64,000 nucleotides of DNA, taken from the NCBI RefSeq assembly GCF_012027305.1, contig NZ_SNUF01000002.1, positions 1 to 64,000 of the forward strand. Direction: 5' to 3'. How positions within the stretch are numbered: the stretch's first letter is position 1; every line of letters starts with the position of its first letter. Below the pieces are notes generated by a model that was not told the origin of the DNA, did no database searches, and worked only from the letters and a program-made list of their open reading frames with translations. Origin of the DNA: Thermococcus sp. MAR1 (GTDB lineage: Archaea > Methanobacteriota_B > Thermococci > Thermococcales > Thermococcaceae). A program made the position numbers and the translations under genes. Shown piece by piece: positions 1 to 64,000 of the stretch.

Positions 1-26
1 CCTCTAAAAGGCATGCCATTTTTGAT

Positions 27-117
27 GAAACTTTTCTCCAGAAAAGTTTCTTAACGTGGGGTGGAACCCCACCTCGGGGGTTTGAGAGTACAGAGAGATA
101 AGGGGGCGGAGCCCCCT
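27..117. repeat. array of small hairpins (repeat element)
   Basis: Three inverted repeats lie close together. The first (27-50) has a 10-bp stem GAAACTTTTC with a 4-base loop. The second (56-72, GTGGGGT-GGA-ACCCCAC) and third (101-117, AGGGGGC-GGA-GCCCCCT) each have a perfect 7-bp stem and a 3-base loop. The same 7-3-7 design recurs at 29650-29666 and four times at 53878-54009, and the AGGGGGC/GCCCCCT stem is shared with the last site. No coding sequence is evident here. It could be a dispersed non-coding repeat or decayed mobile element. Confidence 0.6.
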
Positions 118-126
118 TGTCTTTCG

Positions 127-190
127 TAGGGTCAGGGGCCGATTAGTTCATCATCGGAGCCCTCGGACACCTACCCTTACATCATCCCAG
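127..190 (-). ncRNA. probable C/D box guide sRNA
   Basis: Read on the minus strand, the segment has the full archaeal C/D layout: a GGG/CCC terminal stem (186-188 with 129-131), a C box ATGATGT (179-185), a 12-base guide, D' box CCGA (163-166), a short spacer, C' box ATGATGA (148-154), a second 12-base guide, and D box CTGA (132-135). The C box has one mismatch at its last base and D' is a CCGA variant. The 5' end overlaps the stop codon of the upstream signal peptidase gene, so it may be processed from that transcript. Archaeal C/D RNAs guide 2'-O-methylation; I did not identify the targets. Confidence 0.6.
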
Positions 191-658
191 GCCGAGGTGT
201 TCCCTTATTATGAGGGGGATGAGCCCTATCTTAGGGAAGACGACTAATGCTTTATCCTCGACGGCATAGGCTGGAACGCAGGGTATCATTCCGTATGGCG
301 TTGGGAAATCCGGGTCGGGCGCCCAGTTGTTGTCCCCCCAAGTTACAAAGCACTTCTCAACCCTTCCGCCAAGCTCAACGGTCTTTATACCCCTGACACG
401 GTGGATGATGGGATACTCGTAACCGGGGCGCTTGTAAACGATGACGTCGTTTAGCTTAACGTCGTCTATGTTCTCCTCGCTTATGCCCTTGAGCAGTACG
501 ACGTCACCCCTATAAAATACGGGCTCCATAGACTCGCTCACTACTATCACGAGGGGCGAGTCGGTATGAAGAATCACCTTCAGGCCCACCTGGAGGGTGA
601 AGACCGCGAGTAACGCTATCAGTATCCACGCTAAATCCTTTTTCCATGACTCCTCCAT
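182..658 (-). CDS. signal peptidase I (archaeal S26B type)
   Basis: This 158-residue membrane protease would remove signal peptides from exported proteins. One N-terminal membrane segment (about residues 9-29) is followed by the catalytic serine in SESMEP, the S26B histidine in IIHRVRG and an aspartate in GDNNW. I chose the ATG at 658, not a longer upstream extension, because GGAGG sits 8 bases before it. It overlaps the 3' end of the DUF531 gene by 28 bp and is probably co-transcribed with it. A second signal peptidase lies at 18661-19227. Confidence 0.88.
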   Translation of the reverse strand: MEESWKKDLAWILIALLAVFTLQVGLKVILHTDSPLVIVVSESMEPVFYRGDVVLLKGISEENIDDVKLNDVIVYKRPGYEYPIIHRVRGIKTVELGGRVEKCFVTWGDNNWAPDPDFPTPYGMIPCVPAYAVEDKALVVFPKIGLIPLIIREHLGLG

Positions 659-1182
659 TTCAGCGCCTCCATGAGGGTGCTTATTCTCGCGGGTATGGCA
701 CCGATCGCGGTGCACGTTTCTAAGCTTACTCTCTTTCCCGTGATGTCCATATGATAGCGGGCGGTCTTAAAGATTTCCTTCGGGAGGCCATGCCTGCCGA
801 GGCCGACCAGGAGGAGAAAACTCTCTCCGCGAAGGGCCCTTTTGGCGAGCTCCAGCGGGGTTATCTCCTTCTCCCCGACCGGTTTTCTTGTTGTGGCGAC
901 AGGGATACCGAACTGCGGCGGAAAGCCCCTCTTGGGGAACTCAAGGAGATGGAAGCGGTTCCCCTCGGCCAGTTCGAGGAGATACCTCCCCCCATCCCCT
1001 ATGGTTGTGTGTGAGCTTATCTCGCGGGCAACGTCAACTGGCCTACCCTCGAACGGAAACCCCACAAGGGCCAGATGAAAGCCGTAGGCATAGGCTATCG
1101 GCCCGGCCCTAGCTATCGCCCTTAGATGCGCCTCGTGGAGTTTTTTAGGGTCGTAGGTGTTGTAAAGTGCCAGCGTCAACAT
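631..1182 (-). CDS. DUF531 family protein
   Basis: The 183-residue protein begins MLTLALYNTYDPKKL and matches my memory of the archaeal DUF531 family, which resembles SPOUT-type RNA methyltransferases; its function is not established. A glycine-rich LLLVGLGRHGLP stretch in the second half would suit a cofactor or nucleotide site. A GAGG ribosome binding site precedes the start. The TATA box at 1212-1218 lies 33 bp upstream and also serves the divergent gene at 1246. Confidence 0.75.
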   Translation of the reverse strand: MLTLALYNTYDPKKLHEAHLRAIARAGPIAYAYGFHLALVGFPFEGRPVDVAREISSHTTIGDGGRYLLELAEGNRFHLLEFPKRGFPPQFGIPVATTRKPVGEKEITPLELAKRALRGESFLLLVGLGRHGLPKEIFKTARYHMDITGKRVSLETCTAIGAIPARISTLMEALKWRSHGKRI

Positions 1183-1211
1183 CTTTCCTCACTCAGGGTG
1201 GCCAAGGAAGG

Positions 1212-1218
1212 TTTATAA
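1212..1218. promoter_or_regulatory. shared TATA box for divergent genes
   Basis: TTTATAA reads as a TATA element on both strands and is centred 33 bp from the DUF531 start (1182, minus) and 31 bp from the start at 1246 (plus). No other good TATA candidate lies between the two genes. The plus-strand mRNA would be nearly leaderless. Confidence 0.55.
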
Positions 1219-1245
1219 GGATTTAGAACGGATTAAATAGTTAGT

Positions 1246-2334
1246 ATGACTACGCGAGAGGAGATAGAGCTACTAGTTGAGAGGAGGTACTACGAGGAGG
1301 CCCTATCCAAGATCCACAAGCTGAAGGACCCCCTCGATCAGATAGAGGTTCTCACCGACATAGCCGTTGCCATATACCAGCACGGCGGACCTCAGGAGTG
1401 GATTCCGAGCATAATAGAGGACGCTATGTACATAGCCAAGAAACTCAAAGACCCCGCCAACAAGGCGGTGGCCTACTCAACGATAGCATCATCCCTCGCG
1501 ATAATGGAGTACGAAGAGGACGCGATGGACTTCTTTAACAGGGCCATAGACGAGACAGATAGAATAAAGAGTCCGATAGAGAAAGGCGTGGTTCTCTCGG
1601 AGCTGGCCTACCACTTGGCCCTCGCCGGCCGCCCCGAGACTGCCCTCGAACTGTTCAACATAGCCTTCGACACCATAATCGGGGCAGAAATAGGCTACAA
1701 CCTCAAGGTAGACGGCATAATAAGAATAGGGGAGCTCCTCGAAAAGGCAGGCGACGCACTTCCCGCGAACAAGGCCCTCGACTTCTACCGGATGGCGTTC
1801 GACATATTCGACAAGCTTCACGTCAACCAGCGCGCGGCGGTCGTTGAGAAAAAGATAGAGCTAGCCAAGACCATCTACGATGTCGGTCTTCCGCCAATAA
1901 GACAGGCCCTCTTGGAAGGGAGGAACCACTACGCCCTCGCCCTCATAGAGAAGAAATATGCCGGCGTCGTTAGGCTCATCGGAGAGCTGGAAGTGGCGCT
2001 ATGGATGAAGCGGGTTAATAACATAGAATATCTAGAAGTGGTGGACAAGGCCTTTGAGCACTGTGAGAATCCGCACTTCACCGAGGCGAACGTTCAGAAG
2101 ATAGCCAGACTCCTGACCGAACTCGGGAGCCTGAAGAGGGCCCTCGAATTTGCGAGGGAGATAAAAGACGTCCGCAAGAGGAGCGATGCACTCAGGGCGA
2201 TAGCACTAGAACTGGCGAAGAGGAAGGAGTTTGAAGAGGCCAGAGAGATTGTGAGGAGCATACCCGACCCCAGGATAAAGACCGAGGTGCTGACGGAGAT
2301 AATAGCCATAGAGGAGGCCAGTGAGGGGATATGA
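1246..2334 (+). CDS. TPR-like helical repeat protein
   Basis: The 362 residues are almost wholly helical, with degenerate tetratricopeptide-like repeats (ALSKIHKL, AVAYSTIASSLAIMEYEEDAMDFFNRA, ALEFAREIKD). No signal peptide or membrane segment is seen, so it is probably a cytoplasmic protein-interaction scaffold. There is no clear ribosome binding site and the TATA box is 31 bp upstream, which suggests a leaderless transcript. Its stop overlaps the start of the dipeptidase gene (ATGA), so the two are translationally coupled. The partner and role are unknown. Confidence 0.75.
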   Translation: MTTREEIELLVERRYYEEALSKIHKLKDPLDQIEVLTDIAVAIYQHGGPQEWIPSIIEDAMYIAKKLKDPANKAVAYSTIASSLAIMEYEEDAMDFFNRAIDETDRIKSPIEKGVVLSELAYHLALAGRPETALELFNIAFDTIIGAEIGYNLKVDGIIRIGELLEKAGDALPANKALDFYRMAFDIFDKLHVNQRAAVVEKKIELAKTIYDVGLPPIRQALLEGRNHYALALIEKKYAGVVRLIGELEVALWMKRVNNIEYLEVVDKAFEHCENPHFTEANVQKIARLLTELGSLKRALEFAREIKDVRKRSDALRAIALELAKRKEFEEAREIVRSIPDPRIKTEVLTEIIAIEEASEGI

Positions 2335-3266
2335 TATTCGACGCTCATTCGGACCTCCCGACATTTATCTACGACGAGAGGGTTAACGGGAGGACCCGCG
2401 TTTTGGAGGAAAACTTTGAGCGCTTCTTCGCCCCGGGGATAAAGGCCCGCGTTATGGCCATTTGGACCCGACCCGAGAGGAGGAACAACGCAACCCTATA
2501 CGGCCTGGAGGTTCTGAACTCCCTGCTGAAGGACATCGAGGAGAGCCAGCGCTTCGAACTCGTGACAAGGGTCGATGGAATGAAAGGGGCCATCAAAGAG
2601 GGAAGGGTCGCTCTCTGGATCGGCCTTGAGGGCGGGGAGCCGATAGGGGAGAGCCTCGATCTGCTGGAGGCATTTTACCGTCTCGGGCTGAGAGTTTTGA
2701 CGCTCACCTGGAGCCTGCGTAACGCGATAGGCGATGGCGTTTTTGAGAGAACCGGCGGAGGACTGACGAATTTCGGCGTTGAAGTCGTTGGAAAGGCCGA
2801 GGAGCTGGGAATCGTGATAGACCTGAGCCACATAAACGAGGCCGGCTTCTGGGACGCACTGGATGTCACGGCGTTCCCGGTTATAGCGTCGCACTCCAAC
2901 GCGAGAAGCCTTTGCGATAGCAGGAGAAACCTCACGGACGAGCAGATAAAGGCCATAGCGGAGCGCGATGGCGTCATTGGAGCGGTTGCCATTCCAAGCT
3001 TCGTAAACAAGGAGAAGCCGACGTTGGAGCGGTACGTGGAGCACATAGCGTACATGGTCGACCTGGCCGGCTACCGGCACGTCGGCCTCGGCTTCGACTT
3101 CGTCTACTACCTCCCCGGCTGGAGCGGGAGGAGCATCGAAGGCTTCGAGGACGAGTCGAAGATACCCCACCTGGTGGAGAGGCTGTCCGAAACCTTCAGC
3201 GAGAGGGAAGTCGAGGCAATAACCTTCAAGAACTTCGAGCGCGTTTTTAAGAGGGTCGTGGGTTAG
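2331..3266 (+). CDS. membrane dipeptidase family (peptidase M19)
   Basis: The 311-residue metalloenzyme belongs to the renal dipeptidase family, which hydrolyses dipeptides, including some with D-residues, at a two-zinc site. Visible family marks are the N-terminal DAHSDLP (metal HxD), ALWIGLEGGEP, IDLSHINEAGFWD and ASHSNAR. There is no signal peptide, so it is probably cytoplasmic, as in other archaea. It is coupled by an ATGA overlap to the upstream helical-repeat gene. Confidence 0.9.
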   Translation: MIFDAHSDLPTFIYDERVNGRTRVLEENFERFFAPGIKARVMAIWTRPERRNNATLYGLEVLNSLLKDIEESQRFELVTRVDGMKGAIKEGRVALWIGLEGGEPIGESLDLLEAFYRLGLRVLTLTWSLRNAIGDGVFERTGGGLTNFGVEVVGKAEELGIVIDLSHINEAGFWDALDVTAFPVIASHSNARSLCDSRRNLTDEQIKAIAERDGVIGAVAIPSFVNKEKPTLERYVEHIAYMVDLAGYRHVGLGFDFVYYLPGWSGRSIEGFEDESKIPHLVERLSETFSEREVEAITFKNFERVFKRVVG

Positions 3267-3307
3267 GTTTTTAACGATTTCTTCAAACTCTCATATGGGG
3301 AGTGAGA

Positions 3308-3508
3308 ATGGGAACAAAGATAGTCGCTGTTTATGAGAATGGCGTTTTAAGGCCCAAGAACAGGCTTAATCTTCCAGCCGGTACTGAGGTTGAGCTGGTA
3401 ATCCTGCCCTCATTAAAAGGACTCATGAAGCTCTTCGAAGAAGTGAACGTCAAGGAAGAGGTGGGAAGTGCCCTCAAAGATGCCAGGGAGAGGAAATTAT
3501 GGGAGTAG
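3308..3508 (+). CDS. antitoxin, AF2212/DUF104 family (VapB-like)
   Basis: A 66-residue protein with the family start TKIVAVYENGVLRPKNRLNLPAGTEVELVI, a small beta fold typical of AF2212-type antitoxins. I take the ATG at 3308 over the GTG at 3302 because GGGG AGTG lies just upstream. A TATA-like TTTTTAA (about 3268-3277) gives the pair its own promoter. Its last 10 bp overlap the toxin gene, the usual arrangement for vapBC. Confidence 0.85.
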   Translation: MGTKIVAVYENGVLRPKNRLNLPAGTEVELVILPSLKGLMKLFEEVNVKEEVGSALKDARERKLWE

Positions 3509-3975
3509 TTCTAGATTCATCGGTTGTCCTCAAGGCACTCCTACCTCCTCCCAGAAATCTCAAAGAGGAGATACTCAAAAGGGAGCTTGAAACCCACGAG
3601 AAGTGCCGGTTCATACTAGAGACGATAGAAGAGGAGAGGATTGAAACGCACTCACCAGCTGTAATCGTTGTTGAAGTAGCTGGGGTCATCAGAAGGATCA
3701 CTGGAGACGAATACAGAGCATCGATTGCCAGTGACACTATCAAGAACAACTTCATACTTCACTATGATGGGGAGATCCTGGAAAAAGCTAGAGAGGTCGC
3801 CACTCTTACTGGAGCTTCTGGATTTGATGCGTATTTTATAGCCACGGCACGTCTTTTGGGCCTTCCACTGATAACCGACGACAAAGGAATGTATCTCAGG
3901 GCCAAAGAATTAGGCATAGACTCCCTCTTGGTGCGGGAGAACTCCATCAAAGAGATAGAACTCGCCCTCGGGTGA
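3499..3975 (+). CDS. PIN-domain ribonuclease toxin (VapC-like)
   Basis: The 158-residue PIN protein is a likely RNA endonuclease toxin. Acidic metal-binding positions are visible: D6 in VVLDSS, an acid in VVEVAGVI, D in SGFDAYFIA and D in ITDDKGM. The start overlaps the end of the antitoxin gene. The methyltransferase gene begins 5 bp downstream and might be co-transcribed by read-through. The cellular RNA target cannot be told from sequence. Confidence 0.88.
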   Translation: MGVVLDSSVVLKALLPPPRNLKEEILKRELETHEKCRFILETIEEERIETHSPAVIVVEVAGVIRRITGDEYRASIASDTIKNNFILHYDGEILEKAREVATLTGASGFDAYFIATARLLGLPLITDDKGMYLRAKELGIDSLLVRENSIKEIELALG

Positions 3976-3979
3976 TACC

Positions 3980-4840
3980 GTGGAGACTCTGTATTTTCTA
4001 ACCGCGAGAGACGCGAGAAGACTGCTCTTCGCGAAGGGCGGGGCGAGGCTCAACCTCGACCTTAGAAAAACAAACCGTTCATGGCTCATAACGCTTGAGG
4101 GAGACGAGTTCATCTTTCCCGACGGAACGCGGGTTGGGAGGGACGTCATCGAGAGGATCGCGAGGGACGAGGGGAGCGTTTACTTCGTGAGAGGGGGTGG
4201 GGTTTACAAAGCCGCCATCGCTGGAGAGGGCTTCTACAAGCTCGTGCCAACGATTCCACCGACGATTGAGATAAACGGCATCAGAATGCACAGGACGAAG
4301 GAAGTGAACCCCCTCCAGGACACAAGGAACAAGGTGAACGCGGTGAAGCCAAAGGAGGGCGAAACAGTCTTAGATACCTGCATGGGGCTCGGCTACACGG
4401 CGATAGAAGCCTCAAAGAGAGGAGCGTACGTCATAACCATCGAGAAAGACCCGAACGTGATTCAGCTTGCCAGAATAAACCCCTGGAGCAGGGAGCTCTT
4501 CACCGGCGGTAAAATCCAGGTGATTCAGGGTGACGCCTTCGAGGTTGTAAAGAAGTTCAACGATGAGAGCTTCGATGTGGTTATCCATGACCCGCCGCGC
4601 TTTTCTTTAGCGGGCCAGCTTTATTCGGAGGAGTTCTATCGCGAGCTGTTCAGGGTTCTTAAACCCGGAGGAAGGCTCTTCCACTACGTGGGGAATCCAG
4701 GAAAGAAATACCGGGGAAAGGACCTTCAGAAGGGCGTCATGGAGAGGCTGAGGAGGGTCGGCTTCGTCGGGGTTAAGCGCGTTGAGGAAGCACTTGGCGT
4801 CGTGGGGAGAAAACCCGAAAAGGGAAGAGGGAAGGATTAA
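3980..4840 (+). CDS. SAM-dependent methyltransferase (COG2521-like)
   Basis: The 286-residue protein has an N-terminal domain of about 110 residues and then a Rossmann methyltransferase domain: motif I TVLDTCMGLGYTAIEAS, an acidic IEKDPN loop, and the catalytic-type motif HDPPRF. This DPPR form is known from an uncharacterised archaeal group (COG2521), with nucleic acid as the likely substrate. The start is GTG at 3980 with GGTGAT 4 bases before it. The last 4 bases overlap the convergent gene. Confidence 0.82.
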   Translation: METLYFLTARDARRLLFAKGGARLNLDLRKTNRSWLITLEGDEFIFPDGTRVGRDVIERIARDEGSVYFVRGGGVYKAAIAGEGFYKLVPTIPPTIEINGIRMHRTKEVNPLQDTRNKVNAVKPKEGETVLDTCMGLGYTAIEASKRGAYVITIEKDPNVIQLARINPWSRELFTGGKIQVIQGDAFEVVKKFNDESFDVVIHDPPRFSLAGQLYSEEFYRELFRVLKPGGRLFHYVGNPGKKYRGKDLQKGVMERLRRVGFVGVKRVEEALGVVGRKPEKGRGKD

Positions 4841-6237
4841 ATCCCTCCAACTTCTTCCATCTCCTCAAAGGCTTCCAGGTTCGTGTAGTAGTCCATGAGC
4901 TCAGAGATTTCCTTTCTAAGCTTGAAGCTCTTGGCTATCGCTATTCCAAAGCCTATTATCGACGGCCAGGCCAGGAGGAGCAGCAGCTTGGCGTCGCTTA
5001 TCGGTATGGCCCTTGGCTCAGTGAAGCGGTTGAAGTTCCATATCATAAAGGCTATCATCAGCCAGGCCGTCGAGAAGTTGGTAAGCCCACTGCCGCTTTC
5101 TCCGAGCTTGAAGCCAGGAACGACGTCCTTCGTGAGGGGCGGGAGCAGGTTGCTTCCCATGAAGCCGAGCTGGTCCTCGAAGACGTGGAGCCACTGGCCG
5201 AGCATCGAAGCGAGTGCCAACTCCGTCGCGTGCTCGTAGCCAATCAGCTTGAAGAAAGCAAAAACGGCCAGGCCTATTACCACACCCATCGTGAGGGAGT
5301 GGCTGAAGCCGTGGTGCCAGGGCAAAAAGCGGTCCTTGACGACGGTTTTTCCCTTGAACTCCGCTTTCCTAAAGGCTATCTCCGGGCCAGAGAAGGAGTC
5401 TATCCTGGTGGGCTTGGGGTAGGTCTTGATGAAAGGCACACTCACTTTCGCTATCCCGTACTTCCTGTACTCGGGGACGTCGCCGCCTATCGCGACCCCT
5501 CCTGGCGTTACTATCGGACCCATTTCCACCCTGACCTCCCGCTTGGGCGGGTCTAGGTGAACCATGAAGCGCCTGTAAACGTCGCCGGGAAGGCGGATGT
5601 TGTGTATCTTGACTATCCTCTCGCCCTCGCTGTATGCTTCTTCGATGGCCTTCGCTATGGTGTCCGCTATGCCCTGAGGGTGGGGAGCGTCGCTGACGAC
5701 GAGCTTGAGCGAGCCGTCCTCATCGATATCGATGTAACCGAAGACGAGCATCTCCTTTCCTTCCTCGATTTTTCCGAACTCCTCCTCGAAGAACTCGTAG
5801 TCATCACCGAAGGCCTCAACGGTTATCTTTCCGGTTCCGTCGTTGAGCGTGAAGACTATGCTGTTGTAGCTCTCCGTTACCGTCTCCTCGCTTCCGTCCT
5901 CGCGGAGAACTTTGTAGGAGACCTTCCCGGAGCCCCTCGCCAGTATCTCCTCCACCGTTCCCTCAATGGCAAAGAACTGGTAGCGGTTTTCCTTGCTCAG
6001 CTCGCTGATTTTGACGAGTTTAGGCGCGTAGTGCTTCTTCTCGTCCCAGGGAGCTGGATCAATCTCGTAGTCCCTTCTAGCCAGGAACTTTCCGAACTTG
6101 AAGTCCACGAAGTCGGGGAAGTAAGCGGCAGCGGCCGCTATGACCGGAATGAGTATGCCCAGCCTTAGATCACCGACGAGCGCTCCAAAGAAGGTCGCCG
6201 CGGCCAAACCGGAGATGTAGTGGGTGAATCCCCTCAT
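4837..6237 (-). CDS. membrane metal-dependent hydrolase (DUF457/YdjM-like) with inserted OB-fold
   Basis: The 466-residue protein starts like the YdjM/DUF457 membrane hydrolases (MRGFTHYISGLAAATFFGALVG, then YFPDFVDFKF) and resumes that family near residue 310 (WHHGFSHSLTMG, WLHVFEDQLG), where the histidines and acids probably bind metal. Between the two parts are about 240 soluble residues with an OB-fold pattern (FFAIEGTVEEIL, FTLNDGTGKITVEAF, MLVFGYIDI). It is last in an operon with a TctA-like permease and a ten-OB protein, and the inserted OB links it to the latter. GGTGAT precedes the start. The substrate is unknown. Confidence 0.75.
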   Translation of the reverse strand: MRGFTHYISGLAAATFFGALVGDLRLGILIPVIAAAAAYFPDFVDFKFGKFLARRDYEIDPAPWDEKKHYAPKLVKISELSKENRYQFFAIEGTVEEILARGSGKVSYKVLREDGSEETVTESYNSIVFTLNDGTGKITVEAFGDDYEFFEEEFGKIEEGKEMLVFGYIDIDEDGSLKLVVSDAPHPQGIADTIAKAIEEAYSEGERIVKIHNIRLPGDVYRRFMVHLDPPKREVRVEMGPIVTPGGVAIGGDVPEYRKYGIAKVSVPFIKTYPKPTRIDSFSGPEIAFRKAEFKGKTVVKDRFLPWHHGFSHSLTMGVVIGLAVFAFFKLIGYEHATELALASMLGQWLHVFEDQLGFMGSNLLPPLTKDVVPGFKLGESGSGLTNFSTAWLMIAFMIWNFNRFTEPRAIPISDAKLLLLLAWPSIIGFGIAIAKSFKLRKEISELMDYYTNLEAFEEMEEVGGI

Positions 6238-6243
6238 CTTCCA

Positions 6244-7566
6244 TCACCCCAGTCCGAGCAGGGACATGAAGTAGCCTGTGTGGCCCGTCATGCTGATGAG
6301 CACGGGCAGGATAAGTCCGCCGAGGCAGTAGCTCCTCCTGGTGTTGAAGGCAGCCGCCATCATTCCTATCGCCGTCGAGACGAAAAGCACCGCCAGTCCC
6401 ATCGGTCCGGTGAGGAGGTAGCTTATCACCACTAGCGTCACCGCCACCACGTAGGAGAGCTTCTTGATGTGGACGACGTTGAAGCTCCTGGCTATGAACC
6501 TGGAGAGGTAGTAGGTGAAGAGGAAGCTTATGCCCGCGCTGAGCAGTACAACACCCACCGCGGCGAGGTACTCGGAGTAGCTCTTGGGGGTGTAGATTGA
6601 GCTGACGAGCCAGGCAGCCGCTCCCCTCGTGAGCCTCAGGTTGGGCAGGAAGAGGAGGGTAAACGCTCCCACGTAGTAGATGACCCTGTTCACACCCTGG
6701 CTTATGATGAACGCATCGTCCCCGCGCTGGCTCGTCATGTGGCCCGCAACGAGCGCGCCCATTCCGCCGGTGATTATTGGATAGACCGCCGCTATGGTTC
6801 CACCGAGGGCGCCGCCGAAGCTGGCCTTGAGGGTGTTGTAGAGGCTGCTCTCGACCCTGTCATCTGTCTTTTGCTCCAGCATCGGCGGGTTGGAGAGGAT
6901 GTTGAGTATCACCCAGGACATTCCGAAGAAGCCTATGAACATCGGAGTTAAGCGGGTGTAGGCGCTGGTTGTGGGAAGCAGGTTGGTGTTCATGACTATG
7001 AAGCCCAGTATTCCTGACAGGAAGAAGACGAATATCCCGCCGAGTATCTGCCTCCAGGCCAGCCAGAGCCTCTCCCCCGGAGTTCTTCCCCTATCACCTT
7101 CCTTGGGCCACTCGCTCATGAACATGAAGACCACTATGGCGACGAGGAAGTAGGTGATGTAAGGGCTGGTTGCCTGGTAGATCGGCGGGAGAACCTTCGG
7201 GAAGATGAAGAGCAGACCGAGCACGAGGAAGAGCGTTCCCGCTACCGCTCCGATGAGGTAGAGGAGCACAGCTTCGTGGCCCCTGCCGAGGAGGAGGTAG
7301 CGCTGTGTGGGGAATAGGAGGAAGACGGCGCTCTCGTCGGCAACGCTGAAGTAGACGCTGGAAATGGCACTCACGTAGGCGTAGGCAACTATGGCGCCGA
7401 TGGCGAAGAAGGGAAAGGCCTTGACCGGCATCAGCTCGCCAACGCCGAAGACTGCAACAAGTAGGGCCATTATGTTGAATATGTGGAAGCCCGGGATCCA
7501 TGAGATGAGCGCTCCGAAGAGCACCCCTGCGAGGGACCAGATTAAAAGGTCTGAAAGGGGAAGCAT
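6244..7566 (-). CDS. TctA-family membrane permease
   Basis: About 440 residues with many membrane spans. The start (LIWSLAGVLFGALISWIPGFHIFNIMALL) and the internal PMLEQKTDDRVESSLYNTLKASFGGALGGTIAAVYPIITGGMGA match the tripartite tricarboxylate transporter large subunit family (TctA). No TctB or TctC genes are nearby, so a normal tripartite transporter is not implied. I chose the ATG at 7566 because GAGGTGAT lies 4 bases upstream; 7572 is also possible. It sits between two OB-fold-containing genes in one operon. Confidence 0.8.
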   Translation of the reverse strand: MLPLSDLLIWSLAGVLFGALISWIPGFHIFNIMALLVAVFGVGELMPVKAFPFFAIGAIVAYAYVSAISSVYFSVADESAVFLLFPTQRYLLLGRGHEAVLLYLIGAVAGTLFLVLGLLFIFPKVLPPIYQATSPYITYFLVAIVVFMFMSEWPKEGDRGRTPGERLWLAWRQILGGIFVFFLSGILGFIVMNTNLLPTTSAYTRLTPMFIGFFGMSWVILNILSNPPMLEQKTDDRVESSLYNTLKASFGGALGGTIAAVYPIITGGMGALVAGHMTSQRGDDAFIISQGVNRVIYYVGAFTLLFLPNLRLTRGAAAWLVSSIYTPKSYSEYLAAVGVVLLSAGISFLFTYYLSRFIARSFNVVHIKKLSYVVAVTLVVISYLLTGPMGLAVLFVSTAIGMMAAAFNTRRSYCLGGLILPVLISMTGHTGYFMSLLGLG

Positions 7567-7571
7567 GGCCA

Positions 7572-10541
7572 TCACCTCACCTCAATGCAGTCGCTCCTGT
7601 AAGGAATGACCTCAACGGTTCCCTTGTACTCGGCAACATAACCTGCAATCCTGACCGTCTGACCCTCGCTGAAGGTGAGCTGGGCCACGCTCTTGGGTAT
7701 AAAGACCACCAGCTCCCCACTTCCATCATCTATCGTCAGCTTGATGAAGCTCTTTCCGGTGTAGACATCTTTGATGGTTCCCTCAACGACCACGGTCGTT
7801 CCGAGGAGGTCGAGGGTAACGTCGCCCGTCTTCAGCTTTTCTGCAGGGACAGCTCTAACGACGGTTATGGAAACGACCTCTCCAGAGTCAGCGTCGTAGG
7901 TTATCCTCAGCTCGCTTCCGGTTCCGGCCTCTCTTGGATCCGGAAGGAGCTCTCTCGAAACCCTCAGCTCAGCGCTTCCGGTGTCGTCGTGAACCTTCAT
8001 GACGTAGCCATTGTCGTAGCTCAGCCCGTCCCAGGTGACGGTGAGGTTCACCCTTCCGGTAGCTTTAGAGAGCTCAGAGACCTTCACCTCTCCGATTCCC
8101 GCGGTTCCTCCGGAGGGCTTCTCAAGTTTAATCGCATCGAAGTCGTAGACGATGATTTCAGGTTTTCCGTTGTACTCGTCCACGTAGCCCGCTATGAGGA
8201 GTCTCTGGCCCTTCTCAACGCTCAGGTTTGCTCCCCCAGGTATGAAGACCGCTATCCCACCGCTTCCGTCATCCAGGGTCAGCTTGAGGTTCTTGCCGAT
8301 GACCCTCACTTCTGTTACGGTGCCGTTGAGGGCAACGGTCCTGCCCTTCATCGAGAGGCTCACCGAGCCGGTCTTGAGGATAGACGAGGGCTTAGCCTTG
8401 GTGACGTTCAGCGCGGTTATCCTGCCGGAGAGCGGGTCTGCTATAAGCTTGAGCGTGCTACCAGTCCCTGCTTTAAGCGGGTTAGGCAACAGCGAACGCT
8501 CGGCAAGCAGGGTTGCGCTTCCGGTGGAGTCGTGGAAGGTCAGGGCGTAGTCGGGCTTCTGGTAGGCAATCGAGTCCCAGGTGACCGTCAGGAGGAGGGG
8601 TTCCATTGCTGTCTTCAGGTCTGAGACGGTGCCCTCAACCGGCCCGGCCTGCTGGAGCTTCTCAATTGCGGCCGGGTTGAAGAGCACCACCTCCGGCTCG
8701 TCGCGGTAGATTTCAACGTATCCTCCAATCTGCACCATGTCCCCCTCGGCCGGGACGTAGGTCAGCTCGCTGGCCGTAGAGCGGGGCACGAAGACCGGAA
8801 GGTTGCCGACGACTATCTTGAGGTTGCCGCTGAGGTTGGCCACGTCCGTGACCTTGCCGATTACCGCGACCAGCTCGCCTTCCATCTCCGCGGTGACCTC
8901 TTCGGGCTTGAGCGGAATTGGAGCTACCGGCACCTCAACGGTGAGGTTCTCTCCCTTCACGAGGTTATCCCCGGCCACCAGGCCCCTGATGACGACCTGA
9001 CTTCCGGTTCCAGCCTCGAGCGGGTTGAGGTTCAATAAAGCTTCTCTCGGGAGCGAGGCCTTAACCCCGTCCACGGTGAGGTAGTAGGTGCCGTTGGTGT
9101 AGGTCACCCCCTCAAGGGAGCCGGCGAAATCGACGAGCTGGCCCTCGTAATCGGCCAGTTCTTCAGCCGTGACCTTCGGGAGCTCTATCTCCTCCGGCGG
9201 GAGCGGCTCTCCGAGGGCCCTTATTCCCTCTCCGGTGTAAACGACCACCTCAAGCTTTCCGCGGTACTCCTCGAGGTAGCCGGCGACCTCGACTCCGAGG
9301 CCGACCTTAAGCTGAGCCATCGTCTCGTTGGAGAGCTCCGCGAGGGTAGCTGACGGAACGAAGACGTCCAGCCTTCCCGTTCCGTCGTCGATGACGAGCT
9401 TGAGGTTCGAGCCTATTCTATCGACCTCCTCGATGTTGCCCTTTACCGCGACTATCGAGCCGCGCATGTCGGGGGTTAGGACGCCGATCGGCCTGAACTC
9501 CGTCTTAACCGCCTTGACAACCTCAAGGTAGGCCGCAACGAGCCTGCCATCTGAGCCCATTCTTCCCGCGACTTTAACCGTACTCTCGCCCGATGCGTTG
9601 AATGGGTTTAAGCCAGCGAGAACGTCCCTCGGGACGAGGGCGTCGAGGTAGTTCCCACCGTCGGTAATGGTCAGCACGTAGCGGCCGTTCTCGTAGGATA
9701 TTCCAGCTATGGATCCCTCGACGGCCATGACCATTCCCGGGTAGCGTGGTGCCTCGCCTATCGGGACTACGGGTGCTTCCTCGATCGGAGTCACGGAGAG
9801 CTGGCTAAGATTCCTGACAACTATCTCCGGCGAGGTGCCCTTGTAGAGGTAGACGATTCCCGGGGCGTAAACCGTATCTCCGACCTTGACGGAGAGGTTG
9901 TTGAAGACGAGCAGAACCCTCGGAACGAGCACCGAAACCTGAGAATCACCAGTATCAACCGTCAAAAGATAGCCGGAGCTGACGTTGGAGAACTTAGTTA
10001 CTATCCCCTCGACGGCCACGTAAGTGTTGCTCATGTTGACGTTGAGCGACTTGACGAGGGACGGTTTTTCGGAGTGGAGCTTCGAGCGGAAGTGAAGGCC
10101 ACCGAGGTACTGGAGCATCGAGTAGGTATAGGTCTCCCTCACGCGGAGCTGAACCTCGGCCGTCACCTCGTCGCCGGGGAATGGGACAAGGCCTTTTCTT
10201 ATCATCTCATCGGCAAGGGGAGAGTATACTCTGATGTCTATCTGTCCCGTTCCGTCGTCCACAGTGAAGGTGAGGCCGAGCTTTCCGCCGGTCTGGGAGA
10301 CGTAGGGAACCGTGATGACGGTTCCGTTTATCCTCACCACGGCGTAGTTCATCAGGTAGTTGCCGTAGACGTCGCTCACTCTGACGAGCGGTGCCTGGGC
10401 GCTCTGGGCTGCGACGAGCAGAAGGGCAACGCCGATGACCGAGAGTAGAATCGACAGGTATTTAAGCTTTGAAACGTCGAGCCTCTTCTGCTCCTTCAGG
10501 CCATGATAGTAGAGTTTTTTCTCACCCTCCTTCCCTGACAT
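7572..10541 (-). CDS. large surface protein with about ten OB-fold-like modules
   Basis: A 989-residue protein with one N-terminal membrane helix (about residues 28-46) and a long extracellular part. I count about ten modules of 70-90 residues, each showing VxGxVxxV ... LxIDDGTGxLxVFVP ... GxxVxIAGYVxEYxGxxEVVV, the OB-fold pattern. From the third on, two versions tend to alternate: one with DDGTG and EYxGxxE, and one with a GTGS linker. GGAGGT precedes the start. It is the first gene of the operon. OB folds bind nucleic acid or oligosaccharide, and the ligand is unknown. Confidence 0.8.
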   Translation of the reverse strand: MSGKEGEKKLYYHGLKEQKRLDVSKLKYLSILLSVIGVALLLVAAQSAQAPLVRVSDVYGNYLMNYAVVRINGTVITVPYVSQTGGKLGLTFTVDDGTGQIDIRVYSPLADEMIRKGLVPFPGDEVTAEVQLRVRETYTYSMLQYLGGLHFRSKLHSEKPSLVKSLNVNMSNTYVAVEGIVTKFSNVSSGYLLTVDTGDSQVSVLVPRVLLVFNNLSVKVGDTVYAPGIVYLYKGTSPEIVVRNLSQLSVTPIEEAPVVPIGEAPRYPGMVMAVEGSIAGISYENGRYVLTITDGGNYLDALVPRDVLAGLNPFNASGESTVKVAGRMGSDGRLVAAYLEVVKAVKTEFRPIGVLTPDMRGSIVAVKGNIEEVDRIGSNLKLVIDDGTGRLDVFVPSATLAELSNETMAQLKVGLGVEVAGYLEEYRGKLEVVVYTGEGIRALGEPLPPEEIELPKVTAEELADYEGQLVDFAGSLEGVTYTNGTYYLTVDGVKASLPREALLNLNPLEAGTGSQVVIRGLVAGDNLVKGENLTVEVPVAPIPLKPEEVTAEMEGELVAVIGKVTDVANLSGNLKIVVGNLPVFVPRSTASELTYVPAEGDMVQIGGYVEIYRDEPEVVLFNPAAIEKLQQAGPVEGTVSDLKTAMEPLLLTVTWDSIAYQKPDYALTFHDSTGSATLLAERSLLPNPLKAGTGSTLKLIADPLSGRITALNVTKAKPSSILKTGSVSLSMKGRTVALNGTVTEVRVIGKNLKLTLDDGSGGIAVFIPGGANLSVEKGQRLLIAGYVDEYNGKPEIIVYDFDAIKLEKPSGGTAGIGEVKVSELSKATGRVNLTVTWDGLSYDNGYVMKVHDDTGSAELRVSRELLPDPREAGTGSELRITYDADSGEVVSITVVRAVPAEKLKTGDVTLDLLGTTVVVEGTIKDVYTGKSFIKLTIDDGSGELVVFIPKSVAQLTFSEGQTVRIAGYVAEYKGTVEVIPYRSDCIEVR

Positions 10542-10697
10542 GAGCAGACCTCCGGTTTATTTGACGTAGCAACTCAGTTGATGGATGCTCTTTTTAACGC
10601 TTTCGTGTCAAAACGGGACAGGAGTAACCAGGTTTGAATAAGGTGGAACGTTACAACTGGGGAAAATAATTTAAGGCCCTCCCTCCGAGAAAGGGTC

Positions 10698-11395
10698 ATG
10701 AGGACGATAATCATCACCGACTGGAAGAGACATATACTCCACCCCCTGCTCGTTGCTTCAGCCAGCAGAGCGCTTCACCGGGGCAATCTTGGGGCCTTTG
10801 AAGCCGTTGCGGCGGCCTTCGAGAGGAACTACTTCTTCGAAAGGGTAGTGAAGATGCCAGCGGACTGCTTCGGAAAGTACCTCGGAGAGAGCATTCTGCT
10901 CGGCGTTCAGGCCGGGTTCAGCCGCCTCGATGAGCTCCTGCCCGAGGCGGAGGGGGAGGGAGTTAGGATAGTTGAGGTAGCGAGAGGTGGGTTCCGTTCT
11001 ACACCGCCGCAAGGCTCTACGCGGACGGAAAGCCCGTGCCGGCAGAGATCCTCAGACACCTCCCGAACCCGGAGCACCTGCCAAGAGACGGGGACTACCT
11101 CAGGTTCCTGGTGAAGCTCATAGAGCACAACCACCGCTTTGGCATAGTCAGCTGCGCCTTTGAGTTCTGGACGATGAGAGAGGCCCTCTCGCGGAAGCTG
11201 TGGATGCCGGAAGGGCCGAAAACCTGGAGAGGCAGGGGCTGTTTCGTGGGGGTCACGAGAGGAAAGGGGGACATCAACGACGTCAGGGGCGAGCTGAAGC
11301 TGTTCTGCCGGAACGGGTGGTGCCTCTTCTACCTCAGGGGAAGCGAAAAGAGGCTGAAAGAAAAGCTCAAAGAGAGGGGCCTCAGCTTTCCTTGA
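10698..11395 (+). pseudogene. conserved hypothetical gene, frameshifted near 10985
   Basis: Two overlapping frames look like one protein of about 232 residues. The first runs from the ATG at 10698 to VEVARG, then turns into a low-quality tail ending at 11114. The second frame takes up the protein with WVPFYTAARLYADGKP and ends at 11395. Adding one G in AGAGGTGGG (about 10985-10990) restores a continuous frame. I do not recognise the family; there is no signal peptide or membrane segment. This may be a real mutation or a sequencing error. Confidence 0.65.
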
Positions 11396-13244
11396 GTATC
11401 TTCTCGACCTCAAAGCCCTCCTCGTACTTCTTGAGTTTGCGCTCGAAGAACTCGATGAAGAGTTTGTAGCGCTTTGCCCTGTGCTTCGGGCTTCCACGTA
11501 TGCTGTGGCCGTGAGGACCTTTCTTGAACACCGCTATGTATGCCTCCTTGCCCATGTCCCTGAGCACGTTGTAGAACATCAGGCTCTGGTCGAGGGGACA
11601 GCGGTAGTCCTCCAGCGAGTGAATGAGCAGTATTGGAGCCTTCACGTTTTCGGCGTAGAAGAGCGGGCTGAGCTTCCTGAAGTTCTCGTTCTCCAAGGGA
11701 TTTGAGCCTATGACCTCGACGTCGTACCAGAGGCCTATGTCCGAGAAAGCATAGCTCGTCAGCCAGTAGCTTATCCCGTTCTCACTGATGCCAGCTTTGA
11801 ATAGCTCGCTCTGCGTTAAGGCCCAGTTGGTCATGAAGCCGCCGTAGCTTATGCCGGTTATGCCAACCCTCTCCCTGTCGGCCTGGGGTTCGAGCTTGAA
11901 GAACTCCTCGATTCCGGCCATTATGTCCTCGAAGTCCTCTAAACCAGTCCTCTTAAGAACCCTTAGAGCGAAGTCTTCGCTGTAGCCGTCGCTGCCGCGC
12001 GGGTTGACAAAAACCACGTAGTAACCTTTGCTCGCCATTAGCTGCATCTCGTAAACGAACCTGTAACCGTACATTCCCTTCGGCCCGCCGTGGACGAAGA
12101 CTATAACCGGAGCTTTGTTCTCCTTAAGCTCGGGCTTCAGGTACCAGCCGTCTATCTCCAAATCTTTGTTATTAAACCTGAAGTGCCTGGGCTCGAAGGT
12201 CCTGAGCCTGGCGAATATTGGCCCATTGTAGTCGGTTATCTGCTTCAGCTCGCCGTCGTAGAGGTAGAGCTCGCCTATCCTCGTTGCCGTCATTACGAGG
12301 AGCAGGGCCTTTCCGTTGCTGGCATCTAACCCGTAAATCCAGTGGTTTCCCACCACAACCCTTTCGGCTTTCCCATCCCAGAGCCACAGGTTCACGCTTC
12401 CAGCGTCTGGCGTCAGGAAGTAAACTTTGCCCTCTGTCAGCTTTGCGCTCCAGACGTCGAGCGGGCCCTCGTAAACCGGCTTAAGCTCCCCATCCCATAG
12501 ATATAACCAGTCATGCTCGCTGATGAACCTCTTTTCCCTCTTGCCCCTCAGGAGGAGGACCTTTCCATCGGAGTCAATAGCCTCGAAGGAGACCCTCTCA
12601 AAGATCTTCTCCTCCTCGCCGTCCTTCCAGAGGTAGATGTCCCAGAACTTGAAGAGTGCTGGCTTGCTCCCATTGCGGTGGGGAACGTTGATGACTATGG
12701 CATCGCCGTGCCAGATTCCGCTCGAAAACCTCGGCTTCTCAAGCTCCTCGATGATTTCCTCACTCTCCGTGTCGAGAACCCAGAAGGTCGTTTTCTCGCC
12801 GTCGAAGAAACCCATGCCGTCGAACCAGGCGGGAACCTCGTCGTCGAAGATGAAGTCCTCGTCGTCCCTTCTCTTAAAGCCCACAACGAGGAGCCTCCGG
12901 GAGTCGTCGTTCCACTGGATCGAGCGGACGTTTTTAGCGCTCAAAACCTTCTTTGCGCTCAGGGTCTGAACGTCAGCGACCCATATCTCGTTCTCCTTCT
13001 TTTCCTCGTTAAAGCGGGTGAAGGCGAGCTTTCTGCCATCGGGCGAAAGCCTTGGCATGGAAGCGTTTTCAATGAAGCGCCTAACCCCTGTTCCCAGGTC
13101 CTCAACGACCACCGTGCTCTCATACTTGTTCTCCTTCATATTGGCCTTGGTGAGGGTGTAAGCAACCAGGTTTCCCCTTATCCTCGGGTCGTTCAGGTAG
13201 GCGAACTTAGAAAAGGTCTCGTGGTTCCATTCGATACCGCTCAT
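11382..13244 (-). CDS. S9 family serine peptidase (acylaminoacyl-peptidase-like)
   Basis: The 620-residue prolyl-oligopeptidase family enzyme has an N-terminal beta-propeller (repeats such as LSPDGRKLAFTRFNEEKKENEIWVAD) and a C-terminal alpha/beta hydrolase domain with the nucleophile motif GISYGG, the aspartate in HSLEDYRCP and the histidine in KGPHGHSI. It would release residues or acyl amino acids from peptides in the cytoplasm. GGTGAT precedes the start. Its 3' end overlaps the convergent frameshifted gene by 14 bp. Confidence 0.9.
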   Translation of the reverse strand: MSGIEWNHETFSKFAYLNDPRIRGNLVAYTLTKANMKENKYESTVVVEDLGTGVRRFIENASMPRLSPDGRKLAFTRFNEEKKENEIWVADVQTLSAKKVLSAKNVRSIQWNDDSRRLLVVGFKRRDDEDFIFDDEVPAWFDGMGFFDGEKTTFWVLDTESEEIIEELEKPRFSSGIWHGDAIVINVPHRNGSKPALFKFWDIYLWKDGEEEKIFERVSFEAIDSDGKVLLLRGKREKRFISEHDWLYLWDGELKPVYEGPLDVWSAKLTEGKVYFLTPDAGSVNLWLWDGKAERVVVGNHWIYGLDASNGKALLLVMTATRIGELYLYDGELKQITDYNGPIFARLRTFEPRHFRFNNKDLEIDGWYLKPELKENKAPVIVFVHGGPKGMYGYRFVYEMQLMASKGYYVVFVNPRGSDGYSEDFALRVLKRTGLEDFEDIMAGIEEFFKLEPQADRERVGITGISYGGFMTNWALTQSELFKAGISENGISYWLTSYAFSDIGLWYDVEVIGSNPLENENFRKLSPLFYAENVKAPILLIHSLEDYRCPLDQSLMFYNVLRDMGKEAYIAVFKKGPHGHSIRGSPKHRAKRYKLFIEFFERKLKKYEEGFEVEKILKES

Positions 13245-13312
13245 AACGCTATCACCTATTTGGTAGAGAGCCTTAAAAGTATATAAGCGTAACTACCCGG
13301 CCAGGTGAGATG

Positions 13313-13642
13313 ATGAAGGAGGAGCACGGGGTTGGAATAATACTGGCCGCTGGAATACTGATTTCGCTCATCCTCAAAACCTACGTGGGAGTGGCAATAG
13401 CAGCTCTCGGAATACCCCTCTACCTCGCGTACGTGGCCAGGGAACAGAACATACTGGCGAAATCCAGACTCTACGACAGGGACCTCTTCCTCATGATAGC
13501 GATAGCGGTCGTTGTCATACTCGTTTTCAACTACCTCTGGGATCCCAGGATGGGCCTGATAGCGATGGCGGTTGTGATACCACTGCTGGCCATCTACGCG
13601 GACAGGTTAAAGGCGAGAAAGAAGGCGCAGAAGGCCCGATAA
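13313..13642 (+). CDS. small membrane protein, unknown
   Basis: About 109 residues with roughly four hydrophobic segments (GVGIILAAGILISLIL, VGVAIAALGIPLYLAYV, LFLMIAIAVVVILVFNYLW, GLIAMAVVIPLLAIYA) and a lysine/arginine-rich tail. I do not recognise the family. The ATG at 13313 fits the GGTGA 4 bases upstream; the ATG at 13310 is too close to it. The last 36 bp overlap the convergent kinase-like gene. Confidence 0.7.
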   Translation: MKEEHGVGIILAAGILISLILKTYVGVAIAALGIPLYLAYVAREQNILAKSRLYDRDLFLMIAIAVVVILVFNYLWDPRMGLIAMAVVIPLLAIYADRLKARKKAQKAR

Positions 13643-14254
13643 CTGGCCGGTTTTCTTGTAAACCCTGAGTTCGTTTTTCATCTCCTTCAAGAAGGATTCA
13701 TCGATTCCGAACTTCTCCCTAACGCGGCGCGAGATGTAATTATCGTTGAGAAATATCATCGCCATGGCAGAGGTTAGGTTCCTCGGCTTCCTCCAGCCGG
13801 CCTTCTCGAAGTCTATGAGGTAAACGCGCTCGCCGATTATTATGTGCTTGCCGCCCTGAATCTGGCCGTGGTCGAGGCCCAGCCTGTCGAGCAAAGCTGT
13901 TTTCTCGACTATCTCGAACAGGTGACTCTTCTCAAGCTCCGCATAGAATATTATCTCACCCTCAGCGAACTCCCGGATGAGGTACTCAAGGCCCTCGAAG
14001 ACGCCGTAAGCCACGAGCGGGGGCGTTACCCTGAATGGCTCCAGCGCCTCGATTATCCTCGCCTCCCTCTCAAAGTTCTGCCTCGGGGAGTCCGGTCGTT
14101 GAAGCTTTATTATGACGTTTTTTTCATCTAATCTGGCCCTGAAGATTAAGCTAGTCGTGCCCTTGGCGTAGGGCCCTATTTCGTCCAATCCAAGCCCCCT
14201 CAGGTAAGAGTAAAACCGCCCCAGTTGAGCTTTGCTTATCAAGTGGTCGAACAT
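13607..14254 (-). CDS. protein kinase-like protein (COG2112-like)
   Basis: The 215-residue small kinase-fold protein has a glycine-containing loop (YAKGTTSLIFRARL), the lysine in VIIKLQRP, the catalytic-type LDHGQIQGGKHII (D followed by H where HxD-N is usual) and a metal-binding VYLIDFEKAGW. These resemble archaeal Ser/Thr kinase-like proteins. I start at the ATG at 14254; the longer frame upstream runs into the divergent gene. The substrate is unknown. Confidence 0.75.
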   Translation of the reverse strand: MFDHLISKAQLGRFYSYLRGLGLDEIGPYAKGTTSLIFRARLDEKNVIIKLQRPDSPRQNFEREARIIEALEPFRVTPPLVAYGVFEGLEYLIREFAEGEIIFYAELEKSHLFEIVEKTALLDRLGLDHGQIQGGKHIIIGERVYLIDFEKAGWRKPRNLTSAMAMIFLNDNYISRRVREKFGIDESFLKEMKNELRVYKKTGQLSGLLRLLSRL

Positions 14255-14306
14255 AGGCCTCGATAAGCTTAAATACTCCGCCGATAAAATACTTTTGGTG
14301 ATAGCC

Positions 14307-14534
14307 ATGGTGACGGCTTTTATTTTGATGGTGACGGCCGCTGGAAAGGAAAGGGAAGTTATGGAGAAGCTTCTGGCCATGCCGGAGGTTAAGGAGGCTT
14401 ACGTAGTCTATGGCGAATACGACCTCGTTGTTAAGGTCGAGACCGACACCCTCAAGGACCTTGACCAGTTCATCACGGAGAAGATAAGGAAGATGTCCGA
14501 GATACAGATGACCTCGACGATGATAGCCATCTGA
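14307..14534 (+). CDS. stand-alone Lrp/AsnC ligand-binding (RAM) domain protein
   Basis: 75 residues forming only the effector domain of Lrp/AsnC regulators: AFILMVTAAGKEREVMEKLLAMPEVKEAYVVYGEYDLVVKVET, with no helix-turn-helix. Such proteins are thought to bind amino acids or to modulate full-length Lrp proteins. GGTGAT lies 4 bases before the ATG at 14307, and TTAAATAC (about 14269-14276) is a suitable TATA element. It diverges from the kinase-like gene. Confidence 0.88.
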   Translation: MVTAFILMVTAAGKEREVMEKLLAMPEVKEAYVVYGEYDLVVKVETDTLKDLDQFITEKIRKMSEIQMTSTMIAI

Positions 14535-14587
14535 ACTTCTCGTTCTTCTCTCTTGCCATTCTTCCAGGAATAATAGAAGAAGAGAGC

Positions 14588-15262
14588 CTACTTATTCATC
14601 ATGAGCCTTATCCTCTCGGCGGCATCCTTGGCCTTATCTGAGATGTTGCTAAGGGTTCTGGCGATGTTGAGGATGTAGAATCCGTCGCCCCAGCTGAGCT
14701 CGTTCTCCTTCTCGAAGACCAGCTTCATCAGCTTGGTGTCCAGCCCGTCTATCTTGTTCTCAACGCTCTCTATCTGCCTGATTATCTCGTACTCCCGCTT
14801 TATTTCGCCATCCGCAAAGCCGCTCTCTATAACGCGGTCCATCTGAACTATGGCCTCGTGGACGAGTTTAGCAGCTTTGATGCTCTCCATGCCCATCTGG
14901 AGGATCAAGTCCTTAATCTCAGCGGGAATCTCGCCGGGCCTCTTGATGAGCAACCACTTCGCGGTATCCTCGGCCGCGTCCGCGACTTTATCCTGCATGT
15001 GCAGATAGATGAGAACGTCCTCCCTAGCGACTGCCATCATGAGCTTCGAGCTGAGTGAATCCCTTATCTCCTCCTTTATCCTGTCGGCAACGTCCTCAAG
15101 GCGGTCGACCTCAACGGCGACCCTCTCCATCTCCCCATAGTTCCCCTCGTACCAGTACTGGAGCGCCTTCTCGAGGGTCTCAACGGTATTCAACACAACA
15201 TCAGCGTGTTTTATGAGGGGCTTGAAGGGGCTCTTCGCGAAAAGCTTGGTCCAGACCTGCAT
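14588..15262 (-). CDS. DUF47/PhoU-like Pit accessory protein
   Basis: The 224-residue all-helical protein of the DUF47 family resembles PhoU and is the usual partner of PiT phosphate permeases. Helices such as GDGFYILNIARTLSNISDKAKDAAERIRL carry the family pattern with acidic metal-binding positions. The start is preceded by GGGGTGAT, which overlaps the end of the permease gene; the two form an operon. It probably regulates phosphate uptake at the membrane. Confidence 0.88.
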   Translation of the reverse strand: MQVWTKLFAKSPFKPLIKHADVVLNTVETLEKALQYWYEGNYGEMERVAVEVDRLEDVADRIKEEIRDSLSSKLMMAVAREDVLIYLHMQDKVADAAEDTAKWLLIKRPGEIPAEIKDLILQMGMESIKAAKLVHEAIVQMDRVIESGFADGEIKREYEIIRQIESVENKIDGLDTKLMKLVFEKENELSWGDGFYILNIARTLSNISDKAKDAAERIRLMMNK

Positions 15263-15266
15263 GATA

Positions 15267-16478
15267 TCACCCCACGATCATCAGGAGCTTGAATATGGCC
15301 GCGCTTATCAGACCCGCGACCGGAACGGTAACGAACCAGGAGATCACTATATCCCTAACGATGTTCTTGTTTATTGCCTTTACTCCCCTGGCAAGGCCTA
15401 TTCCTATGACCGCTCCAACCACTGTATGGGTCGTTGAGATCGGCAGACCCATCCAGCTGGCGACCAGAACGACCGTTGCTGCCGAAAAGTCTATGGTGAA
15501 TCCCCTCGTATTGGTCAGCTCGGTTATCTTCTTTCCTACAGTCTCCATTACCTTGTATCCGTACGTTGCGACACCAACCGCTATCCCGAGGCCGCCCATC
15601 GCGAGTATCCATTTTGGAACGGGAACCTGCATGCCGCTCAGCCCCATCGTTGCCACCGCGTAAACCGCCGCGACCGGGCCGATGGCGTTGGCAACGTCGT
15701 TGGCACCGTGAGCCAGGGCCACGTAGCCAGAGGTGATGACCTGAACCTTCCTGAATATTGCCTCGACCCCGATGAAGGGGTCACTGCTCGGGAAGCGGAG
15801 CCTTATGAGAAAGTACGTTACGACAAACACAACAATACCGAGCGGAACCCCGTACATGAAAACGCCCGTCTTAAGGTCCTTTCCGTGGAGAACCTTGATG
15901 TAGAACATGGTTCCAATTACAACGAACGCCAGCCCAATCCAGAACGGGGACCACAACCTGGCACTCCTGACCGGGTCCTTTCTCTCGAAAATGCTCTTCG
16001 TCAGGGCTTTGAAAATGAAGTACGCCATTATGGCACCGATTATCGGCGAAAGAATCCAGCTGAGAACTACTTGGGTCATCTTGCCCCAGTTGACTATCGC
16101 CGTTCCGGCGTAGACTATTCCGTAGCCAGCTATTCCACCTATGATGGAATGGGTCGTCGAGACCGGCAGGCCGAACTTGGTTGCGATGATGAGCCAGATC
16201 GTCGCCGCGAGGAGGGCCGCAATGGAACCATAAACAAGCACGTTCGGATCAGTTATCATCGTAGGGTCGAGAATGCCCTTCCTTATCGTTTCAGTAACGC
16301 TCTTTCCAAAGAAGTACGCCCCGGCGAACTCAAGGACGCCGGCTATCACAACAGCCTGCTTCGGAGTTATGGCCTTCGCACCCACCGCGGTGCTCATGGA
16401 GTTGGCCGCGTCGTTGGCACCTATCGCCCAGGCCATGGAGAATCCAAGGATCACGGTTATCAGTAGCCATACGTCCAC
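15267..16478 (-). CDS. PiT-family inorganic phosphate permease
   Basis: The 403-residue membrane protein has both copies of the PiT signature, AIGANDAANSMSTAVG near the N-terminus and AHGANDVANAIGPVAA in the second half, each with a following GLPISTTH-type motif (FGLPVSTTHSIIGG, MGLPISTTHTVVGA). It would import phosphate with a cation. I chose the GTG at 16478, with GGTGGTGAC before it, over a longer frame that runs through the promoter. A TATA box is at 16508-16518. DUF47 follows in the same operon. Confidence 0.92.
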   Translation of the reverse strand: MDVWLLITVILGFSMAWAIGANDAANSMSTAVGAKAITPKQAVVIAGVLEFAGAYFFGKSVTETIRKGILDPTMITDPNVLVYGSIAALLAATIWLIIATKFGLPVSTTHSIIGGIAGYGIVYAGTAIVNWGKMTQVVLSWILSPIIGAIMAYFIFKALTKSIFERKDPVRSARLWSPFWIGLAFVVIGTMFYIKVLHGKDLKTGVFMYGVPLGIVVFVVTYFLIRLRFPSSDPFIGVEAIFRKVQVITSGYVALAHGANDVANAIGPVAAVYAVATMGLSGMQVPVPKWILAMGGLGIAVGVATYGYKVMETVGKKITELTNTRGFTIDFSAATVVLVASWMGLPISTTHTVVGAVIGIGLARGVKAINKNIVRDIVISWFVTVPVAGLISAAIFKLLMIVG

Positions 16479-16507
16479 CGTCACCACCAAGCCCCAATAA
16501 GGGACCG

Positions 16508-16518
16508 TATATAAATAT
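16508..16518 (-). promoter_or_regulatory. TATA box of the phosphate permease operon
   Basis: ATATTTATATA on the minus strand is centred about 35 bp upstream of the GTG start at 16478, the normal archaeal spacing for a short leader. Confidence 0.6.
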
Positions 16519-16580
16519 CTTGCCGCAGTAGAATATAGCCAAATACCATCCACTATATAGGCATAAATAGAATAAAGGGC

Positions 16581-18200
16581 TCAGGGGCCCACCTTTACGG
16601 GTTCGACCCCTACGTTCCCATCGGCCCCCATTGAGAGCCTGACGTAGTGGTAGAAGCCGCCTTGCTCAGGAGGTGCGTAGAGGGGCGCCCCACCACCGCC
16701 CGTTATGAGCATCTGGACGCCATCCTCCTCGCCGTACCAGTAGATGTGGATGTGACTGAATATTCCGAAGGCGTTGTACTTCCTCATGAGCGCCAGGAGC
16801 CTCTTCCCGTCCTCGGGGTTCATGGCGTGGTCACCGTTCGGCCTTGGGTCTATCGGCGGGGCGTGGAGAACCAGAACCGGCCTCCTTCCAGAATCCTGAG
16901 CCTTTTTAAGCTCCCCCTCCAGCCAGGCAAAGACCTCGTCGCTGAGTCCGTAGTCGTTCTCAACGTCGTTTATGAAGATGTAATAGTAATCCCCGAGAGC
17001 GAAGGAGTAGTCGTCCGGGCCGAAGAAGGCATGATAGACGTTCACACCCTCCCCGCGGTACTCATGGTTCCCAGGGGCCAGAAAGATCGGCTTGTTCCAC
17101 TTCCATTCCTTCAAAAGCTCTGCCCACTCGTCAACTTTGCCCGAATAGACGAGGTCACCGCCGTCGATTATGAAGAGGGCATCGTCAGAGTTTATCTTAT
17201 CCCGTATCTTCAGGAAAACCTTCGGCGGCTCCTTCCCACCGTCGGACCTATGGTCGCCGAAGGCTATGATCCTGTAATCCCCCACCTCCATCGGGACTAT
17301 GCTGAAGGATGAGTCGGAGCTCGTGAACCTTACCCAAGTGTCTCCCGTCTCAGCCCCATCAGGCAGGTTAAGTATCCCTGGATTGGTGTTCTCGATCACG
17401 TAGGTGAGCGCAACTCCCTTGGGGTCCTTCACCTCAACGCTGACGTTGAAGCCCAGAGCGTGGATATAAACGGTGGAGCCGTTCACGAGCCTTATAAAAC
17501 CTCCCCTAACCGTCACGTTCTCGCCGTCAACGATGCGCCAGTGGTAGATGAATGGCTCCCACGTCTTGAAGGAGTCCAGATACCAGTGCTCCCCGTCGTC
17601 CGGAACTCCGTTCCAGTTGTTGTCCCCTATGACCTTGAGAACGACTCCCTCGAACTCACCGCTCCTGATAACGTCCTCAGAGTTGGGGGACTTTCCACCG
17701 GCCAAGTCCATGGCGTACTTCACGGCGGCGCCTGCGCCGGCTTTGCTCGTTCCGGTGAATACGAAGTAGGACTTACCATCCTTGTTGAAGGCTGCGAAGA
17801 CGCCCTTGTCCGGACCAACGAACTTAAGGCCGAGTTTATAGACCACGTAGCCGAAGTAATCGCTGACCGTTATGAGGATCGGCTTGCCCCTCAGCAGGGG
17901 CCTCGCATCTTTTGGCGAGAGCACCGCGACGCCACCCTCGTACTGGCTCGCCGGGAGTATCTGGGCGTTCGGGAAGTAGTGCTTCGCTATATCCTCGTAG
18001 CCCTCGCTGACGTAAACCCTGGAGACATCCGCCAAGCTCTTCCACTGCGCCAGAACCTGGCCCCTCTCGTAGCTCCCGAAGTCTATTCCACCAGCGGCGG
18101 AACTGGTAGTTGTTGACGTCCCACTCGGACCGCTCTGACTGACGCAGCCCGAGACCATCACAATTAAAACCAGAATGAAGGCAAAAGCGGCTTTCTTCAT
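16581..18200 (-). CDS. secreted lipoprotein with calcineurin-like phosphoesterase domain
   Basis: 539 residues from the ATG at 18200 (GGTGATTCC upstream). The signal peptide ends in a lipobox-like VSGC, followed by a Ser/Thr linker. The C-terminal half is a metallophosphoesterase: AFGDHRSDGG, FIIDGGDLVYSG, FLAPGNHEYRG, LVLHAPP and GIFSHIHIYWYG give the two-metal ligands. The first half may be a cell-wall or substrate-binding region. Lying next to the phosphate permease operon, it may release phosphate outside the cell; that is inference. Confidence 0.85.
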   Translation of the reverse strand: MKKAAFAFILVLIVMVSGCVSQSGPSGTSTTTSSAAGGIDFGSYERGQVLAQWKSLADVSRVYVSEGYEDIAKHYFPNAQILPASQYEGGVAVLSPKDARPLLRGKPILITVSDYFGYVVYKLGLKFVGPDKGVFAAFNKDGKSYFVFTGTSKAGAGAAVKYAMDLAGGKSPNSEDVIRSGEFEGVVLKVIGDNNWNGVPDDGEHWYLDSFKTWEPFIYHWRIVDGENVTVRGGFIRLVNGSTVYIHALGFNVSVEVKDPKGVALTYVIENTNPGILNLPDGAETGDTWVRFTSSDSSFSIVPMEVGDYRIIAFGDHRSDGGKEPPKVFLKIRDKINSDDALFIIDGGDLVYSGKVDEWAELLKEWKWNKPIFLAPGNHEYRGEGVNVYHAFFGPDDYSFALGDYYYIFINDVENDYGLSDEVFAWLEGELKKAQDSGRRPVLVLHAPPIDPRPNGDHAMNPEDGKRLLALMRKYNAFGIFSHIHIYWYGEEDGVQMLITGGGGAPLYAPPEQGGFYHYVRLSMGADGNVGVEPVKVGP

Positions 18201-18307
18201 GGAATCACCTTCAGGGGGATGGAAACGAAAGCTTAAAGCACTTTCCATTAGAAACCCGAACTCGGCAGATTTAAATAACCCAAAGCCAAAAGTCCTTCGG
18301 TGATACC

Positions 18308-18664
18308 ATGTTCGTCGGACACTACACCGAGGTCCCCGAGAAGGACACCGGTTTTGAGGGAGTGACGATAAGGTGGCTCGTTTCTCCAAAGCTCGGAGCA
18401 AAGAACTACGCGATGCGCTACTTCGTCCTCAAGAAGGGCGCGGAGATACCTCTCCACCACCACGACTGGGAGCACGAGATATTCATCGTGAAGGGAGAGG
18501 GTATCATAACGAACGGGAAGGAGGAGCACCACGTCAAGGCAGGAAACTTCCTCTACGTTCCGCCCAACGAGCCCCACGGCTACAAGGCGACCGGAGAAAC
18601 GCTGGAGTTTCTATGCATAATCCCGACCAAGAAGGAGGCAATCCCGGAGGACGAGTGGGCTTAG
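18308..18664 (+). CDS. single-domain cupin protein
   Basis: The 118-residue cupin has metal-binding motif 1 HHHDWEHEIFIVKGEG and motif 2 FLYVPPNEPHGYKA. These small cupins are sugar isomerases, dioxygenases or binding proteins, and the substrate cannot be told. GGTGATACC precedes the ATG. It ends 4 bp inside the convergent signal peptidase gene. Confidence 0.85.
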   Translation: MFVGHYTEVPEKDTGFEGVTIRWLVSPKLGAKNYAMRYFVLKKGAEIPLHHHDWEHEIFIVKGEGIITNGKEEHHVKAGNFLYVPPNEPHGYKATGETLEFLCIIPTKKEAIPEDEWA

Positions 18665-19227
18665 TGCTTGTAATGGTAAACCTTTATTTTCTTCCTCCTG
18701 AGAACGAGAAGGTCGGCTTTTCTGGACTTGGGGCGTATAGGCTCTTCCTCAAGCAGGAGCCAGGCAAGGTCGTAGGCCAGGGAAGCTATGACGACAAGGA
18801 AGAGGCCAAACACGATCAGCGGCGTGTAGTACCACACCACGCCAACCTTCGGGATGACCAGAGCCACCTTTCCGATAACCTGCTCCGGATAAACCCTCCA
18901 CGGGTCGGTGTAGTTCCTGTTGTCGCCCTTGGTGACGTAGTAAAACCTTCCGCTAGAATCAGTCTTCATGCCCACTATGCGGTGGGTTATCTTGTAGGTC
19001 GCGTTGCCTATCTCAACACGGTAGAGAACAACCTCCCCCACGTGGAGCTCGTCGGGAGAAACCGGTCTCGTGACCACGAGGTCGGTGGGGTTTATCTCCG
19101 GTTGCATCGAGTCGGTTAGAATGACCACGTACTGGAAGCCGAAGACAAAGTGGAGAATAACGATTAGGGCTACAGAGAAGAGGAGGAAGTACAAAATGAA
19201 GGAAATTATCTTGCTAATAATTCCCAT
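18661..19227 (-). CDS. signal peptidase I (archaeal S26B, SipW-like)
   Basis: The 188-residue protease has an N-terminal membrane segment, catalytic serine in LTDSMQPEINP, histidine in YKITHRIVGM, aspartate in KGDNRNYTDP, and a second membrane segment near residues 131-153 followed by a basic tail. Two membrane spans are typical of archaeal S26B and SipW-type peptidases. It lies 395 bp downstream, on the same strand, of a secreted protein at 19623-20054 that it may process. GGTGGGG precedes the start. Confidence 0.9.
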   Translation of the reverse strand: MGIISKIISFILYFLLFSVALIVILHFVFGFQYVVILTDSMQPEINPTDLVVTRPVSPDELHVGEVVLYRVEIGNATYKITHRIVGMKTDSSGRFYYVTKGDNRNYTDPWRVYPEQVIGKVALVIPKVGVVWYYTPLIVFGLFLVVIASLAYDLAWLLLEEEPIRPKSRKADLLVLRRKKIKVYHYKH

Positions 19228-19622
19228 GGGACCCCACCAGATTAAAGCGAAATTAATCTAAAGCTCTCTAATCCAACTTCATAATTTGTGTCTCCAACAT
19301 AAAAATCCGTCGATGTAGCCTAAAAAATTGACGGTGCTTTTCTTTTTAGGCTTGGTCTGGTTAAAAATGGAATCTTGCTGTTTTTGAACTGCCCCCTTTA
19401 AATGCAATACTTCGATATCGCGCGGAGACTGGAAGGCTTGACATTCACAATTATAAATGAAACAAACGGAAACAAACGTAGGCAGAGGCCAGAACTAATC
19501 TAAATGTGAACAAGAAGAACAGAGCAAGCGTTCCAAGTTTGCCGTCGATGGTGTGATGTAGCGTGGTTTAGGTTTCAGAAAAATACAGATAAGAAGAAAT
19601 GAAACTTTCGCGAAACTCAAAA
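19228..19622. other. 395-bp AT-rich intergenic region with hairpin
   Basis: No coding frame of note. It holds a 10-bp inverted repeat (AGCCTAAAAA at 19317-19326 with TTTTTAGGCT at 19343-19352, 16-base loop), a perfect 10-bp palindrome TTTCGCGAAA (about 19607-19616), and pyrimidine-rich stretches after the 19623 gene on the minus strand. The base composition is more AT-rich than its neighbours. Confidence 0.5.
19574..19606 (-). terminator. T-rich terminator of the secreted-protein gene
   Basis: Just after the stop of the 19623-20054 gene, the minus strand reads TTTCATTTCTTC and then TATTTTTCTG, the poly-T pattern of archaeal intrinsic termination. Confidence 0.4.
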
Positions 19623-20054
19623 TCACGGACCAATGAGCACAATAGCTACACTATTAATATTCGAACCTATGGCTATTGGACTGTCAAAGTCTATCTCATA
19701 TGGAGTGTTGGCAGCGAGTGCGCTGGAGAGAGTAACCGACTTAACAGTTGTGGGAGCGGTGTTTGGAGCAGTTGGATCGTCGTCACTTGCGTAGACCTTT
19801 ACAATGATAGTCACTCCCGCATCGAGCGGCTGATCAAAAGTGACTTTCACCCCCTTGACGTAATCAGGATTGGTTGCAAGCACCCAGTCAACATCAGCAG
19901 TACTTACTCCCCCAGGGACACTAACTACCTTAGGGCCCCCCGCTCCGATCTCCTGGACGTTCACCGTAATAGCCGGAACAGCCAGCGCTGCACCAACCAG
20001 CGCCAGAACGAGGGCAAGCGCCAGCGGGATTAACCTCTTCTTATTCCTCCTCAT
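19623..20054 (-). CDS. secreted beta-rich protein, possibly a TasA/AbpA-like fibre subunit
   Basis: The 143-residue precursor has a basic start MRRNKKR, a hydrophobic segment and an ALA cleavage site at about residue 25. The mature part starts with a beta-strand (VPAITVNVQEIG) and has a jelly-roll-like pattern ending SNINSVAIVLIG, as in TasA, camelysin and archaeal bundling-pilus proteins, where the N-terminal strand links subunits. A SipW-like peptidase lies downstream. GGGGGTGGAG precedes the start and TTAAATAC (about 20101-20109) is the likely TATA. Fibre function is inference. Confidence 0.6.
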   Translation of the reverse strand: MRRNKKRLIPLALALVLALVGAALAVPAITVNVQEIGAGGPKVVSVPGGVSTADVDWVLATNPDYVKGVKVTFDQPLDAGVTIIVKVYASDDDPTAPNTAPTTVKSVTLSSALAANTPYEIDFDSPIAIGSNINSVAIVLIGP

Positions 20055-20275
20055 CTAACTCCACCCCCAAGGGATTATATCATTACCTAAGTGGGCAATT
20101 TGTATTTAAGGTTTGTCCTTCAAATTTAAGCATACATCCCGCAAACCTCTGGAAGGAAGACCTTGAAAAACATCGGGCAGAACTACGAATGTTAATATTT
20201 TGAAAAGTCAACAATATAGTTTGGAAAATCCACCATGTCCAGAAGGGACCATTGGAAAAAATACAACATAAACGA

Positions 20276-21550
20276 TCAGAGGGTAATCCCCCTGAGGTAA
20301 GTTGAGCCTGCCCACTCTACCCTAACCTCCAGGAATTCGCCGGGTTCGCCGGAATCGAGGATTATATCCTTGTAGTTGAACGTCCTGCCCTCTATTCCAC
20401 CCTTCTTGCCCTCGCCGTGGACGAGGACCTCAACGGTCCTCCCAACGTAGGCGCGGTTAATCTCGTAGGCTATCCCGAGGCGAAGCCTGTGAAGCTCCCT
20501 TGAGCGCTCCTTAACCTTCCAGCCCGGCAACCCCTTCCACTTAGCCGCTATCGTTCCGGGGCGCGGTGAGTAGCGTGAAACGTTTATCTTGTCTGGCCTA
20601 ACGCGCTTTACCAGTTCTACAGTGTTCCTGAAGGCCTCATCCGTTTCCCCGGGGAAGCCAACTATTATGTCCGTGTTGAGGTTTAAATCACGAACTTTCC
20701 TACGAAATGTTCGAACTATTCCCTCGAACTCTTCCACAGTGTACGTTCTTCCCATTCTCCTCAGAACCTCATCGTCGCCACTCTGGACGGGCAGGTGGAG
20801 GAAGCGGTATATCTTCTCATCGGTGTAGGCATCAACGAGCTCGTCGAGGAACTTGAGGACGTGGTTGGGGTTCATCATGCCGACCCTGACCCTGAAATCG
20901 CCCTCGATGGCCGTTATCTCGTCGAGTAGCTTGGCCAGATTCGTCCCGATGTCGAAGCCGTAGCATCCTGTATCTTCGCTCGACAGCTGTATCTCCTTGT
21001 ACCCCCTGGCGAGGGCCTCTTTCACCCACCTGACGACGAGCTCGGGCTTGTAGCTCCTGAGAACACCCCTTGCAAAGCGCGTTGCGCAGTAGGTGCAGGC
21101 GTTGAGGCAGCCCTCGCTTATCGGAACCACGAAGGAAACCCCAGGTTTCCAGAGCCTCGGAAGTTCGAGCTTGTCTATGCTCTTCTCGCGCCAGCCCTCG
21201 ACGCTCACCAGCTTCTCGCCGCGCTCGGCAATCTCTATTGCCTCGGCGATTCTGTCTACGCTCTTGACGCCGAGTATTCCAGAGACGCGTGGATCTATGG
21301 CCTCAGGATTCACGTGGACTAGACAGCCGGTGGCGATGACTTTTTTCCCGGAATCGAGGAGCTCTTTTATTCTCTCCCGCATGTGCTTCTCGGTGGGGTC
21401 CTTTACGGCGCAGGTGTTCACGACCACGTAGTCGGCGCTTTCTGGAGTCTCGGCTAACTCATAGCCCGCCCTAACCAGAATCGCTTCCATTATCTCCGCA
21501 TCGGCCCTGTTCCTCGTGCATCCGTAGGTCTCGACGTGAACCCTTACCAT
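20276..21550 (-). CDS. tRNA threonylcarbamoyladenosine methylthiotransferase (archaeal MtaB/CDKAL1 type)
   Basis: The 424-residue radical SAM enzyme would add a methylthio group to t6A37 of tRNA. In order: a UPF0004 domain with three cluster cysteines (TYGCTRNRAD, VNTCAVKDPTE, ATGCLVHV), the radical SAM core with CxxxCxxC in SEGCLNACTYCATRFARG, and a C-terminal TRAM RNA-binding domain (EVLVHGEGKKGGIEGRTFNYKDIIL). The YGCTRNRAD start is typical of the archaeal/eukaryotic branch. I chose the ATG at 21550 because the family begins just there; a 46-residue extension upstream is not supported. Confidence 0.92.
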   Translation of the reverse strand: MVRVHVETYGCTRNRADAEIMEAILVRAGYELAETPESADYVVVNTCAVKDPTEKHMRERIKELLDSGKKVIATGCLVHVNPEAIDPRVSGILGVKSVDRIAEAIEIAERGEKLVSVEGWREKSIDKLELPRLWKPGVSFVVPISEGCLNACTYCATRFARGVLRSYKPELVVRWVKEALARGYKEIQLSSEDTGCYGFDIGTNLAKLLDEITAIEGDFRVRVGMMNPNHVLKFLDELVDAYTDEKIYRFLHLPVQSGDDEVLRRMGRTYTVEEFEGIVRTFRRKVRDLNLNTDIIVGFPGETDEAFRNTVELVKRVRPDKINVSRYSPRPGTIAAKWKGLPGWKVKERSRELHRLRLGIAYEINRAYVGRTVEVLVHGEGKKGGIEGRTFNYKDIILDSGEPGEFLEVRVEWAGSTYLRGITL

Positions 21551-21603
21551 CGGTGCCGGCTGGGCCAAGGGGTTTAAAAAGGGTGCGGTGCAGAAGTGGG
21601 AAC

Positions 21604-21903
21604 TCACGCCAGGCCCACTATACTCAGGAGCATGAAGAGAGCCGCGAAGAGGAATACGCCAACTCTCAGCAACGTCTTCTTTATCCAATGGTAAGGCCGG
21701 TTGTAGTGCCTCATAACCGGGAAAGAAAGAGCACAGACAATTAGGACCGGGACGAGTGAAGAGAGGGCCATAAAAGCAATATTCGGAAGATACCGATCAA
21801 CTCCGATAGTGTCGAAGAGGGCCACCGTCCAGTAGAGCATGATAGGTGAGAGAAGAACCAGAAACCCAACTATAACCCCGATCATCACGGACTCCTCGTC
21901 CAT
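21604..21903 (-). CDS. small membrane protein, unknown
   Basis: 99 residues from the ATG at 21903, with three hydrophobic segments (VMIGVIVGFLVLLSPIMLYW, IAFMALSSLVPVLIVCAL, VGVFLFAALFMLLSIVGLA) and a basic loop RHYNRPYHWIKK. A longer frame starting at 21984 would overlap the upstream gene and is unlikely. I do not recognise the family. It is downstream of the frameshifted gene on the same strand. Confidence 0.65.
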   Translation of the reverse strand: MDEESVMIGVIVGFLVLLSPIMLYWTVALFDTIGVDRYLPNIAFMALSSLVPVLIVCALSFPVMRHYNRPYHWIKKTLLRVGVFLFAALFMLLSIVGLA

Positions 21904-21941
21904 GTTAGCGCCCGGAAAATTTGGGGTAAAATGATAAAAAT

Positions 21942-23224
21942 TTATCGCTCCGTTGTTTGGGAAAGCATTGTAACGTAGGGACACATCTTTTTAGCGATGA
22001 TTTTCGCCATCTCGTAGTTATAGAGGGGCTGAGTCGTTGGGTCATCTGTGCGCAGTCTGACCATCATCTCCAATACCGCATCCCCGTGCTTGAAGTACCA
22101 TCCCACGGCGTCCTGGATGTAGAGGGACGTTAATGGGTCCTGAGAACAATCGTTGATGGACTCCAGGGCTTCATGCCTCAGACGAAGAACCAGTTTAACT
22201 TTCTCCGTTGGAGTTTTCAAAGTAGCAAAAGTCGAATTGAGGGCCTCAAATTCGTGGAGATGCTCGTCTATTGCGATTGCGTACAGCAGGTGGTAAGTGG
22301 CCGCCGAATAGTAGCCCTTCTCGACTCCAAGGAGACCCCGCTTTTTATGGTACTCCTTCCAGTCACACGCCACCTTGAGCATCGTTTCCTCGAATTCGCA
22401 CGGAACATCAACCCCTGAGAGATCATCCACGAGCGCGTGCACGTTATTTCTTGGCCCATTGGGATCGAAGGTACCGGGAGTTACGTGGCTGGTAAGCACT
22501 GCTGAGTCATCAAAAAGCTCCTGGCGAATTCCAAATAACTCATCACCCAGCTTCCAAGTATGCTCACGTTTTCAATCTCCTGAGAAGTCGTTGGGTTTGG
22601 TATCCTATCAAGCTTTTCCAGGAAGTCACGGGACTGGTTCAGGGAGATTTCCGCTTTGATTATGTTGTCCTCCACCACAAAACCGGTTATAAGATAGTCC
22701 GTGAAGTTAATCCCGCTCCCCAACGTTTGTTTCCACTTTTCAGCCGTTTTGTTCTGTAAAGCTTCTACACTCCGAAACTGCCCACGGACATACTTGAGGA
22801 ACTCCGTGCGGTTTGCGAGTGCAAGGGTTGAGCCCAAGTAGTCAGCGGCAAGTATTGCACAACTCCTGCCCTCTGTGAGAGCTACATAAAACTGACCCCT
22901 GCGTTGATACGAATAGGTCTCGTTAAGGCAGACATCGATGTCTCTTATTTCGTCATCCGAGACATTTAGCTTGCGAAGCATCTCCCTAAGCTCCAGAACT
23001 CGCTCAATGGCACGTTCAACGTCTTTTTCGCGAACCTTTTGATTCAGATAAGTCCAATGAGTGGAATTGTAGCCCAGTCTAAACGTCTCAAGGTCCGTTT
23101 GAACCAAGTTAAGGGTGTTGTTGAGTTCCGCTTCCTTTATTGCCCTCTCGTGTTGAAGGTACTTTGAATAAGCTAAGAACCCGAAACCCACTAGAAAAAG
23201 AAGAAAAAGGACATTCTTTTTCAT
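21942..23224 (-). pseudogene. N-anchored helical extracytoplasmic protein, frameshifted near 22520
   Basis: Two adjacent frames read as one protein of about 427 residues. The first (ATG at 23224) has an N-terminal membrane segment (VLFLLFLVGFGFLAYSKYL) and long helices, reaching SWVMSYLEFAR before a short wrong-frame tail. The other frame continues as ELFDDSAVLTSH and then PGTFDPNGPRNNVHAL to 21942. Adding one G to AGGAG (22520-22521, CC on the plus strand) joins them. If there is no error, the second part might start at the GTG at 22499. The function is unknown. Confidence 0.65.
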
Positions 23225-23314
23225 AGTTGCCCACCTTGAATCCCCGCCCTATTGGCATAGTAGGCCCTTGTTTTCACAGTTATACGGACGGTTCTTGTTG
23301 TTTTCCTCCCCTCC

Positions 23315-23437
23315 CTAAAGGGTGAGGCCTGTGAAAAGGCCATTCGCCCTTGTCTTCGGCTTCGCGGCACTGGTTATTCCCATCATAGAACCCAAAATCA
23401 GCAACCCCACTATCAAACCCAGAAGTTTCCTCCACAT
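23315..23437 (-). CDS. 40-residue secreted peptide precursor
   Basis: The ATG at 23437 opens a 41-codon frame: MWRKLLGLIVGLLILGSMMG, then ITSAAKPKTRANGLFTGLTL and a TAG stop. The first 24 residues form a clear signal peptide with an TSA-A type cleavage site, which would release a basic peptide of about 15-16 residues. GGGGAGG sits 7 bases upstream and a TATA box TTTATAA (about 23468-23477) is 35 bp away. Start and ribosome site lie in the inverted repeat CTCCACA/TGTGGAG. It precedes the membrane-anchored gene at 23224 on the same strand. The role is unknown. Confidence 0.6.
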   Translation of the reverse strand: MWRKLLGLIVGLLILGSMMGITSAAKPKTRANGLFTGLTL

Positions 23438-23444
23438 TGTGGAG
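23430..23444 (-). promoter_or_regulatory. inverted repeat over the start codon of the peptide gene
   Basis: On the minus strand, CTCCACA-A-TGTGGAG forms a 7-bp stem with the ATG at its centre, and the upstream GGAGG overlaps one arm. Such a hairpin could mask the start and control translation. Confidence 0.4.
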
Positions 23445-23596
23445 CCTCCCCTATGCGAATTCTTCGTTATAAAGTTACGCACTAGTTTTTATAAAATTTT
23501 CTACGACTTGTATTATAACTTAGTATTCCTATCAGCAAGGTAGAAAGAAATGCGCTCAATTCCAAGACAAGAGTCTCAAGCTTACGTTTTGAACCT

Positions 23597-23626
23597 TGAA
23601 GAACGATAAGAAGAAGGGAAAGGAAA
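23597..23626 (-). terminator. pyrimidine-rich terminator after the TRAM gene
   Basis: The minus strand directly after the stop reads TTTCCTTTCCCTTCTTCTTA, typical of archaeal termination regions. Confidence 0.35.
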
Positions 23627-23839
23627 TCAGATGACTTCGCCGAAGGCGAACTTCCTCTTGACAGAGTTAATGACAATCTCAACCTCGTCGCCGACCTGAG
23701 TGTTCGGGACGAAGATAACGAAGCCCTTTATCTTGGCGATACCATCGCCACCCTTTCCAAGGCTCTCGATCCTAACTCTATACCTTTCTCCAACCTTAAC
23801 AGGGGCTTCGTAGCCACCGCCAAATCCATCTCCATACAT
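23627..23839 (-). CDS. small TRAM-domain RNA-binding protein
   Basis: The 70-residue protein is a glycine-rich start ([18 protein letters not shown]) plus one TRAM domain ([52 protein letters not shown]). Stand-alone TRAM proteins are abundant in archaea and act as RNA chaperones or translation-associated binders. I chose the ATG at 23839 because family members begin MYGDGF; an upstream TTG is possible. A TATA-type TTTATATACC lies about 80-90 bp upstream (23921-23931, minus strand). Confidence 0.88.
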
Positions 23840-24043
23840 ATCCAACACCAACTCTTTCAACTTTCAGGGCCCTTCAGGGAAAACTCCGAGAAGAGTCCCA
23901 ATGATGGGTCGGCCTGAGGGTATATAAAGCTTTAGGTGAACTTTATGACATCAATGACATTAAAAATTCATTCAAGAACTTTAATGAACATTAAACTTCT
24001 ATTCAAGGCTTCTTTGGCCAAATACAGGCCTATAAAACCTTTG

Positions 24044-24060
24044 GTTTATAACAACCTGTT
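24044..24060 (+). promoter_or_regulatory. extended SurR-type binding site
   Basis: GTT-TAT-AAC-AACCT-GTT fits the published extended SurR motif GTTn3AACn5GTT exactly. It lies about 40 bp upstream of the TATA-like CTTTTAAG, where an activator would bind. SurR is the redox-responsive regulator that turns on mbh in the absence of sulfur in Pyrococcus. Confidence 0.75.
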
Positions 24061-24156
24061 TCCTACCTTTGTTTTCAATTCTAAGCTTCAAAAAACCCTT
24101 TTAAGAGAATTTTTTCTATGTTAAACGGAAATCCAGGAAAATGAAGCCGATATAGG

Positions 24157-24165
24157 GTTGTAAAC
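24157..24165 (+). promoter_or_regulatory. second SurR-type site in the mbh leader
   Basis: GTT-GTA-AAC within the larger palindrome GGGTTgtAAACC, 20 bp before the mbhA start. The same palindrome with the same surroundings is found before the second hydrogenase operon (32750-32758). Confidence 0.55.
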
Positions 24166-24185
24166 CAAAAGTGGGGGGACGCACA

Positions 24186-24686
24186 ATGGGTTTCATTGCT
24201 GTATTCATTTGGTCATTTGTGCTCTGGTTAGTACTCACTGCTGGCAGTAAAGGATTACTCTGGAGTCCCGAAGAACTCGTTGCGGGGCTGATATTCTCGG
24301 GAGTAATTGCGTTAACAACCAAGGACATCATAGGCGAGAAGGCATCCCGCTTCCTCAACCCGGCAAAGTGGGTCGGCTTTGTGGTTTACTCCATCGGCCC
24401 GCTCTTCTGGGGCATGGTCAGGGCAAACCTCGACGTTGCCTACCGCGTCATAACCGGCAGGATAAAGCCCGGAATTGTTCGCGTTCCGGTTGAGCTTGAA
24501 AACGACGCCCAGTACACGATCCTCAGCAACTCGATAACCCTCACCCCCGGAACGCTCACGATAGATGCCTGTCCGGAGGAGAAGGCCCTCTACGTCCACT
24601 GGATAAACGTGACCGAGAAGGAGCCAGCTAATTCCGAGGTCATAGCGGGTTCATTCGAAAAATGGGCGAGGAGGCTGGGAAGATGA
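24186..24686 (+). CDS. mbhA: Mbh hydrogenase subunit A (MrpE-like)
   Basis: The 166-residue membrane protein resembles Mrp antiporter subunit E: about three N-terminal spans (FIAVFIWSFVLWLVLTAG, LVAGLIFSGVIALT, WVGFVVYSIGPLFWGMVRANLDVAYRVITG), then a soluble domain with NSITLTPGTLTID and HWINV. It starts the Na+/H+ translocating module of the membrane-bound hydrogenase. The start at 24186 is preferred to a GTG at 24171. It is coupled to mbhB by ATGA. Confidence 0.92.
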   Translation: MGFIAVFIWSFVLWLVLTAGSKGLLWSPEELVAGLIFSGVIALTTKDIIGEKASRFLNPAKWVGFVVYSIGPLFWGMVRANLDVAYRVITGRIKPGIVRVPVELENDAQYTILSNSITLTPGTLTIDACPEEKALYVHWINVTEKEPANSEVIAGSFEKWARRLGR

Positions 24687-24946
24687 TAGCACCGGAGTTC
24701 TTCTATGCGGCCGTCATAGTCATGATTGGAGCGTTCCTGGCTCTGCTCAGGGTGTTCTTCGGACCGAGCGTACCGGATAGGGTCGTTGGAGTGGACACCC
24801 TCAACACGCTGATCGTTGCCGGAATGGTTCTCCTCGGAGCTGCCTACGACAGGACGATATACATCGATATCGCCATCGTTTACGCCCTTCTGAGCTACGT
24901 GGGAACCCTGGCCATAGCCAAATACCTCCAGGGGGGATTGGAATGA
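24683..24946 (+). CDS. mbhB: Mbh hydrogenase subunit B (MrpF-like)
   Basis: The 87-residue protein has three membrane helices and the MrpF core FGPSVPDRVVGVDTLNTLIVAGMVLLG and IDIAIVYALLSYVGTLAIAKYL, where the aspartates may take part in ion movement. The ATG at 24683 overlaps the mbhA stop (ATGA), and its own stop overlaps mbhC in the same way. Confidence 0.92.
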   Translation: MIAPEFFYAAVIVMIGAFLALLRVFFGPSVPDRVVGVDTLNTLIVAGMVLLGAAYDRTIYIDIAIVYALLSYVGTLAIAKYLQGGLE

Positions 24947-25314
24947 GCGCAGTCACCTACGTCATCTACGCATTCCTCACGGTAAACATAGTCTTCAACC
25001 TGCTGGGCAGCTTCTCGCTCCACAGGTTCCCGGACGTCTACACCAGACTCCACGGAGCGACTAAGTGCACCACCTTTGGCACTATCTTCGCGGTTCTGGC
25101 GGTGGTGGTTCACGCCGCCTACCAGCTCCACCTCACCGGCGACCCCAAGTACCTTCAGATGGCGCTTCACAGCCTTGTGGCACTGGTGGCGCTCCTCCTC
25201 ACAAACCCGACAGGAGCGCACGCGATAGCCAAGGCGGCCCATCTGAGCGGCTACAAGCCGGCCAAAGCCGTCATTGACGCGTACGAGGACAAGCTCAGGG
25301 GTGGTGCCGAATGA
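24943..25314 (+). CDS. mbhC: Mbh hydrogenase subunit C (MrpG-like)
   Basis: The 123-residue MrpG-type subunit has three membrane helices and the diagnostic HRFPDVYTRLHGATKCTTFGTIFAVLA, followed by LLTNPTGAHAIAKAAH. It is part of the antiporter-like module, with ATGA overlaps on both sides. Confidence 0.92.
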   Translation: MSAVTYVIYAFLTVNIVFNLLGSFSLHRFPDVYTRLHGATKCTTFGTIFAVLAVVVHAAYQLHLTGDPKYLQMALHSLVALVALLLTNPTGAHAIAKAAHLSGYKPAKAVIDAYEDKLRGGAE

Positions 25315-25577
25315 ACGCCCTTTCGATGGATATGGTCATACAGTTCGGGATACTCCTCGGCGTGCTGGTAGCGGCCTACATCACGATAACGATGAGAGAC
25401 CTGCTCAGCGCGGCCATCGCTTCGGCAGCCATGAGCCTGCTCCTCAGCCTGGAGTTTTACATGCTCCACGCGCCGGATGTTGCGATAGCCGAGGCCGCGG
25501 TCGGAGCCGGCGTCGTTACGGCCATAGTCGTGTATGGAATAGCCAAAACCGAGAGATGGGAGCGTGAGGGACCATGA
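25311..25577 (+). CDS. mbhD: Mbh hydrogenase subunit D (DUF4040)
   Basis: The 88-residue membrane subunit carries the DUF4040 motif [34 protein letters not shown], related to the middle part of MrpA. In Mbh it corresponds to a helix bundle in the ion channel. It is coupled to its neighbours by ATGA overlaps. Confidence 0.9.
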   Translation: MNALSMDMVIQFGILLGVLVAAYITITMRDLLSAAIASAAMSLLLSLEFYMLHAPDVAIAEAAVGAGVVTAIVVYGIAKTERWEREGP

Positions 25578-25870
25578 AGAGGACTTTCGGAGCTCTCGCA
25601 CTGCTGTTCCTCCTCGGAGTGCTGCTCGTCGTTGCGAGCCCTTCAACAGGAATAAAGTTCGGCCTCGGCGGTGAGGACTGGAAGGCCTACCGCTACACCG
25701 ACCAGTACTACATAGACCACGGTGTTGAGGAGGTCGGCGGAACCAACATAGTCACCGACATAGTGTTCGACTACCGTGGCTACGATACCCTTGGAGAGGC
25801 TACCGTTCTCTTCACTGCAATAGCCGGAGCGGTGGCTCTACTAAGGCCCTGGAGGAGGGATGAAGAATGA
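25574..25870 (+). CDS. mbhE: Mbh hydrogenase subunit E
   Basis: The 98-residue subunit has an N-terminal membrane helix (FGALALLFLLGVLLVVA), an external loop with [48 protein letters not shown], and a second helix. The IVFDYRGYDTLGEA motif is shared with the end of MrpA. Overlaps join it to mbhD and mbhF. Confidence 0.9.
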   Translation: MKRTFGALALLFLLGVLLVVASPSTGIKFGLGGEDWKAYRYTDQYYIDHGVEEVGGTNIVTDIVFDYRGYDTLGEATVLFTAIAGAVALLRPWRRDEE

Positions 25871-26328
25871 ACCGCCGTTCGGCGCAGAGTGACATGGGAC
25901 TGATCGTTAAGACCACAGCGAGGGCCACCATCCCGCTCATAGGAATCTTCGGCGCCTACATAGTTTCCCACGGTCACCTCACGCCGGGAGGCGGCTTCCA
26001 GGGTGGGGCAACAATAGCGGGAGCCGGGATACTGTTCCTCATAGCCTTCGGGCTGGGCGAGATGAAGAGGCGCTACAACCACCACCTCTACTCCGCACTT
26101 GAGGGCCTAGGAGGCCTGGTATTCCTCGGAGCGGCGATGCTCGGACTGGGGGTTGCGTTCTTCTACAACACGCTGTGGCACAGCGGGCCGGTCTTCAACG
26201 GCGAGCCGGGAACGCTGCTCTCTGCCGGATACCTGCCGGTAATGAACCTCGCCGTGGGACTGAAGGTCTTTGCGGGACTGCTCAGCGCGATGGTTGCCAT
26301 AGCGGCATTCAGGAGGTGGAACGAATGA
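25867..26328 (+). CDS. mbhF: Mbh hydrogenase subunit F (MrpB-like)
   Basis: The 153-residue MrpB-type subunit has four membrane helices and the signature [27 protein letters not shown]. It is part of the Na+/H+ exchange half of the complex and is coupled to mbhG by ATGA. Confidence 0.92.
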   Translation: MNRRSAQSDMGLIVKTTARATIPLIGIFGAYIVSHGHLTPGGGFQGGATIAGAGILFLIAFGLGEMKRRYNHHLYSALEGLGGLVFLGAAMLGLGVAFFYNTLWHSGPVFNGEPGTLLSAGYLPVMNLAVGLKVFAGLLSAMVAIAAFRRWNE

Positions 26329-26684
26329 TACCCTTCCAGTTCATCACGGCATTCCTGCTGATAGCCATGGGAATCTACGCCCTCCTCTACAAGAGGAACC
26401 TCATCAAGCTCATACTGGCCCTCAACATTATTGATGCAGGCATCCACCTGCTCCTCATAAGCTTCGGATACCGCATAGAGGCTGGCCAGATACCGACGGC
26501 GCCAATCTACACGGGCTACGAGACCGTAAAGAGCGCCATGGTCGCCCCGATTCCGCAGGCGCTTACGCTCACCAGCATAGTCATCGGAGTCTGCGTTCTC
26601 TCGCTGGCGATGGCCCTCACGGTGAACGCCTACAGACACTACGGAAGCCTCGACGTTAACAAGCTCAGGAGGTTGAGAGGATGA
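26325..26684 (+). CDS. mbhG: Mbh hydrogenase subunit G (MrpC-like)
   Basis: The 119-residue protein resembles MrpC/NuoK: three helices, KRNLIKLILALNIIDAGIHLLLI, and PIPQALTLTSIVIGVCVLSLAMALTVNAYRHYG. The ATG at 26325 overlaps the mbhF stop; a frame opening earlier at 26175 is only an extension in another reading of mbhF. Confidence 0.92.
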   Translation: MIPFQFITAFLLIAMGIYALLYKRNLIKLILALNIIDAGIHLLLISFGYRIEAGQIPTAPIYTGYETVKSAMVAPIPQALTLTSIVIGVCVLSLAMALTVNAYRHYGSLDVNKLRRLRG

Positions 26685-28222
26685 ACGGGCTGATCCCATA
26701 CCTCATCATAGTCCCGCTCCTTGGAGCGTTCGCACTGCCCATAGTGGGCCTCGCGGGAAGGAAGGCCAGGGGGGCCTGGGCGATATTCATAACCGGCATC
26801 ACCCTCGGCGTCGCGGCCGGACTGTTCAAAGAAGTCTGGGAGAGCGGCGAGATACTCGTCTACACCCTTGGAGCGAAGAGCCCCCTTGGAAACGGCGTTC
26901 CGTTCCCGATAAGGATAGTCTGGGAGGTCGACCTGCTGGGCGCGCTCTTCGCCCTGATGGTGGCATTCATAGCCTTCGTGGCCGTGCTCTACTCCAGCGA
27001 ATACATGAAGCACGACACGGGGCTTGAGAAGTACTACACGCTCATACTCGTCCTCGAGGTCGGCATGCTCGGCATAGCGGTAACCGGCGACCTGTTCAAC
27101 TTCTACGTCTTCCTGGAGATAATGAGCATAGCGAGCTACGCGCTGGTGGCGTTTAGAAACGACACCTGGGAGGGCATCGAGGCGGGCATAAAGTACATGT
27201 TCGTCGGCTCGCTGGCCAGCTCGTTCATCCTCCTCGGCATAGTGCTCCTCTACGGCCAGTACGGAACGCTGACGATGGCATATCTGGCCAAGATGATAGC
27301 CGAGAACCCGACCTTTACAGCAAAGGTGGCCCTCGGCCTCCTCGCGGGCGGACTGCTCTTCAAGAGCGGCGCCGTTCCGGTGCACATGTGGCTCGCAGAC
27401 GCACACCCGGCCGCCCCGAGCTCGATAAGCGCCATGCTCTCGGGTCTCGTCATCAAGATAGGGGGAACCTACGCCCTGGCGAGGCTCGCCTTCAGCGTCT
27501 TCAGCGCCGGAATCAGCACCAGAACGCTCGGCTGGATAATCATATTCTTCGCCTGCGTGACCCTCATAGTCGGAAACGCGATGGCGGTGATACAGACCGA
27601 CATGAAGAGGCTCTTCGCCTTCTCCAGCGTCGGCCAGATCGGCTACATCCTCCTGGGAATCGGAATTGGCCTCGCCGCGTACGGAAGCGACGTCGGTCAG
27701 GTTGCCCTTGCCGGAGCGATATACCACACCGTGAACCACGCGATAATGAAGGCCCTCCTGTTCCTCGTCGCGGGAGCGGTCATACACGGGCTCGGAACCA
27801 AGGACCTCAACGAGCTGAGCGGAATAGCCAGGAAGATGCCGGTCACGAGCTTCGCCTTCCTGGTCGGTGCGGCCGCGATAATCGGCCTCCCGCCGCTCAA
27901 TGGATTCGCGAGCAAGTGGCTCATCTACGAGAGCTCGGCGCTCTTCAACCCGTTCCTCGCGGCAGTAGCCGTCATAGGCACGGCCTTCTGTACCGCCGCC
28001 TACATCAGGGTGCTCTTCACGTTCTTCGGAAGGCCGAGCGAGAGGGTCATGAACGCCAGCGAGCCAGGAAAGGCCATGCTCGTGCCGATGCTCATACTGG
28101 TGGCGGCAATAATCGTCATGGGACTCTTCCCATGGGCCATAAGCGACAAGGTCATGCTTCCGGCGGCAAAGACTCTGGAGAACATAGGGGCTTACGTTTC
28201 GGCGGTGCTGGGGGGTGCGTGA
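26681..28222 (+). CDS. mbhH: Mbh hydrogenase subunit H (MrpD-like antiporter subunit)
   Basis: The 513-residue subunit, with about 14 membrane helices, is homologous to MrpD and complex I NuoL/M/N and is the main proton path. Visible marks are LEKYYTLILVLEVGMLGIAVTGDLFNFYVFLEIMSI, the KSGAVPVHMWLADAHPAAPSSISAMLSG region with the key lysine, and HTVNHAIMKALLFLVAGAV. It overlaps mbhG by ATGA. Confidence 0.95.
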   Translation: MNGLIPYLIIVPLLGAFALPIVGLAGRKARGAWAIFITGITLGVAAGLFKEVWESGEILVYTLGAKSPLGNGVPFPIRIVWEVDLLGALFALMVAFIAFVAVLYSSEYMKHDTGLEKYYTLILVLEVGMLGIAVTGDLFNFYVFLEIMSIASYALVAFRNDTWEGIEAGIKYMFVGSLASSFILLGIVLLYGQYGTLTMAYLAKMIAENPTFTAKVALGLLAGGLLFKSGAVPVHMWLADAHPAAPSSISAMLSGLVIKIGGTYALARLAFSVFSAGISTRTLGWIIIFFACVTLIVGNAMAVIQTDMKRLFAFSSVGQIGYILLGIGIGLAAYGSDVGQVALAGAIYHTVNHAIMKALLFLVAGAVIHGLGTKDLNELSGIARKMPVTSFAFLVGAAAIIGLPPLNGFASKWLIYESSALFNPFLAAVAVIGTAFCTAAYIRVLFTFFGRPSERVMNASEPGKAMLVPMLILVAAIIVMGLFPWAISDKVMLPAAKTLENIGAYVSAVLGGA

Positions 28223-28223
28223 A

Positions 28224-28571
28224 ATGTTTGGCTACTGGGATGCACTCTACTTCGTTTACGTCTTCGCCATAGGCCTGCTCATCTCGTACGCCCTCTACAA
28301 GTGGGCCGAGAGGTCAAGCACGGGGACGAGGAGAACCGGCGATGGAACGAAGATATTCCTCAGTGGTGAGGACCAGGACGAGGTTATTCCGCAGTTCGAG
28401 CACTTCCAGGGCTACGTCACCGGTAGGCACGTCATGTGGGGCCTCATAAGGGGAATCCACAGGATGTTCCTGGTCTTCCGCAGGGAGCACACCGGGCTGC
28501 TGAGCGACTACATCAGCTACCTGCTCGTCACGACCGCGATAATCGTGGGGGCACTGATAGTTTGGGGTTGA
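28224..28571 (+). CDS. mbhI: Mbh hydrogenase subunit I
   Basis: The 115-residue subunit has an N-terminal and a C-terminal membrane helix around a loop (FLSGEDQDEVIPQFEHFQGYVTGRHVMWGLIRGIHRMF). It joins the antiporter-like half to the hydrogenase half in the Mbh structure. I take the ATG at 28224, just after the mbhH stop, with GGGGGGTG upstream. Confidence 0.88.
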   Translation: MFGYWDALYFVYVFAIGLLISYALYKWAERSSTGTRRTGDGTKIFLSGEDQDEVIPQFEHFQGYVTGRHVMWGLIRGIHRMFLVFRREHTGLLSDYISYLLVTTAIIVGALIVWG

Positions 28572-28584
28572 GGAGGTGAGATGA

Positions 28585-29100
28585 ATGGCGATTAAGGTTA
28601 CAAGGGCAGAGAGCAATGTCAGCTCAAACTCCCCGGAGCGCGAGAGGCTTGAGAGGGAGATATCAAAGCTCTGCAGGTACATAGGGCGCTCACCCTGGGT
28701 GTTCCACGTGAACAGCGGTAGCTGCAATGGCTGCGACATCGAGATAATAGCCGCACTGACGCCGAGGTACGATGCCGAGCGCTTCGGTGTGAAGCTCGTC
28801 GGAACGCCGCGGCACGCCGACATACTGCTCGTAACCGGGCCGGTGACCGACCAGAGCCTTGAGAGGGTCAAGCTGGTCTACGAGCAGACGCCGGACCCAA
28901 AAGTTGTCATAGCCGTTGGAGCCTGTCCCACCGGCGGAAGCGTGTTCTTCGAGAGCCCCTTCACCAACGCTCCGCTGGACAGGCACATACCGGTGGACGT
29001 CTTCGTGCCCGGCTGCCCGCCTAGACCGGAAGCGATACTCTACGGAGTCGTGCTCGGTCTGCAGAAGCTGATTGAGAAGATTGAGGGGGGTAAGAGATGA
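28585..29100 (+). CDS. mbhJ: Mbh hydrogenase small subunit J
   Basis: The 171-residue small subunit carries one [4Fe-4S] cluster next to the NiFe site: cysteines C47 and C50 (SGSCNGCDIE), C114 (GACPTGG) and C144 (PGCPPRPEA). It has no membrane helix and faces the cytoplasm, and it passes electrons to the catalytic subunit L. AGGAGGTGAG precedes the ATG, and it overlaps mbhK by ATGA. Confidence 0.95.
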   Translation: MAIKVTRAESNVSSNSPERERLEREISKLCRYIGRSPWVFHVNSGSCNGCDIEIIAALTPRYDAERFGVKLVGTPRHADILLVTGPVTDQSLERVKLVYEQTPDPKVVIAVGACPTGGSVFFESPFTNAPLDRHIPVDVFVPGCPPRPEAILYGVVLGLQKLIEKIEGGKR

Positions 29101-29621
29101 ACGTTGACGAGTTCGTTAAAGCCTTTGGCGAGAGGTTCCCCGAGGCCGAGATAAGGGTGAGCGAGAACAGGATGCCCCACCCGAAGAGGCGCGTCTGGAT
29201 CGAGATAGACGGGGAGAAGTTCCACGACGCCATGAAATTCATCAAGGAGCTCGACCCGAAGGCCCAGTTCTCCATCATAATCGGAATGGACGCCGGCGAC
29301 AGACTGCTCGCCAAGTACCACCTGGAGATGTTCTGGGAGGAAGGGGAGAGCCTGTCGCTCGTCATAGGCACGAGCGTCCCCAAGGACGACCCCAAACTGC
29401 CGACGGTCACAGACATCTTCCCGAGCGCACTGCCATACGAGAGGGAGAACCAGGAGTTCCTCGGGCTGTTCTTCGAGGGAATCCCAGACCCAAGGAGGCT
29501 CTTCCTGCCCGACGACTTCCCGGAGGGAATCTACCCGCTGAGGCTCGACGAGACTGGCATCAAGCCGGAGATGGTGAAGAACGCAGGACACCCATACAAG
29601 ATAGGGGGTGCAAAGAAATGA
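29097..29621 (+). CDS. mbhK: Mbh hydrogenase subunit K
   Basis: The 174-residue subunit is related to NuoC (30-kDa subunit): SLVIGTSVPKDDPKLPTVTDIFPSALPYERENQEFLGLFFEGIPDPRRLFLPDD. It caps the hydrogenase module. The last 16 residues (MVKNAGHPYKIGGAKK) are repeated, with changes, at the end of the next small frame, just before mbhL. Its TGA overlaps that frame's ATG. Confidence 0.93.
   Translation: MNVDEFVKAFGERFPEAEIRVSENRMPHPKRRVWIEIDGEKFHDAMKFIKELDPKAQFSIIIGMDAGDRLLAKYHLEMFWEEGESLSLVIGTSVPKDDPKLPTVTDIFPSALPYERENQEFLGLFFEGIPDPRRLFLPDDFPEGIYPLRLDETGIKPEMVKNAGHPYKIGGAKK
29571..29621 (+). repeat. direct repeat copy 1 (end of mbhK)
   Basis: A 51-bp segment that matches 29777-29827 at 44 of 51 positions; the first 21 bases are identical. 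It includes the mbhK stop within ATGA. The offset between the copies is 206 bp. Confidence 0.85.
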
Positions 29622-29827
29622 GGCCAGTTCAACAGGTTCACACTCACCCTGCGCCCGGAGGGCGCATTTCACGGGTGAACAAACGCCAGGAGAAAATTGA
29701 GGGGACACCCATTCGAAATAATGCGAGTATGGCAGTGAGAGGGTTTCCGCCAGCGCTTGCGCAAGCAAGGGCTGTGATGGTGAAGAACGCAGGACACTCC
29801 TATAGAATGGGGGGTGAAAAGAAATGA
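29618..29827 (+). CDS. 69-codon frame in the mbhK-mbhL insertion
   Basis: The frame starts in an ATGA overlap with the mbhK stop and ends in an ATGA overlap with the mbhL start, so coupling is kept on both sides. The first 53 residues look like no known protein (MRPVQQVHTHPAPGGRIS), while the last 16 (MVKNAGHSYRMGGEKK) repeat the mbhK end. I expect it to be a by-product of the insertion, perhaps translated to keep ribosomes moving to mbhL. Whether it makes a stable protein is unknown. Confidence 0.35.
   Translation: MRPVQQVHTHPAPGGRISRVNKRQEKIEGTPIRNNASMAVRGFPPALAQARAVMVKNAGHSYRMGGEKK
29622..29776. repeat. 155-bp insertion with hairpins between mbhK and mbhL
   Basis: The insert has a 7-3-7 hairpin TGCGCCC-GGA-GGGCGCA (29650-29666), extended by CACCC/GGGTG arms, and a second inverted repeat built around GCTTGCGCAAGC (29758-29769). 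Its hairpin design and GGA loop match the element at 56-117. It is flanked by diverged 51-bp direct repeats. Neither canonical Mbh operons as I know them nor the second operon here has it. Confidence 0.65.
29777..29827 (+). repeat. direct repeat copy 2 (before mbhL)
   Basis: The second copy of the mbhK end, 7 differences in 51 bp from 29571-29621. It supplies the ribosome binding site GGGGGGTG and the ATGA of mbhL, so mbhL keeps its original start context. Confidence 0.85.
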
Positions 29828-31119
29828 ACGGAAAGCTTGAGTACTGGGTCAAGGTACCCATCGGACCTATTCACCCAGCACTGGAGGAGCCCGAGAAGTT
29901 CATCATCACGCTCGACGGAGAGAGGATAATCAACGTCGACGTCAAGCTCGGCTACAACCTCAGGGGCCTGGAATGGATAGCCATGAGAAGGAACTACATC
30001 CAGATCCTCTACCTCGCCGAGAGAATATGCGGAATCTGCTCCTTCTCCCACAACCACACCTATTCGAGAGCCGTTGAGGAGATGGCGGGCATAGAGGTAC
30101 CCGAGAGGGCCGAGTACATCCGTGTGATAATCGGCGAGCTCGAGAGGATCCACTCTCACCTGCTCAACCTCGGTGTGGTTGGCCACGCGATAGGCTACGA
30201 TACGATTCTGCATCTCAGCTGGCTCGCCCGCGAGCGCGTCATGGACATCCTCGAGGCCATAGGCGGTAACAGGGTCAACTACTCCATCAACACCATCGGC
30301 GGCGTGAGGAGGGACCTGGAGGAGAAGCACGTCAGAGCTATACTCGACATGATAGAGTACTACCGCAACGAGGTCATGCCCAAGATAGAGGAGATATTCC
30401 TCTACGATCCGACGGTCGAGGCCAGGCTGAGAGACGCCGGCGTTATCCCCAAGAGAATAGCCATCGAGTACAGTGCCCAGGGACCGACCGCCAGAGGAAG
30501 CGGCGTGAAGAAGGACGTCCGCTACAACGAGAGGCTGAGCGTCTACCCTGACCTCGGCGTGAAGCCGATAACCCCAAAGGAGTTCACCGGAGTCATCAAG
30601 GGAGACGTTTTCGACAGGATGGTCGTCCGCGTTGGGGAGCTCTGGCAGAGCATGGAGCTCATAGAGAGGGCCATAGACCAGATGCCGGGGGGCAAGATAA
30701 AGGCAGTTCCAAAGGACAACGCCCTCCTGTTCCAGCTCAAGAAAGCCGAGGGGGAGGGAATAGGCAGGTACGAGGCGCCGCGCGGAGAACTCATCCACTA
30801 CGTCATGGGCCAGAAGGGCAGGGACGTTCCGGCGAAGTGGAAGATGCGTGAACCGACCTTCCCGAACCTGTTCGCGATAGCCAGGGCACTGGTAGGCGAG
30901 CAGGTGGCGGACGTTCCCGTCGCGATAGCCTCGATAGACCCGTGCCTGAGCTGTACGGATAGGGTCGCGGTTATCGATGCGAACACTGGGAGGAAGAAGA
31001 TCCTCACCGAGAGGGACCTCCTTAAGCTCTCCATCGAGAAGACGAGGGAGCTGAACCCGAACGTTAGGGCAAAGCCTGAAGTTGTTGGGGTAGGCTGCCC
31101 AAGGGGTGGTGTCCTATGA
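29824..31119 (+). CDS. mbhL: Mbh hydrogenase catalytic large subunit L
   Basis: The 431-residue [NiFe] subunit makes H2 from protons with electrons from ferredoxin. The four nickel ligands are present: C69 and C72 in ERICGICSFSH, and C374 and C377 in DPCLSCTDR. It matches the Pyrococcus MbhL pattern throughout (GPIHPALEEPEKFIITLDGERI, YEAPRGELIHYV). The start is shared with the preceding 69-codon frame by ATGA. This marks the first operon as the canonical Mbh. Confidence 0.96.
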   Translation: MNGKLEYWVKVPIGPIHPALEEPEKFIITLDGERIINVDVKLGYNLRGLEWIAMRRNYIQILYLAERICGICSFSHNHTYSRAVEEMAGIEVPERAEYIRVIIGELERIHSHLLNLGVVGHAIGYDTILHLSWLARERVMDILEAIGGNRVNYSINTIGGVRRDLEEKHVRAILDMIEYYRNEVMPKIEEIFLYDPTVEARLRDAGVIPKRIAIEYSAQGPTARGSGVKKDVRYNERLSVYPDLGVKPITPKEFTGVIKGDVFDRMVVRVGELWQSMELIERAIDQMPGGKIKAVPKDNALLFQLKKAEGEGIGRYEAPRGELIHYVMGQKGRDVPAKWKMREPTFPNLFAIARALVGEQVADVPVAIASIDPCLSCTDRVAVIDANTGRKKILTERDLLKLSIEKTRELNPNVRAKPEVVGVGCPRGGVL

Positions 31120-32105
31120 ACGTCCTCTACGCAACGCTCGGATTCCTGGGGATTTACGCTTACGTATCCTTCGCCTCACTGCTCTGGGGAGGCATAGACA
31201 GGAAGCTGGTTGCGAGGATGCAGCGCAGGATGGGCCCCCCGCTGCTCCAGCCCTTCTACGACTTCCTGAAGTTGGTGAGTAAGGAGTCAATAATCCCGAG
31301 GGACGCCAACAGGTTCTTCGAGCTGGCCCCGGTGCTGGCCCTCGCCACCTCCATCGCCCTGCTCGCCTACACTCCCCTCGGCTTTGAACCAATCTTCGGA
31401 ACCAAGGGTGACGTGATACTCTTCATCTACCTGCTGACCCTAATCGGCTTCCTCAGGGTCGTCGGTGCCGTTAGCTCGGGCTCTCCCTACGCCCAGATAG
31501 GTGCCCAGAGGGAGATGGTAATCCTCGTCTCCAGGGAGGGACCGATGATGCTGGCCCTCTTCACCATACTCTGGCGCCTCAATGAGCTCGGCGTTACAAA
31601 GCCGTTCAGCATGGGCACCTTCTACGAGCACAACGTCTGGGAGCTCGGGACGCCCCTGAGCCTCATCGGAACGCTCATACTACTCGTGGTCTTCTTCGCC
31701 TGGCTTGCCAGCGAGATTGAGGTCGGCTACTTCGACATCCCCGAGGCCGAGACCGAGCTCGCCGAGGGAACGATGGCCGAGTACAGCGGAAGGCACCTGG
31801 CCCTCTTCGAGCTGGCCAACGCGATAAAGGCCTTCGTGAGCGCGAGCCTCGTCGTGGCGATATTCTTCCCCTGGGGCATATCCGGCTACATCGGGCTCAC
31901 GGGGCTTCCGGCGGTTGTCATGGACCTACTCTTCCACACCCTCAAGGTCTTTGGAGTCCTCTTCGTGAGCATGAGCCTTTTCAGGGCGGTAACTGGAAGG
32001 CTCAGGATAAACCAGGCAGTGGGGCTGTTCTGGACCAGGATGCTCCCGGCGGCAATAGTGGGAGCACTGCTGCTGGCAATAGACACCCTGGGGGTGGTGG
32101 CATGA
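31116..32105 (+). CDS. mbhM: Mbh hydrogenase membrane anchor subunit M
   Basis: The 329-residue protein is homologous to NuoH, with about eight helices: RMQRRMGPPLLQPFYDFLKLVSKE, the acidic loop SEIEVGYFDIPEAETELAEGTMAEYSGRHLALFELANAIK, and C-terminal spans. It anchors the hydrogenase arm and carries part of the proton path. It is coupled to mbhL and mbhN by overlaps. Confidence 0.95.
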   Translation: MNVLYATLGFLGIYAYVSFASLLWGGIDRKLVARMQRRMGPPLLQPFYDFLKLVSKESIIPRDANRFFELAPVLALATSIALLAYTPLGFEPIFGTKGDVILFIYLLTLIGFLRVVGAVSSGSPYAQIGAQREMVILVSREGPMMLALFTILWRLNELGVTKPFSMGTFYEHNVWELGTPLSLIGTLILLVVFFAWLASEIEVGYFDIPEAETELAEGTMAEYSGRHLALFELANAIKAFVSASLVVAIFFPWGISGYIGLTGLPAVVMDLLFHTLKVFGVLFVSMSLFRAVTGRLRINQAVGLFWTRMLPAAIVGALLLAIDTLGVVA

Positions 32106-32527
32106 AGGTTCCACCGACGCTCTCAGCCGTGCTGAGCAACCTCTTCAAGAAGCCGGCAACCAATCCGTTTCCGGCCAGCGATCCGGTTCCGACTCCAGAG
32201 GGCTTCAGGGGCAAACTCATCTACTACCCAGACAAGTGCGTCGGCTGCAGGCTCTGCGTCATGGTCTGCCCGGCGGGGGTTATAGAATACGTCCCCGAGG
32301 TCAGGAAGGTCACCTTCTGGCTCGGAAGGTGCGTCTTCTGCCAGCAGTGCGTGGACGTCTGCCCGGTAAAGGCCCTGGAGATGAGCGATGAGTTCCTCCT
32401 GGCGACGGACGACAAGTACAACGACAACCTCCGCTGGTTCAAGGAGGAGGAGATAGAGGAGCTCAAAAAGAAGCTGGAGGAGCAGAAGAAAGCCAAGGAA
32501 ACGGCAAAGAACGAAGGTTCCAAGTAG
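32102..32527 (+). CDS. mbhN: Mbh hydrogenase ferredoxin-like subunit N
   Basis: The 141-residue electron-input subunit has two [4Fe-4S] motifs, CVGCRLCVMVCP and CVFCQQCVDVCPVKA, related to NuoI. Its lysine/glutamate-rich helical tail (EEEIEELKKKLEEQKKAK) is probably exposed. It is the last gene of the first operon, and a T-rich region follows. Confidence 0.95.
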   Translation: MKVPPTLSAVLSNLFKKPATNPFPASDPVPTPEGFRGKLIYYPDKCVGCRLCVMVCPAGVIEYVPEVRKVTFWLGRCVFCQQCVDVCPVKALEMSDEFLLATDDKYNDNLRWFKEEEIEELKKKLEEQKKAKETAKNEGSK

Positions 32528-32528
32528 T

Positions 32529-32580
32529 TACATTTTTCTTCTTGCGTTTTCCTCCGGCCTTTTTGATGCCCTTTTATGAA
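32529..32580 (+). terminator. T-rich terminator after the first mbh operon
   Basis: Repeated T runs (ACATTTTTCTTC, CGTTTTCC, GCCTTTTTGATG, CCCTTTTATG) follow the mbhN stop, the usual form of archaeal terminators. Confidence 0.55.
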
Positions 32581-32664
32581 CATTAGTATCCAAGAACATA
32601 CTACGAGGAGCCGTTTTTTGTACTTATGTAAAGCGTTGTGCCGTTTCTGTTTGTCAAATTTCAG

Positions 32665-32681
32665 GTTGTTAACCATTTGTT
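32665..32681 (+). promoter_or_regulatory. extended SurR-type site, second operon
   Basis: GTT-GTT-AAC-CATTT-GTT fits GTTn3AACn5GTT exactly and lies just upstream of the BRE/TATA region (TTTATAAAGA at 32693-32702). The position matches that in the first operon, so both hydrogenases are probably under SurR. Confidence 0.75.
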
Positions 32682-32692
32682 TTAGAAATCCA

Positions 32693-32702
32693 TTTATAAA
32701 GA
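32693..32702 (+). promoter_or_regulatory. TATA box of the second hydrogenase operon
   Basis: TTTATAAAGA with an A-rich BRE (AGAAATCCA) upstream. The ATG is 76 bp further on, giving a leader of about 50 bases that contains the second SurR-type site. Confidence 0.6.
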
Positions 32703-32749
32703 TTTAGCCAATGCTCAATTGAGATTTCGGGAAAATACGCCCGATAAGG

Positions 32750-32758
32750 GTTTAAAAC
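32750..32758 (+). promoter_or_regulatory. second SurR-type site in the leader of operon 2
   Basis: GTT-TAA-AAC inside GGGTTtaAAACC, 20 bp before the start. Bases around it (GGAAAAT, CCGATA, AAAGT) match the leader of the first operon. Confidence 0.55.
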
Positions 32759-32777
32759 CTAAAGTTGAGGTGGGAAA

Positions 32778-33281
32778 ATGGGGTTTGCCGCACCGTTCCT
32801 GTGGTCCCTTATCGTCTACCTACTCCTCACCGCGGGCTCGGGAAGCGTTATCGCCTGGAGCCCCGGGGAGCTGGTTGCAGGAATTGTAATAGCGGCCATC
32901 ATCGGCTACGCCACAAAGGACATCATGAACGAAAAGCTGAGTTACTTCTTCAACCCGAAGAGATGGCTACTGTTCATAGTATACGCCATAGGGCCGTTCT
33001 TCTTTGCAATGGCCAAGGCCAACCTTGATGTCGCATACAGGGTCATAACGGGCAAGATACGGCCGGGGATAGTCAAGATATCACCCGACCTGACCAGAGA
33101 CGAGAGCAGAACTCTCCTCGCCAACTCGATAACCCTGACGCCTGGAACCTTCACCCTGGAGATAGACGAGGAGGGCAATTTCTACGTTCACTGGATAAAC
33201 GTGCCGCCCGGAAAGGAGAAGCCCACCCCTGAGGAGCTGTGTGGGTACCTTCCAAAATGGGCAAGGAGGATTGCGGAATGA
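32778..33281 (+). CDS. second Mbh-type operon, subunit A (MrpE-like)
   Basis: The 167-residue paralogue of the 24186 gene shares SKG/SGS-type start, LVAGIVIAAIIGYATKDI, IGPFFFAMAKANLDVAYRVITGKIRPGIVK and NSITLTPGTFTLEID. It is the first gene of a second complete hydrogenase operon in the same A-to-N order. GAGGTGGG precedes the ATG; the stop overlaps subunit B by ATGA. Confidence 0.92.
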   Translation: MGFAAPFLWSLIVYLLLTAGSGSVIAWSPGELVAGIVIAAIIGYATKDIMNEKLSYFFNPKRWLLFIVYAIGPFFFAMAKANLDVAYRVITGKIRPGIVKISPDLTRDESRTLLANSITLTPGTFTLEIDEEGNFYVHWINVPPGKEKPTPEELCGYLPKWARRIAE

Positions 33282-33577
33282 TAGAGAGCATGTTCATGTG
33301 GGCCATAATACTGCTCATGTTTTCGGCAACGCTGACCCTCATAAGGCTCCTAGCGGGGCCGACGATACCCGACAGGGCCGTCGCCCTGGACTCCATGACG
33401 ACCACCACGGCGGGAGCGATGGTAATCTATGGCGTGGTAACCAGGCAGGCGGTCTTCATAGATGTGGCACTGGTTTACGCGGTCCTGAGCTACATCGCGA
33501 CCCTCTACATAGCCCGCTATCTGGTCAAAAAGAGAGTGGGAGTTGCATGCGAGTGCGAGGAGGGGGAGGCGGTATGA
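33278..33577 (+). CDS. second Mbh-type operon, subunit B (MrpF-like)
   Basis: The 99-residue MrpF-type protein: three helices, AGPTIPDRAVALDSMTTTTAGAMVIYG and FIDVALVYAVLSYIATLYIARYL. It has a short cysteine-containing tail (CECEEGEAV) absent from the first operon's copy. ATGA overlaps on both sides. Confidence 0.92.
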   Translation: MIESMFMWAIILLMFSATLTLIRLLAGPTIPDRAVALDSMTTTTAGAMVIYGVVTRQAVFIDVALVYAVLSYIATLYIARYLVKKRVGVACECEEGEAV

Positions 33578-33927
33578 TAGAGTGGGTGATAGCGGTATTC
33601 CTGGCCATCGGCGTGTTCTTCAACCTTCTGGCCAGCGTTGGCATCCTTCGCTTCCCCGACGTCTACACGAGGATACACGCGGCAACAAAATGCACGACCT
33701 TCGGCACGATATTCATAGTGCTGGCCACGGTTACCTACGCGGTATACAGCTACTTCTGGGTGGAGAGGGACCCCTCGTGGATAACCATAGGGATACATTC
33801 CGCTCTGGTGGTCATATTCCTTGTCCTCACCAACCCCGTAGGAGCCCACGCCATCGGCAGGGCCGCCAGAAAGTCGGGCATACTACCCCACGGGGCTGTT
33901 ATAGACGAACTGGAGGGTCGCCTATGA
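33574..33927 (+). CDS. second Mbh-type operon, subunit C (MrpG-like)
   Basis: The 117-residue MrpG-type protein has LRFPDVYTRIHAATKCTTFGTIFIVLA and LTNPVGAHAIGRAARKSG. The start at 33574 is set by the ATGA overlap with subunit B; the longer frame upstream is only a reading through that gene. Confidence 0.92.
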   Translation: MIEWVIAVFLAIGVFFNLLASVGILRFPDVYTRIHAATKCTTFGTIFIVLATVTYAVYSYFWVERDPSWITIGIHSALVVIFLVLTNPVGAHAIGRAARKSGILPHGAVIDELEGRL

Positions 33928-34187
33928 ACTTCGAAGAACTCTTCTGGGCGCTTCAGGTCATGGCGGGGCTGGGGCTTCTGGTATCAGCCATAGCGGCGGT
34001 GAGGTTCAAGAACCTTGTCTCGGCCGTTATCGCGATGGCGGTGTTCAGCCTGATACTCTCGCTGGAGTTCTACATACTCCAAGCGCCGGACGTCGCGATA
34101 GCCGAGGCGGGAGTTGGAGCGTGCCTCACGACGGCCATGTACCTCCTGGCGATCAAGAAAACCACCGATGAGGAGGTGATAGAATGA
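33924..34187 (+). CDS. second Mbh-type operon, subunit D (DUF4040)
   Basis: The 87-residue membrane subunit has the DUF4040 motif [33 protein letters not shown]. The ATG at 33924 overlaps the subunit C stop (ATGA). Confidence 0.9.
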
Positions 34188-34456
34188 GGCGCGCATTAGG
34201 CCTCTTCGCGTTCATGGGCTTCACGCTGTTCCTCCTCGTGGCCGTGACAAGCCTCAGACCCTTCGGAGAGCCGGCCCACACCGAGATGGACTCCTACTTC
34301 ATCGGGCACGCCCAGGAAGAAGCCTCGGCCAACAACGTCGTGACGAGCATAGTCTTCGACTACAGGGGTTTCGATACCCTCGGCGAGGCCACAGTGCTGT
34401 TCACCGCGGTTGCCGGCGTGTTGATGGCCCTCAGAAAGAGGGAGGTGAAAGCATGA
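34184..34456 (+). CDS. second Mbh-type operon, subunit E
   Basis: 90 residues: N-terminal helix ([20 protein letters not shown]), an outer loop, [31 protein letters not shown]. Parallel to the 25574 gene, with ATGA overlaps on both sides. Confidence 0.9.
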
Positions 34457-34920
34457 CGACACTCATCATCAAGACGACCACCAGGTACCTGACGGCGCTC
34501 ATACTGACGTTTGGAGCATACATCATCCTCCACGGACACCTAACTCCTGGGGGAGGCTTTCAGGGGGGAGCCGTCTTCGCCAGTGGGCTTGCGCTCCTTT
34601 TAGTGGCGTGCGAAAAGGACGTCATAGCTAAGAGGTTCAGAAAGGTTCCGCTCAGCGCCTTTGAGAGCGTAGGCGCTCTTGGCTTTCTGGGAATGGCGAC
34701 ACTCGGCTTCATGGGGTACACGTTCTTCAGGAACGTCATAGCCAACAGCGGGTTCCCGCTCTTCGGAGACCCGACCCCGATAGGGATAAACCCAGGCTAT
34801 CTGAACACGGGCGGAACGCTGCCGTACATGAACATATTCGTCGGAACGAAGGTTCTGGCCGGATTAACGAGCATAATCCTGGTGTTCTACCTCCTCCTGG
34901 GGGTGAGGAAGGATGAATAA
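34453..34920 (+). CDS. second Mbh-type operon, subunit F (MrpB-like)
   Basis: The 155-residue MrpB-type subunit with [30 protein letters not shown]. Four helices. Its end overlaps subunit G by 8 bp (ATGAATAA), where the first operon has a 4-bp overlap. Confidence 0.92.
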
Positions 34921-35278
34921 CGTAATTCTAGTCAACTTCCCGTTCATAGTCGTGGCGCTCCTGCTGGCGGTGGGGTTCTACACGATAGGCTTCAAAAGGA
35001 ACCTCATCAAGGTCGTCATAGGCATTGAAATCCTTGAGGGGGCAGTCAACCTGTTTCTGATAGCCCTCGGATACGTCAAAGGCGCCTACGCCCCGATATA
35101 CACCATGGCACCGAAGGAAGCCGTTAACAACATGGTTCTGCCGACGCCCCAGGCACTCACTCTGACGAGCATAGTCATAGGTGTCGCCGTATCGGCCCTC
35201 ATGCTCGCCTTCGCCGTCAACATCTACGAGCACTACGGAACCCTTGACGTTACAAAGGTCAGGAGGCTGAAAGGATGA
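34913..35278 (+). CDS. second Mbh-type operon, subunit G (MrpC-like)
   Basis: The 121-residue MrpC/NuoK-type subunit: KRNLIKVVIGIEILEGAVNLFLIALGY and PTPQALTLTSIVIGVAVSALMLAFAVNIYEHYG, with a glutamate in the second helix. Coupled to subunit H by ATGA. Confidence 0.92.
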   Translation: MNNVILVNFPFIVVALLLAVGFYTIGFKRNLIKVVIGIEILEGAVNLFLIALGYVKGAYAPIYTMAPKEAVNNMVLPTPQALTLTSIVIGVAVSALMLAFAVNIYEHYGTLDVTKVRRLKG

Positions 35279-36828
35279 TCGAGCACCTGCCGGCACTCAT
35301 GATAGCCGTGCCCCTATTCGGGGCGTTTATAGCGCCTCTGCTGAAGAAGAAGGGAAGTGCTCCAGCCGTCTGGGCAATAATCATCACCACCGTTACGCTA
35401 GGTATCGGACTGCTACTCGTCAAAGAAGTGCTCGCTCAGGGCATGATGGTGTACGTCTTCGGGGCGGACAGGCCAACCCTCGTCCTGCCTTCCGGCTACA
35501 GGGTTCCGGTGAGGATAATCTTCGAGGTCGACGCGATAGGGGCTTTCATGGCGCTCTCGGCAACGCTCATGAGCTTCATCGGAGCGCTCTACTCCTACAG
35601 CCACGTGAGGAATGAGACCGGCCTTGAGAAGTACTACGCGCTGCTCCTCCTGCTTGAGGTTGGAATCCTCGGCATGGTCCTGACGGGAGACCTGTTCAAC
35701 CTATTCGTGTTCCTTGAGATAGCCGGAATAGCCGGTTCGGCGCTGGTAGGCTTCAGGAACTACAGGGGGGAGGCGAGCGAGGCCGGAATCAAGTACCTCA
35801 TAGTCAGCGCGGTCGCTTCACTGATGGTGCTGTTCTCAATAGGCCTGCTCTACGGTCAGTACGGAAACCTCAACATGGCCTACCTGAGCACTCAGATAAG
35901 CTTCAACACCGTCGACATGATAGCCCTCGGAATACTCTTCGCGTCCTTCGCGATGAAGTGCGGTTCCGTGCCGACCCACCACTGGGTCCCCGATGCCTAC
36001 ACCGAGGTCCCCTCCGGAATCAACCCCACTCTCCTGGTGGCGACCTACGCGAGCCTCTACGCCCTCTTCAGGGTGAGCTTCAGCCTCTTCGGTAAGGTGA
36101 CCATGAACATGAGCAGCCTCGGGTGGATAATGAGCATCCTCGGAGTCCTCACGATGTTCATAGGCGTCACCATGGCGCTCGTCCAGAAGGACGTCAAGAG
36201 GCTCATGAGCTACCACGCGATTTCACAGACAGGCTACATGCTCCTCGGAGTCGGCGTTGGCCTGGCAGTTCTCAACGACCCGGCAAAGCTCGCCGCCTTC
36301 GGAAGGGACGCGATGGCAGGTGGAATATTCCACATAATCAACCACATCATCTACAAGAGCCTCCTCCTCATGACCGCTGGGGCGCTCTTCTACGTCACCG
36401 GGACGAGGAACCTCAACGAGATGGGAGGCTTAGCCAGAAAGATGCCGTACACCACGATAGCCTTCATAGTCGGTGCCGCGGCAATATCGGGAATACCGCC
36501 CTTCAACGGCTTTGCAAGCAAGTTCCTCATCTACGAGACGTCCTACCAGCTCAGCCCGATCTTCGCGGTGTTCGCGATGGTCACGAGCGTCCTGACATTA
36601 GCGTCCTTCGTCAAGGTCTTTGCCTCGGCCTTCCTCGGACCGCCGGTCAAGAAGTACGAAGAGGTACGAGAGGTTCCGAGGAGCATGGTAGTGGCGATGC
36701 TAATCCTAGCGGCGCTGTGTATCCTCTTCGGTCTGTTCCCGAACGTGGTGCTGGACAAGCTGGTGTACCCGGCAGTTGACGCGCTGCTGAAGCTGAGCAG
36801 CTACCAGACGTGGGGTGGTCTGCCATGA
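35275..36828 (+). CDS. second Mbh-type operon, subunit H (MrpD-like)
   Basis: The 517-residue antiporter-like subunit is aligned throughout with the 26681 gene: LEKYYALLLLLEVGILGMVLTGDLFNLFVFLEIAG, MKCGSVPTHHWVPDAYTEVPSGINPTLLVA, HIINHIIYKSLLLMTAGALFY. There is a single H subunit, unlike the Mbx/Mbs sulfur-reducing complex, which has two. Proton or sodium pumping is expected. Confidence 0.94.
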   Translation: MIEHLPALMIAVPLFGAFIAPLLKKKGSAPAVWAIIITTVTLGIGLLLVKEVLAQGMMVYVFGADRPTLVLPSGYRVPVRIIFEVDAIGAFMALSATLMSFIGALYSYSHVRNETGLEKYYALLLLLEVGILGMVLTGDLFNLFVFLEIAGIAGSALVGFRNYRGEASEAGIKYLIVSAVASLMVLFSIGLLYGQYGNLNMAYLSTQISFNTVDMIALGILFASFAMKCGSVPTHHWVPDAYTEVPSGINPTLLVATYASLYALFRVSFSLFGKVTMNMSSLGWIMSILGVLTMFIGVTMALVQKDVKRLMSYHAISQTGYMLLGVGVGLAVLNDPAKLAAFGRDAMAGGIFHIINHIIYKSLLLMTAGALFYVTGTRNLNEMGGLARKMPYTTIAFIVGAAAISGIPPFNGFASKFLIYETSYQLSPIFAVFAMVTSVLTLASFVKVFASAFLGPPVKKYEEVREVPRSMVVAMLILAALCILFGLFPNVVLDKLVYPAVDALLKLSSYQTWGGLP

Positions 36829-37178
36829 CCTGGATTGAGAGCCTTACGCTGAACTCGCCGTCGGGCTTCTGGAACCCGATAGTCTGGCTGGCGTTCCTGG
36901 TTGTCTTCGCGGTCATCGGTTACCTCATTTATTCGCGCGGAAACAGAAGCTACAAGCCCAACACTGACCAAGTGAAGCCCTTCCTGAGCGGCAACGAGGT
37001 TGAGGACGTGGAAGAAATCCGCGTAAGGGCCGGCGACATATACTGGGGCTTCATCGAGGCGCTCAAGGGCTACTACAGCGTCCTCATGAGAATGCACACA
37101 GGAGACGTCAGGGACTACATACTCTGGTACCTCGGACTCGGTGCAGTAATCTTGTTCGTCCTCGTGGGGGGTGTGTGA
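36825..37178 (+). CDS. second Mbh-type operon, subunit I
   Basis: 117 residues with one helix near each end (WLAFLVVFAVIGYLIYSRG and LGAVILFVLVGGV) and the central FLSGNEVEDVEEIRVRAGDIYWGFIEALKGYYSVLMRMHTG. The ATG at 36825 overlaps the subunit H stop (ATGA). Confidence 0.88.
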   Translation: MTWIESLTLNSPSGFWNPIVWLAFLVVFAVIGYLIYSRGNRSYKPNTDQVKPFLSGNEVEDVEEIRVRAGDIYWGFIEALKGYYSVLMRMHTGDVRDYILWYLGLGAVILFVLVGGV

Positions 37179-37625
37179 ATGGGGAAGCTGACCAACTTTA
37201 AACGCTCCCTCTGGGTTTTCCATGCCTCCGGAGGGAGCTGTAACGCCTGCGATATCGAGATTATAGCCGCGTTAACACCGCGCTACGACGCCGAGCGCTT
37301 TGGAATCAAACTCGTCGGAAGTCCAAGGCACGCTGATGTCCTCCTCGTAACCGGGGCCATTCCAAGGGACTTCGCCGACAAGCTGAGGCGCATATACGAG
37401 CAGATGCCCGACCCAAAAGCCGTCGTGGTCATCGGGAACTGCGGAACCACTGGCGGAGTGTTCTACGACTCCTACAACATAGCCGGCCCGATAGACGAGG
37501 TAATCCCTGTGGACGTCTACGTCCCCGGCTGCCCCCCGAGGCCGGAGGCAATAATAGACGGCGTTGTGAAGGCTTGGCTCAAGATAGAGAAACTGGAAAA
37601 GGAGCTGGAGGGGAAGAAAGAATGA
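37179..37625 (+). CDS. second Mbh-type operon, hydrogenase small subunit J
   Basis: 148 residues with cluster cysteines C21 and C24 (GGSCNACDIE), C88 (GNCGTTGG) and C118 (PGCPPRPEA). It is shorter at the N-terminus than the first copy, and the third motif is changed from GACPTGG to GNCGTTGG. The start directly follows the subunit I stop; the stop overlaps subunit K (ATGA). Confidence 0.94.
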   Translation: MGKLTNFKRSLWVFHASGGSCNACDIEIIAALTPRYDAERFGIKLVGSPRHADVLLVTGAIPRDFADKLRRIYEQMPDPKAVVVIGNCGTTGGVFYDSYNIAGPIDEVIPVDVYVPGCPPRPEAIIDGVVKAWLKIEKLEKELEGKKE

Positions 37626-38185
37626 GGGAACCAATGAGCGCGGAAGAGGTCCTCAAGAGGCTCCAGGAGGCGCTCGGGGAGGCCATACTCTCCCACGAGG
37701 TCAGGGAGTACACCATGGGCGTCAGGAGGAAGAGAACGTACAGGGAACTCTGGATAGAGATAGACCCGGAGGCCTTCAGAAAGGCCGTCGAAGTCATGTT
37801 CGAGCTTGACTACCCGCACCTGCACTTCATAACAGGAGAGGACGATGGGGGCGACTCTCTGAGGATGGTCTACTCCTTCGGCCTGTTCTGGGCCATTCCC
37901 TGGGGAGAGCTCAGCGTCACCATGCGCTTCAACCTTCCAAAGGATAACCTAGTCCTGCCGACGATAACCGACCTGATGCCCGGGGCGGAGACAAACGAGA
38001 GGGAAATCAGGGAGATGCTGGGCGTTGAGTTCGAGGGACTGAAGAACAAGAGGCACCTCTTCCTGCCGGACGACTGGCCCGAGGGCAAGTACCCCTGGAG
38101 GAAGGACGAGCACGGCGTCGAGGACATGGTGAAGCACACCCACAGGAGCGTGAACGAAATAAGGAAGATGAGGGGTGAGGAGTGA
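37622..38185 (+). CDS. second Mbh-type operon, subunit K (NuoC-like)
   Basis: 187 residues with the NuoC-type MRFNLPKDNLVLPTITDLMPGAETNEREIREMLGVEFEGL and KRHLFLPDDWPEGKYPW. The start at 37622 rests on the ATGA overlap. The end runs straight into subunit L, with no insertion like that in the first operon. Confidence 0.92.
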   Translation: MREPMSAEEVLKRLQEALGEAILSHEVREYTMGVRRKRTYRELWIEIDPEAFRKAVEVMFELDYPHLHFITGEDDGGDSLRMVYSFGLFWAIPWGELSVTMRFNLPKDNLVLPTITDLMPGAETNEREIREMLGVEFEGLKNKRHLFLPDDWPEGKYPWRKDEHGVEDMVKHTHRSVNEIRKMRGEE

Positions 38186-39423
38186 TGGCGAAAACCCAGT
38201 ACTACGTCCCCGTCGGGCCCATTCATCCCGCACTGAAGGAGCCTATAAGGGTTGAGGCTAAGGTCGAGGGCGAGAGGATAGTCGAGGTCGACGTCAAGAG
38301 GGGCTTCGCCCACAGGGGAATAGAGTACATGGGCATGAAGAGGAACGCGATACAGACGCTCTACCTCTCGGAGAGGATATGCGGAATCTGCTCGATATCG
38401 CACCCCTATGCCTTCGTCATAGGAAGCGAGAAGGCCCTGGGAATAGAGGCTCCTCCAAGGGCCCAGTACATAAGGACGATAATAGCCGAGCTGGAGAGGA
38501 TTCACAGTCACATACTCTGGCTCGGTGTGGTTGCCCACGAGATGGGCTTCGACTCCCTCCTGTTCTGGACGTGGAAGGGCAGGGAAAAGGTCCTCGACAT
38601 ACTTGAGCTTCTCACCGGGAACAGGATAAACTACTCCGTGTTCATGATAGGCGGCGTCAGGAGGGATATCAAGGAGAGCCACGTCAAGGCCCTCAAGGAC
38701 ATGATAAACTACTACAGGATATTCACGGAGGAGATGAAAGACGTCTTCCTGGCAGACCCTGTCTACAAGGCAAGAACCAGGGGAGTGGCACAGCTCTCCA
38801 GGGATATGGCAAAGAAGCTTAACGTATGCGGGCCCGTTGCCAGGGCCGCTGGCTTGAGGATGGACGTCAGGCAGGACAACCCGTACGACGCCTACGCTGA
38901 CATCGGGGTCAGGGCAGTGGTTCCCCAGGACATAGTGGGCGAGGCCAGGGGAGATGCCTACGATATAACCATGGTGAGGCTCTACGAGATAGAGCAGAGC
39001 CTCGACATAATCGAGTTCTGCCTCGAGGAGATGCCAGAGGGCAAGATAATGGCCATTCCGAACTACGTGGCGCTTCTGGCCAAGATACGGCGGAGCGAAG
39101 GGGAAGCGATAGGAATGCACGAGGCACCTCGCGGTGAGGTCATCCATTACTTCAAATACGGCAACAAGCGCGACGGACCGGTCGTCTGGAAGGTAATAGC
39201 GCCGAGCTACAACAACATCAACACCTGGGCTCCGCTCCTCCTCGGCGCTGAGGTGGCGGACATACCTATAGTCGTCGCCTACATCGACCCGTGCATGTGC
39301 TGCAACGACAGGGTCGCGGTGGTAAGGGACGAGAGCGGCAGGCTGATCGACCCCGCAACCCTGCACCTGAAGGCGGTTGAGAAAACAAGGAAGCTCAGGG
39401 AAGAGCTGGGGGTGAGGGCATGA
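38185..39423 (+). CDS. second Mbh-type operon, [NiFe] catalytic subunit L
   Basis: The 412-residue large subunit keeps all four NiFe ligands: C66 and C69 in ERICGICSISH, C370 and C373 in DPCMCCNDR, with an extra cysteine at 372. It is clearly diverged from the canonical copy (VGPIHPALKEPIRVEAKVEGERIVEVDVKRG). Because both CxxC pairs are intact it should be a hydrogenase and not a sulfur reductase of the Mbx type, in which I recall ligands being lost. The ATG at 38185 (after GGGGTGAGGAG) is better than the GTG at 38182. Confidence 0.94.
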   Translation: MAKTQYYVPVGPIHPALKEPIRVEAKVEGERIVEVDVKRGFAHRGIEYMGMKRNAIQTLYLSERICGICSISHPYAFVIGSEKALGIEAPPRAQYIRTIIAELERIHSHILWLGVVAHEMGFDSLLFWTWKGREKVLDILELLTGNRINYSVFMIGGVRRDIKESHVKALKDMINYYRIFTEEMKDVFLADPVYKARTRGVAQLSRDMAKKLNVCGPVARAAGLRMDVRQDNPYDAYADIGVRAVVPQDIVGEARGDAYDITMVRLYEIEQSLDIIEFCLEEMPEGKIMAIPNYVALLAKIRRSEGEAIGMHEAPRGEVIHYFKYGNKRDGPVVWKVIAPSYNNINTWAPLLLGAEVADIPIVVAYIDPCMCCNDRVAVVRDESGRLIDPATLHLKAVEKTRKLREELGVRA

Positions 39424-40385
39424 CCCCCGAGACCCTCATTTACGCGTTCACCTTCCCCGTGCTGGGGGTCTTCCTCGGGCTGGTCTACAAGGGTATAGAC
39501 AGGTGCTTCTCGGCGAGGCTGACCTCAAGAATAGGCCCCCCCATAAGACAGCCCTTCTGGGACGTTGGCAAGCTGCTCCTGAAGGAAACCGTCGTTCCCG
39601 AGAACGCGGTGGCATGGATATTCAACGCCATGCCGATAGTTTCCTTCGCGGCCTCGATGACCCTGCTCCTCTACATACCCTTCGGAGTGCTCAAGGCCCC
39701 GCTCGAGGGCTACGGAGACTTAATCGTCATCCTCTACCTGCTAACCCTACAGTCGCTGGCAATGGCCATAGGCGGCTTCGCCTCAGGAAGTCCGTTCTCA
39801 TCGGTGGGTGCGCAGAGGGAAATGGTGCTCATGATGAGCTACGAGATGCCGCTGGCGACGGTCATAGTCGGCTTCGCCGTGCTCTACCGGAGCTTCTCGC
39901 TGACGACCATAGCCAGCACACCGGTGTGGGGCGTCGCGGGTCCGCTCGCCGCCATGGGCGTGCTGCTGCTCTTCATAGCTCTGCTAGTCGTCACGCCGGC
40001 CGAGCTGGCCAAACTGCCCTTTGACATCGCAGAGGCTGAGACGGAGATATGTGAGGGTATGCTCGCCGAGTACAGCGGGAGGAACCTTGCTCTGTTCTAC
40101 CTCTCCGATGCCGTCAGGGGCTTCGCCATGGCGGCGCTGGAGGTGGTGCTGTTCTTCCCGTTCACGCTGACGAGCATGCTGAACCTGAGCCTCACTGGAA
40201 CAGCATACTACGCCGTCGAGGCGCTGTGGTTCCTCTTCAAGGTGCTGGCGATATACCTGCTCGCCATAACGCTGGTCAGGACGTCCTTCGCCAGGTTCAG
40301 GATAGAGCAGGCATCCAGAGTGTTCTGGGTCTACGTCAACATCATAGCGCTCGTCGGACTCGCGCTGGTATGGCTGGGGGTGTGA
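39420..40385 (+). CDS. second Mbh-type operon, membrane anchor subunit M (NuoH-like)
   Basis: 321 residues, about eight helices: RLTSRIGPPIRQPFWDVGKLLLKE, and the loop TPAELAKLPFDIAEAETEICEGMLAEYSGRNLALFYL. Homologous to NuoH and the 31116 gene. ATGA overlap with subunit L. Confidence 0.94.
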   Translation: MTPETLIYAFTFPVLGVFLGLVYKGIDRCFSARLTSRIGPPIRQPFWDVGKLLLKETVVPENAVAWIFNAMPIVSFAASMTLLLYIPFGVLKAPLEGYGDLIVILYLLTLQSLAMAIGGFASGSPFSSVGAQREMVLMMSYEMPLATVIVGFAVLYRSFSLTTIASTPVWGVAGPLAAMGVLLLFIALLVVTPAELAKLPFDIAEAETEICEGMLAEYSGRNLALFYLSDAVRGFAMAALEVVLFFPFTLTSMLNLSLTGTAYYAVEALWFLFKVLAIYLLAITLVRTSFARFRIEQASRVFWVYVNIIALVGLALVWLGV

Positions 40386-40388
40386 AGC

Positions 40389-40880
40389 ATGGTAAACAAG
40401 ATGATGTTCGTCCTGCTAAAGCAGCTCGTCAAAAAGCCAGCCACAAATCCCTTCCCCGTCAAGCATGCTCCCGCTAACGTCACTGCCCTAATAGAGAAGG
40501 TGCAGAAGGGAGAGGTTCAGATAAACCCACCCGTTCCGGTTCCCGAAGGGTTCAGGGGTAAGCTCATCTATGACCCTGAGAGATGCATAGGCTGCAGGCT
40601 GTGCATAATGGTCTGCCCGGCGGATGCCATGGAGTGGGTACCGGAGCTCAAGAAGATAAGGCACTACGTCTCGCGCTGCATGTTCTGCGCCCTCTGCGTC
40701 GATGTCTGTCCGGGCAAGAAGTTCCCCGGCGAGGATAAGGCCGTCAAGGCGCTCAGGATGAGCGAGGAGTTCCTGCTAGCGGACTACGACAAGTACAGCG
40801 ACAACCTGATAGAGGAGCCTCCCGAGGCAAAGGAGCCCTTCAAAAAAGAGGTGAAGGAGGCAGTGGAGTCAGAAGGCTAG
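40389..40880 (+). CDS. second Mbh-type operon, ferredoxin-like subunit N
   Basis: 163 residues with two [4Fe-4S] motifs, CIGCRLCIMVCPADA and CMFCALCVDVCPGKK. Compared with the first copy it has an extra 20 residues near the N-terminus and an insertion after the second motif. It ends 6 bp before the convergent ferritin-like gene, so there is little room for a terminator. Confidence 0.94.
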   Translation: MVNKMMFVLLKQLVKKPATNPFPVKHAPANVTALIEKVQKGEVQINPPVPVPEGFRGKLIYDPERCIGCRLCIMVCPADAMEWVPELKKIRHYVSRCMFCALCVDVCPGKKFPGEDKAVKALRMSEEFLLADYDKYSDNLIEEPPEAKEPFKKEVKEAVESEG

Positions 40881-40886
40881 CGTGAG

Positions 40887-41399
40887 CTAAGCCTCCATCC
40901 CCTTTTTTCCCACCCCGCTTCTGTAGTCGTAATCCCTGATGAGGGATTCAACGGCCCTCTCGTGGAGCCTCTCAGTGGAGCCGAGGTAAGAAAAGACCGC
41001 CCTCAGGGTTTCCTCATCGGCCTTCTCGGCTAGAATCGAGTAAACCCTCTCTGCAACCTCCTCCAGCTCAAGGGCGCACTTAAGAACGGCAAAAACGTCG
41101 TTCTCACTCTCGAGCTCCCTTATATCGGAGAGCCCCTCCAACGATGGGCCGTTGACTGCAGGAATCTCCGCCCCGAACTTCCTCGTGTAAAGGGCCCTCA
41201 GCTTCTTCTCATGTCTCCTAGCTTCCTGGCCGAGGAGTTTGAACATATCCCAGACGGCCCCATCAATCTCCATGCCCCTGGCCTTCTCGGCCAGCTTCTC
41301 GTAAAGCAGGGCCTTATCACCCTCTAGGGATATCCAGTGGGCGAGAAGCTCCTTCAGCGGAAGCTCCTCAAGGAAAGACAATCCTTCGAGATCGACCAT
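40887..41399 (-). CDS. ferritin-like (rubrerythrin-type) protein
   Basis: The 170-residue four-helix protein has two E...ExxH helix pairs that could bind two metals (SLEGDKALLYEKLAE with EARRHEKKL; LELEEVAERVYSILAE with STERLHERAVE). It lacks the rubredoxin domain of full rubrerythrins. I chose the ATG at 41399 because GGTGAGTGAG precedes it, over 41420, which has none; a TATA (TATAAAAC, about 41430) fits. It is one of three paralogues in a row, possibly for iron or peroxide handling. Confidence 0.75.
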   Translation of the reverse strand: MVDLEGLSFLEELPLKELLAHWISLEGDKALLYEKLAEKARGMEIDGAVWDMFKLLGQEARRHEKKLRALYTRKFGAEIPAVNGPSLEGLSDIRELESENDVFAVLKCALELEEVAERVYSILAEKADEETLRAVFSYLGSTERLHERAVESLIRDYDYRSGVGKKGMEA

Positions 41400-41683
41400 C
41401 TCACTCACCCAGTAAACCATACTCGGGAGGTTTTATACGGGCTTTGGCACAACCGTCTATGGAAGGAGTTTAGGAGAAAAGAACCGCCGGCAAAGGATTT
41501 ATCAAAAGAAGAAATGTTTTTGAATCGGATTTCGGGTTTTCATATCTTTTTCTAGCCGAAGGACATATTAACAACGCCCTTAAAGACCCGAGTTTCAGAT
41601 TGCCCATATCCGCTTCCGATTCATTACCTAAAAGGTTCCAGAGGAAGTAAGAGACCGGACGAAACTTATGGAAACATCTCAAC

Positions 41684-42157
41684 TCAAGTTTTGTGGCCCA
41701 TAAGCTTCCTCAGAGCCTCATAATGACCCCTCTCTATGTCAGCCAAGCGGAGGTAGATTCTCCTCAGCTCTTCTCTATGGCACTCCTCCGCTAGCTTTCT
41801 GTAAATTGTCTCCGCGAGCTTCTCGGCTTCCATAGCGTTCTGTAAAACGTCCTCAAAATCCCCGACCTTCCAGAACTTGCCCAAGACGTGGGTAGCTTCG
41901 AGACTCGGGATATCAATCTCGACTGGATTCTCACCATATTTTTCTCTGTAGATCCCGTAAAGTTCGTCGCCGTGCTCCTTTGACTCCTTGCCAAGCCTTT
42001 CAAAGGTCTCATAGACCTCCTTTGGAAGACCAAGCTCTTTCGCTCTTTCAGCGAGCCTGAGGTAGGCTTCGGCCTCCTCGTATTCTCCCCTAATCCAGTA
42101 ACTGAGCAGTTCGCGCTCGTTGAGCTTCCTAATTTCGTTCAGAATCTCGACTACCAC
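41684..42157 (-). CDS. ferritin-like (rubrerythrin-type) protein
   Basis: About 157 residues with EYEEAEAYLRLAER, GKESKEHGDELY, AMEAEKLAETIYRKLAEE and LADIERGHYEALR, giving two E/ExxH metal pairs. It follows the 42159 paralogue directly, so the two form an operon. I prefer the GTG at 42157 (GGGTGGTTGAC upstream) to the GTG at 42166. Confidence 0.75.
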   Translation of the reverse strand: MVVEILNEIRKLNERELLSYWIRGEYEEAEAYLRLAERAKELGLPKEVYETFERLGKESKEHGDELYGIYREKYGENPVEIDIPSLEATHVLGKFWKVGDFEDVLQNAMEAEKLAETIYRKLAEECHREELRRIYLRLADIERGHYEALRKLMGHKT

Positions 42158-42158
42158 G

Positions 42159-42638
42159 TCAACCACCCAACCTTTCGTATTCCCTCTTTAAAGCCTCATA
42201 ATGGCTCTTCTCGACGTCCGCGAGCTTGAGGTAAAGTTCCCTGAGCCTTTCCTCACTTACCTTCCCTGCAAGCATTTTGTAGGCGTTCATAGCTATGAGC
42301 TCGCTCTCCATGGCCGCTTCAAGAACCTCTCTGACCTGATCCGCCCTCTCGAACTTATCTAGGACTGGAACCACCTCAAGGGGAGGTATTCCAGTTGATG
42401 GCTCCTTCCCGAAGGATTTTCTAAACTCCTTTGTGAGTTCTTCGGCGTGTCTTTTTGAGTCTCTGCTCAGCTTGAGAAATGTCTCGGTAAGACTCTGGGG
42501 AAGTCCAAGATTCCTGGCCCTCTCAGCAAGCTCTCCGTAGAACTTCGCTTCCTCCTCCTCGCTCTTTATCCAATAGGCTAAAGCTTTCTCATAGGTGAGG
42601 TTCTGCAACCTCTCGATAATCTCCTCAACCTCGAACAT
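42159..42638 (-). CDS. ferritin-like (rubrerythrin-type) protein
   Basis: 159 residues with the same layout as its neighbours: SEEEEAKFYGELAER, RDSKRHAEEL, AMESELIAMNAYKMLAG and LADVEKSHYEALK. In the first pair the ExxH glutamate is replaced by aspartate. The ATG at 42638 is preceded by GGGGGT. Together the three genes look like a local amplification. Confidence 0.75.
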   Translation of the reverse strand: MFEVEEIIERLQNLTYEKALAYWIKSEEEEAKFYGELAERARNLGLPQSLTETFLKLSRDSKRHAEELTKEFRKSFGKEPSTGIPPLEVVPVLDKFERADQVREVLEAAMESELIAMNAYKMLAGKVSEERLRELYLKLADVEKSHYEALKREYERLGG

Positions 42639-42681
42639 TTTTGACCCCCAACTCACTAGGCGTTGAACCTAATTAAGCTTT

Positions 42682-43167
42682 TCAATCCACCACCTCAAAG
42701 CGAAGGAACTCACCCCTCCGCACAAGCCCGATCCCGGCTTTCTTTCCAAAGACCTCAACCACGAGGGTGTAATCCGGGTCACTCAGGTTGACTTTCAGGC
42801 CGAAGCGCTCGACCACCAGGGAACCAAGGCCGATCTCAAGCTCCCTCTGGGAAAGCTTTTTGTTTCCCCTGACCTTTGCCCGAACGGCGAAGGTTCCGTC
42901 TATTTTCCCCGCCAGCTGGAGGACGGCCCCTTCAATCTCCTCCCTCTTTGCTGGAACGATGATGTCGAGGGGAACAACCCTCTGTATAGCCTGGGTCTCA
43001 AAGTCTCTCAGCCGTTCTAGAGCTTCGCCCTTCGACAGAGGCGTCTCAGCTAGGAGGACCCCCTTCCAGTCCGTTCCCCGGACCCGGACCTTCCCCAGCG
43101 CCCATTCCAGTTCAAGTATCCCATCACCCTCGCGTCCCTGTGGGGTCGTGACGAGAAGAATCGTCAT
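42682..43167 (-). CDS. THUMP-domain protein (Tan1-like)
   Basis: 161 residues resembling the archaeal Tan1/THUMPD1 group: FETQAIQRVVPLDIIVPAKREEIEGAVLQLAGKIDGTFAVRAKVRG, then GSLVVERFGLKVNLSDPDYTLVVEVFGKKAGIGLVRR. In eukaryotes Tan1 assists tRNA ac4C formation. There is no catalytic domain, so it is likely a tRNA-binding partner. GGTGAGCGGAG precedes the start. Confidence 0.85.
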   Translation of the reverse strand: MTILLVTTPQGREGDGILELEWALGKVRVRGTDWKGVLLAETPLSKGEALERLRDFETQAIQRVVPLDIIVPAKREEIEGAVLQLAGKIDGTFAVRAKVRGNKKLSQRELEIGLGSLVVERFGLKVNLSDPDYTLVVEVFGKKAGIGLVRRGEFLRFEVVD

Positions 43168-43228
43168 CTCCGCTCACCGATGGACAGGTTTTTATATTTC
43201 GCGTTCCTAAACTATGCGGTGAGTTAAA

Positions 43229-44437
43229 ATGGAAGCCGGTGGCCTTAAGCTTTATCCCTATCAGTCATACGAAGTTTACGGTCTTTCTCGGAACCCCTTT
43301 GAACAGCTTGCAAGCGAGGGAATAAGCGACGTCGAGAGCATTCACGTCTATCAGGAGATAGACATGCGCCTTCAGATGATAATCTCCGAGGTGATCGGCA
43401 ATAAAAGCTCGATAGCCATGAGCATCGTAGGCCCCCTCGGAATGGGCAAGACCCAGAGGCTCAAGACAATAGCCAAGGCCATAGAGGAGAACCGGGGAAA
43501 GGCGATATACGTCAAAGTTGACACCAACGACATCCTCAAGCTCACGCGCGACATCTTCTACGCCCTCAAGCCGCCGAAGAGCAGGACGAACATCTTCCTG
43601 GAAAACCTCTCAAGGAAGCTCGGGTTCATAGACAGGCTCGAGAAGATGTTGAGCAGCAGGGACGAGTACAAGAGCAGGGACATAGCCGAGCTTCTGACCG
43701 AGCAGATGGGCAAGTATCCATACTGCGCCCTTCTCCTGGACGAGCTTGAGAACATGCAGACCGCGAGCGAGAGGGAGAAGATACAGTTTTTCGAGATGCT
43801 CAGGCACTTCATCAGCAACATGCCCCAGGGCTGTATCGTTGCATTCGCCTGCGTTCCCGAGGCTTACGATGAGTACACGAAGATATTCCCGGCGTTCTTC
43901 ATGCGCCTGCACTACGAGTTCAAGCTCAGACCGATGAGCATAGACGAAGCCTACGAGCTCGTCAAGAAGAGACTCAACCGGGTCAGGATAAAGGACACCG
44001 ACGACCCGCTCTACCCATTCACAGAGGAGGCTGTTAAACTCATCCACGAGCTCGGAAAGGGCAATCCCAGGCAGATTCTCCGCCTGCTCCACTACGTTCT
44101 GAGCGAAGCCGCGAAGCACAAGTTCGACCCGATAGACGACTACGTGGTGACCACCATACTAGAGGAGCCGAAGAGCCTTGAGGAGTATCTCACAAGGATT
44201 CCAAAGGAGTACAAGGACTTAGTTGAAGCCATCGTTTACGAGTTCAACGGCGGACCGGTGAGCTACATCCAGATAGCCAAGGTCGTCAAGAGGCCCGGAA
44301 TACAGGTCTACGACCAGCTCAACGAGCTGATTCGCCTCGGCTTCCTGGTCGGAGACCCCAAGGGCAACTACAAGGTCCCCGAGTATGTGAGGAAGTTCCT
44401 GGAGGAGAGCGAAGAGGCCGAAGAAGGCGAAGAGTGA
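43229..44437 (+). CDS. AAA+ ATPase with winged-helix C-terminus (Orc1/Cdc6-like fold)
   Basis: 402 residues: Walker A GPLGMGKT (68-75), Walker B ALLLDELEN, an arginine-containing RLHYEFKLRPMSIDEAYELVKKRL sensor region, then a winged helix (FNGGPVSYIQIAKVVKRPGIQVYDQLNELIRLGFLV) and an acidic tail. This layout is that of Orc1/Cdc6-related AAA proteins, but it is not the canonical Cdc6 as I know it. Nothing nearby looks like a replication origin. GGTGAG precedes the start. Confidence 0.82.
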   Translation: MEAGGLKLYPYQSYEVYGLSRNPFEQLASEGISDVESIHVYQEIDMRLQMIISEVIGNKSSIAMSIVGPLGMGKTQRLKTIAKAIEENRGKAIYVKVDTNDILKLTRDIFYALKPPKSRTNIFLENLSRKLGFIDRLEKMLSSRDEYKSRDIAELLTEQMGKYPYCALLLDELENMQTASEREKIQFFEMLRHFISNMPQGCIVAFACVPEAYDEYTKIFPAFFMRLHYEFKLRPMSIDEAYELVKKRLNRVRIKDTDDPLYPFTEEAVKLIHELGKGNPRQILRLLHYVLSEAAKHKFDPIDDYVVTTILEEPKSLEEYLTRIPKEYKDLVEAIVYEFNGGPVSYIQIAKVVKRPGIQVYDQLNELIRLGFLVGDPKGNYKVPEYVRKFLEESEEAEEGEE

Positions 44438-44443
44438 TAGTCC

Positions 44444-44977
44444 ATGCCAAACTACGACGTTCACCTCCTGAGCGGCATAGTTACCTATCCGCTCACCGTG
44501 TTTATCGCGTTCATAATCCGGGACTACGTGGGAATCCCCTTTGTCCTCAGTACGGCGGCGATGGTCATAGGCTACGCTCTCTACGTCCTTGGCAGCGATC
44601 TGCCGGACATGGATCATCCCAACGCACTGATACACCGCGGGACGAAGCCGATAGTGGCGGTGGCTGTCGGGAGCGCGGTATTCATTCAGAGCGTTGACTC
44701 CGTGCACCTCGGCGAATCCTGGCTCAATATCACAGCGGCTTGGGGAATCGGGGCGCTGACCGCTCTCGTGGCCTGGTTCGCCTTCACATGGATTATGCCA
44801 AGACACAGGGGAATAGTCCACTCACTACTCTTTGCGGCAGTGTACGGCCTCCTGGGCTACGCTCTCGTTGAGTTCGGTCTCGGAATGAGTACGGGGGAGG
44901 CCCTCTTCGTCGGTTTCGCGGCCTTCTGCGGCTATACCCTTCACCTGCTCCTCGACGGGGAGCTATCACTGCTGTAG
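44444..44977 (+). CDS. membrane metal-dependent hydrolase (YdjM/DUF457 family)
   Basis: 177 residues, about five helices, with DLPDMDHPNALIHRG, MPRHRGIVHSLLFA and YTLHLLLDGE, the histidine/aspartate pattern of YdjM-type hydrolases. It is related to the ends of the 4837-6237 protein but has no OB insert. It starts 6 bp after the AAA gene with GTGATAGTCC upstream, so the two are probably co-transcribed. Confidence 0.82.
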   Translation: MPNYDVHLLSGIVTYPLTVFIAFIIRDYVGIPFVLSTAAMVIGYALYVLGSDLPDMDHPNALIHRGTKPIVAVAVGSAVFIQSVDSVHLGESWLNITAAWGIGALTALVAWFAFTWIMPRHRGIVHSLLFAAVYGLLGYALVEFGLGMSTGEALFVGFAAFCGYTLHLLLDGELSLL

Positions 44978-45018
44978 AGAAACTCTTTTATTTCCAGTCT
45001 TCGTATTTATCCCGGTGG

Positions 45019-45177
45019 TTGCATGGAAGGCAGGTTCTGGAGGGACACGGGAAATACAAGGTTCTGCTCACGATGGACGTCCCACTGAAGCAGGGCGAAC
45101 ACGCGGGGACGGAACTCCTGATAGAACCCGTGGAAGGGTTCCCCGAGGGCAGTCTGGAAATTAACGTCGTGGTATGA
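45019..45177 (+). CDS. small conserved-looking protein, possible frameshift at its start
   Basis: A short frame encodes LHGRQVLEGHGKYKVLLTMD, then VPLKQGEHAGTELLIEPVEG and FPEGSLEINVVV. This reads like a real beta-rich protein of about 50 residues. In the present sequence only a TTG at 45019 is available as start, touching the ribosome site GGTGG. A well-placed ATG (45023, 4 bases after GGTGG) is one frame off; one more G in GAAGGCAGG would join it. The family is unknown. Confidence 0.5.
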   Translation: MHGRQVLEGHGKYKVLLTMDVPLKQGEHAGTELLIEPVEGFPEGSLEINVVV

Positions 45178-45242
45178 ATACCCACCACTGGGCAACAACG
45201 CTTTTAAATAGCTCACGTTAGAAAAGCCCGGAGGTGGGAGAG

Positions 45243-46232
45243 ATGTTCAGTCTGGGAGGATTCTCACGCGGAGGCGAATACGAAAACAAGACCTGGGACG
45301 TGCTCATCATCGGTGCAGGTCCGGCAGGATTCACCGCGGCGATATACGCGGCGCGCTTCGGACTTGAAACGCTGATCATCAGCAAAGACCTGGGCGGAAA
45401 CATGGCACTGACTGACCTTATAGAGAACTACCCCGGGTTCATCAAGATAAGCGGTTCAGAGCTTACCAACAGAATGCACGAGCAGGTCAAGAACCTCGGC
45501 ATTGACGTTATCTTCGACGAGGTCGAGAGAATTGACCCAACCGAGTGCGCCTACTACGAGGGCCCGTGCAAGTTCGCGGTTAAAACAAAGAACGGAAAGG
45601 CCTACAAGGCAAAGACCATAATCATAGCCGTCGGCGCCGCGCCGAGAAAGCTCCACGTTCCGGGCGAGGAAGAACTGACCGGAAGGGGCGTTTCCTACTG
45701 CGCGACCTGCGACGGCCCGCTCTTCAAGGGCAAGAAGGTCATAGTCGTTGGTGGAGGCAACACGGCACTTCAGGAGGCACTCTACCTGAAGAGCATAGAA
45801 GTAGATGTTACCCTCGTCCACAGGCGCGACCAGTTCAGGGCCGACAAGATACTCCAGGACCGCTTTAGGGAAAGCGGCATTCCGGCGATACTCAACACCG
45901 TCGTGACCGAAATAATCGGCAAGGACAAGGTCGAGGCCGTAAAGCTCAGGAACCGCGTGACCGGTGAGGAGACCGAGATGCCCGTTGACGGCGTCTTCAT
46001 ATTCATCGGCTACGAGCCGAAGACGGACTTCGTCAAGCACCTCGGCATAACCGACGAGTACGGCTACATCCCGGTGGACATGTACATGCGCACCAAGGTG
46101 AAGGGCATCTTTGCAGCTGGCGATATAACCAACGTCTTCAAGCAGATTGCCGTTGCTGTAGGTCAGGGAGCTATTGCCGCAAACTCCGCCAAGGAGCTCC
46201 TCGAGGAGTGGAACTCAAAGGTCGTGGAGTGA
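45243..46232 (+). CDS. trxB: thioredoxin reductase
   Basis: The 329-residue FAD- and NAD(P)-binding enzyme has the FAD motif IIGAGPAGFTAAIYAAR, the redox-active CATC in VSYCATCDGPLF, a second dinucleotide site VVGGGNTALQEAL and the C-terminal FAAGDITNVFKQIAVAVGQGAIAA. It would reduce thioredoxin or a glutaredoxin-like partner. The ATG at 45243 has GGAGGTGGGAG before it, and CTTTTAAATAGC (45198-45209) is a TATA candidate. Confidence 0.94.
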   Translation: MFSLGGFSRGGEYENKTWDVLIIGAGPAGFTAAIYAARFGLETLIISKDLGGNMALTDLIENYPGFIKISGSELTNRMHEQVKNLGIDVIFDEVERIDPTECAYYEGPCKFAVKTKNGKAYKAKTIIIAVGAAPRKLHVPGEEELTGRGVSYCATCDGPLFKGKKVIVVGGGNTALQEALYLKSIEVDVTLVHRRDQFRADKILQDRFRESGIPAILNTVVTEIIGKDKVEAVKLRNRVTGEETEMPVDGVFIFIGYEPKTDFVKHLGITDEYGYIPVDMYMRTKVKGIFAAGDITNVFKQIAVAVGQGAIAANSAKELLEEWNSKVVE

Positions 46233-46463
46233 GGTTCTCTTCTTTTTTAACCGCTCTTTAAGCTCCCTTTTCGTCAGGTACACGATTTCACTGGAGTCTC
46301 CGATGATATAGGGCTCCTTAACACACTCTCCTGAGGTGCTATCGAAGATGCCACAGAGATATGCGAGGAGGGTAATTAGCACTACATCACTCAGAGAAAA
46401 GGACCCTTGAACCACCGCGGACGTTAGGAGAATCACGGCAACGAGAAGAAAGCACCTCCTCAT
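46215..46463 (-). CDS. small membrane or secreted protein, unknown
   Basis: 82 residues: an N-terminal hydrophobic segment (CFLLVAVILLTSAVVQG), a second one (VVLITLLAYLCGIFD), then a polar tail ending KELKERLKKKRTSLHDL-like. GGTGGGGAGAT precedes the ATG. Its 3' end overlaps trxB by 18 bp. I do not recognise it. Confidence 0.55.
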   Translation of the reverse strand: MRRCFLLVAVILLTSAVVQGSFSLSDVVLITLLAYLCGIFDSTSGECVKEPYIIGDSSEIVYLTKRELKERLKKKRTSLHDL

Positions 46464-46494
46464 ATCTCCCCACCTTTAAGTGGACTCCTCAATA

Positions 46495-46767
46495 TCACTC
46501 GGCCTCCCAAAGGGCAATGATATCGTCTTGATACTCCCTGTCTTCATCAAACAGAAAGTTCTTATCAAAGAAAGATATCAGGAGAAAAGTCCACAGTACA
46601 ACAAAAGGAACGACCTTGATTGCTATTTCTAAGGCGTTTATCAGGTCTTCCCTACCCGTGAGAACGTTCAGAGTGGTTATCATCACCATGGCTATCACCG
46701 AACTGGTCAAGATTGCTTTCCCGATTTTACCCTTCTCCCTTTTCTCCTGCGAGATCTCACTATCCAA
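46495..46767 (-). CDS. small membrane protein, unknown
   Basis: 90 residues with two membrane helices (AILTSSVIAMVMITTLNVL and IAIKVVPFVVLWTFLLISFF) and acidic ends. The start is doubtful: a TTG at 46767 directly abuts GGTGG. It is upstream of the 46463 gene on the same strand and may form an operon with it. No family is recognised. Confidence 0.55.
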   Translation of the reverse strand: MDSEISQEKREKGKIGKAILTSSVIAMVMITTLNVLTGREDLINALEIAIKVVPFVVLWTFLLISFFDKNFLFDEDREYQDDIIALWEAE

Positions 46768-46937
46768 CCACCGAAAACAAAAACCACTTGAAGTTTATTA
46801 GCTTTGTGCCCTTATGAGTGATGACGTTTTATAAACTCATTTCTCCCAGGTGTTTATCGAAAATTCTTCGGTCAAAGATGTTCATTGATGAACACAGGCT
46901 TATATAGGATAACCCCCATCACCCTTCGGTGATGCAC

Positions 46938-48275
46938 ATGGTGGTTAGACCGAACGTTAAAGAACTCCCCGGACCCAAGGCCAAGGAGGTCATTGAGAAG
47001 AACTTTGAAGCCCTCGCAGTTACCACACAGGACCCGGAGACCCTCCCGATAGTCATTGACCACGGAGATGGAATCCTCGTTTACGATGTCGATGGAAACA
47101 CCTTCTACGACTTCGGAAGCGGTGTCGGTGTTCTCAACGTCGGACACGCCCACCCAAGGGTCGTTGAGGCCGTTAAGAGGCAGGCCGAGAAGTTCACCCA
47201 CTTCGCTCTGAACGACTTCTTCTACGAGAACGCTGTCATACTCGCCCAGAAGCTCGCAGAGCTTTCACCCGGAGACTTCCCGAAGAAGGTTGTCTACCAG
47301 AACAGCGGTGCAGAGGCCAACGAGGCCATGATGAAGCTCGTCAAGTACGGCACCGGAAGGAAAAGGTTCATCGCCTTCTATCATGCATTCCACGGCAGGA
47401 GCCAGGCCGTTCTCAGCCTTACCGCCAGTAAATGGGTTCAGCAGGACAGGTTCTTCCCAACCATGCCCGGAGTCGAGCACATACCCTATCCGAACCCCTA
47501 CAGGAACCCCTGGCACATAGACGGTTACGCCGAGCCGGACGAGCTCGTCAACCGCGTTATCGAGTTCATCGAGGAGTATGTGTTTAGACACGTCCCGCCC
47601 CACGAGGTCGGAGCCATAGTCTTCGAGCCGATACAGGGCGAAGGCGGCTATGTCGTTCCGCCGAAGAACTTCTTCAAGGAACTCAAGAAGCTCGCCGACA
47701 GCTACGGCATACTTTTGGCAGACGACGAGGTTCAGATGGGCGTTGGAAGGACCGGAAAGTTCTGGGCCATCGAGCACTTTGACGTTGCACCTGACACCAT
47801 ACAGTTCGGCAAGGCCATTGGCGGTGGCATTCCGCTCGCCGGTGTCGTCCACAGAGCTGATATTGCCTTCGACAAGCCGGGCAGGCACGCCTCGACCTTC
47901 GGCGGCAACCCGGTTGCCATAGCGGCGGGAATAGAGGTCGTCGAGATAGTCAAGGAGCTCCTCCCGCACGTCCAGGAGGTCGGCAACTACCTCCACAAGT
48001 ACCTCAAGGAGCTTGAGGAGAAGTACGAGGTCATCGGAGATGCCAGAGGTCTCGGATTGGCTCAGGCCGTCGAGATAGTCAAGAGCAAGGACACCAAGGA
48101 GAAGAACCCCAAGCTCCGCGATGCCATCGTCAAAGAGGCCGTCAAGCGCGGGCTTATCCTCCTCGGCTGTGGCGACAACAGCATAAGGTTCATACCGCCG
48201 CTGACCATAAGCAAGGAAGAGATAGACGTCGCGATGGAGATATTCGAGGAGAGCCTCAAAGCCGCTCTCGGCTGA
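46938..48275 (+). CDS. class III PLP-dependent aminotransferase or amino-acid racemase
   Basis: The 445-residue fold-type I enzyme has [34 protein letters not shown], the cofactor aspartate in [19 protein letters not shown] and the PLP lysine in [13 protein letters not shown]. Thermococcales have several members of this family, some shown to be broad-specificity amino-acid racemases and others aminotransferases; sequence reading alone cannot separate them. I chose the ATG at 46938, 4 bases after GGTGAT. TATA: CTTATATAGG (about 46893-46902). Confidence 0.88.
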
Positions 48276-48390
48276 GCCTCTTTTTTATCCCTTTACCCTC
48301 CCATCGGTTTTATCCAGTTTGTAAACGGTTACTACCGCGGCAACAAGTTTTTAAAGTTATAACTTGAAAAACCTCACGGTGGTGATGGCG

Positions 48391-48987
48391 ATGGACCTGA
48401 CCAAAATCCTGGAACCCTACGGCCACTACGTGCTCGGGGGCGCTGTGGTCATTTTCCTCGCGTACGTCTGGGCAAAGAGAAGGGAGTACCAGGCACCGGC
48501 AACGATAGCCCTTTCCGCCATCCTAGCGGCGGTCGTGGCAATAGCAACGAACCTAGTAAAGGTTCCAACCCCCGCCACGGGGGGCTACATCAACTTCGGA
48601 GACACAATGGTCATGTTCTCGGCAATGACCTTTGGCCCGGTAATCGGCGTCTTCGCCGGAGGCGTCGGCTCGGCCCTCGGTGACATCATGGGCGGCTATG
48701 CAGGGTGGGCCCCGATAACGCTGGTGGTTAAAGGCCTTGAAGGTCTTGCAATTGGGTATATTGCCAGAAGGAGCGATAACGTCTCGACGATGGTCATAGC
48801 GGGCATCGTCGGTGGAATCATAATGGTCTCCGGCTACTTCCTCTTCGAGGCGTACATGTTCGGAGTCCCCGCGGCACTCACCGAGGTGCCAGGAAACATG
48901 CTCCAAGCCGTCACGGGAATACTCGTGGGCACAGGTCTGGCAACGATAATAAAGAAGAGGTATCCGGAGGTCGCGGATTTAATTTAG
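48391..48987 (+). CDS. ECF transporter S component-like membrane protein
   Basis: About 198 residues with six helices. ATIALSAILAAVVAIATNLVKVPTPATGGYINFGDTMVMFSAMTFGPVIGVFAGGVGSALGDIMGGYA and VVKGLEGLAIGYI are typical of substrate-binding S components of energy-coupling-factor vitamin transporters. No ATPase or T component is in the window. GGTGGTGAT favours the ATG at 48391; 48385 is possible. TATA-like TTTTTAAAG lies about 40 bp upstream. Confidence 0.8.
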   Translation: MDLTKILEPYGHYVLGGAVVIFLAYVWAKRREYQAPATIALSAILAAVVAIATNLVKVPTPATGGYINFGDTMVMFSAMTFGPVIGVFAGGVGSALGDIMGGYAGWAPITLVVKGLEGLAIGYIARRSDNVSTMVIAGIVGGIIMVSGYFLFEAYMFGVPAALTEVPGNMLQAVTGILVGTGLATIIKKRYPEVADLI

Positions 48988-49277
48988 ACTTCCAGCTTCT
49001 TCAATTCTTCCCACATTTCACTCTCTTTGAGCAGAGGCTCGACGGAGATTCTCCGAGAGGCCCTCTTCATCTGTCCCAGATACTTTGAGTCGGCAACGAC
49101 CGCGTCGTAGCCGAGCTCCTCTATCTTGTATATTCTCAGCCTGCAGTCCCTGAGCATTCCAGCAGCGTACTCTAGGAAGCCGGGTCCGACTAGGAGTATG
49201 TCGGGTTCGAGCCCTTCCCCGTGTAGCTCCTCGATGGCCCTGCCTAGTATGTCCCTGATCTCATCAACTCCCTGCAT
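48984..49277 (-). CDS. DUF1884 protein, A-domain-only encapsulin-like (HK97 fold)
   Basis: A 97-residue protein: a helical start ([20 protein letters not shown]), [57 protein letters not shown] recall the Pyrococcus furiosus homologue (DUF1884) being placed among Family 4 encapsulins, which keep only the HK97 A-domain and sit beside metabolic enzymes. The ATG at 49277 lies inside the end of deoC (GGAGGGGGCTAAGA upstream), so the two are co-translated. Assembly is unproven. Confidence 0.7.
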
Positions 49278-49947
49278 TCTTAGCCCCCTCCACAATCTTC
49301 ACTCCACTCGAAGTTCCAATCCTCGTTGCTCCCGCCTCTATCATCGCCAGTGCCTGCTCGTAGGTTCTGATGCCCCCCGCGGCCTTGACCCCCATCTCCG
49401 GGCCGACGACTCCTCTCATGAGCCTTACGTCCTCAACGGTGGCACCGCCGGTTCCAAAGCCGGTGGAGGTCTTAACGAAGTCAGCCCCGGCTTCCTTTGC
49501 CAGCTCACAGGCCTTGACCTTCTCCTCCTCGGTGAGGTAGCACGTCTCGATGATGACCTTGACCTTCGCACCCCTCTCGTGGGCGACCTTAACGACCTCG
49601 GCTATGTCGTTTTTCACGTACCCGTAGTCCCCGTCCTTGAGGGCGCCGATGTTTATGACCATGTCCAGCTCGTCGGCCCCGTCCTCAAGCGCTTTCATTG
49701 CCTCGAAGACCTTGACCTCAGTTGGGGTAGCTCCGAGCGGGAAGCCTATGACGCTCGCGACCTTGACGTCGGCGCCCTTCTCGCGGAGATAGTCCCTGGC
49801 CAGCTTAACCCGGTAGGGGTTGACGCAGACGGCGTAAAAGCCGTACTCTATCGCCTCATCGCAGAGCTTCTTAATGTCATCGGCGGTAGCGTAGGGTTTG
49901 AGGTTCGTATGGTCAATATACTTGGCGACATCGATGTGATCACCCAT
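49264..49947 (-). CDS. deoC: deoxyribose-phosphate aldolase
   Basis: The 227-residue class I aldolase splits 2-deoxyribose 5-phosphate into acetaldehyde and glyceraldehyde 3-phosphate. Marks are [29 protein letters not shown] and the Schiff-base lysine in [11 protein letters not shown] chose the ATG at 49947, 4 bases after GGTGAT; earlier starts exist. Its end overlaps the start of the encapsulin-like gene by 14 bp, and that neighbour may enclose or scaffold it. Confidence 0.93.
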
Positions 49948-50089
49948 AACCATCACCAATGACTACTTTCCCAGAAGGTATTTAGGCTTTTTCTCCTCAA
50001 AAATGAGCAATTTATCGGAAAATCTGCAGAGTTTCATTGAATCTTCGTCGATTTGTTGGCAAAGCCTACCATGAGATGAAGAAACCACA

Positions 50090-50404
50090 TCATCGTGTGG
50101 AATCTCCAAGCCGCTTCAGGAACTCAACGAACCTCTCGGCAACCGCGTCATCACCCAGGATGGGCTTCTCGTTCCCAGCGGCTATGTGTTCAAGAACCTC
50201 AACGGCGTTATCCCAGCTCTCCTCAAGGCTATTCCCCTTCGGAATCGGATTCCTGAGAACGTGCCATCTCCCCGTTGGGGGGTCGTAGAACAGCACCCTG
50301 GGGATGTAGTCCAGATCCATGAACGTGTTGTCCAGGCTGAGCTCTATCCGAAAGCCATCGACCTCGACGAAGCCGTCCTCGCGTAGCAATTTCTTCCAGT
50401 CCAT
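50090..50404 (-). CDS. hypothetical protein
   Basis: 104 residues: MDWKKLLREDGFVEVDGFRI, then a YIPRVLFYDPPTGRWHVLRNPIPKGNSLEESWDNAVEVLEHIAAG region and an amphipathic C-terminus. No signal or membrane segment. It reads as a genuine small cytoplasmic protein with balanced composition, but I do not recognise a family, and there is no strong ribosome binding site. Confidence 0.6.
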   Translation of the reverse strand: MDWKKLLREDGFVEVDGFRIELSLDNTFMDLDYIPRVLFYDPPTGRWHVLRNPIPKGNSLEESWDNAVEVLEHIAAGNEKPILGDDAVAERFVEFLKRLGDSTR

Positions 50405-50434
50405 GGGGAAAAGTTGGAGGGGGAGTTTAAAAGT

Positions 50435-51652
50435 TCACCTCCTCCCCGCGAGGGCAGCCAGCAGCGCCAGCAGAATCACTATACCTGGCCCGCATACTTC
50501 TCCACTAGTTGAACCGGACGTGGTGGTAGGATTTCCCGAAGGGGGCTTAGTTAGTGTCGGCCCGACGTAGGCCGTGCCGTTGGGAAGCTCGTACTCCCTC
50601 ACTACCTGGGAGGTGCATCTGATGAGTTTTGGATCCCTGCTCCTGTGGTAGGGAACCCACGAGAAGGTTCCGTTTTTGGTCTCGTACCAGCCGATATGCG
50701 AGTTGTGGCCGGCAAAGCCCCACCGGGCCACCGTGGAGATTTCCTCCACATCCCTCTCGCTCAGATTGACTATTCCTCCAAACTCCCTCATCCACTCCAG
50801 CTCGGCCTTTATTGCCTCGGAAGCGTTAACTTCAGAGGGGTCTATGGCGGGAGAAAGCCGGGTTACGGCAGTCTTAACCAGCGTAAGCGGTGAGTTGCAA
50901 GATACTCCAAAAGCACCGAGGAAGTCCTTTAGAGCTGCGTTTATCTCGCCGTCGGACTTGTTCACCCCCTCAACCCTGAGCTCAAAGTACCCCGCGCGGA
51001 TCACCTTGGATGGATCAACCCCGTGCTCCCTCAGGCACTTCTCAAAGGCCGGGTTCGGCTTCCAGGTGCAGAGGCCGTTGAGGCAGCCGCAGCTCGTCAG
51101 GGAGAGGCAGTCGTACCAGGGCCTGTAAACGCAGGGAGTGACTATCTTTGACGCCTCCTCTCTGGGAGCACAGACCTCACCGGAGCAGCCACCGGTGGCA
51201 CAATCCCCGTCTGAGGTGCATTCGCCACCCCTAACCGGTAGGAGGGCTATCTTAACCCCATCTCTCTCAAAGGTCGTGTTGTCTGAGATGCTCCATCCGT
51301 CCTCCTTGAGCCTTTCGAGGGCATCCGGAGTGACGAGGAGGGAGATGTTTAATGACCCCATCGAGACGTCCTCGGTCTTCCACTCAACGGGAATTCCAAC
51401 TTTGATGTGAAGCCCATCGGTGGTATTCCAGACCAGAACGTAGAGCCTCCTATCGTAGTGGGAGCGGAAGACGAAGGTGCCGTTTTCAACGAGAACGTTG
51501 TGTGCTATCTCAAGCAGCCAGAGCTTCTGGGAAATCCCGGGCTTGTTGAGAACGACCTCGACGGCGTAGAAATCCCCCGGTGTAACGCAGGCCCTGACGA
51601 GCGGTGTCACTGTGAACATCAGGAGGACTATGAAACCCAGAGCCCTCTTCAT
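50435..51652 (-). CDS. CGP-CTERM-anchored eight-cysteine-cluster surface protein
   Basis: 405 residues: a signal peptide ending near CVTPGDF, a beta-rich region, then a cysteine-rich cluster ([17 protein letters not shown], later [22 protein letters not shown]) that matches the eight-cysteine domain known with this sorting type. A Thr/Ser/Pro linker leads to [19 protein letters not shown], the CGP-CTERM signal of Thermococcales surface proteins. The ATG at 51652 has GGTGATTGC before it. The ligand or role is unknown. Confidence 0.85.
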
Positions 51653-51723
51653 GCAATCACCGAAGGAAATACGCACCAGGGATATATACGCCTGTCCATC
51701 GCTTCAACTCCGCTCGAAGCTAA

Positions 51724-51735
51724 AACCTTTATATG
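51724..51735 (+). promoter_or_regulatory. TATA box of enolase
   Basis: AACCTTTATATG lies about 38 bp upstream of the ATG at 51768, normal for a short leader containing GAGGTGATTGAG. Confidence 0.6.
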
Positions 51736-51767
51736 CCCTGCCGGGAATATCACCCGAGGTGATTGAG

Positions 51768-53060
51768 ATGGAGAACCCCTTTGAGATAACCGGAGTCGTC
51801 GCCAGGGAGATACTCGACAGCAGGGGAAACCCGACGGTCGAGGTTGAGGTTTACACCCCGATAAGCATGGGAAGAGCGGCCGTTCCGAGTGGAGCCTCAA
51901 CAGGAACGCACGAGGCCCTGGAGCTCCGCGACGGCGGAAAGCGCTACCATGGGAAAGGCGTTAGAAGGGCCGTCGAGAACGTCAACAAGATAATTGCCCC
52001 GGAAATCATCGGAATGGACGTCACCTGGCAGAGGGACATAGACAGCCTTCTCCTTGAGCTCGACGGCACCGAGAACAAGAGCAACCTTGGCGCGAACGCG
52101 ATGCTCGGTGTCTCCCTTGCCGTTGCCAAGGCAGCGGCGAACGCTTTAGGATTGCCCCTTTACCAGTACATCGGCGGAACCAACGCCTACGTCATGCCCG
52201 TTCCGATGAGCAACGTCATCAACGGTGGAGTGCACGCCGGCAACGAGCTCGACTTCCAGGAGTTCATGATAATGCCCGTCGGTGCTGACAGCTTTAGAGA
52301 GGCCATAAGATGGGTTTCCGAGACCTACCACGTCCTTAAGGGCGTCATCGCCGATAAGTACGGCAAAGACGCCGTTAACGTTGGCGACGAGGGAGGCTTC
52401 GCCCCGCCGCTGAAGGAGCCTCACGAGCCGCTCGAACTCCTCATAAAGGCCATAGAGGAGGCTGGATACAAACCCGGTGATGAAATTGCCTTCGCCATGG
52501 ATCCCGCTTCGAGCGAATTCTTCCACCCGGACAAGGACAAGTACGTCGTCGGCGGCAAGGAGTACGACAAGGGCGAACTCCTCGAGCTCTATAAGGAGCT
52601 CGTCTCAACATACCCGATAGTCTCCATTGAGGACCCGTTCCACGAGGAGGACTGGGAAGGCTTCGCTATGATAACCAGGGAGCTCGGGGACAAGATACAG
52701 ATAGTCGGCGATGACCTCTTCGTCACCAACCCAAAGAGGATAAGGAAGGGCATCGAGCTCGGTGCCGCCAACGCTCTGCTCCTCAAGGTGAACCAGATTG
52801 GAACGCTGAGCGAGGCTATCGATGCCGCATACACGGCTTTTAGAGCAGGCTACGGCGTCGTCGTCTCCCACCGCTCCGGAGAGACTGAGGACTCAACCAT
52901 AGCCGACCTTGCAGTGGCCCTCAACGCCGGCCAGATAAAGACCGGTGCTCCAGCGAGAAGCGACAGGAACGCCAAGTACAACCAGCTCATACGCATAGAG
53001 GAGGAGCTTGAGGGAATAGCACTCTACCCCGGCAGGAAGTTCCGCAATCCCTTCCTCTGA
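51768..53060 (+). CDS. eno: enolase (phosphopyruvate hydratase)
   Basis: The 430-residue glycolytic enzyme interconverts 2-phosphoglycerate and phosphoenolpyruvate. Visible marks: [33 protein letters not shown], magnesium ligands in [16 protein letters not shown] and [10 protein letters not shown], the base in [12 protein letters not shown], and [10 protein letters not shown]. The start at 51768 has GAGGTGATTGAG before it; a longer frame upstream crosses the promoter and is rejected. Confidence 0.97.
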
Positions 53061-53096
53061 TTCCTTTTCCTTAATTTTGGAATTTTGGTGGAGCCG

Positions 53097-53762
53097 ATGG
53101 AGTTTGACCTCGAGAAGCTCATAAAGCCCAGACCGCTCCTCATTCTGGCCGAGTTATTTCTTCTCCTGGCGGTTCTGGCTTCTAGGTCCTACAACGTCTC
53201 GATAGCCTTCCTCGGAGCCTCGACGGTCATCTACTATGTAGGCATGACCGAGCTCGTGGGGGAAAGGCTCGGAAGGTGGGCAGTGAAGCGCTTCACCCTG
53301 GCGTATCTCCTGAGGGCCTTTTCCTGGGTTCTCATGCTAGCATCGGCAGTCTACACCTATTCAGCCGTGATAGATAACATCTTCCCATTTGGCCCAAGGG
53401 AGTTCGTGATAACGTCGGTGGTGGCGCTCGTGGGAGCTGGGATAAACTACCTCGCGGTAGGGATAAGGAACAGCGTTCTATGGAAAATTGAGGGGCTGAA
53501 AATGAGCCTCTGGATGTCGAGGCTGAACTCGATCGTGCTGTTCCTCATGGCGGCGGTCCCGTTTCTGCCGGCGCTTGCCAACGCTGAGGGGGCGACCTGG
53601 ATCTTGGCAGTTCTAGCGGCCCCTATACTGGGTTCCTTCACGGTTCTCGCGATACTCGGGAAGCTGTTCTATCTAAGGTTCCTCCTAACCTTCGAGGAAA
53701 CAGAAACGTCCAGTCAGGGTTTTAAACGGGAGGGCGGACGAGCGAGATGGGAGGGAGACTGA
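53097..53762 (+). CDS. membrane protein, unknown
   Basis: 221 residues with six or so membrane helices (PLLILAELFLLLAVLAS, IAFLGASTVIYYVGM, LRAFSWVLMLASAVYTY, VITSVVALVGAGINYLAVG, NSIVLFLMAAVPFLPAL, WILAVLAAPILGSFTVLAILG) and a charged tail. I take the ATG at 53097, 3-4 bases after GGTGGAG. No family recognised. It follows enolase by 36 bp and may be read through. Confidence 0.65.
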   Translation: MEFDLEKLIKPRPLLILAELFLLLAVLASRSYNVSIAFLGASTVIYYVGMTELVGERLGRWAVKRFTLAYLLRAFSWVLMLASAVYTYSAVIDNIFPFGPREFVITSVVALVGAGINYLAVGIRNSVLWKIEGLKMSLWMSRLNSIVLFLMAAVPFLPALANAEGATWILAVLAAPILGSFTVLAILGKLFYLRFLLTFEETETSSQGFKREGGRARWEGD

Positions 53763-53784
53763 ATGAGGAAACGAAAAAAGTCCA

Positions 53785-53869
53785 AAAGCCCCGCTCCCTA
53801 CAACCCCCTTTCTGAGGTGAGTTAAATGAAAAAGCTCAAAATCTACATTCCAGGCATCAAATTCCCCTC
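53785..53869 (+). repeat. 5' duplicate of the radical SAM gene (copy A)
   Basis: This segment repeats the promoter-proximal sequence, ribosome site (GAGGTGAG), ATG and first codons of the gene at 54039: MKKLKIYIPGIKFPS compared with MTERKKLKIYIPGIKFPS. Most codon differences are synonymous. The frame opened here (53826) runs through the hairpin element and stops at TAA immediately before the real start at 54039. It is probably not a functional gene. Confidence 0.75.
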
Positions 53870-54009
53870 GCAGGACCGGGGGGTTTCACCCCCCACGTCC
53901 TTGCCAACCCCCTCCCCCCGAACGTGGGGCTTCGCCCCACATAAGCCGGGAAACTACGTTTCCCAAACCCTTCCTCCTCTTTTAAATACCGGAGGGGGCA
54001 AAGCCCCCT
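53870..54009. repeat. array of four 7-3-7 hairpins
   Basis: Four perfect 7-bp stems with 3-base loops: GGGGGGT/ACCCCCC (53878-53894), GTGGGGC/GCCCCAC (53924-53940), GGGAAAC/GTTTCCC (53948-53964) and AGGGGGC/GCCCCCT (53993-54009). The last stem is the same as at 101-117. The array separates two diverged copies of the start of a radical SAM gene. Confidence 0.75.
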
Positions 54010-54091
54010 ACGACCCCCTGTTCTGCGAGGTGATTTAAATGACAGAACGGAAGAAGCTAAAGATATACATCCCGGGCATCAAATTCCCCTC
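54000..54091 (+). repeat. copy B of the duplicated radical SAM 5' end
   Basis: Matches 53785-53869 across AAAGCCCC, CTAC.ACCCCCT, GAGGTGA..TTAAATG and the codons for KKLKIYIPGIKFPS, with a 9-base codon difference after ATG. This copy belongs to the intact gene. Confidence 0.75.
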
Positions 54092-54875
54092 AATCTCGCT
54101 CACGGGCAACTATTGTGCGCTGAACTGCGCCCACTGCGGGAGACACTACCTCGAGGGCATGAGAAAGCCCACCAGAAAGAATCTGGTTGACTATTGCCTC
54201 AGTCTGGAGAGGGAGGGCTACACAGGCTGCCTGCTGAGCGGTGGAATGGATTCGAGGCTCAAGGTTCCCATCGACAGGTACGCCCATGAAATCAGGGAGA
54301 TAAAGCGAAGAACGAGCCTCAAGCTCAACGCCCACGTGGGTTTCATAGACGAGAGCGATTTGGAGTGGGTCAAATATGTTGATGTGGTCTCCCTCGACTT
54401 CGTGGGCGATGACGACGTGATAAGGCGCGTTTACAGGATAGACAGAACCGTTAAAGACTACCTCAGAATCCTCGACCTGCTCACCGATGCCGGGGTAAAA
54501 GTGGCCCCCCACATAACCATAGGCCTTGACTTCGGCAGAATCGGCTGGGAGTTCAATGCCATAGACATGCTCGTCGAGTACCCCATAGACGTCCTCGTTT
54601 TAGATGTTCTCATCCCGACAAAGGGAACGGAGATGGAAAACGTTCCGAAGCCGAGCGTTGAGGAGAGCCTGAAGGTCGTGAAATACGCCAGGGAGAAGTT
54701 TGGTGGTGAGCTGAGCATAGGCTGCATGCGCCCGCTGGGCAGGTGGCGCGTTGACTTCGACAGGGGAGCGGTTTTGGCCGGAATCGACAGGCTGACGAAC
54801 CCTCCCAGAAAAGTCATCGAATGGGCAAAGAGCGTGAGGGATGTTGAGATAATCTACGAGTGCTGCGTCATGTAG
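54039..54875 (+). CDS. radical SAM protein (COG1856-like, biotin synthase related)
   Basis: 278 residues with the radical SAM motif CALNCAHC (CxxxCxxC) near residue 26, SGGMDS, HVGFIDESDLEW, GDDDVIRRVYRIDRTVKDYLRIL and GCMRPLGRWRVDFDRGAV. It resembles archaeal biotin-synthase-like proteins of unknown product. GAGGTGAT is 5 bases upstream. Its 5' end is duplicated at 53785-53869 around a hairpin array. Confidence 0.82.
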   Translation: MTERKKLKIYIPGIKFPSISLTGNYCALNCAHCGRHYLEGMRKPTRKNLVDYCLSLEREGYTGCLLSGGMDSRLKVPIDRYAHEIREIKRRTSLKLNAHVGFIDESDLEWVKYVDVVSLDFVGDDDVIRRVYRIDRTVKDYLRILDLLTDAGVKVAPHITIGLDFGRIGWEFNAIDMLVEYPIDVLVLDVLIPTKGTEMENVPKPSVEESLKVVKYAREKFGGELSIGCMRPLGRWRVDFDRGAVLAGIDRLTNPPRKVIEWAKSVRDVEIIYECCVM

Positions 54876-54885
54876 GAGGCACGAT

Positions 54886-54950
54886 AGTGGGCTCAGGAAA
54901 CCTCGCATCATCATAAAATCAGAAAGGAGAACGCCAATCATCGCCCTAGC
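54886..54950 (-). ncRNA. probable C/D box guide sRNA
   Basis: On the minus strand: terminal stem GGGC/GCCC (54943-54946 with 54889-54892), a C-like box ATGATTG (about 54936-54942), a guide, D' box CTGA, a 4-base spacer, C' box ATGATGA, an 11-base guide and D box CTGA (54893-54896). The C box departs from RTGATGA at its last two bases. It starts within a few bases of the stop of the Lrp-type gene (54950), so it may be cut from that mRNA. Targets not identified. Confidence 0.6.
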
Positions 54951-55402
54951 TAAAGCTCCTCCTTGACGGTCACGAATGACACCATCGTAACCGTCTGTCC
55001 AACGCCCTTTATCTCTCTGAGCCGGTCCACGACTATCTTTCCGACCTCCTCGGAGCTTGGAGCGCGGACCTTTATGAGGAGGTCCCACTCACCGGCTATT
55101 ATGTGGACTTCGTAAACTCCCTCAAGGGCCGCTATCCTCTCAGCCACTTCCCTCTGGCTTAAGCCGGAATCCGGCTCGTATCGGGCAAGTATGAACGCGG
55201 TGGTTCCAAGATTGAGCTTCTTATAGTTTGGTTTCACGGTAAACTTCTCTATCACGCCCTCCTCCACCAGCTTTTTAATGCGGTAGTGGACGGTTGTCCT
55301 TGGAATGCCCAGCTTTTTGCTCAGACTCGCTATGTTCTCCCTGGCGTTCTCTTTGAGCTCCCTCAACAACCTCAAATCTGTGCCATCCAATGAAGCTACC
55401 AT
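54950..55402 (-). CDS. Lrp/AsnC family transcriptional regulator
   Basis: 150 residues: helix-turn-helix LDGTDLRLLRELKENARENIASLSKKLGIPRTTVHYRIKKLVEEGVI, then the effector domain GTTAFILARYEPDSGLSQREVAERIAALEGVYEVHIIAGEWDLLIKVRA. It probably controls amino-acid metabolism. The ATG at 55402 follows AAGGGGGTTGCG; the frame extends to 55420. TATA-like AGTTATAATTG (about 55425-55435) overlaps the divergent region. Confidence 0.9.
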   Translation of the reverse strand: MVASLDGTDLRLLRELKENARENIASLSKKLGIPRTTVHYRIKKLVEEGVIEKFTVKPNYKKLNLGTTAFILARYEPDSGLSQREVAERIAALEGVYEVHIIAGEWDLLIKVRAPSSEEVGKIVVDRLREIKGVGQTVTMVSFVTVKEEL

Positions 55403-55457
55403 CGCAACCCCCTTCGTCATTCATTCAATTATAACTGTTAACTTTGGAACGATGGCC

Positions 55458-56012
55458 TTATTTAAGGTTTTCCTTTAGCCACTCAGCGAAAGCCTTAAGG
55501 GCGCGTCCCCTGTGTGAGATGAGGTTCTTCTCATCCGTTGTCATTTCGGCAAAAGTTCTCTCAAATCCCAGAGGTTTGAATATCGGATCGAAGCCGAAGC
55601 CGCCACTTCCCCTCGGGGAGAGCGTTATCTCGCCATCAACCCTGCCAGTGAAGAGGTGGGCCTCGCCGTCCCAGTAAGCTATTACGCTCATGAAGTGGGC
55701 CTCTCTGTCCTCAACACCCTCCATCAGCTTGAGTATTCCGTCTATTCCCAGAGTTCTGTAGACGTAGGCAGAGTAGACACCGGGGAAGCCGTCAAAGGCC
55801 TCTATGAATAGACCTGAGTCGTCGAGGAAGAAGGGCCCCTCAATCTTTCTCCTCAACCATTCAACGCCGAAGAGTGCAACCTCCTCAAGCGTATCCGCCT
55901 GTATCTCGGGGTACTCCATCCTGAACTGATAAACCTCAACACCGAGGGGTTCGAAGTACCTCCTCGCCTCCTGAACCTTTCCGGGGTTAGAAGTGATAAA
56001 AGCCAGCCTCAT
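55458..56012 (-). CDS. XTP/dITP diphosphatase (RdgB/HAM1)
   Basis: The 184-residue enzyme removes non-canonical purine triphosphates. It has the N-terminal [73 protein letters not shown] and [15 protein letters not shown]. The start is preceded by GGTGATTCC. Confidence 0.93.
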
Positions 56013-56053
56013 GGAATCACCGAGGGGAAGTAGAACGGAGAAATAAAAAGGTT

Positions 56054-56542
56054 TCAGTCTATCCTATAGCCTATCCTCTCGACGAGCTCCCTGCGCTCCC
56101 TCTTGAGCTCCTCATCTTCGATCCTGTTGGCGGCCTTCCCATCAACGACTCCGAGGACGCTCCTGCCAAGCTCGGTTTCAGCTATTATCACCTGGAAGGG
56201 GTTCTCGCTGGCGCCGTAGACCATGGCCACGGCTGGATGGTTCTTGACGGCGTTGAGAACGTTTATCGGAAAGGCGTTCTTCATAAGTATCACGAAGACG
56301 TGGCCGGCACCAATCTTAAGGGCGTTCTTGGCTGCCAGCTTCTCAAGCTCCTCGTCGTTGCCCGTGAAGCGTGTCAGTTGTGGTTTGGCCTCGTTCATTG
56401 CCACGCCGAACTTTATGCCCGGAACCGTCGTCAGAAGTGTCTTGGCGAGGTCGTCAACCGTGAAGATAGAGAAGTTTCCCTGGCCTATTATCACCTCGAC
56501 GCCCTCGGGCTTCTCGATATCCACAACATCTATCTTTACCAT
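56054..56542 (-). CDS. adenosine-specific kinase family protein (PF04008-like)
   Basis: 162 residues: [103 protein letters not shown]. This matches the small archaeal family whose Pyrobaculum member was described as an adenosine-specific kinase. The ATG at 56542 follows GGTGGTGGAC; an upstream GTG at 56551 is possible. Confidence 0.88.
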
Positions 56543-56612
56543 GTCCACCACCGGAAGGGTTTAATATCTAATGATGATATAACCTTTTCGTGCGGCGCTA
56601 TGGTGAGGTGAA

Positions 56613-57530
56613 ATGGGCGAACCGATTATGGAGGAGCTCGAATTCCTCGTTGAAATCCTTGAGAAACATCCCCTCGACAGCCTCAGAAAAATTGCCGAGG
56701 AGGAGGGCATAGACTACTACAGGCTTAAGAGACTGTATGACAAGTACTACGGAAAATATCTCACAGTCAGTGCTATATACAACATTCGAGCAATAGGACT
56801 CAGAAGTTATTTGGCGTTTTTAAGCGTTCCTTCGGATAGGATACTCGAAACAGGCTACAAGATAACGCAAAATCCCTTCGTGGCATTTGTTAATCCTGCC
56901 TTTGGGTTCAAGAACGGACTGTCGGCGATACTTCAAATCCCGGACGACCAAAAGGACAGGATAGACGAGATGCTGTCAAAATACTCCGACGACTACGAGT
57001 ACTACGAGGTCAGAGCATACCCATACAAAGGAGACGACAATTTTGGAGAATGGAACCTAAGCCATGACTATGCCGTGCTCATGGACATACTGAAGGCAGA
57101 TGCTAGAACACCCGTCACCAAAATAGCCAGAAAGCTCGGAAAGAGTCGCCCCACTGTGAAATTTATGATAAACCGACTGGAGAGTACGGGAATTCTACTC
57201 GGATTCGAGCCAATTGTGGAGAACAACATACACGATAGAAGCGTCCTGGGAATAACCACTACACTAGACGAAACAGTTTTGGAAAGGTTCAAGGAGTACG
57301 AGATCAGCGTTGGTGTACTTCCCGGGAAAGGATACGTTCTAGAATGGTTTTTCTCATCGAAGGAAGACCTCGGGACGAAGATACTGGAGTTCAGCAACTA
57401 CGTGGACAGAATCTTGATTAGCTATTTCGACCCAACGTTTAAAGAGCTCAACGACAGAAACGGAACAACAAAATATTCAAGAATGGTAAAAGAGAACGGA
57501 AGCGGTTACCGCTCCATATTAGAATTTTAA
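56613..57530 (+). CDS. winged-helix transcriptional regulator, two-part Lrp-like
   Basis: 305 residues. An N-terminal helical DNA-binding-like part (PLDSLRKIAEEEGIDYYRLKRLYDKYYG) is followed by a ligand-domain-like part, then a second helix-turn-helix (AVLMDILKADARTPVTKIARKLGKSRPTVKFMINRLESTGI) and another sensory part. This doubled layout is seen in some Thermococcales Lrp-related regulators. GGTGAGGTGAA precedes the ATG. It converges with, and overlaps by 4 bp, the SPASM gene, which it might regulate. Confidence 0.78.
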   Translation: MGEPIMEELEFLVEILEKHPLDSLRKIAEEEGIDYYRLKRLYDKYYGKYLTVSAIYNIRAIGLRSYLAFLSVPSDRILETGYKITQNPFVAFVNPAFGFKNGLSAILQIPDDQKDRIDEMLSKYSDDYEYYEVRAYPYKGDDNFGEWNLSHDYAVLMDILKADARTPVTKIARKLGKSRPTVKFMINRLESTGILLGFEPIVENNIHDRSVLGITTTLDETVLERFKEYEISVGVLPGKGYVLEWFFSSKEDLGTKILEFSNYVDRILISYFDPTFKELNDRNGTTKYSRMVKENGSGYRSILEF

Positions 57531-58459
57531 AGGAATATCTGGCAGTATTCAAGTCCGTCTATCTCGCCGGTAGCCTGATACTCCAGTGCCCTGCAGTCGT
57601 GGCATATGTACTTGAATGGACAGCTCCTACAGGCATCGATATCGTCCTTCGTCATTTTCCAGAAGGCTTTGAGCCTCTTCTTCCTGAGCACCTTTTTGAT
57701 TCCCAGTTCTCTCATGTCCCCAACAACGTAGTTCCTGAGGAGCGGGCATGGAAGGGCGTAGCCCTCAGCGGTTATCGCCATGGTGCCCGCGAGGCAGTCG
57801 TGGTACCTCTCGGTGGTCGGGTTGAGTATCCGCTTGACCTCGATGACGTTGAAGTCCAGCCTTCTCGCCGAGCCCGGGAAGAGTACGTCAACGTAGACTT
57901 CTCCGGGGAAGGTGGTCTTGAGGCCCCTAAGCTCATCCAAGCTTGAGCCCTGCACCATCACCAGCGCCCCGTGGAGCCAGCTGTGGGCCTCAAGCCGGTG
58001 GAGGTTCTCGGGCGAGTACTCGAACTCGGCTATGAAACGAACATCCTCAATGGGTTCGATTGAATCCACATCCTCAAGCCTAACGACAGCGTAAACCTCA
58101 GGAAGGCCTATTTCAGCTGCGTACGAGGCAACGCTGGTCAAGTATTCAACTCTGTCGTAATTTGTGAGCCACAGCTCTTTTCCACCGATCTCCTTGAACT
58201 CCCTTATCAGCTCCTTAACTCGCTCTGGACTCAGGGGCTCACGACGGAGTAGGAAAGAGTTGTTTCCTATGCAGCCTATGGAACGGGGTATCCCCCCCAC
58301 TTCAGAGAATCTCCCCCTGCCGGCACCAAGTTGAACGATGAGGCGCTCAAGCTTTCCGCTGTGAGCCTTGTGACTCCAGGGAGGCTTACCAATGGAAACT
58401 ATGTTGAGGGCGGTTCCCACATCAACGGCATGAGACGCATCGTAAACTACCTTCTCCAT
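57527..58459 (-). CDS. SPASM-domain radical-SAM-like protein without a CxxxCxxC motif
   Basis: 310 residues. The C-terminus is a SPASM-type iron-sulfur domain: CLAGTMAITAEGYALPCPLL, then DACRSCPFKYICHDCR and GLEYC. The N-terminal part folds like a partial TIM barrel (LSPERVKELIREFKEIGGKELWLTNYDRVEYLTSVASYAAEIGLPEVYAVVRL), but where the radical SAM cluster motif should be there is only GGIPRSIGCIGNNSFLL with one cysteine. It may be a degenerate or non-SAM redox protein. TATA and a 31-bp palindrome lie upstream. Confidence 0.75.
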   Translation of the reverse strand: MEKVVYDASHAVDVGTALNIVSIGKPPWSHKAHSGKLERLIVQLGAGRGRFSEVGGIPRSIGCIGNNSFLLRREPLSPERVKELIREFKEIGGKELWLTNYDRVEYLTSVASYAAEIGLPEVYAVVRLEDVDSIEPIEDVRFIAEFEYSPENLHRLEAHSWLHGALVMVQGSSLDELRGLKTTFPGEVYVDVLFPGSARRLDFNVIEVKRILNPTTERYHDCLAGTMAITAEGYALPCPLLRNYVVGDMRELGIKKVLRKKRLKAFWKMTKDDIDACRSCPFKYICHDCRALEYQATGEIDGLEYCQIFL

Positions 58460-58491
58460 TAGCCCTCACCATAGGAAGAAACGCAGGGGTT

Positions 58492-58502
58492 GTATATATA
58501 CT
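58492..58502 (-). promoter_or_regulatory. TATA box of the SPASM gene
   Basis: GTATATATAC on the minus strand, centred 38 bp upstream of the ATG at 58459. Confidence 0.6.
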
Positions 58503-58515
58503 TTTTCTATTCCGA

Positions 58516-58546
58516 TTTTGCACACTACTTTAAGTAGTTTGCAAAA
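58516..58546. promoter_or_regulatory. 31-bp palindromic operator
   Basis: TTTTGCACACTACTT and AAGTAGTTTGCAAAA are inverted repeats with one mismatch in 15 positions around a central T. The site lies just upstream of the BRE/TATA of the SPASM gene, where an activator, or a repressor touching the BRE, would bind. I do not see a second copy in the window. Confidence 0.7.
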
Positions 58547-58565
58547 AATGGAAAATCCATGAGGC

Positions 58566-58994
58566 TTATTTCTCGGGCACCACCCTGTCTCCCTCTATCC
58601 AGAACGTTCCTTCCTCGGTGACTTCACGCTTCCAGACGGGGACGCGACGCTTGACTTCATCTATGGCCCAGATACAGGCCTCAAAGGCCTCCTTTCTATG
58701 CTTCCCGCTCGCTATTATCAGTATCGTGTCCTCCCCCACATCAAGCTCACCGTAGCGGTGCCATATCAGCATGTCCAAGATGGGGAACTTCTCAAGGGCC
58801 TCCCTTCGAATCCTCTCCATCTCTTCTTCTGCCATCTCCTCGTAGGCCTCGTATACAAGCCTCCTCACCCGCCTTCCGCGACTTTCGTTCCTCACCCTTC
58901 CCAAGAAGAAGACGTAGCCGCCTGCCTCAGGGACGGCGATGTATCCAAGCGCCTCGTTCAGGTCAAAAGCATCCTTGGTCATCCTAACCTTCAT
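58566..58994 (-). CDS. moaE: molybdopterin synthase catalytic subunit MoaE
   Basis: The 142-residue large subunit of molybdopterin synthase takes sulfur from MoaD to build the dithiolene of the tungsto-/molybdopterin cofactor used in Thermococcales oxidoreductases. Marks: GGYVFFLGRVRNESRGRRVRRLVYEAYEEMAEEEM, IWHRYGELDVGEDTILIIASGKHRKEAFEA and the catalytic lysine region VPVWKREVT. I chose the ATG at 58994 (TTAGGGGG at proper distance). Confidence 0.93.
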   Translation of the reverse strand: MKVRMTKDAFDLNEALGYIAVPEAGGYVFFLGRVRNESRGRRVRRLVYEAYEEMAEEEMERIRREALEKFPILDMLIWHRYGELDVGEDTILIIASGKHRKEAFEACIWAIDEVKRRVPVWKREVTEEGTFWIEGDRVVPEK

Positions 58995-59092
58995 CCTCAT
59001 CCCCCTAAAGACTACGCACAACCAAATTAAAAGCTGCCGGGTTAACGAAAAGGTTTAAGTGAACTCGATTCCAAGAACCCTGGGTGGTTGAA

Positions 59093-59956
59093 ATGAAAAA
59101 ACATGCCCTCATTCTCATTCTGATCCTAGTCACAGGACTCATGGCCGGCTGCCTTGGAGGCAACGGCTCAACGACATCTAGTCCGGCGACGTCTCAGCAA
59201 ACGGGGCACACTCCGTCCACTACCACGACGGCAACCTCCTCAACCACAACGACCTTCTCGCCGACGGAGACCCCGAGGGAAGTCACGACGGACGAGCTCC
59301 TAGCGGGAGTTTCAGGAATAAGGCAGTTCACCTACACGGCCAACGCCGAGGTGTCCATGCTTGTCATCGTGAAGCAGGAAAATCTGACCCAAAGGGACAA
59401 CGTGACGCTCGCGATAAGGGAAACCGGTTATATGGACTTTGAATCGTGGAGCGCCTGGATAAACACCACAACCATCAGCGTTCCGGACAACGCCTCCACG
59501 AACACGTCCAGAATCGTGGTCAACAACGTCACGTATATCATGACCCCTGTGGGATGGGTAAAGGCCACCGATCCGGCGACGGCGGAGTTCATATGGGTGT
59601 ATAACCTAGTGAACCTCGCGAGGGAGTACCTCAAGAGGACCCCGGATGAGAGGGAGAACGGAGAGAAGCTCGTGCTCAGATACTACCTGAACGACCAGGA
59701 TGTTGTCCCGCTGGCCATGATGTACTTCGCCGCAACCCCAGACACCGAAATAAGCGTGAAGAACGGCCTGTTGGAGCTGTACTTTGAGAACGGAAGACTC
59801 GTTGGGGGCAGGATAAGCTTCTCAGTCAGCACCAAGACGTCGATAGACGACCCGACGATAGGGAAGATGACGATAACCCAGGACGGCTCGTGGAGCGAGA
59901 GGGTAACCATAACGTCGGTGAACGAAAAGAGAAAGGTCACGGAGCCCTCTACCTGA
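59093..59956 (+). CDS. secreted lipoprotein, unknown
   Basis: 287 residues: signal peptide with lipobox LMAGC, a Ser/Thr-rich linker (TTTTATSSTTTTFSPTET) and a beta-rich domain that resembles outer-surface lipoproteins of the LolA/LppX type (AEVSMLVIVKQENLTQ, VVNNVTYIMTPVGWVKA). Several N-x-S/T sites could be glycosylated. The ATG at 59093 follows GGTGGTTGAA. Function unknown. The end overlaps the convergent E1-like gene by 8 bp. Confidence 0.75.
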   Translation: MKKHALILILILVTGLMAGCLGGNGSTTSSPATSQQTGHTPSTTTTATSSTTTTFSPTETPREVTTDELLAGVSGIRQFTYTANAEVSMLVIVKQENLTQRDNVTLAIRETGYMDFESWSAWINTTTISVPDNASTNTSRIVVNNVTYIMTPVGWVKATDPATAEFIWVYNLVNLAREYLKRTPDERENGEKLVLRYYLNDQDVVPLAMMYFAATPDTEISVKNGLLELYFENGRLVGGRISFSVSTKTSIDDPTIGKMTITQDGSWSERVTITSVNEKRKVTEPST

Positions 59957-60647
59957 GCTCGACAACATCGAAGGTGTTGAAGGCAAGATCAACTATGAGA
60001 AGTTTGTTAAGCAGGGGCTCGCCGATTCCGGTGAGCAGCTTTATAACCTCCATCGCCTGAATCGACCCCACAACCCCCGCGGTGGCCCCGAGGATTGGAA
60101 ACTTTTCCTTCTTTCCCCTCACATTTGGAAATATTTCCCTCAGGCTTTTCGTGAACCCGGGCACCACGGTGGTAACCTGGCCGAAGGTTCCCTCGACCGC
60201 ACCATGAACCAGAGGGATTCTGGCCTTTTGGGCGTAATCATCTAGCAGGAACCTCGTTTCGAAGTTGTCGAGGCAGTCAACTATCACATCCACGCCCTCA
60301 AGAACCCCATCGATGTTCTCCGCCGTCAACCGACCAACGAAGGTCACCACCTCTACGTCAGGATTGAAGCGCTCCAGCTTCCACTTCGCGGAGAGGGGCT
60401 TCGGATTCTTTCCGATGTCCTCCTCCCAGTGGAGTATCTGCCTGTTGAGGTTGCTCAGCTCAGGCTTTTGTTCGTCCACGAGAAGGATGGTGCCTATCCC
60501 CGCCGCCGCCAGGTAATACGCCACCGGGCTCCCGAGGCCGCCAACGCCAACGACGGCTACCTTCGCGCTTTTGAGCTTCTCCTGTCCCTCCTCTCCAAAA
60601 ATCATTATCTGCCTGTCGTAGCGCTCAAGCTCTCTATCGCTCAGCAT
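59949..60647 (-). CDS. E1-like adenylyltransferase (MoeB/ThiF/HesA family)
   Basis: 232 residues: RYDRQIMIFGEEGQEKLKSAKVAVVGVGGLGSPVAYYLAAAG (ATP site), SNLNRQILHWEEDIG, VDVIVDCLDNFETRFLLDDYAQ and LVHGAVEGTFGQVTTVVPG. It would adenylate the C-terminal glycine of MoaD. The paired CxxC zinc motifs of bacterial MoeB are missing, and no clear catalytic cysteine follows. Directly downstream of moaD; GGTGGTTGAC overlaps the moaD stop. Confidence 0.9.
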   Translation of the reverse strand: MLSDRELERYDRQIMIFGEEGQEKLKSAKVAVVGVGGLGSPVAYYLAAAGIGTILLVDEQKPELSNLNRQILHWEEDIGKNPKPLSAKWKLERFNPDVEVVTFVGRLTAENIDGVLEGVDVIVDCLDNFETRFLLDDYAQKARIPLVHGAVEGTFGQVTTVVPGFTKSLREIFPNVRGKKEKFPILGATAGVVGSIQAMEVIKLLTGIGEPLLNKLLIVDLAFNTFDVVELR

Positions 60648-60648
60648 G

Positions 60649-60915
60649 TCAACCACCACTCACCGGTGGAAAGAGGGCCACCACGTCTCCATCCTGCAAT
60701 ACATCATCAAACCCCACATAGCGGCCGTTTCGGGAGACGTTGACGTCCGCAAGGTCGTCATCTTCGGCGAAGACCTCCGTCTTGAGAACCGGATGTCTCT
60801 CCTTCAGTAACTCTATCAGCTCCCTGACCGTTATTCCCTTTGGAACATCAAGCTCCTCCTCACCAGTACCAACGAGGGAGCGGAACCTGGCGAAATAGCG
60901 AACCCTAATCTTCAT
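60649..60915 (-). CDS. moaD: MoaD-type sulfur carrier protein
   Basis: The 88-residue ubiquitin-like protein ends in the required Gly-Gly (FPPVSGG). Start MKIRVRYFARFRSLVGTGEEELDVP; DVNVSRNGRYVGFDDVLQDGDVVALFPPVSGG at the end. It carries sulfur for MoaE. The ATG at 60915 follows GGTGGTGTGG. Co-transcribed with the E1-like gene. Confidence 0.93.
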   Translation of the reverse strand: MKIRVRYFARFRSLVGTGEEELDVPKGITVRELIELLKERHPVLKTEVFAEDDDLADVNVSRNGRYVGFDDVLQDGDVVALFPPVSGG

Positions 60916-60971
60916 CCACACCACCAAAAAGAGTTGGAGGGGAAGTTAAAAAGGGTTGCTGGACGGTTATG

Positions 60972-61490
60972 CTACCAAGGCACGCCCTTCCAGCCCACCC
61001 TATAGGCGAAGTAGTTGGCCCCCCAGTGGACGAAGGGCGAGACGACGAGGAGGAAGATTATCTGGCCCGAGTCGAGGGTTTTGACGGGGTATGCAAGGGC
61101 TAGCGCGCTTATAAGGAAGCCCAGCTGGTCGAGGCCTATGGCTGGAGCACCGCGCGGGAGGTTTGCCCTCCTCTTGAAGAAGCTCCCCACGAGGTCGCCG
61201 AGAAGGGCACCGAACGAGAGCAGGAAAGCGAGCATGAGGGCGGTTTTAAGAGTTCCATAGAAGCCGGGGGTGAGGAAGTACTGGATCACACCGACGAGAG
61301 TTCCGGCGGAAACTCCACCGATGAGGCCCCGCCAGGTCTTTCCGTCGCCGAAAAGCCTTCTCCCGTCCCTCCAGTGTCTGCCGCCATCTATGGGCCTCCC
61401 CCCACCAAGAAGCACGGGGGAAGCGTTGGCGACGTAAGCCGGCAGTATGTACCAGAACGCCCAGAGGAGAGATGAGAGTGACGCCGTCAT
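60972..61490 (-). CDS. carS: CDP-archaeol synthase
   Basis: The 172-residue membrane enzyme activates archaetidic acid with CTP in ether-lipid synthesis. Marks: ILPAYVANASPVLLGGGRPIDGGRHWRDGRRLFGDGKTWRGLIGG, SFGALLGDLVGSFFKRRANLPRGAPAIGLDQLGFLISAL, and FVHWGANYFAYRVGWKGVPW. About five helices. Confidence 0.95.
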   Translation of the reverse strand: MTASLSSLLWAFWYILPAYVANASPVLLGGGRPIDGGRHWRDGRRLFGDGKTWRGLIGGVSAGTLVGVIQYFLTPGFYGTLKTALMLAFLLSFGALLGDLVGSFFKRRANLPRGAPAIGLDQLGFLISALALAYPVKTLDSGQIIFLLVVSPFVHWGANYFAYRVGWKGVPW

Positions 61491-61538
61491 AATTTCACCC
61501 GATTTGATTATCGAGGCCCGGTTTTAAAGCTACCGCTT

Positions 61539-62051
61539 TCAAGTGGATTCAAGACAGTTTATGAGTCTCTCAAGAACCTCCTCGTCCCTGTGCTCGATCA
61601 GGAACTTCAGAATCCTCTCGGCAAGGGCGTTCCTCCTCATCGCGAACGTAATGCTCTCACGTATCGACTCCGCTTCCTCGCTTTCCTCGCCCTCAAGCTC
61701 CTTCAACGCTCTCTCAAGGTTGGCCCTCGTCTGCTGTATGTCCTCCATTATCTTTCCGTAGTAAGCAGCCTGGCGCCAGTCCTTCAGGAGCTTTGTGGCC
61801 TTGTAGTAGGCCTTCTTATCTCCGGGCTTCTTGATCCTTACAACCAGCCCTATGCGCTCCATGAACTTGAGGGCGGTGCTCACGTGGGAGAGGGAATATC
61901 CAGTTGCTTCGGCAATCTCGCCCAAGCTCATCGGTTCCCTGGCCAGAAAAAGAACCCCGTATATGTAACCGTAAAGCTCGTTGAAACCGAACCTTCTCGC
62001 TGCTCCAGCAAAATGATCCATGATTACCTTCTTGGCCTCGTCCACACCCAT
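61539..62051 (-). CDS. GbsR/MarR-type transcriptional regulator
   Basis: 170 residues: GYIYGVLFLAREPMSLGEIAEATGYSLSHVSTALKFMERIGLVVRIKKPGDKKAYYKA (winged helix) followed by long dimerisation helices. The ATG at 62051 has GAGGTGTTGGTT before it. It diverges from an RND exporter gene and is the likely repressor acting at the palindrome at 62138-62155. Confidence 0.85.
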   Translation of the reverse strand: MGVDEAKKVIMDHFAGAARRFGFNELYGYIYGVLFLAREPMSLGEIAEATGYSLSHVSTALKFMERIGLVVRIKKPGDKKAYYKATKLLKDWRQAAYYGKIMEDIQQTRANLERALKELEGEESEEAESIRESITFAMRRNALAERILKFLIEHRDEEVLERLINCLEST

Positions 62052-62126
62052 AACCAACACCTCAGTTAATACCATTGCCGAAACGTAGTATGTCAATCAA
62101 CTGACAAAAGGTTTTTAAGGTTTCGC

Positions 62127-62136
62127 ATATTTAAAA
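62127..62136 (+). promoter_or_regulatory. TATA box of the RND exporter
   Basis: ATATTTAAAA lies 35-44 bp upstream of the ATG at 62171, just before the palindromic site. Confidence 0.5.
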
Positions 62137-62137
62137 C

Positions 62138-62155
62138 TTTCGGAAGTTTCCGAAA
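62138..62155. promoter_or_regulatory. palindromic operator of the RND exporter
   Basis: TTTCGGAA-GT-TTCCGAAA, perfect 8-bp arms, directly after the TATA box and over the expected transcription start. That position suits repression, probably by the divergent GbsR/MarR protein. Confidence 0.65.
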
Positions 62156-62170
62156 ATTGGGGGAGAAAGC

Positions 62171-64000
62171 ATGAAACTGCTGAGGAGCGCCTCAAGGATC
62201 ATCGTAAGGTACAGGGTGGCCTTTGTGCTGATCGCCATGTTTCTGTTAGTTGTTTCGGTATACGGCATCCAGAACCTTCGGTTTGAGAGCGACCTCAGAA
62301 CCATGCTGCCCGAGAACCATCCTGCCATAACCGACTATACTGCTTTGCAGAATGAATTCCAGAGTGGTGACAGCACTCTGATAGTCGTTAAGGTGAACTC
62401 AATAGAGCCTGGAGGAGTCTATGACATCCGCGACCCAAAGGTCATTGAGGCCGTTTACGAGCTCGAGCAGAGGCTCAGGCAGAGGGAGTACGTAACGGAC
62501 ACGGTGAGCATCGCAGATATCTACATGCAGGTTCTTGGACGGCTCCCAAAGAACGAGGAGGAGGCAAAGTTCGTCCTGGATGCGCTCCCGCCGGAGGAAA
62601 GGTACAGTCTCGTCAGCAGGGACTACACGACGACGATAATAGCCGTGACTATAAGCAGGGAGAAGAAAACGGAGACCCTCGTGAGGGTCTACGAGGGCAT
62701 AGAGAGGGACATAGAAAGCGTCAAGTTCCCCCAGAACGTTGAGGTCATCCAGACGGGAAACATCGGCATAACCTACCGCATACTGGAACTCCTCCAGAGG
62801 GACCTCAACAAGACCATGGCAATATCGTTTATCCTCGTCATAGCCCTGCTCCTGTACTTCTATCGCTCCCCGGTAAAAGCTGCCATCCCGCTCATTCCCC
62901 TCATCTTCGGCGTCACGATGACGCTCGGTTTTATGGGACTGATGGGCATTCCCCTCGATTTGGCCACGACAACCGTCGGGGCGATGATGATAGGTATGGG
63001 CATAGACTACGGAATCCACGTGACCAACCGCTATTACGAGGAGAGAAAAAGGGGAAGAAGCATAGAGGAAGCGGCCGAGGAAGCTGTCGCGGAAACCGGA
63101 AAGGCCCTCTTAGGTGCGGCGCTTACAACCATAGCGGGTTTTGCTGCGATGTACCTATCAAGCCTCCCGATGCTCCATCATCTTGCCACCGCGCTGATCC
63201 TCGGTTTAAGTTTGGCCGCGCTCAACGCCGTCGTGATAACCCCCGCGGTCATAATCCTTGAGGAGGAGGTAATGAAACACCTGAAAGGCCACTACGTGGT
63301 ACCGGAGATTCGCTCCCACTCGGGAGTGGTGGGAAAAGCTTTTCACAACCTCGGGGAGGCCATAAGAAAAAAGCCAATCACATTTTTAGCGGCGGTGTTT
63401 CTGATAACCCTCTTCTTCGGCTACGGCATAACCCAGGTGACCACTGAGGTCAGGCTTGAGAAGTTCATCCCCAAAGGTATGCCGGAGATCGAGGCTTTAA
63501 CGGACATCAGGAGTGACTTCGGCGGGCAGGACGAGCTGTACGTCCTCCTTAAGGCGAACGATGTCAGGAATCCAACCATCGTCAGAGCCATATACCGCTT
63601 CGAGAACGGGATAAAGGCGGACTCCTACTACAACGGCGTCTTTGACTCGGAGAGCATCGCTGACATCGTGCATCGCGAGTACGGCTACATCCCCAACGAT
63701 GAGGGGAAGATAAAGAGCGCCCTGGAGAAGAGCCAGGGCGTAAACCTGGTCTCAAGAGACTATTCCATGACCCTTATCAAGTTCAAGGGCGACTTCGGAG
63801 GAGCAAGCATGGATGACTTCAGGAGGATAATGCGCTATTTTGAGGAGGAAACGGCGAGGGCGCAGAAGACCGAATTCCCACCGGGCGTGAGGCTTTCCCT
63901 CACGGGAGACATATACCTGAACTACGTACTCGACCAGCTCACGAAGGTCGAGATAAACCGCATCTCGATGTACGGAACGGCTTTTGTCGTGTTGATAGTG
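62171..64000 (+). CDS. RND superfamily (MMPL-like) membrane exporter, cut by window end
   Basis: The first 610 codons of a large transporter with no stop before the window ends. An N-terminal helix (VAFVLIAMFLLVVSVYGI), an outer domain with FESDLRTMLPENHPAI, then a sterol-sensing/RND helix bundle (TMAISFILVIALLLYFY, TTTVGAMMIGMGIDYGIHVTNRYYEERKRG) and a second repeat starting with KPITFLAAVFLITLFFGYGI. Such archaeal RND proteins export lipids or hydrophobic compounds. The gene starts after GGGGGAGAAAGC. Confidence 0.9.
   Translation, partial: MKLLRSASRIIVRYRVAFVLIAMFLLVVSVYGIQNLRFESDLRTMLPENHPAITDYTALQNEFQSGDSTLIVVKVNSIEPGGVYDIRDPKVIEAVYELEQRLRQREYVTDTVSIADIYMQVLGRLPKNEEEAKFVLDALPPEERYSLVSRDYTTTIIAVTISREKKTETLVRVYEGIERDIESVKFPQNVEVIQTGNIGITYRILELLQRDLNKTMAISFILVIALLLYFYRSPVKAAIPLIPLIFGVTMTLGFMGLMGIPLDLATTTVGAMMIGMGIDYGIHVTNRYYEERKRGRSIEEAAEEAVAETGKALLGAALTTIAGFAAMYLSSLPMLHHLATALILGLSLAALNAVVITPAVIILEEEVMKHLKGHYVVPEIRSHSGVVGKAFHNLGEAIRKKPITFLAAVFLITLFFGYGITQVTTEVRLEKFIPKGMPEIEALTDIRSDFGGQDELYVLLKANDVRNPTIVRAIYRFENGIKADSYYNGVFDSESIADIVHREYGYIPNDEGKIKSALEKSQGVNLVSRDYSMTLIKFKGDFGGASMDDFRRIMRYFEEETARAQKTEFPPGVRLSLTGDIYLNYVLDQLTKVEINRISMYGTAFVVLIV

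Follow-up and report, generated by a model that had tools for sequence, protein, structure and literature searches.

What would an archaeon do with a surface protein built of ten OB modules, encoded beside a TctA-like permease and a putative membrane hydrolase? The question bears on a larger one, namely how DNA passes through the archaeal membrane, where ComEC is missing and any translocase is still putative. In the 64,000-nucleotide stretch of Thermococcus sp. MAR1 DNA analysed here (the window), the three genes neighbour one another on the minus strand, running from 10541 down to 4837 in the order OB protein, TctA-like protein, YdjM-type protein. The initial annotation had called them an operon, and this was borne out, with exact coordinates and a single strand for all three (Table 1). 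Gene 2 has a GTG start and overlaps gene 1 by 4 nt, gene 3 follows after a 6-nt gap, and an A/T-rich TTAAAAA, read directly from the sequence ~50 nt upstream of the gene 1 start codon, is a possible TATA box. A mobile-element or defence origin is without support, since none of the three proteins matched the PADLOC profiles for anti-phage defence, and no relatives were found in the viral contigs and phages searched. Genes 1 and 2 resemble a pair on which other archaea depend for DNA uptake, and the operon thus appears to be a further, hitherto undescribed form of that OB-TctA machinery. Thermococcus has two such OB-TctA systems: system A, a basic four-OB protein with a TctA, and system B, the operon of the window.

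The gene 1 protein carries a transmembrane segment (residues ~26-47) followed by the ten modules. OB profiles match 10/10 module positions, the odd-type profile being derived from gene 1's own odd modules (3, 5 and 7 among those scored), and the Pfam tRNA_anti-codon OB family is matched as well. AlphaFold2 renders modules 9 and 10 as two five-stranded OB barrels (pLDDT 95.6), for which the best Foldseek matches are DNA-binding tandem OBs, led by HIN-200 at 4.4e-7; modules 1-8 are assigned the OB fold by sequence similarity. The proposal of about ten OB-like modules outside the membrane therefore holds, as does their alternation in pairs, and the suggestion that the protein grew by duplication of a two-OB unit is supported. 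Indeed, in an all-against-all comparison the even modules 4, 6, 8 and 10 score z 16-29 with one another and the odd pairs 3-5 and 7-9 score z 24 and z 41, whereas odd against even mostly gives z < 9. Taken as a test of DNA binding, net charge disfavours the most straightforward DNA reading for system B. The array is acidic (median -4.7 per 100 aa; pI 4.9 in the gene 1 protein), whereas in the same genomes the OB protein of system A is basic (+2.5 per 100 aa; pI 9.6 in the MAR1 genome), which calls for caution on DNA as the ligand. Hadarchaeota and DPANN, however, have A-type OB proteins that are acidic as well.

The second gene product matches Pfam TctA (PF01970) over the cut-off and is modelled by AlphaFold2 as all-helical (pLDDT 88.4), and Foldseek against solved structures gave no credible match for this model (best E 4.6e-3). 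Although gene 2 thus shares its family with the permease subunit of TctABC, the window has no TctC, no TctB was seen beside gene 2, and an OB protein is present instead. Its description as an orphan is upheld more widely, with TctC over the cut-off nowhere in its own genome and in only 1/115 Thermococci genomes. In a TctA tree drawn without the Methanococcus maripaludis and Methanoculleus thermophilus proteins, the system B TctAs form one clade (support 100, stem length 1.3) apart from the system A TctAs that the same genomes encode; besides Thermococcus, the clade takes in copies from Aciduliprofundum-like Thermoplasmatota and from Hadarchaeota. Identity between the window TctA and those of system A is only ~27-30%, and its function may have diverged accordingly. 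Our all-archaea TctA scan used an alignment that excluded the window TctA, the version including it having no conserved blocks.

Gene 3 matches both Pfam YdjM (PF04307; 1.7e-11, 44.4 bits against a curated cut-off of 29) and Pfam OB (2.8e-6). Like the YdjM family, its product has several transmembrane segments and TH, PD-D, HxxxxHS and HxxxD motifs, and H6, D42, D45, H212, H308, H313, H351 and D355 are invariant among 13 aligned proteins; apart from H212 these belong to the metal-type motifs, a His/Asp set of the kind known from metal hydrolases. It differs from the family in having PDxxDF in place of PDxDH (PDxDH also being the spacing in the same genome's other YdjM member), in a conserved extra domain of ~115 residues present in all B copies, and in the OB insert, which is confined to Thermococcus copies when these are aligned with 11 relatives from outside the genus. 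The OB domain that the initial annotation placed in this putative membrane hydrolase is thus confirmed, as an insert without counterpart in those relatives. Solved structures searched with the operon proteins or family profiles returned nothing useful, with no solved relative of YdjM among them, and no assayed activity came to light for YdjM. The N-terminus, large insert and C-tail of the protein share one side of the membrane, and K/R are almost lacking between TM1 and TM2, which makes a cytoplasmic orientation probable; the idea that a polymer is cleaved at the membrane before import is consequently doubtful.

Table 1. Features of the system B operon in the window (positions in the 64,000-nucleotide stretch).
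Feature	Position	Strand	Basis
Gene 1, membrane-anchored ten-OB surface protein, 989 aa	7572..10541	-	Pfam OB 3e-29; module profiles; N-terminal TM by hydropathy
Gene 2, TctA-like membrane protein of system B, 443 aa	6244..7575	-	Pfam TctA 3.2e-44; AlphaFold2; B clade
Gene 3, putative YdjM-type membrane hydrolase with OB insert, 466 aa	4837..6237	-	Pfam YdjM 1.7e-11; invariant His/Asp
Shine-Dalgarno-like GGAGGT ahead of gene 1	10548..10553	-	direct sequence reading
N-terminal transmembrane anchor of gene 1	10401..10466	-	hydropathy; N-terminal TM helices alike in other archaeal OB proteins
OB module 1, most divergent	10092..10391	-	OB profile, residues 66-131, E 1e-9
OB module 2	9792..10079	-	OB profile E 2e-17
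OB module 3, odd type	9507..9779	-	self-derived odd-type profile 1e-41; general OB profile 3e-9
OB module 4, even type	9207..9506	-	OB profile E 1e-17
OB module 5, odd type	8907..9206	-	self-derived odd-type profile 1e-37; general OB profile 2e-4
OB module 6, even type	8622..8906	-	OB profile E 4e-14
OB module 7, odd type	8364..8621	-	self-derived odd-type profile 1e-32; z 41 vs module 9 (modelled)
OB module 8, even type	8082..8363	-	OB profile E 2e-21
OB module 9, odd type	7824..8066	-	AlphaFold2, five strands, pLDDT 95.6 over modules 9+10
OB module 10, even type	7575..7823	-	same AlphaFold2 model as module 9; Foldseek best HIN-200, Teb1, CST, RPA
OB insert of gene 3, residues ~70-186, seen in Thermococcus copies only	5680..6030	-	no facing residues in 11/11 non-Thermococcus relatives
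Conserved gene 3 domain, residues ~187-300, shared by every YdjM of system B	5338..5679	-	alignment; H212 invariant

Both systems recur well beyond this genome. System A is next to universal, with a membrane-anchored OB protein beside TctA in 45/45 good Thermococcus genomes (in MAR1 at C2 ~235.4-237.7 kb, locus L032 6433-8705), and it resembles B in placing the OB protein directly upstream of TctA, while differing in its short (~390 aa), basic OB protein, in the lack of YdjM and in a TctA only ~29% identical. Roughly one Thermococcus genome in two has system B, and in others it is decayed; within Thermococcaceae it was not found outside one genus. Since it is missing in most Thermococcaceae, including lineages with members that are naturally transformable, competence probably does not depend on B. 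The linkage on which the idea of a joint system depends is kept around all 29 full-length B-type YdjM copies in Thermococcus, with gene order constant wherever they occur, and the order OB protein(s)-TctA-YdjM extends to Aciduliprofundum-like archaea, Hadarchaeota and Thermoplasmatota family f118. Furthermore, OB proteins with an N-terminal membrane segment lie at or near TctA in Thermococcales, Theionarchaea, Hadarchaeota, DPANN lineages and Thermoplasmata. The same arrangement is even present on two cyanobacterial plasmids, in one of them with a nuclease-related gene downstream. System B in Thermococcus co-occurs with a staphylococcal-nuclease-like gene (18/24 vs 4/21, Fisher p 2.8e-4; ~3e-4 by simulation on a crude tree).

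The closest functional precedent comes from methanogens. In M. maripaludis, MMJJ_13020 (an OB protein with one TM) adjoins MMJJ_13030 (TctA-like, 11 TM), deletion of either gene abolishes natural transformation and complementation restores it, and transformation further requires a secreted thermonuclease; the TctA homologue of M. thermophilus is likewise essential for transformation (PMC10133366). The window shares with this pair a single-TM OB gene adjoining an orphan TctA-like gene, a likeness that for MMJJ_13020 is drawn from the paper's description only, and differs in its ten OBs, its deeply diverged TctA clade B and its third gene, YdjM. The transformation requirement itself was established in M. 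maripaludis and M. thermophilus only. By analogy with these relatives we infer DNA as the substrate of system B, and for the OB-TctA module horizontal gene uptake appears the better-evidenced role than the salvage first suggested, the evidence again being from relatives of the pair, not from system B. The earlier proposal that a surface OB protein captures a polymer such as DNA and an orphan TctA passes it inward is strengthened by the methanogen deletions, by the recurrence of the pair across Archaea and by the DNA-binding tandem OBs nearest in structure; the acidic B array weighs against it.

Taken together, we see an even chance that the operon is a paralogue of the archaeal OB-TctA transformation module and serves nucleic-acid uptake, with YdjM as a third, hydrolytic component. 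The ten-OB protein, held by its one N-terminal helix, would reach out from the membrane and capture nucleic acid, as its fold and architecture suggest; the TctA-like protein would form the membrane passage, since its relatives are indispensable for transformation; and the YdjM-type protein, probably on the cytoplasmic side, may cut or trim the incoming strand or a nucleotide-linked product. Three separate proteins would in this way do the job that ComEC does in one, namely OB, membrane passage and nuclease. More tentatively, and with the balance tipped against it, system B could be a second archaeal DNA/RNA import machine, a three-protein ComEC equivalent composed of a multi-OB arm, a TctA-type passage and a YdjM metallo-nuclease. 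The proposed likeness to ComEC/Rec2 is one of function (extracellular OB, membrane passage, hydrolytic domain), whereas system B is split over three proteins, takes its membrane part from the TctA family and has neither the Competence domain (PF03772) nor a beta-lactamase-like nuclease. Indeed, PF03772 is over the cut-off in 0/115 Thermococci genomes, against 10/14 control genomes. The OB domain of ComEC, DUF4131 (PMC5031224), matches 4/52 OB proteins (E from 1.7e-6 to <0.01; below the curated cut-off in the three that were scored), three of the four being named B-type; the window OB protein has no DUF4131 match.

Judged by its permease family, the operon might instead encode a carboxylate or small-molecule transporter of the TTT class, in which TctA is the sole permease and the OB protein replaces TctC in capturing the substrate at the surface. 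The over-cut-off Pfam match agrees with this, and so does arCOG04469, described as probably transporting carboxylates and possibly doing so independently of TctB/TctC (PMC5898192). We nevertheless consider it unlikely, given the scarcity of TctC in Thermococci, the constant hydrolase partner, the need for related TctA genes in DNA transformation and the oddity of ten tandem nucleic-acid-type OBs for citrate capture. A role in envelope maintenance or lipid processing, with a phospholipase-like YdjM, a TctA moving lipid or an ion and the OB array as a structural spacer, gains from the fact that acidic, repeat-built extracellular arrays can be structural and that a phospholipase-like activity has reportedly been suggested for the YdjM membrane family; it is rather improbable, leaving unexplained both the kinship with transformation-essential OB-TctA pairs and the co-occurrence with a secreted nuclease.

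The acidity of the B array, which does not favour DNA, would also suit capture and uptake of a polysaccharide or other glycan, YdjM then cleaving the glycan or a polyprenyl-linked product. OB folds are able to bind oligosaccharides, and PKD domains, common in surface glycan-binding proteins, occur in 3/52 OB proteins; yet by family and by fold the nearest matches are nucleic-acid OBs (tRNA_anti-codon in 44/52; HIN-200, RPA and CST), and no gene next to the operon was seen to encode a glycan enzyme, so that this reading seems quite improbable. Finally, direction is not fixed by sequence, and the same parts could work outwards: Thermococcales release DNA-containing vesicles. With the related methanogen pair needed for import, DNA or RNA export is very unlikely.

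Preferring nucleic-acid uptake, we note that the OB-TctA pair, known from a single screen in a methanogen, belongs to a module found in much of the archaeal domain, and that two paralogous versions of it are present in many Thermococcus genomes, one with a putative membrane hydrolase as a constant third gene. Thermococcus kodakarensis KOD1 is naturally transformable, and gene deletion is established in it. If the reading of a three-protein import machine is true, YdjM proteins would be nucleic-acid enzymes and TctA-like proteins would be polymer translocators.

Natural transformation of Methanococcus maripaludis needs two adjacent genes, MMJJ_13020 (OB fold, one TM) and MMJJ_13030 (TctA-like, 11 TM), as found by a transposon screen and clean deletions (PMC10133366). 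A TctA homologue is likewise required in Methanoculleus thermophilus, and the authors of that study put forward MMJJ_13030 as the DNA transporter (PMC10133366); the TctA-like family, arCOG04469, was earlier classed as probable carboxylate transporters (PMC5898192). The operon in the window, here termed system B, is a new variant of this OB-TctA module. Our analysis confirmed the observation that OB-bearing genes 1 and 3 surround a TctA-like gene 2: the 989-aa product of gene 1 begins with a short basic stretch followed by a single transmembrane helix and then ten OB modules; gene 2, overlapping gene 1 by 4 nt, encodes a 443-aa TctA-family membrane protein; and gene 3, starting 6 nt past gene 2, encodes a 466-aa multi-TM protein of the YdjM type into which an OB domain is inserted.

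Coordinates of system B, its Thermococcus paralogue (system A) and associated features (C2, contig of the MAR1 genome; L-numbers, loci compared)
Feature	Location	Strand	Description
System B operon	window 10541-4837	minus	three genes
Gene directly upstream of operon	window 10698-11395	plus	apparently frameshifted, pieces of 138 and 119 aa; no Pfam match
Counterpart of upstream gene	L176 12989-13693		intact 234-aa ORF in close relative
AF2212-like and PIN-domain gene pair	window 3302-3975	plus	likely a VapBC-type toxin-antitoxin module
Second YdjM family gene	window about 44564-44956	plus	beside Orc1/Cdc6-like ATPase and thioredoxin reductase genes
System A	C2 about 235.4-237.7 kb; L032 6433-8705		shorter basic OB protein, TctA of ~376 aa
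System A TctA in two frames	L184 6978-8227 (methanogen genome G218, family f38)		intact in related genomes; could be a sequencing error
Staphylococcal-nuclease-like protein	C2:100968-101429		secreted, 153 aa
Lipoprotein-type thermonuclease gene	L194 443-1042 (AT-rich methanogen)		~6.5 kb from TctA; resembles M. maripaludis thermonuclease required for transformation

The gene 1 modules alternate, even modules resembling one another and odd modules likewise, which is good support for the proposed growth of the array by doubling of a two-OB unit. Structure prediction upheld the OB fold for modules 9+10, the pair modelled of the ten (pLDDT 95.6, both OB barrels). The nearest solved structures (HIN-200 tandem OBs, Teb1, Stn1-Ten1, CST and RPA) are all nucleic-acid binders, with TM-scores of ~0.45 that in this model probably reflect different packing of the two barrels; the matches thus support fold and family type, not the bound ligand. 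The B array is acidic and the A array basic, a point against DNA as the ligand of B. B arrays usually hold 10 modules (6 in G093), are split 4+6 in G040, G054 and G076, and are joined by additional OB genes in G042 and G051. Aciduliprofundum-type loci (L167, L226, L227) carry up to 16 modules, distributed over three genes that hold about ten, two and four of them, with PKD domains on the long protein and N-terminal zinc ribbons on others.

Of 298 archaeal genomes sampled, 237 (116/156 genera) have TctA-like genes; Thermococcaceae are over-weighted in this sample. Many of these archaea encode, at the TctA gene or close to it, an OB protein whose N-terminal part includes a membrane segment. DPANN lineages have one OB in this protein, Hadarchaeota two, Theionarchaea two to three and Thermococcales, judging from protein length and profile hits, about four; in many other sampled lineages no OB gene adjoining TctA was found. 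Archaeal-type TctA genes, each directly preceded 5' by a two-OB membrane protein gene, also lie on two cyanobacterial plasmids (L236, NZ_CP112877.1; L257, NZ_CP060823.1), and on the Cylindrospermopsis plasmid a nuclease-related-domain gene follows TctA.

System A is present in all 45 Thermococcus genomes with at least 95% completeness. System B, with its 443-aa TctA, occurs in about 30 of 61 Thermococcus genomes and in no genome of the other Thermococcaceae genera, G107 among them. Five genomes without the operon (G041, G048, G062, G075, G089) retain decayed 3' ends of gene 3, at the operon's place in the loci inspected, and system B is therefore under loss. System B is old. Its neighbourhood is conserved, with the order OB protein(s)-TctA-YdjM recurring in four genomes of the Aciduliprofundum-like family f53, four Hadarchaeota and Thermoplasmatota family f118. 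Furthermore, a quick-search TctA tree (SH-aLRT support only) placed 15/15 B rows in one clade (support 100) and the same genomes' A copies elsewhere. In an exploratory test pooling two nuclease types, B co-occurred in Thermococcus with staphylococcal-nuclease-like genes (18/24 vs 4/21; Fisher p 2.8e-4, and a value near 3e-4 when simulated on a crude tree of one gene).

Residues H6, D42, D45, H212, H308, H313, H351 and D355 of YdjM are kept in 13 aligned proteins. The YdjM proteins of B loci outside Thermococcus lack the OB insert but retain the core along with a second, ~115-residue domain; two genomes of family f134 have YdjM without TctA. Judged by hydropathy and K/R distribution, the N-terminus, the insert and the C-tail of YdjM share one face of the membrane, which is probably the cytoplasmic one. 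ComEC follows the same functional scheme as system B (extracellular OB, membrane passage, hydrolytic domain); its OB domain, DUF4131 (PMC5031224), weakly matches four OB proteins, and ComEC itself exceeded the cut-off in 0 of 115 Thermococci genomes searched.

The proposal of polymer capture, cleavage at the membrane and import stood in part: cleavage before import is disfavoured by the probable orientation of YdjM. Pyrococcus furiosus is naturally transformed (PMC5099854); given transformable strains without B within Thermococcaceae, B is probably dispensable for competence. YdjM is a newly recognised third component of the OB-TctA module in system B, for which DNA uptake is a plausible prediction.
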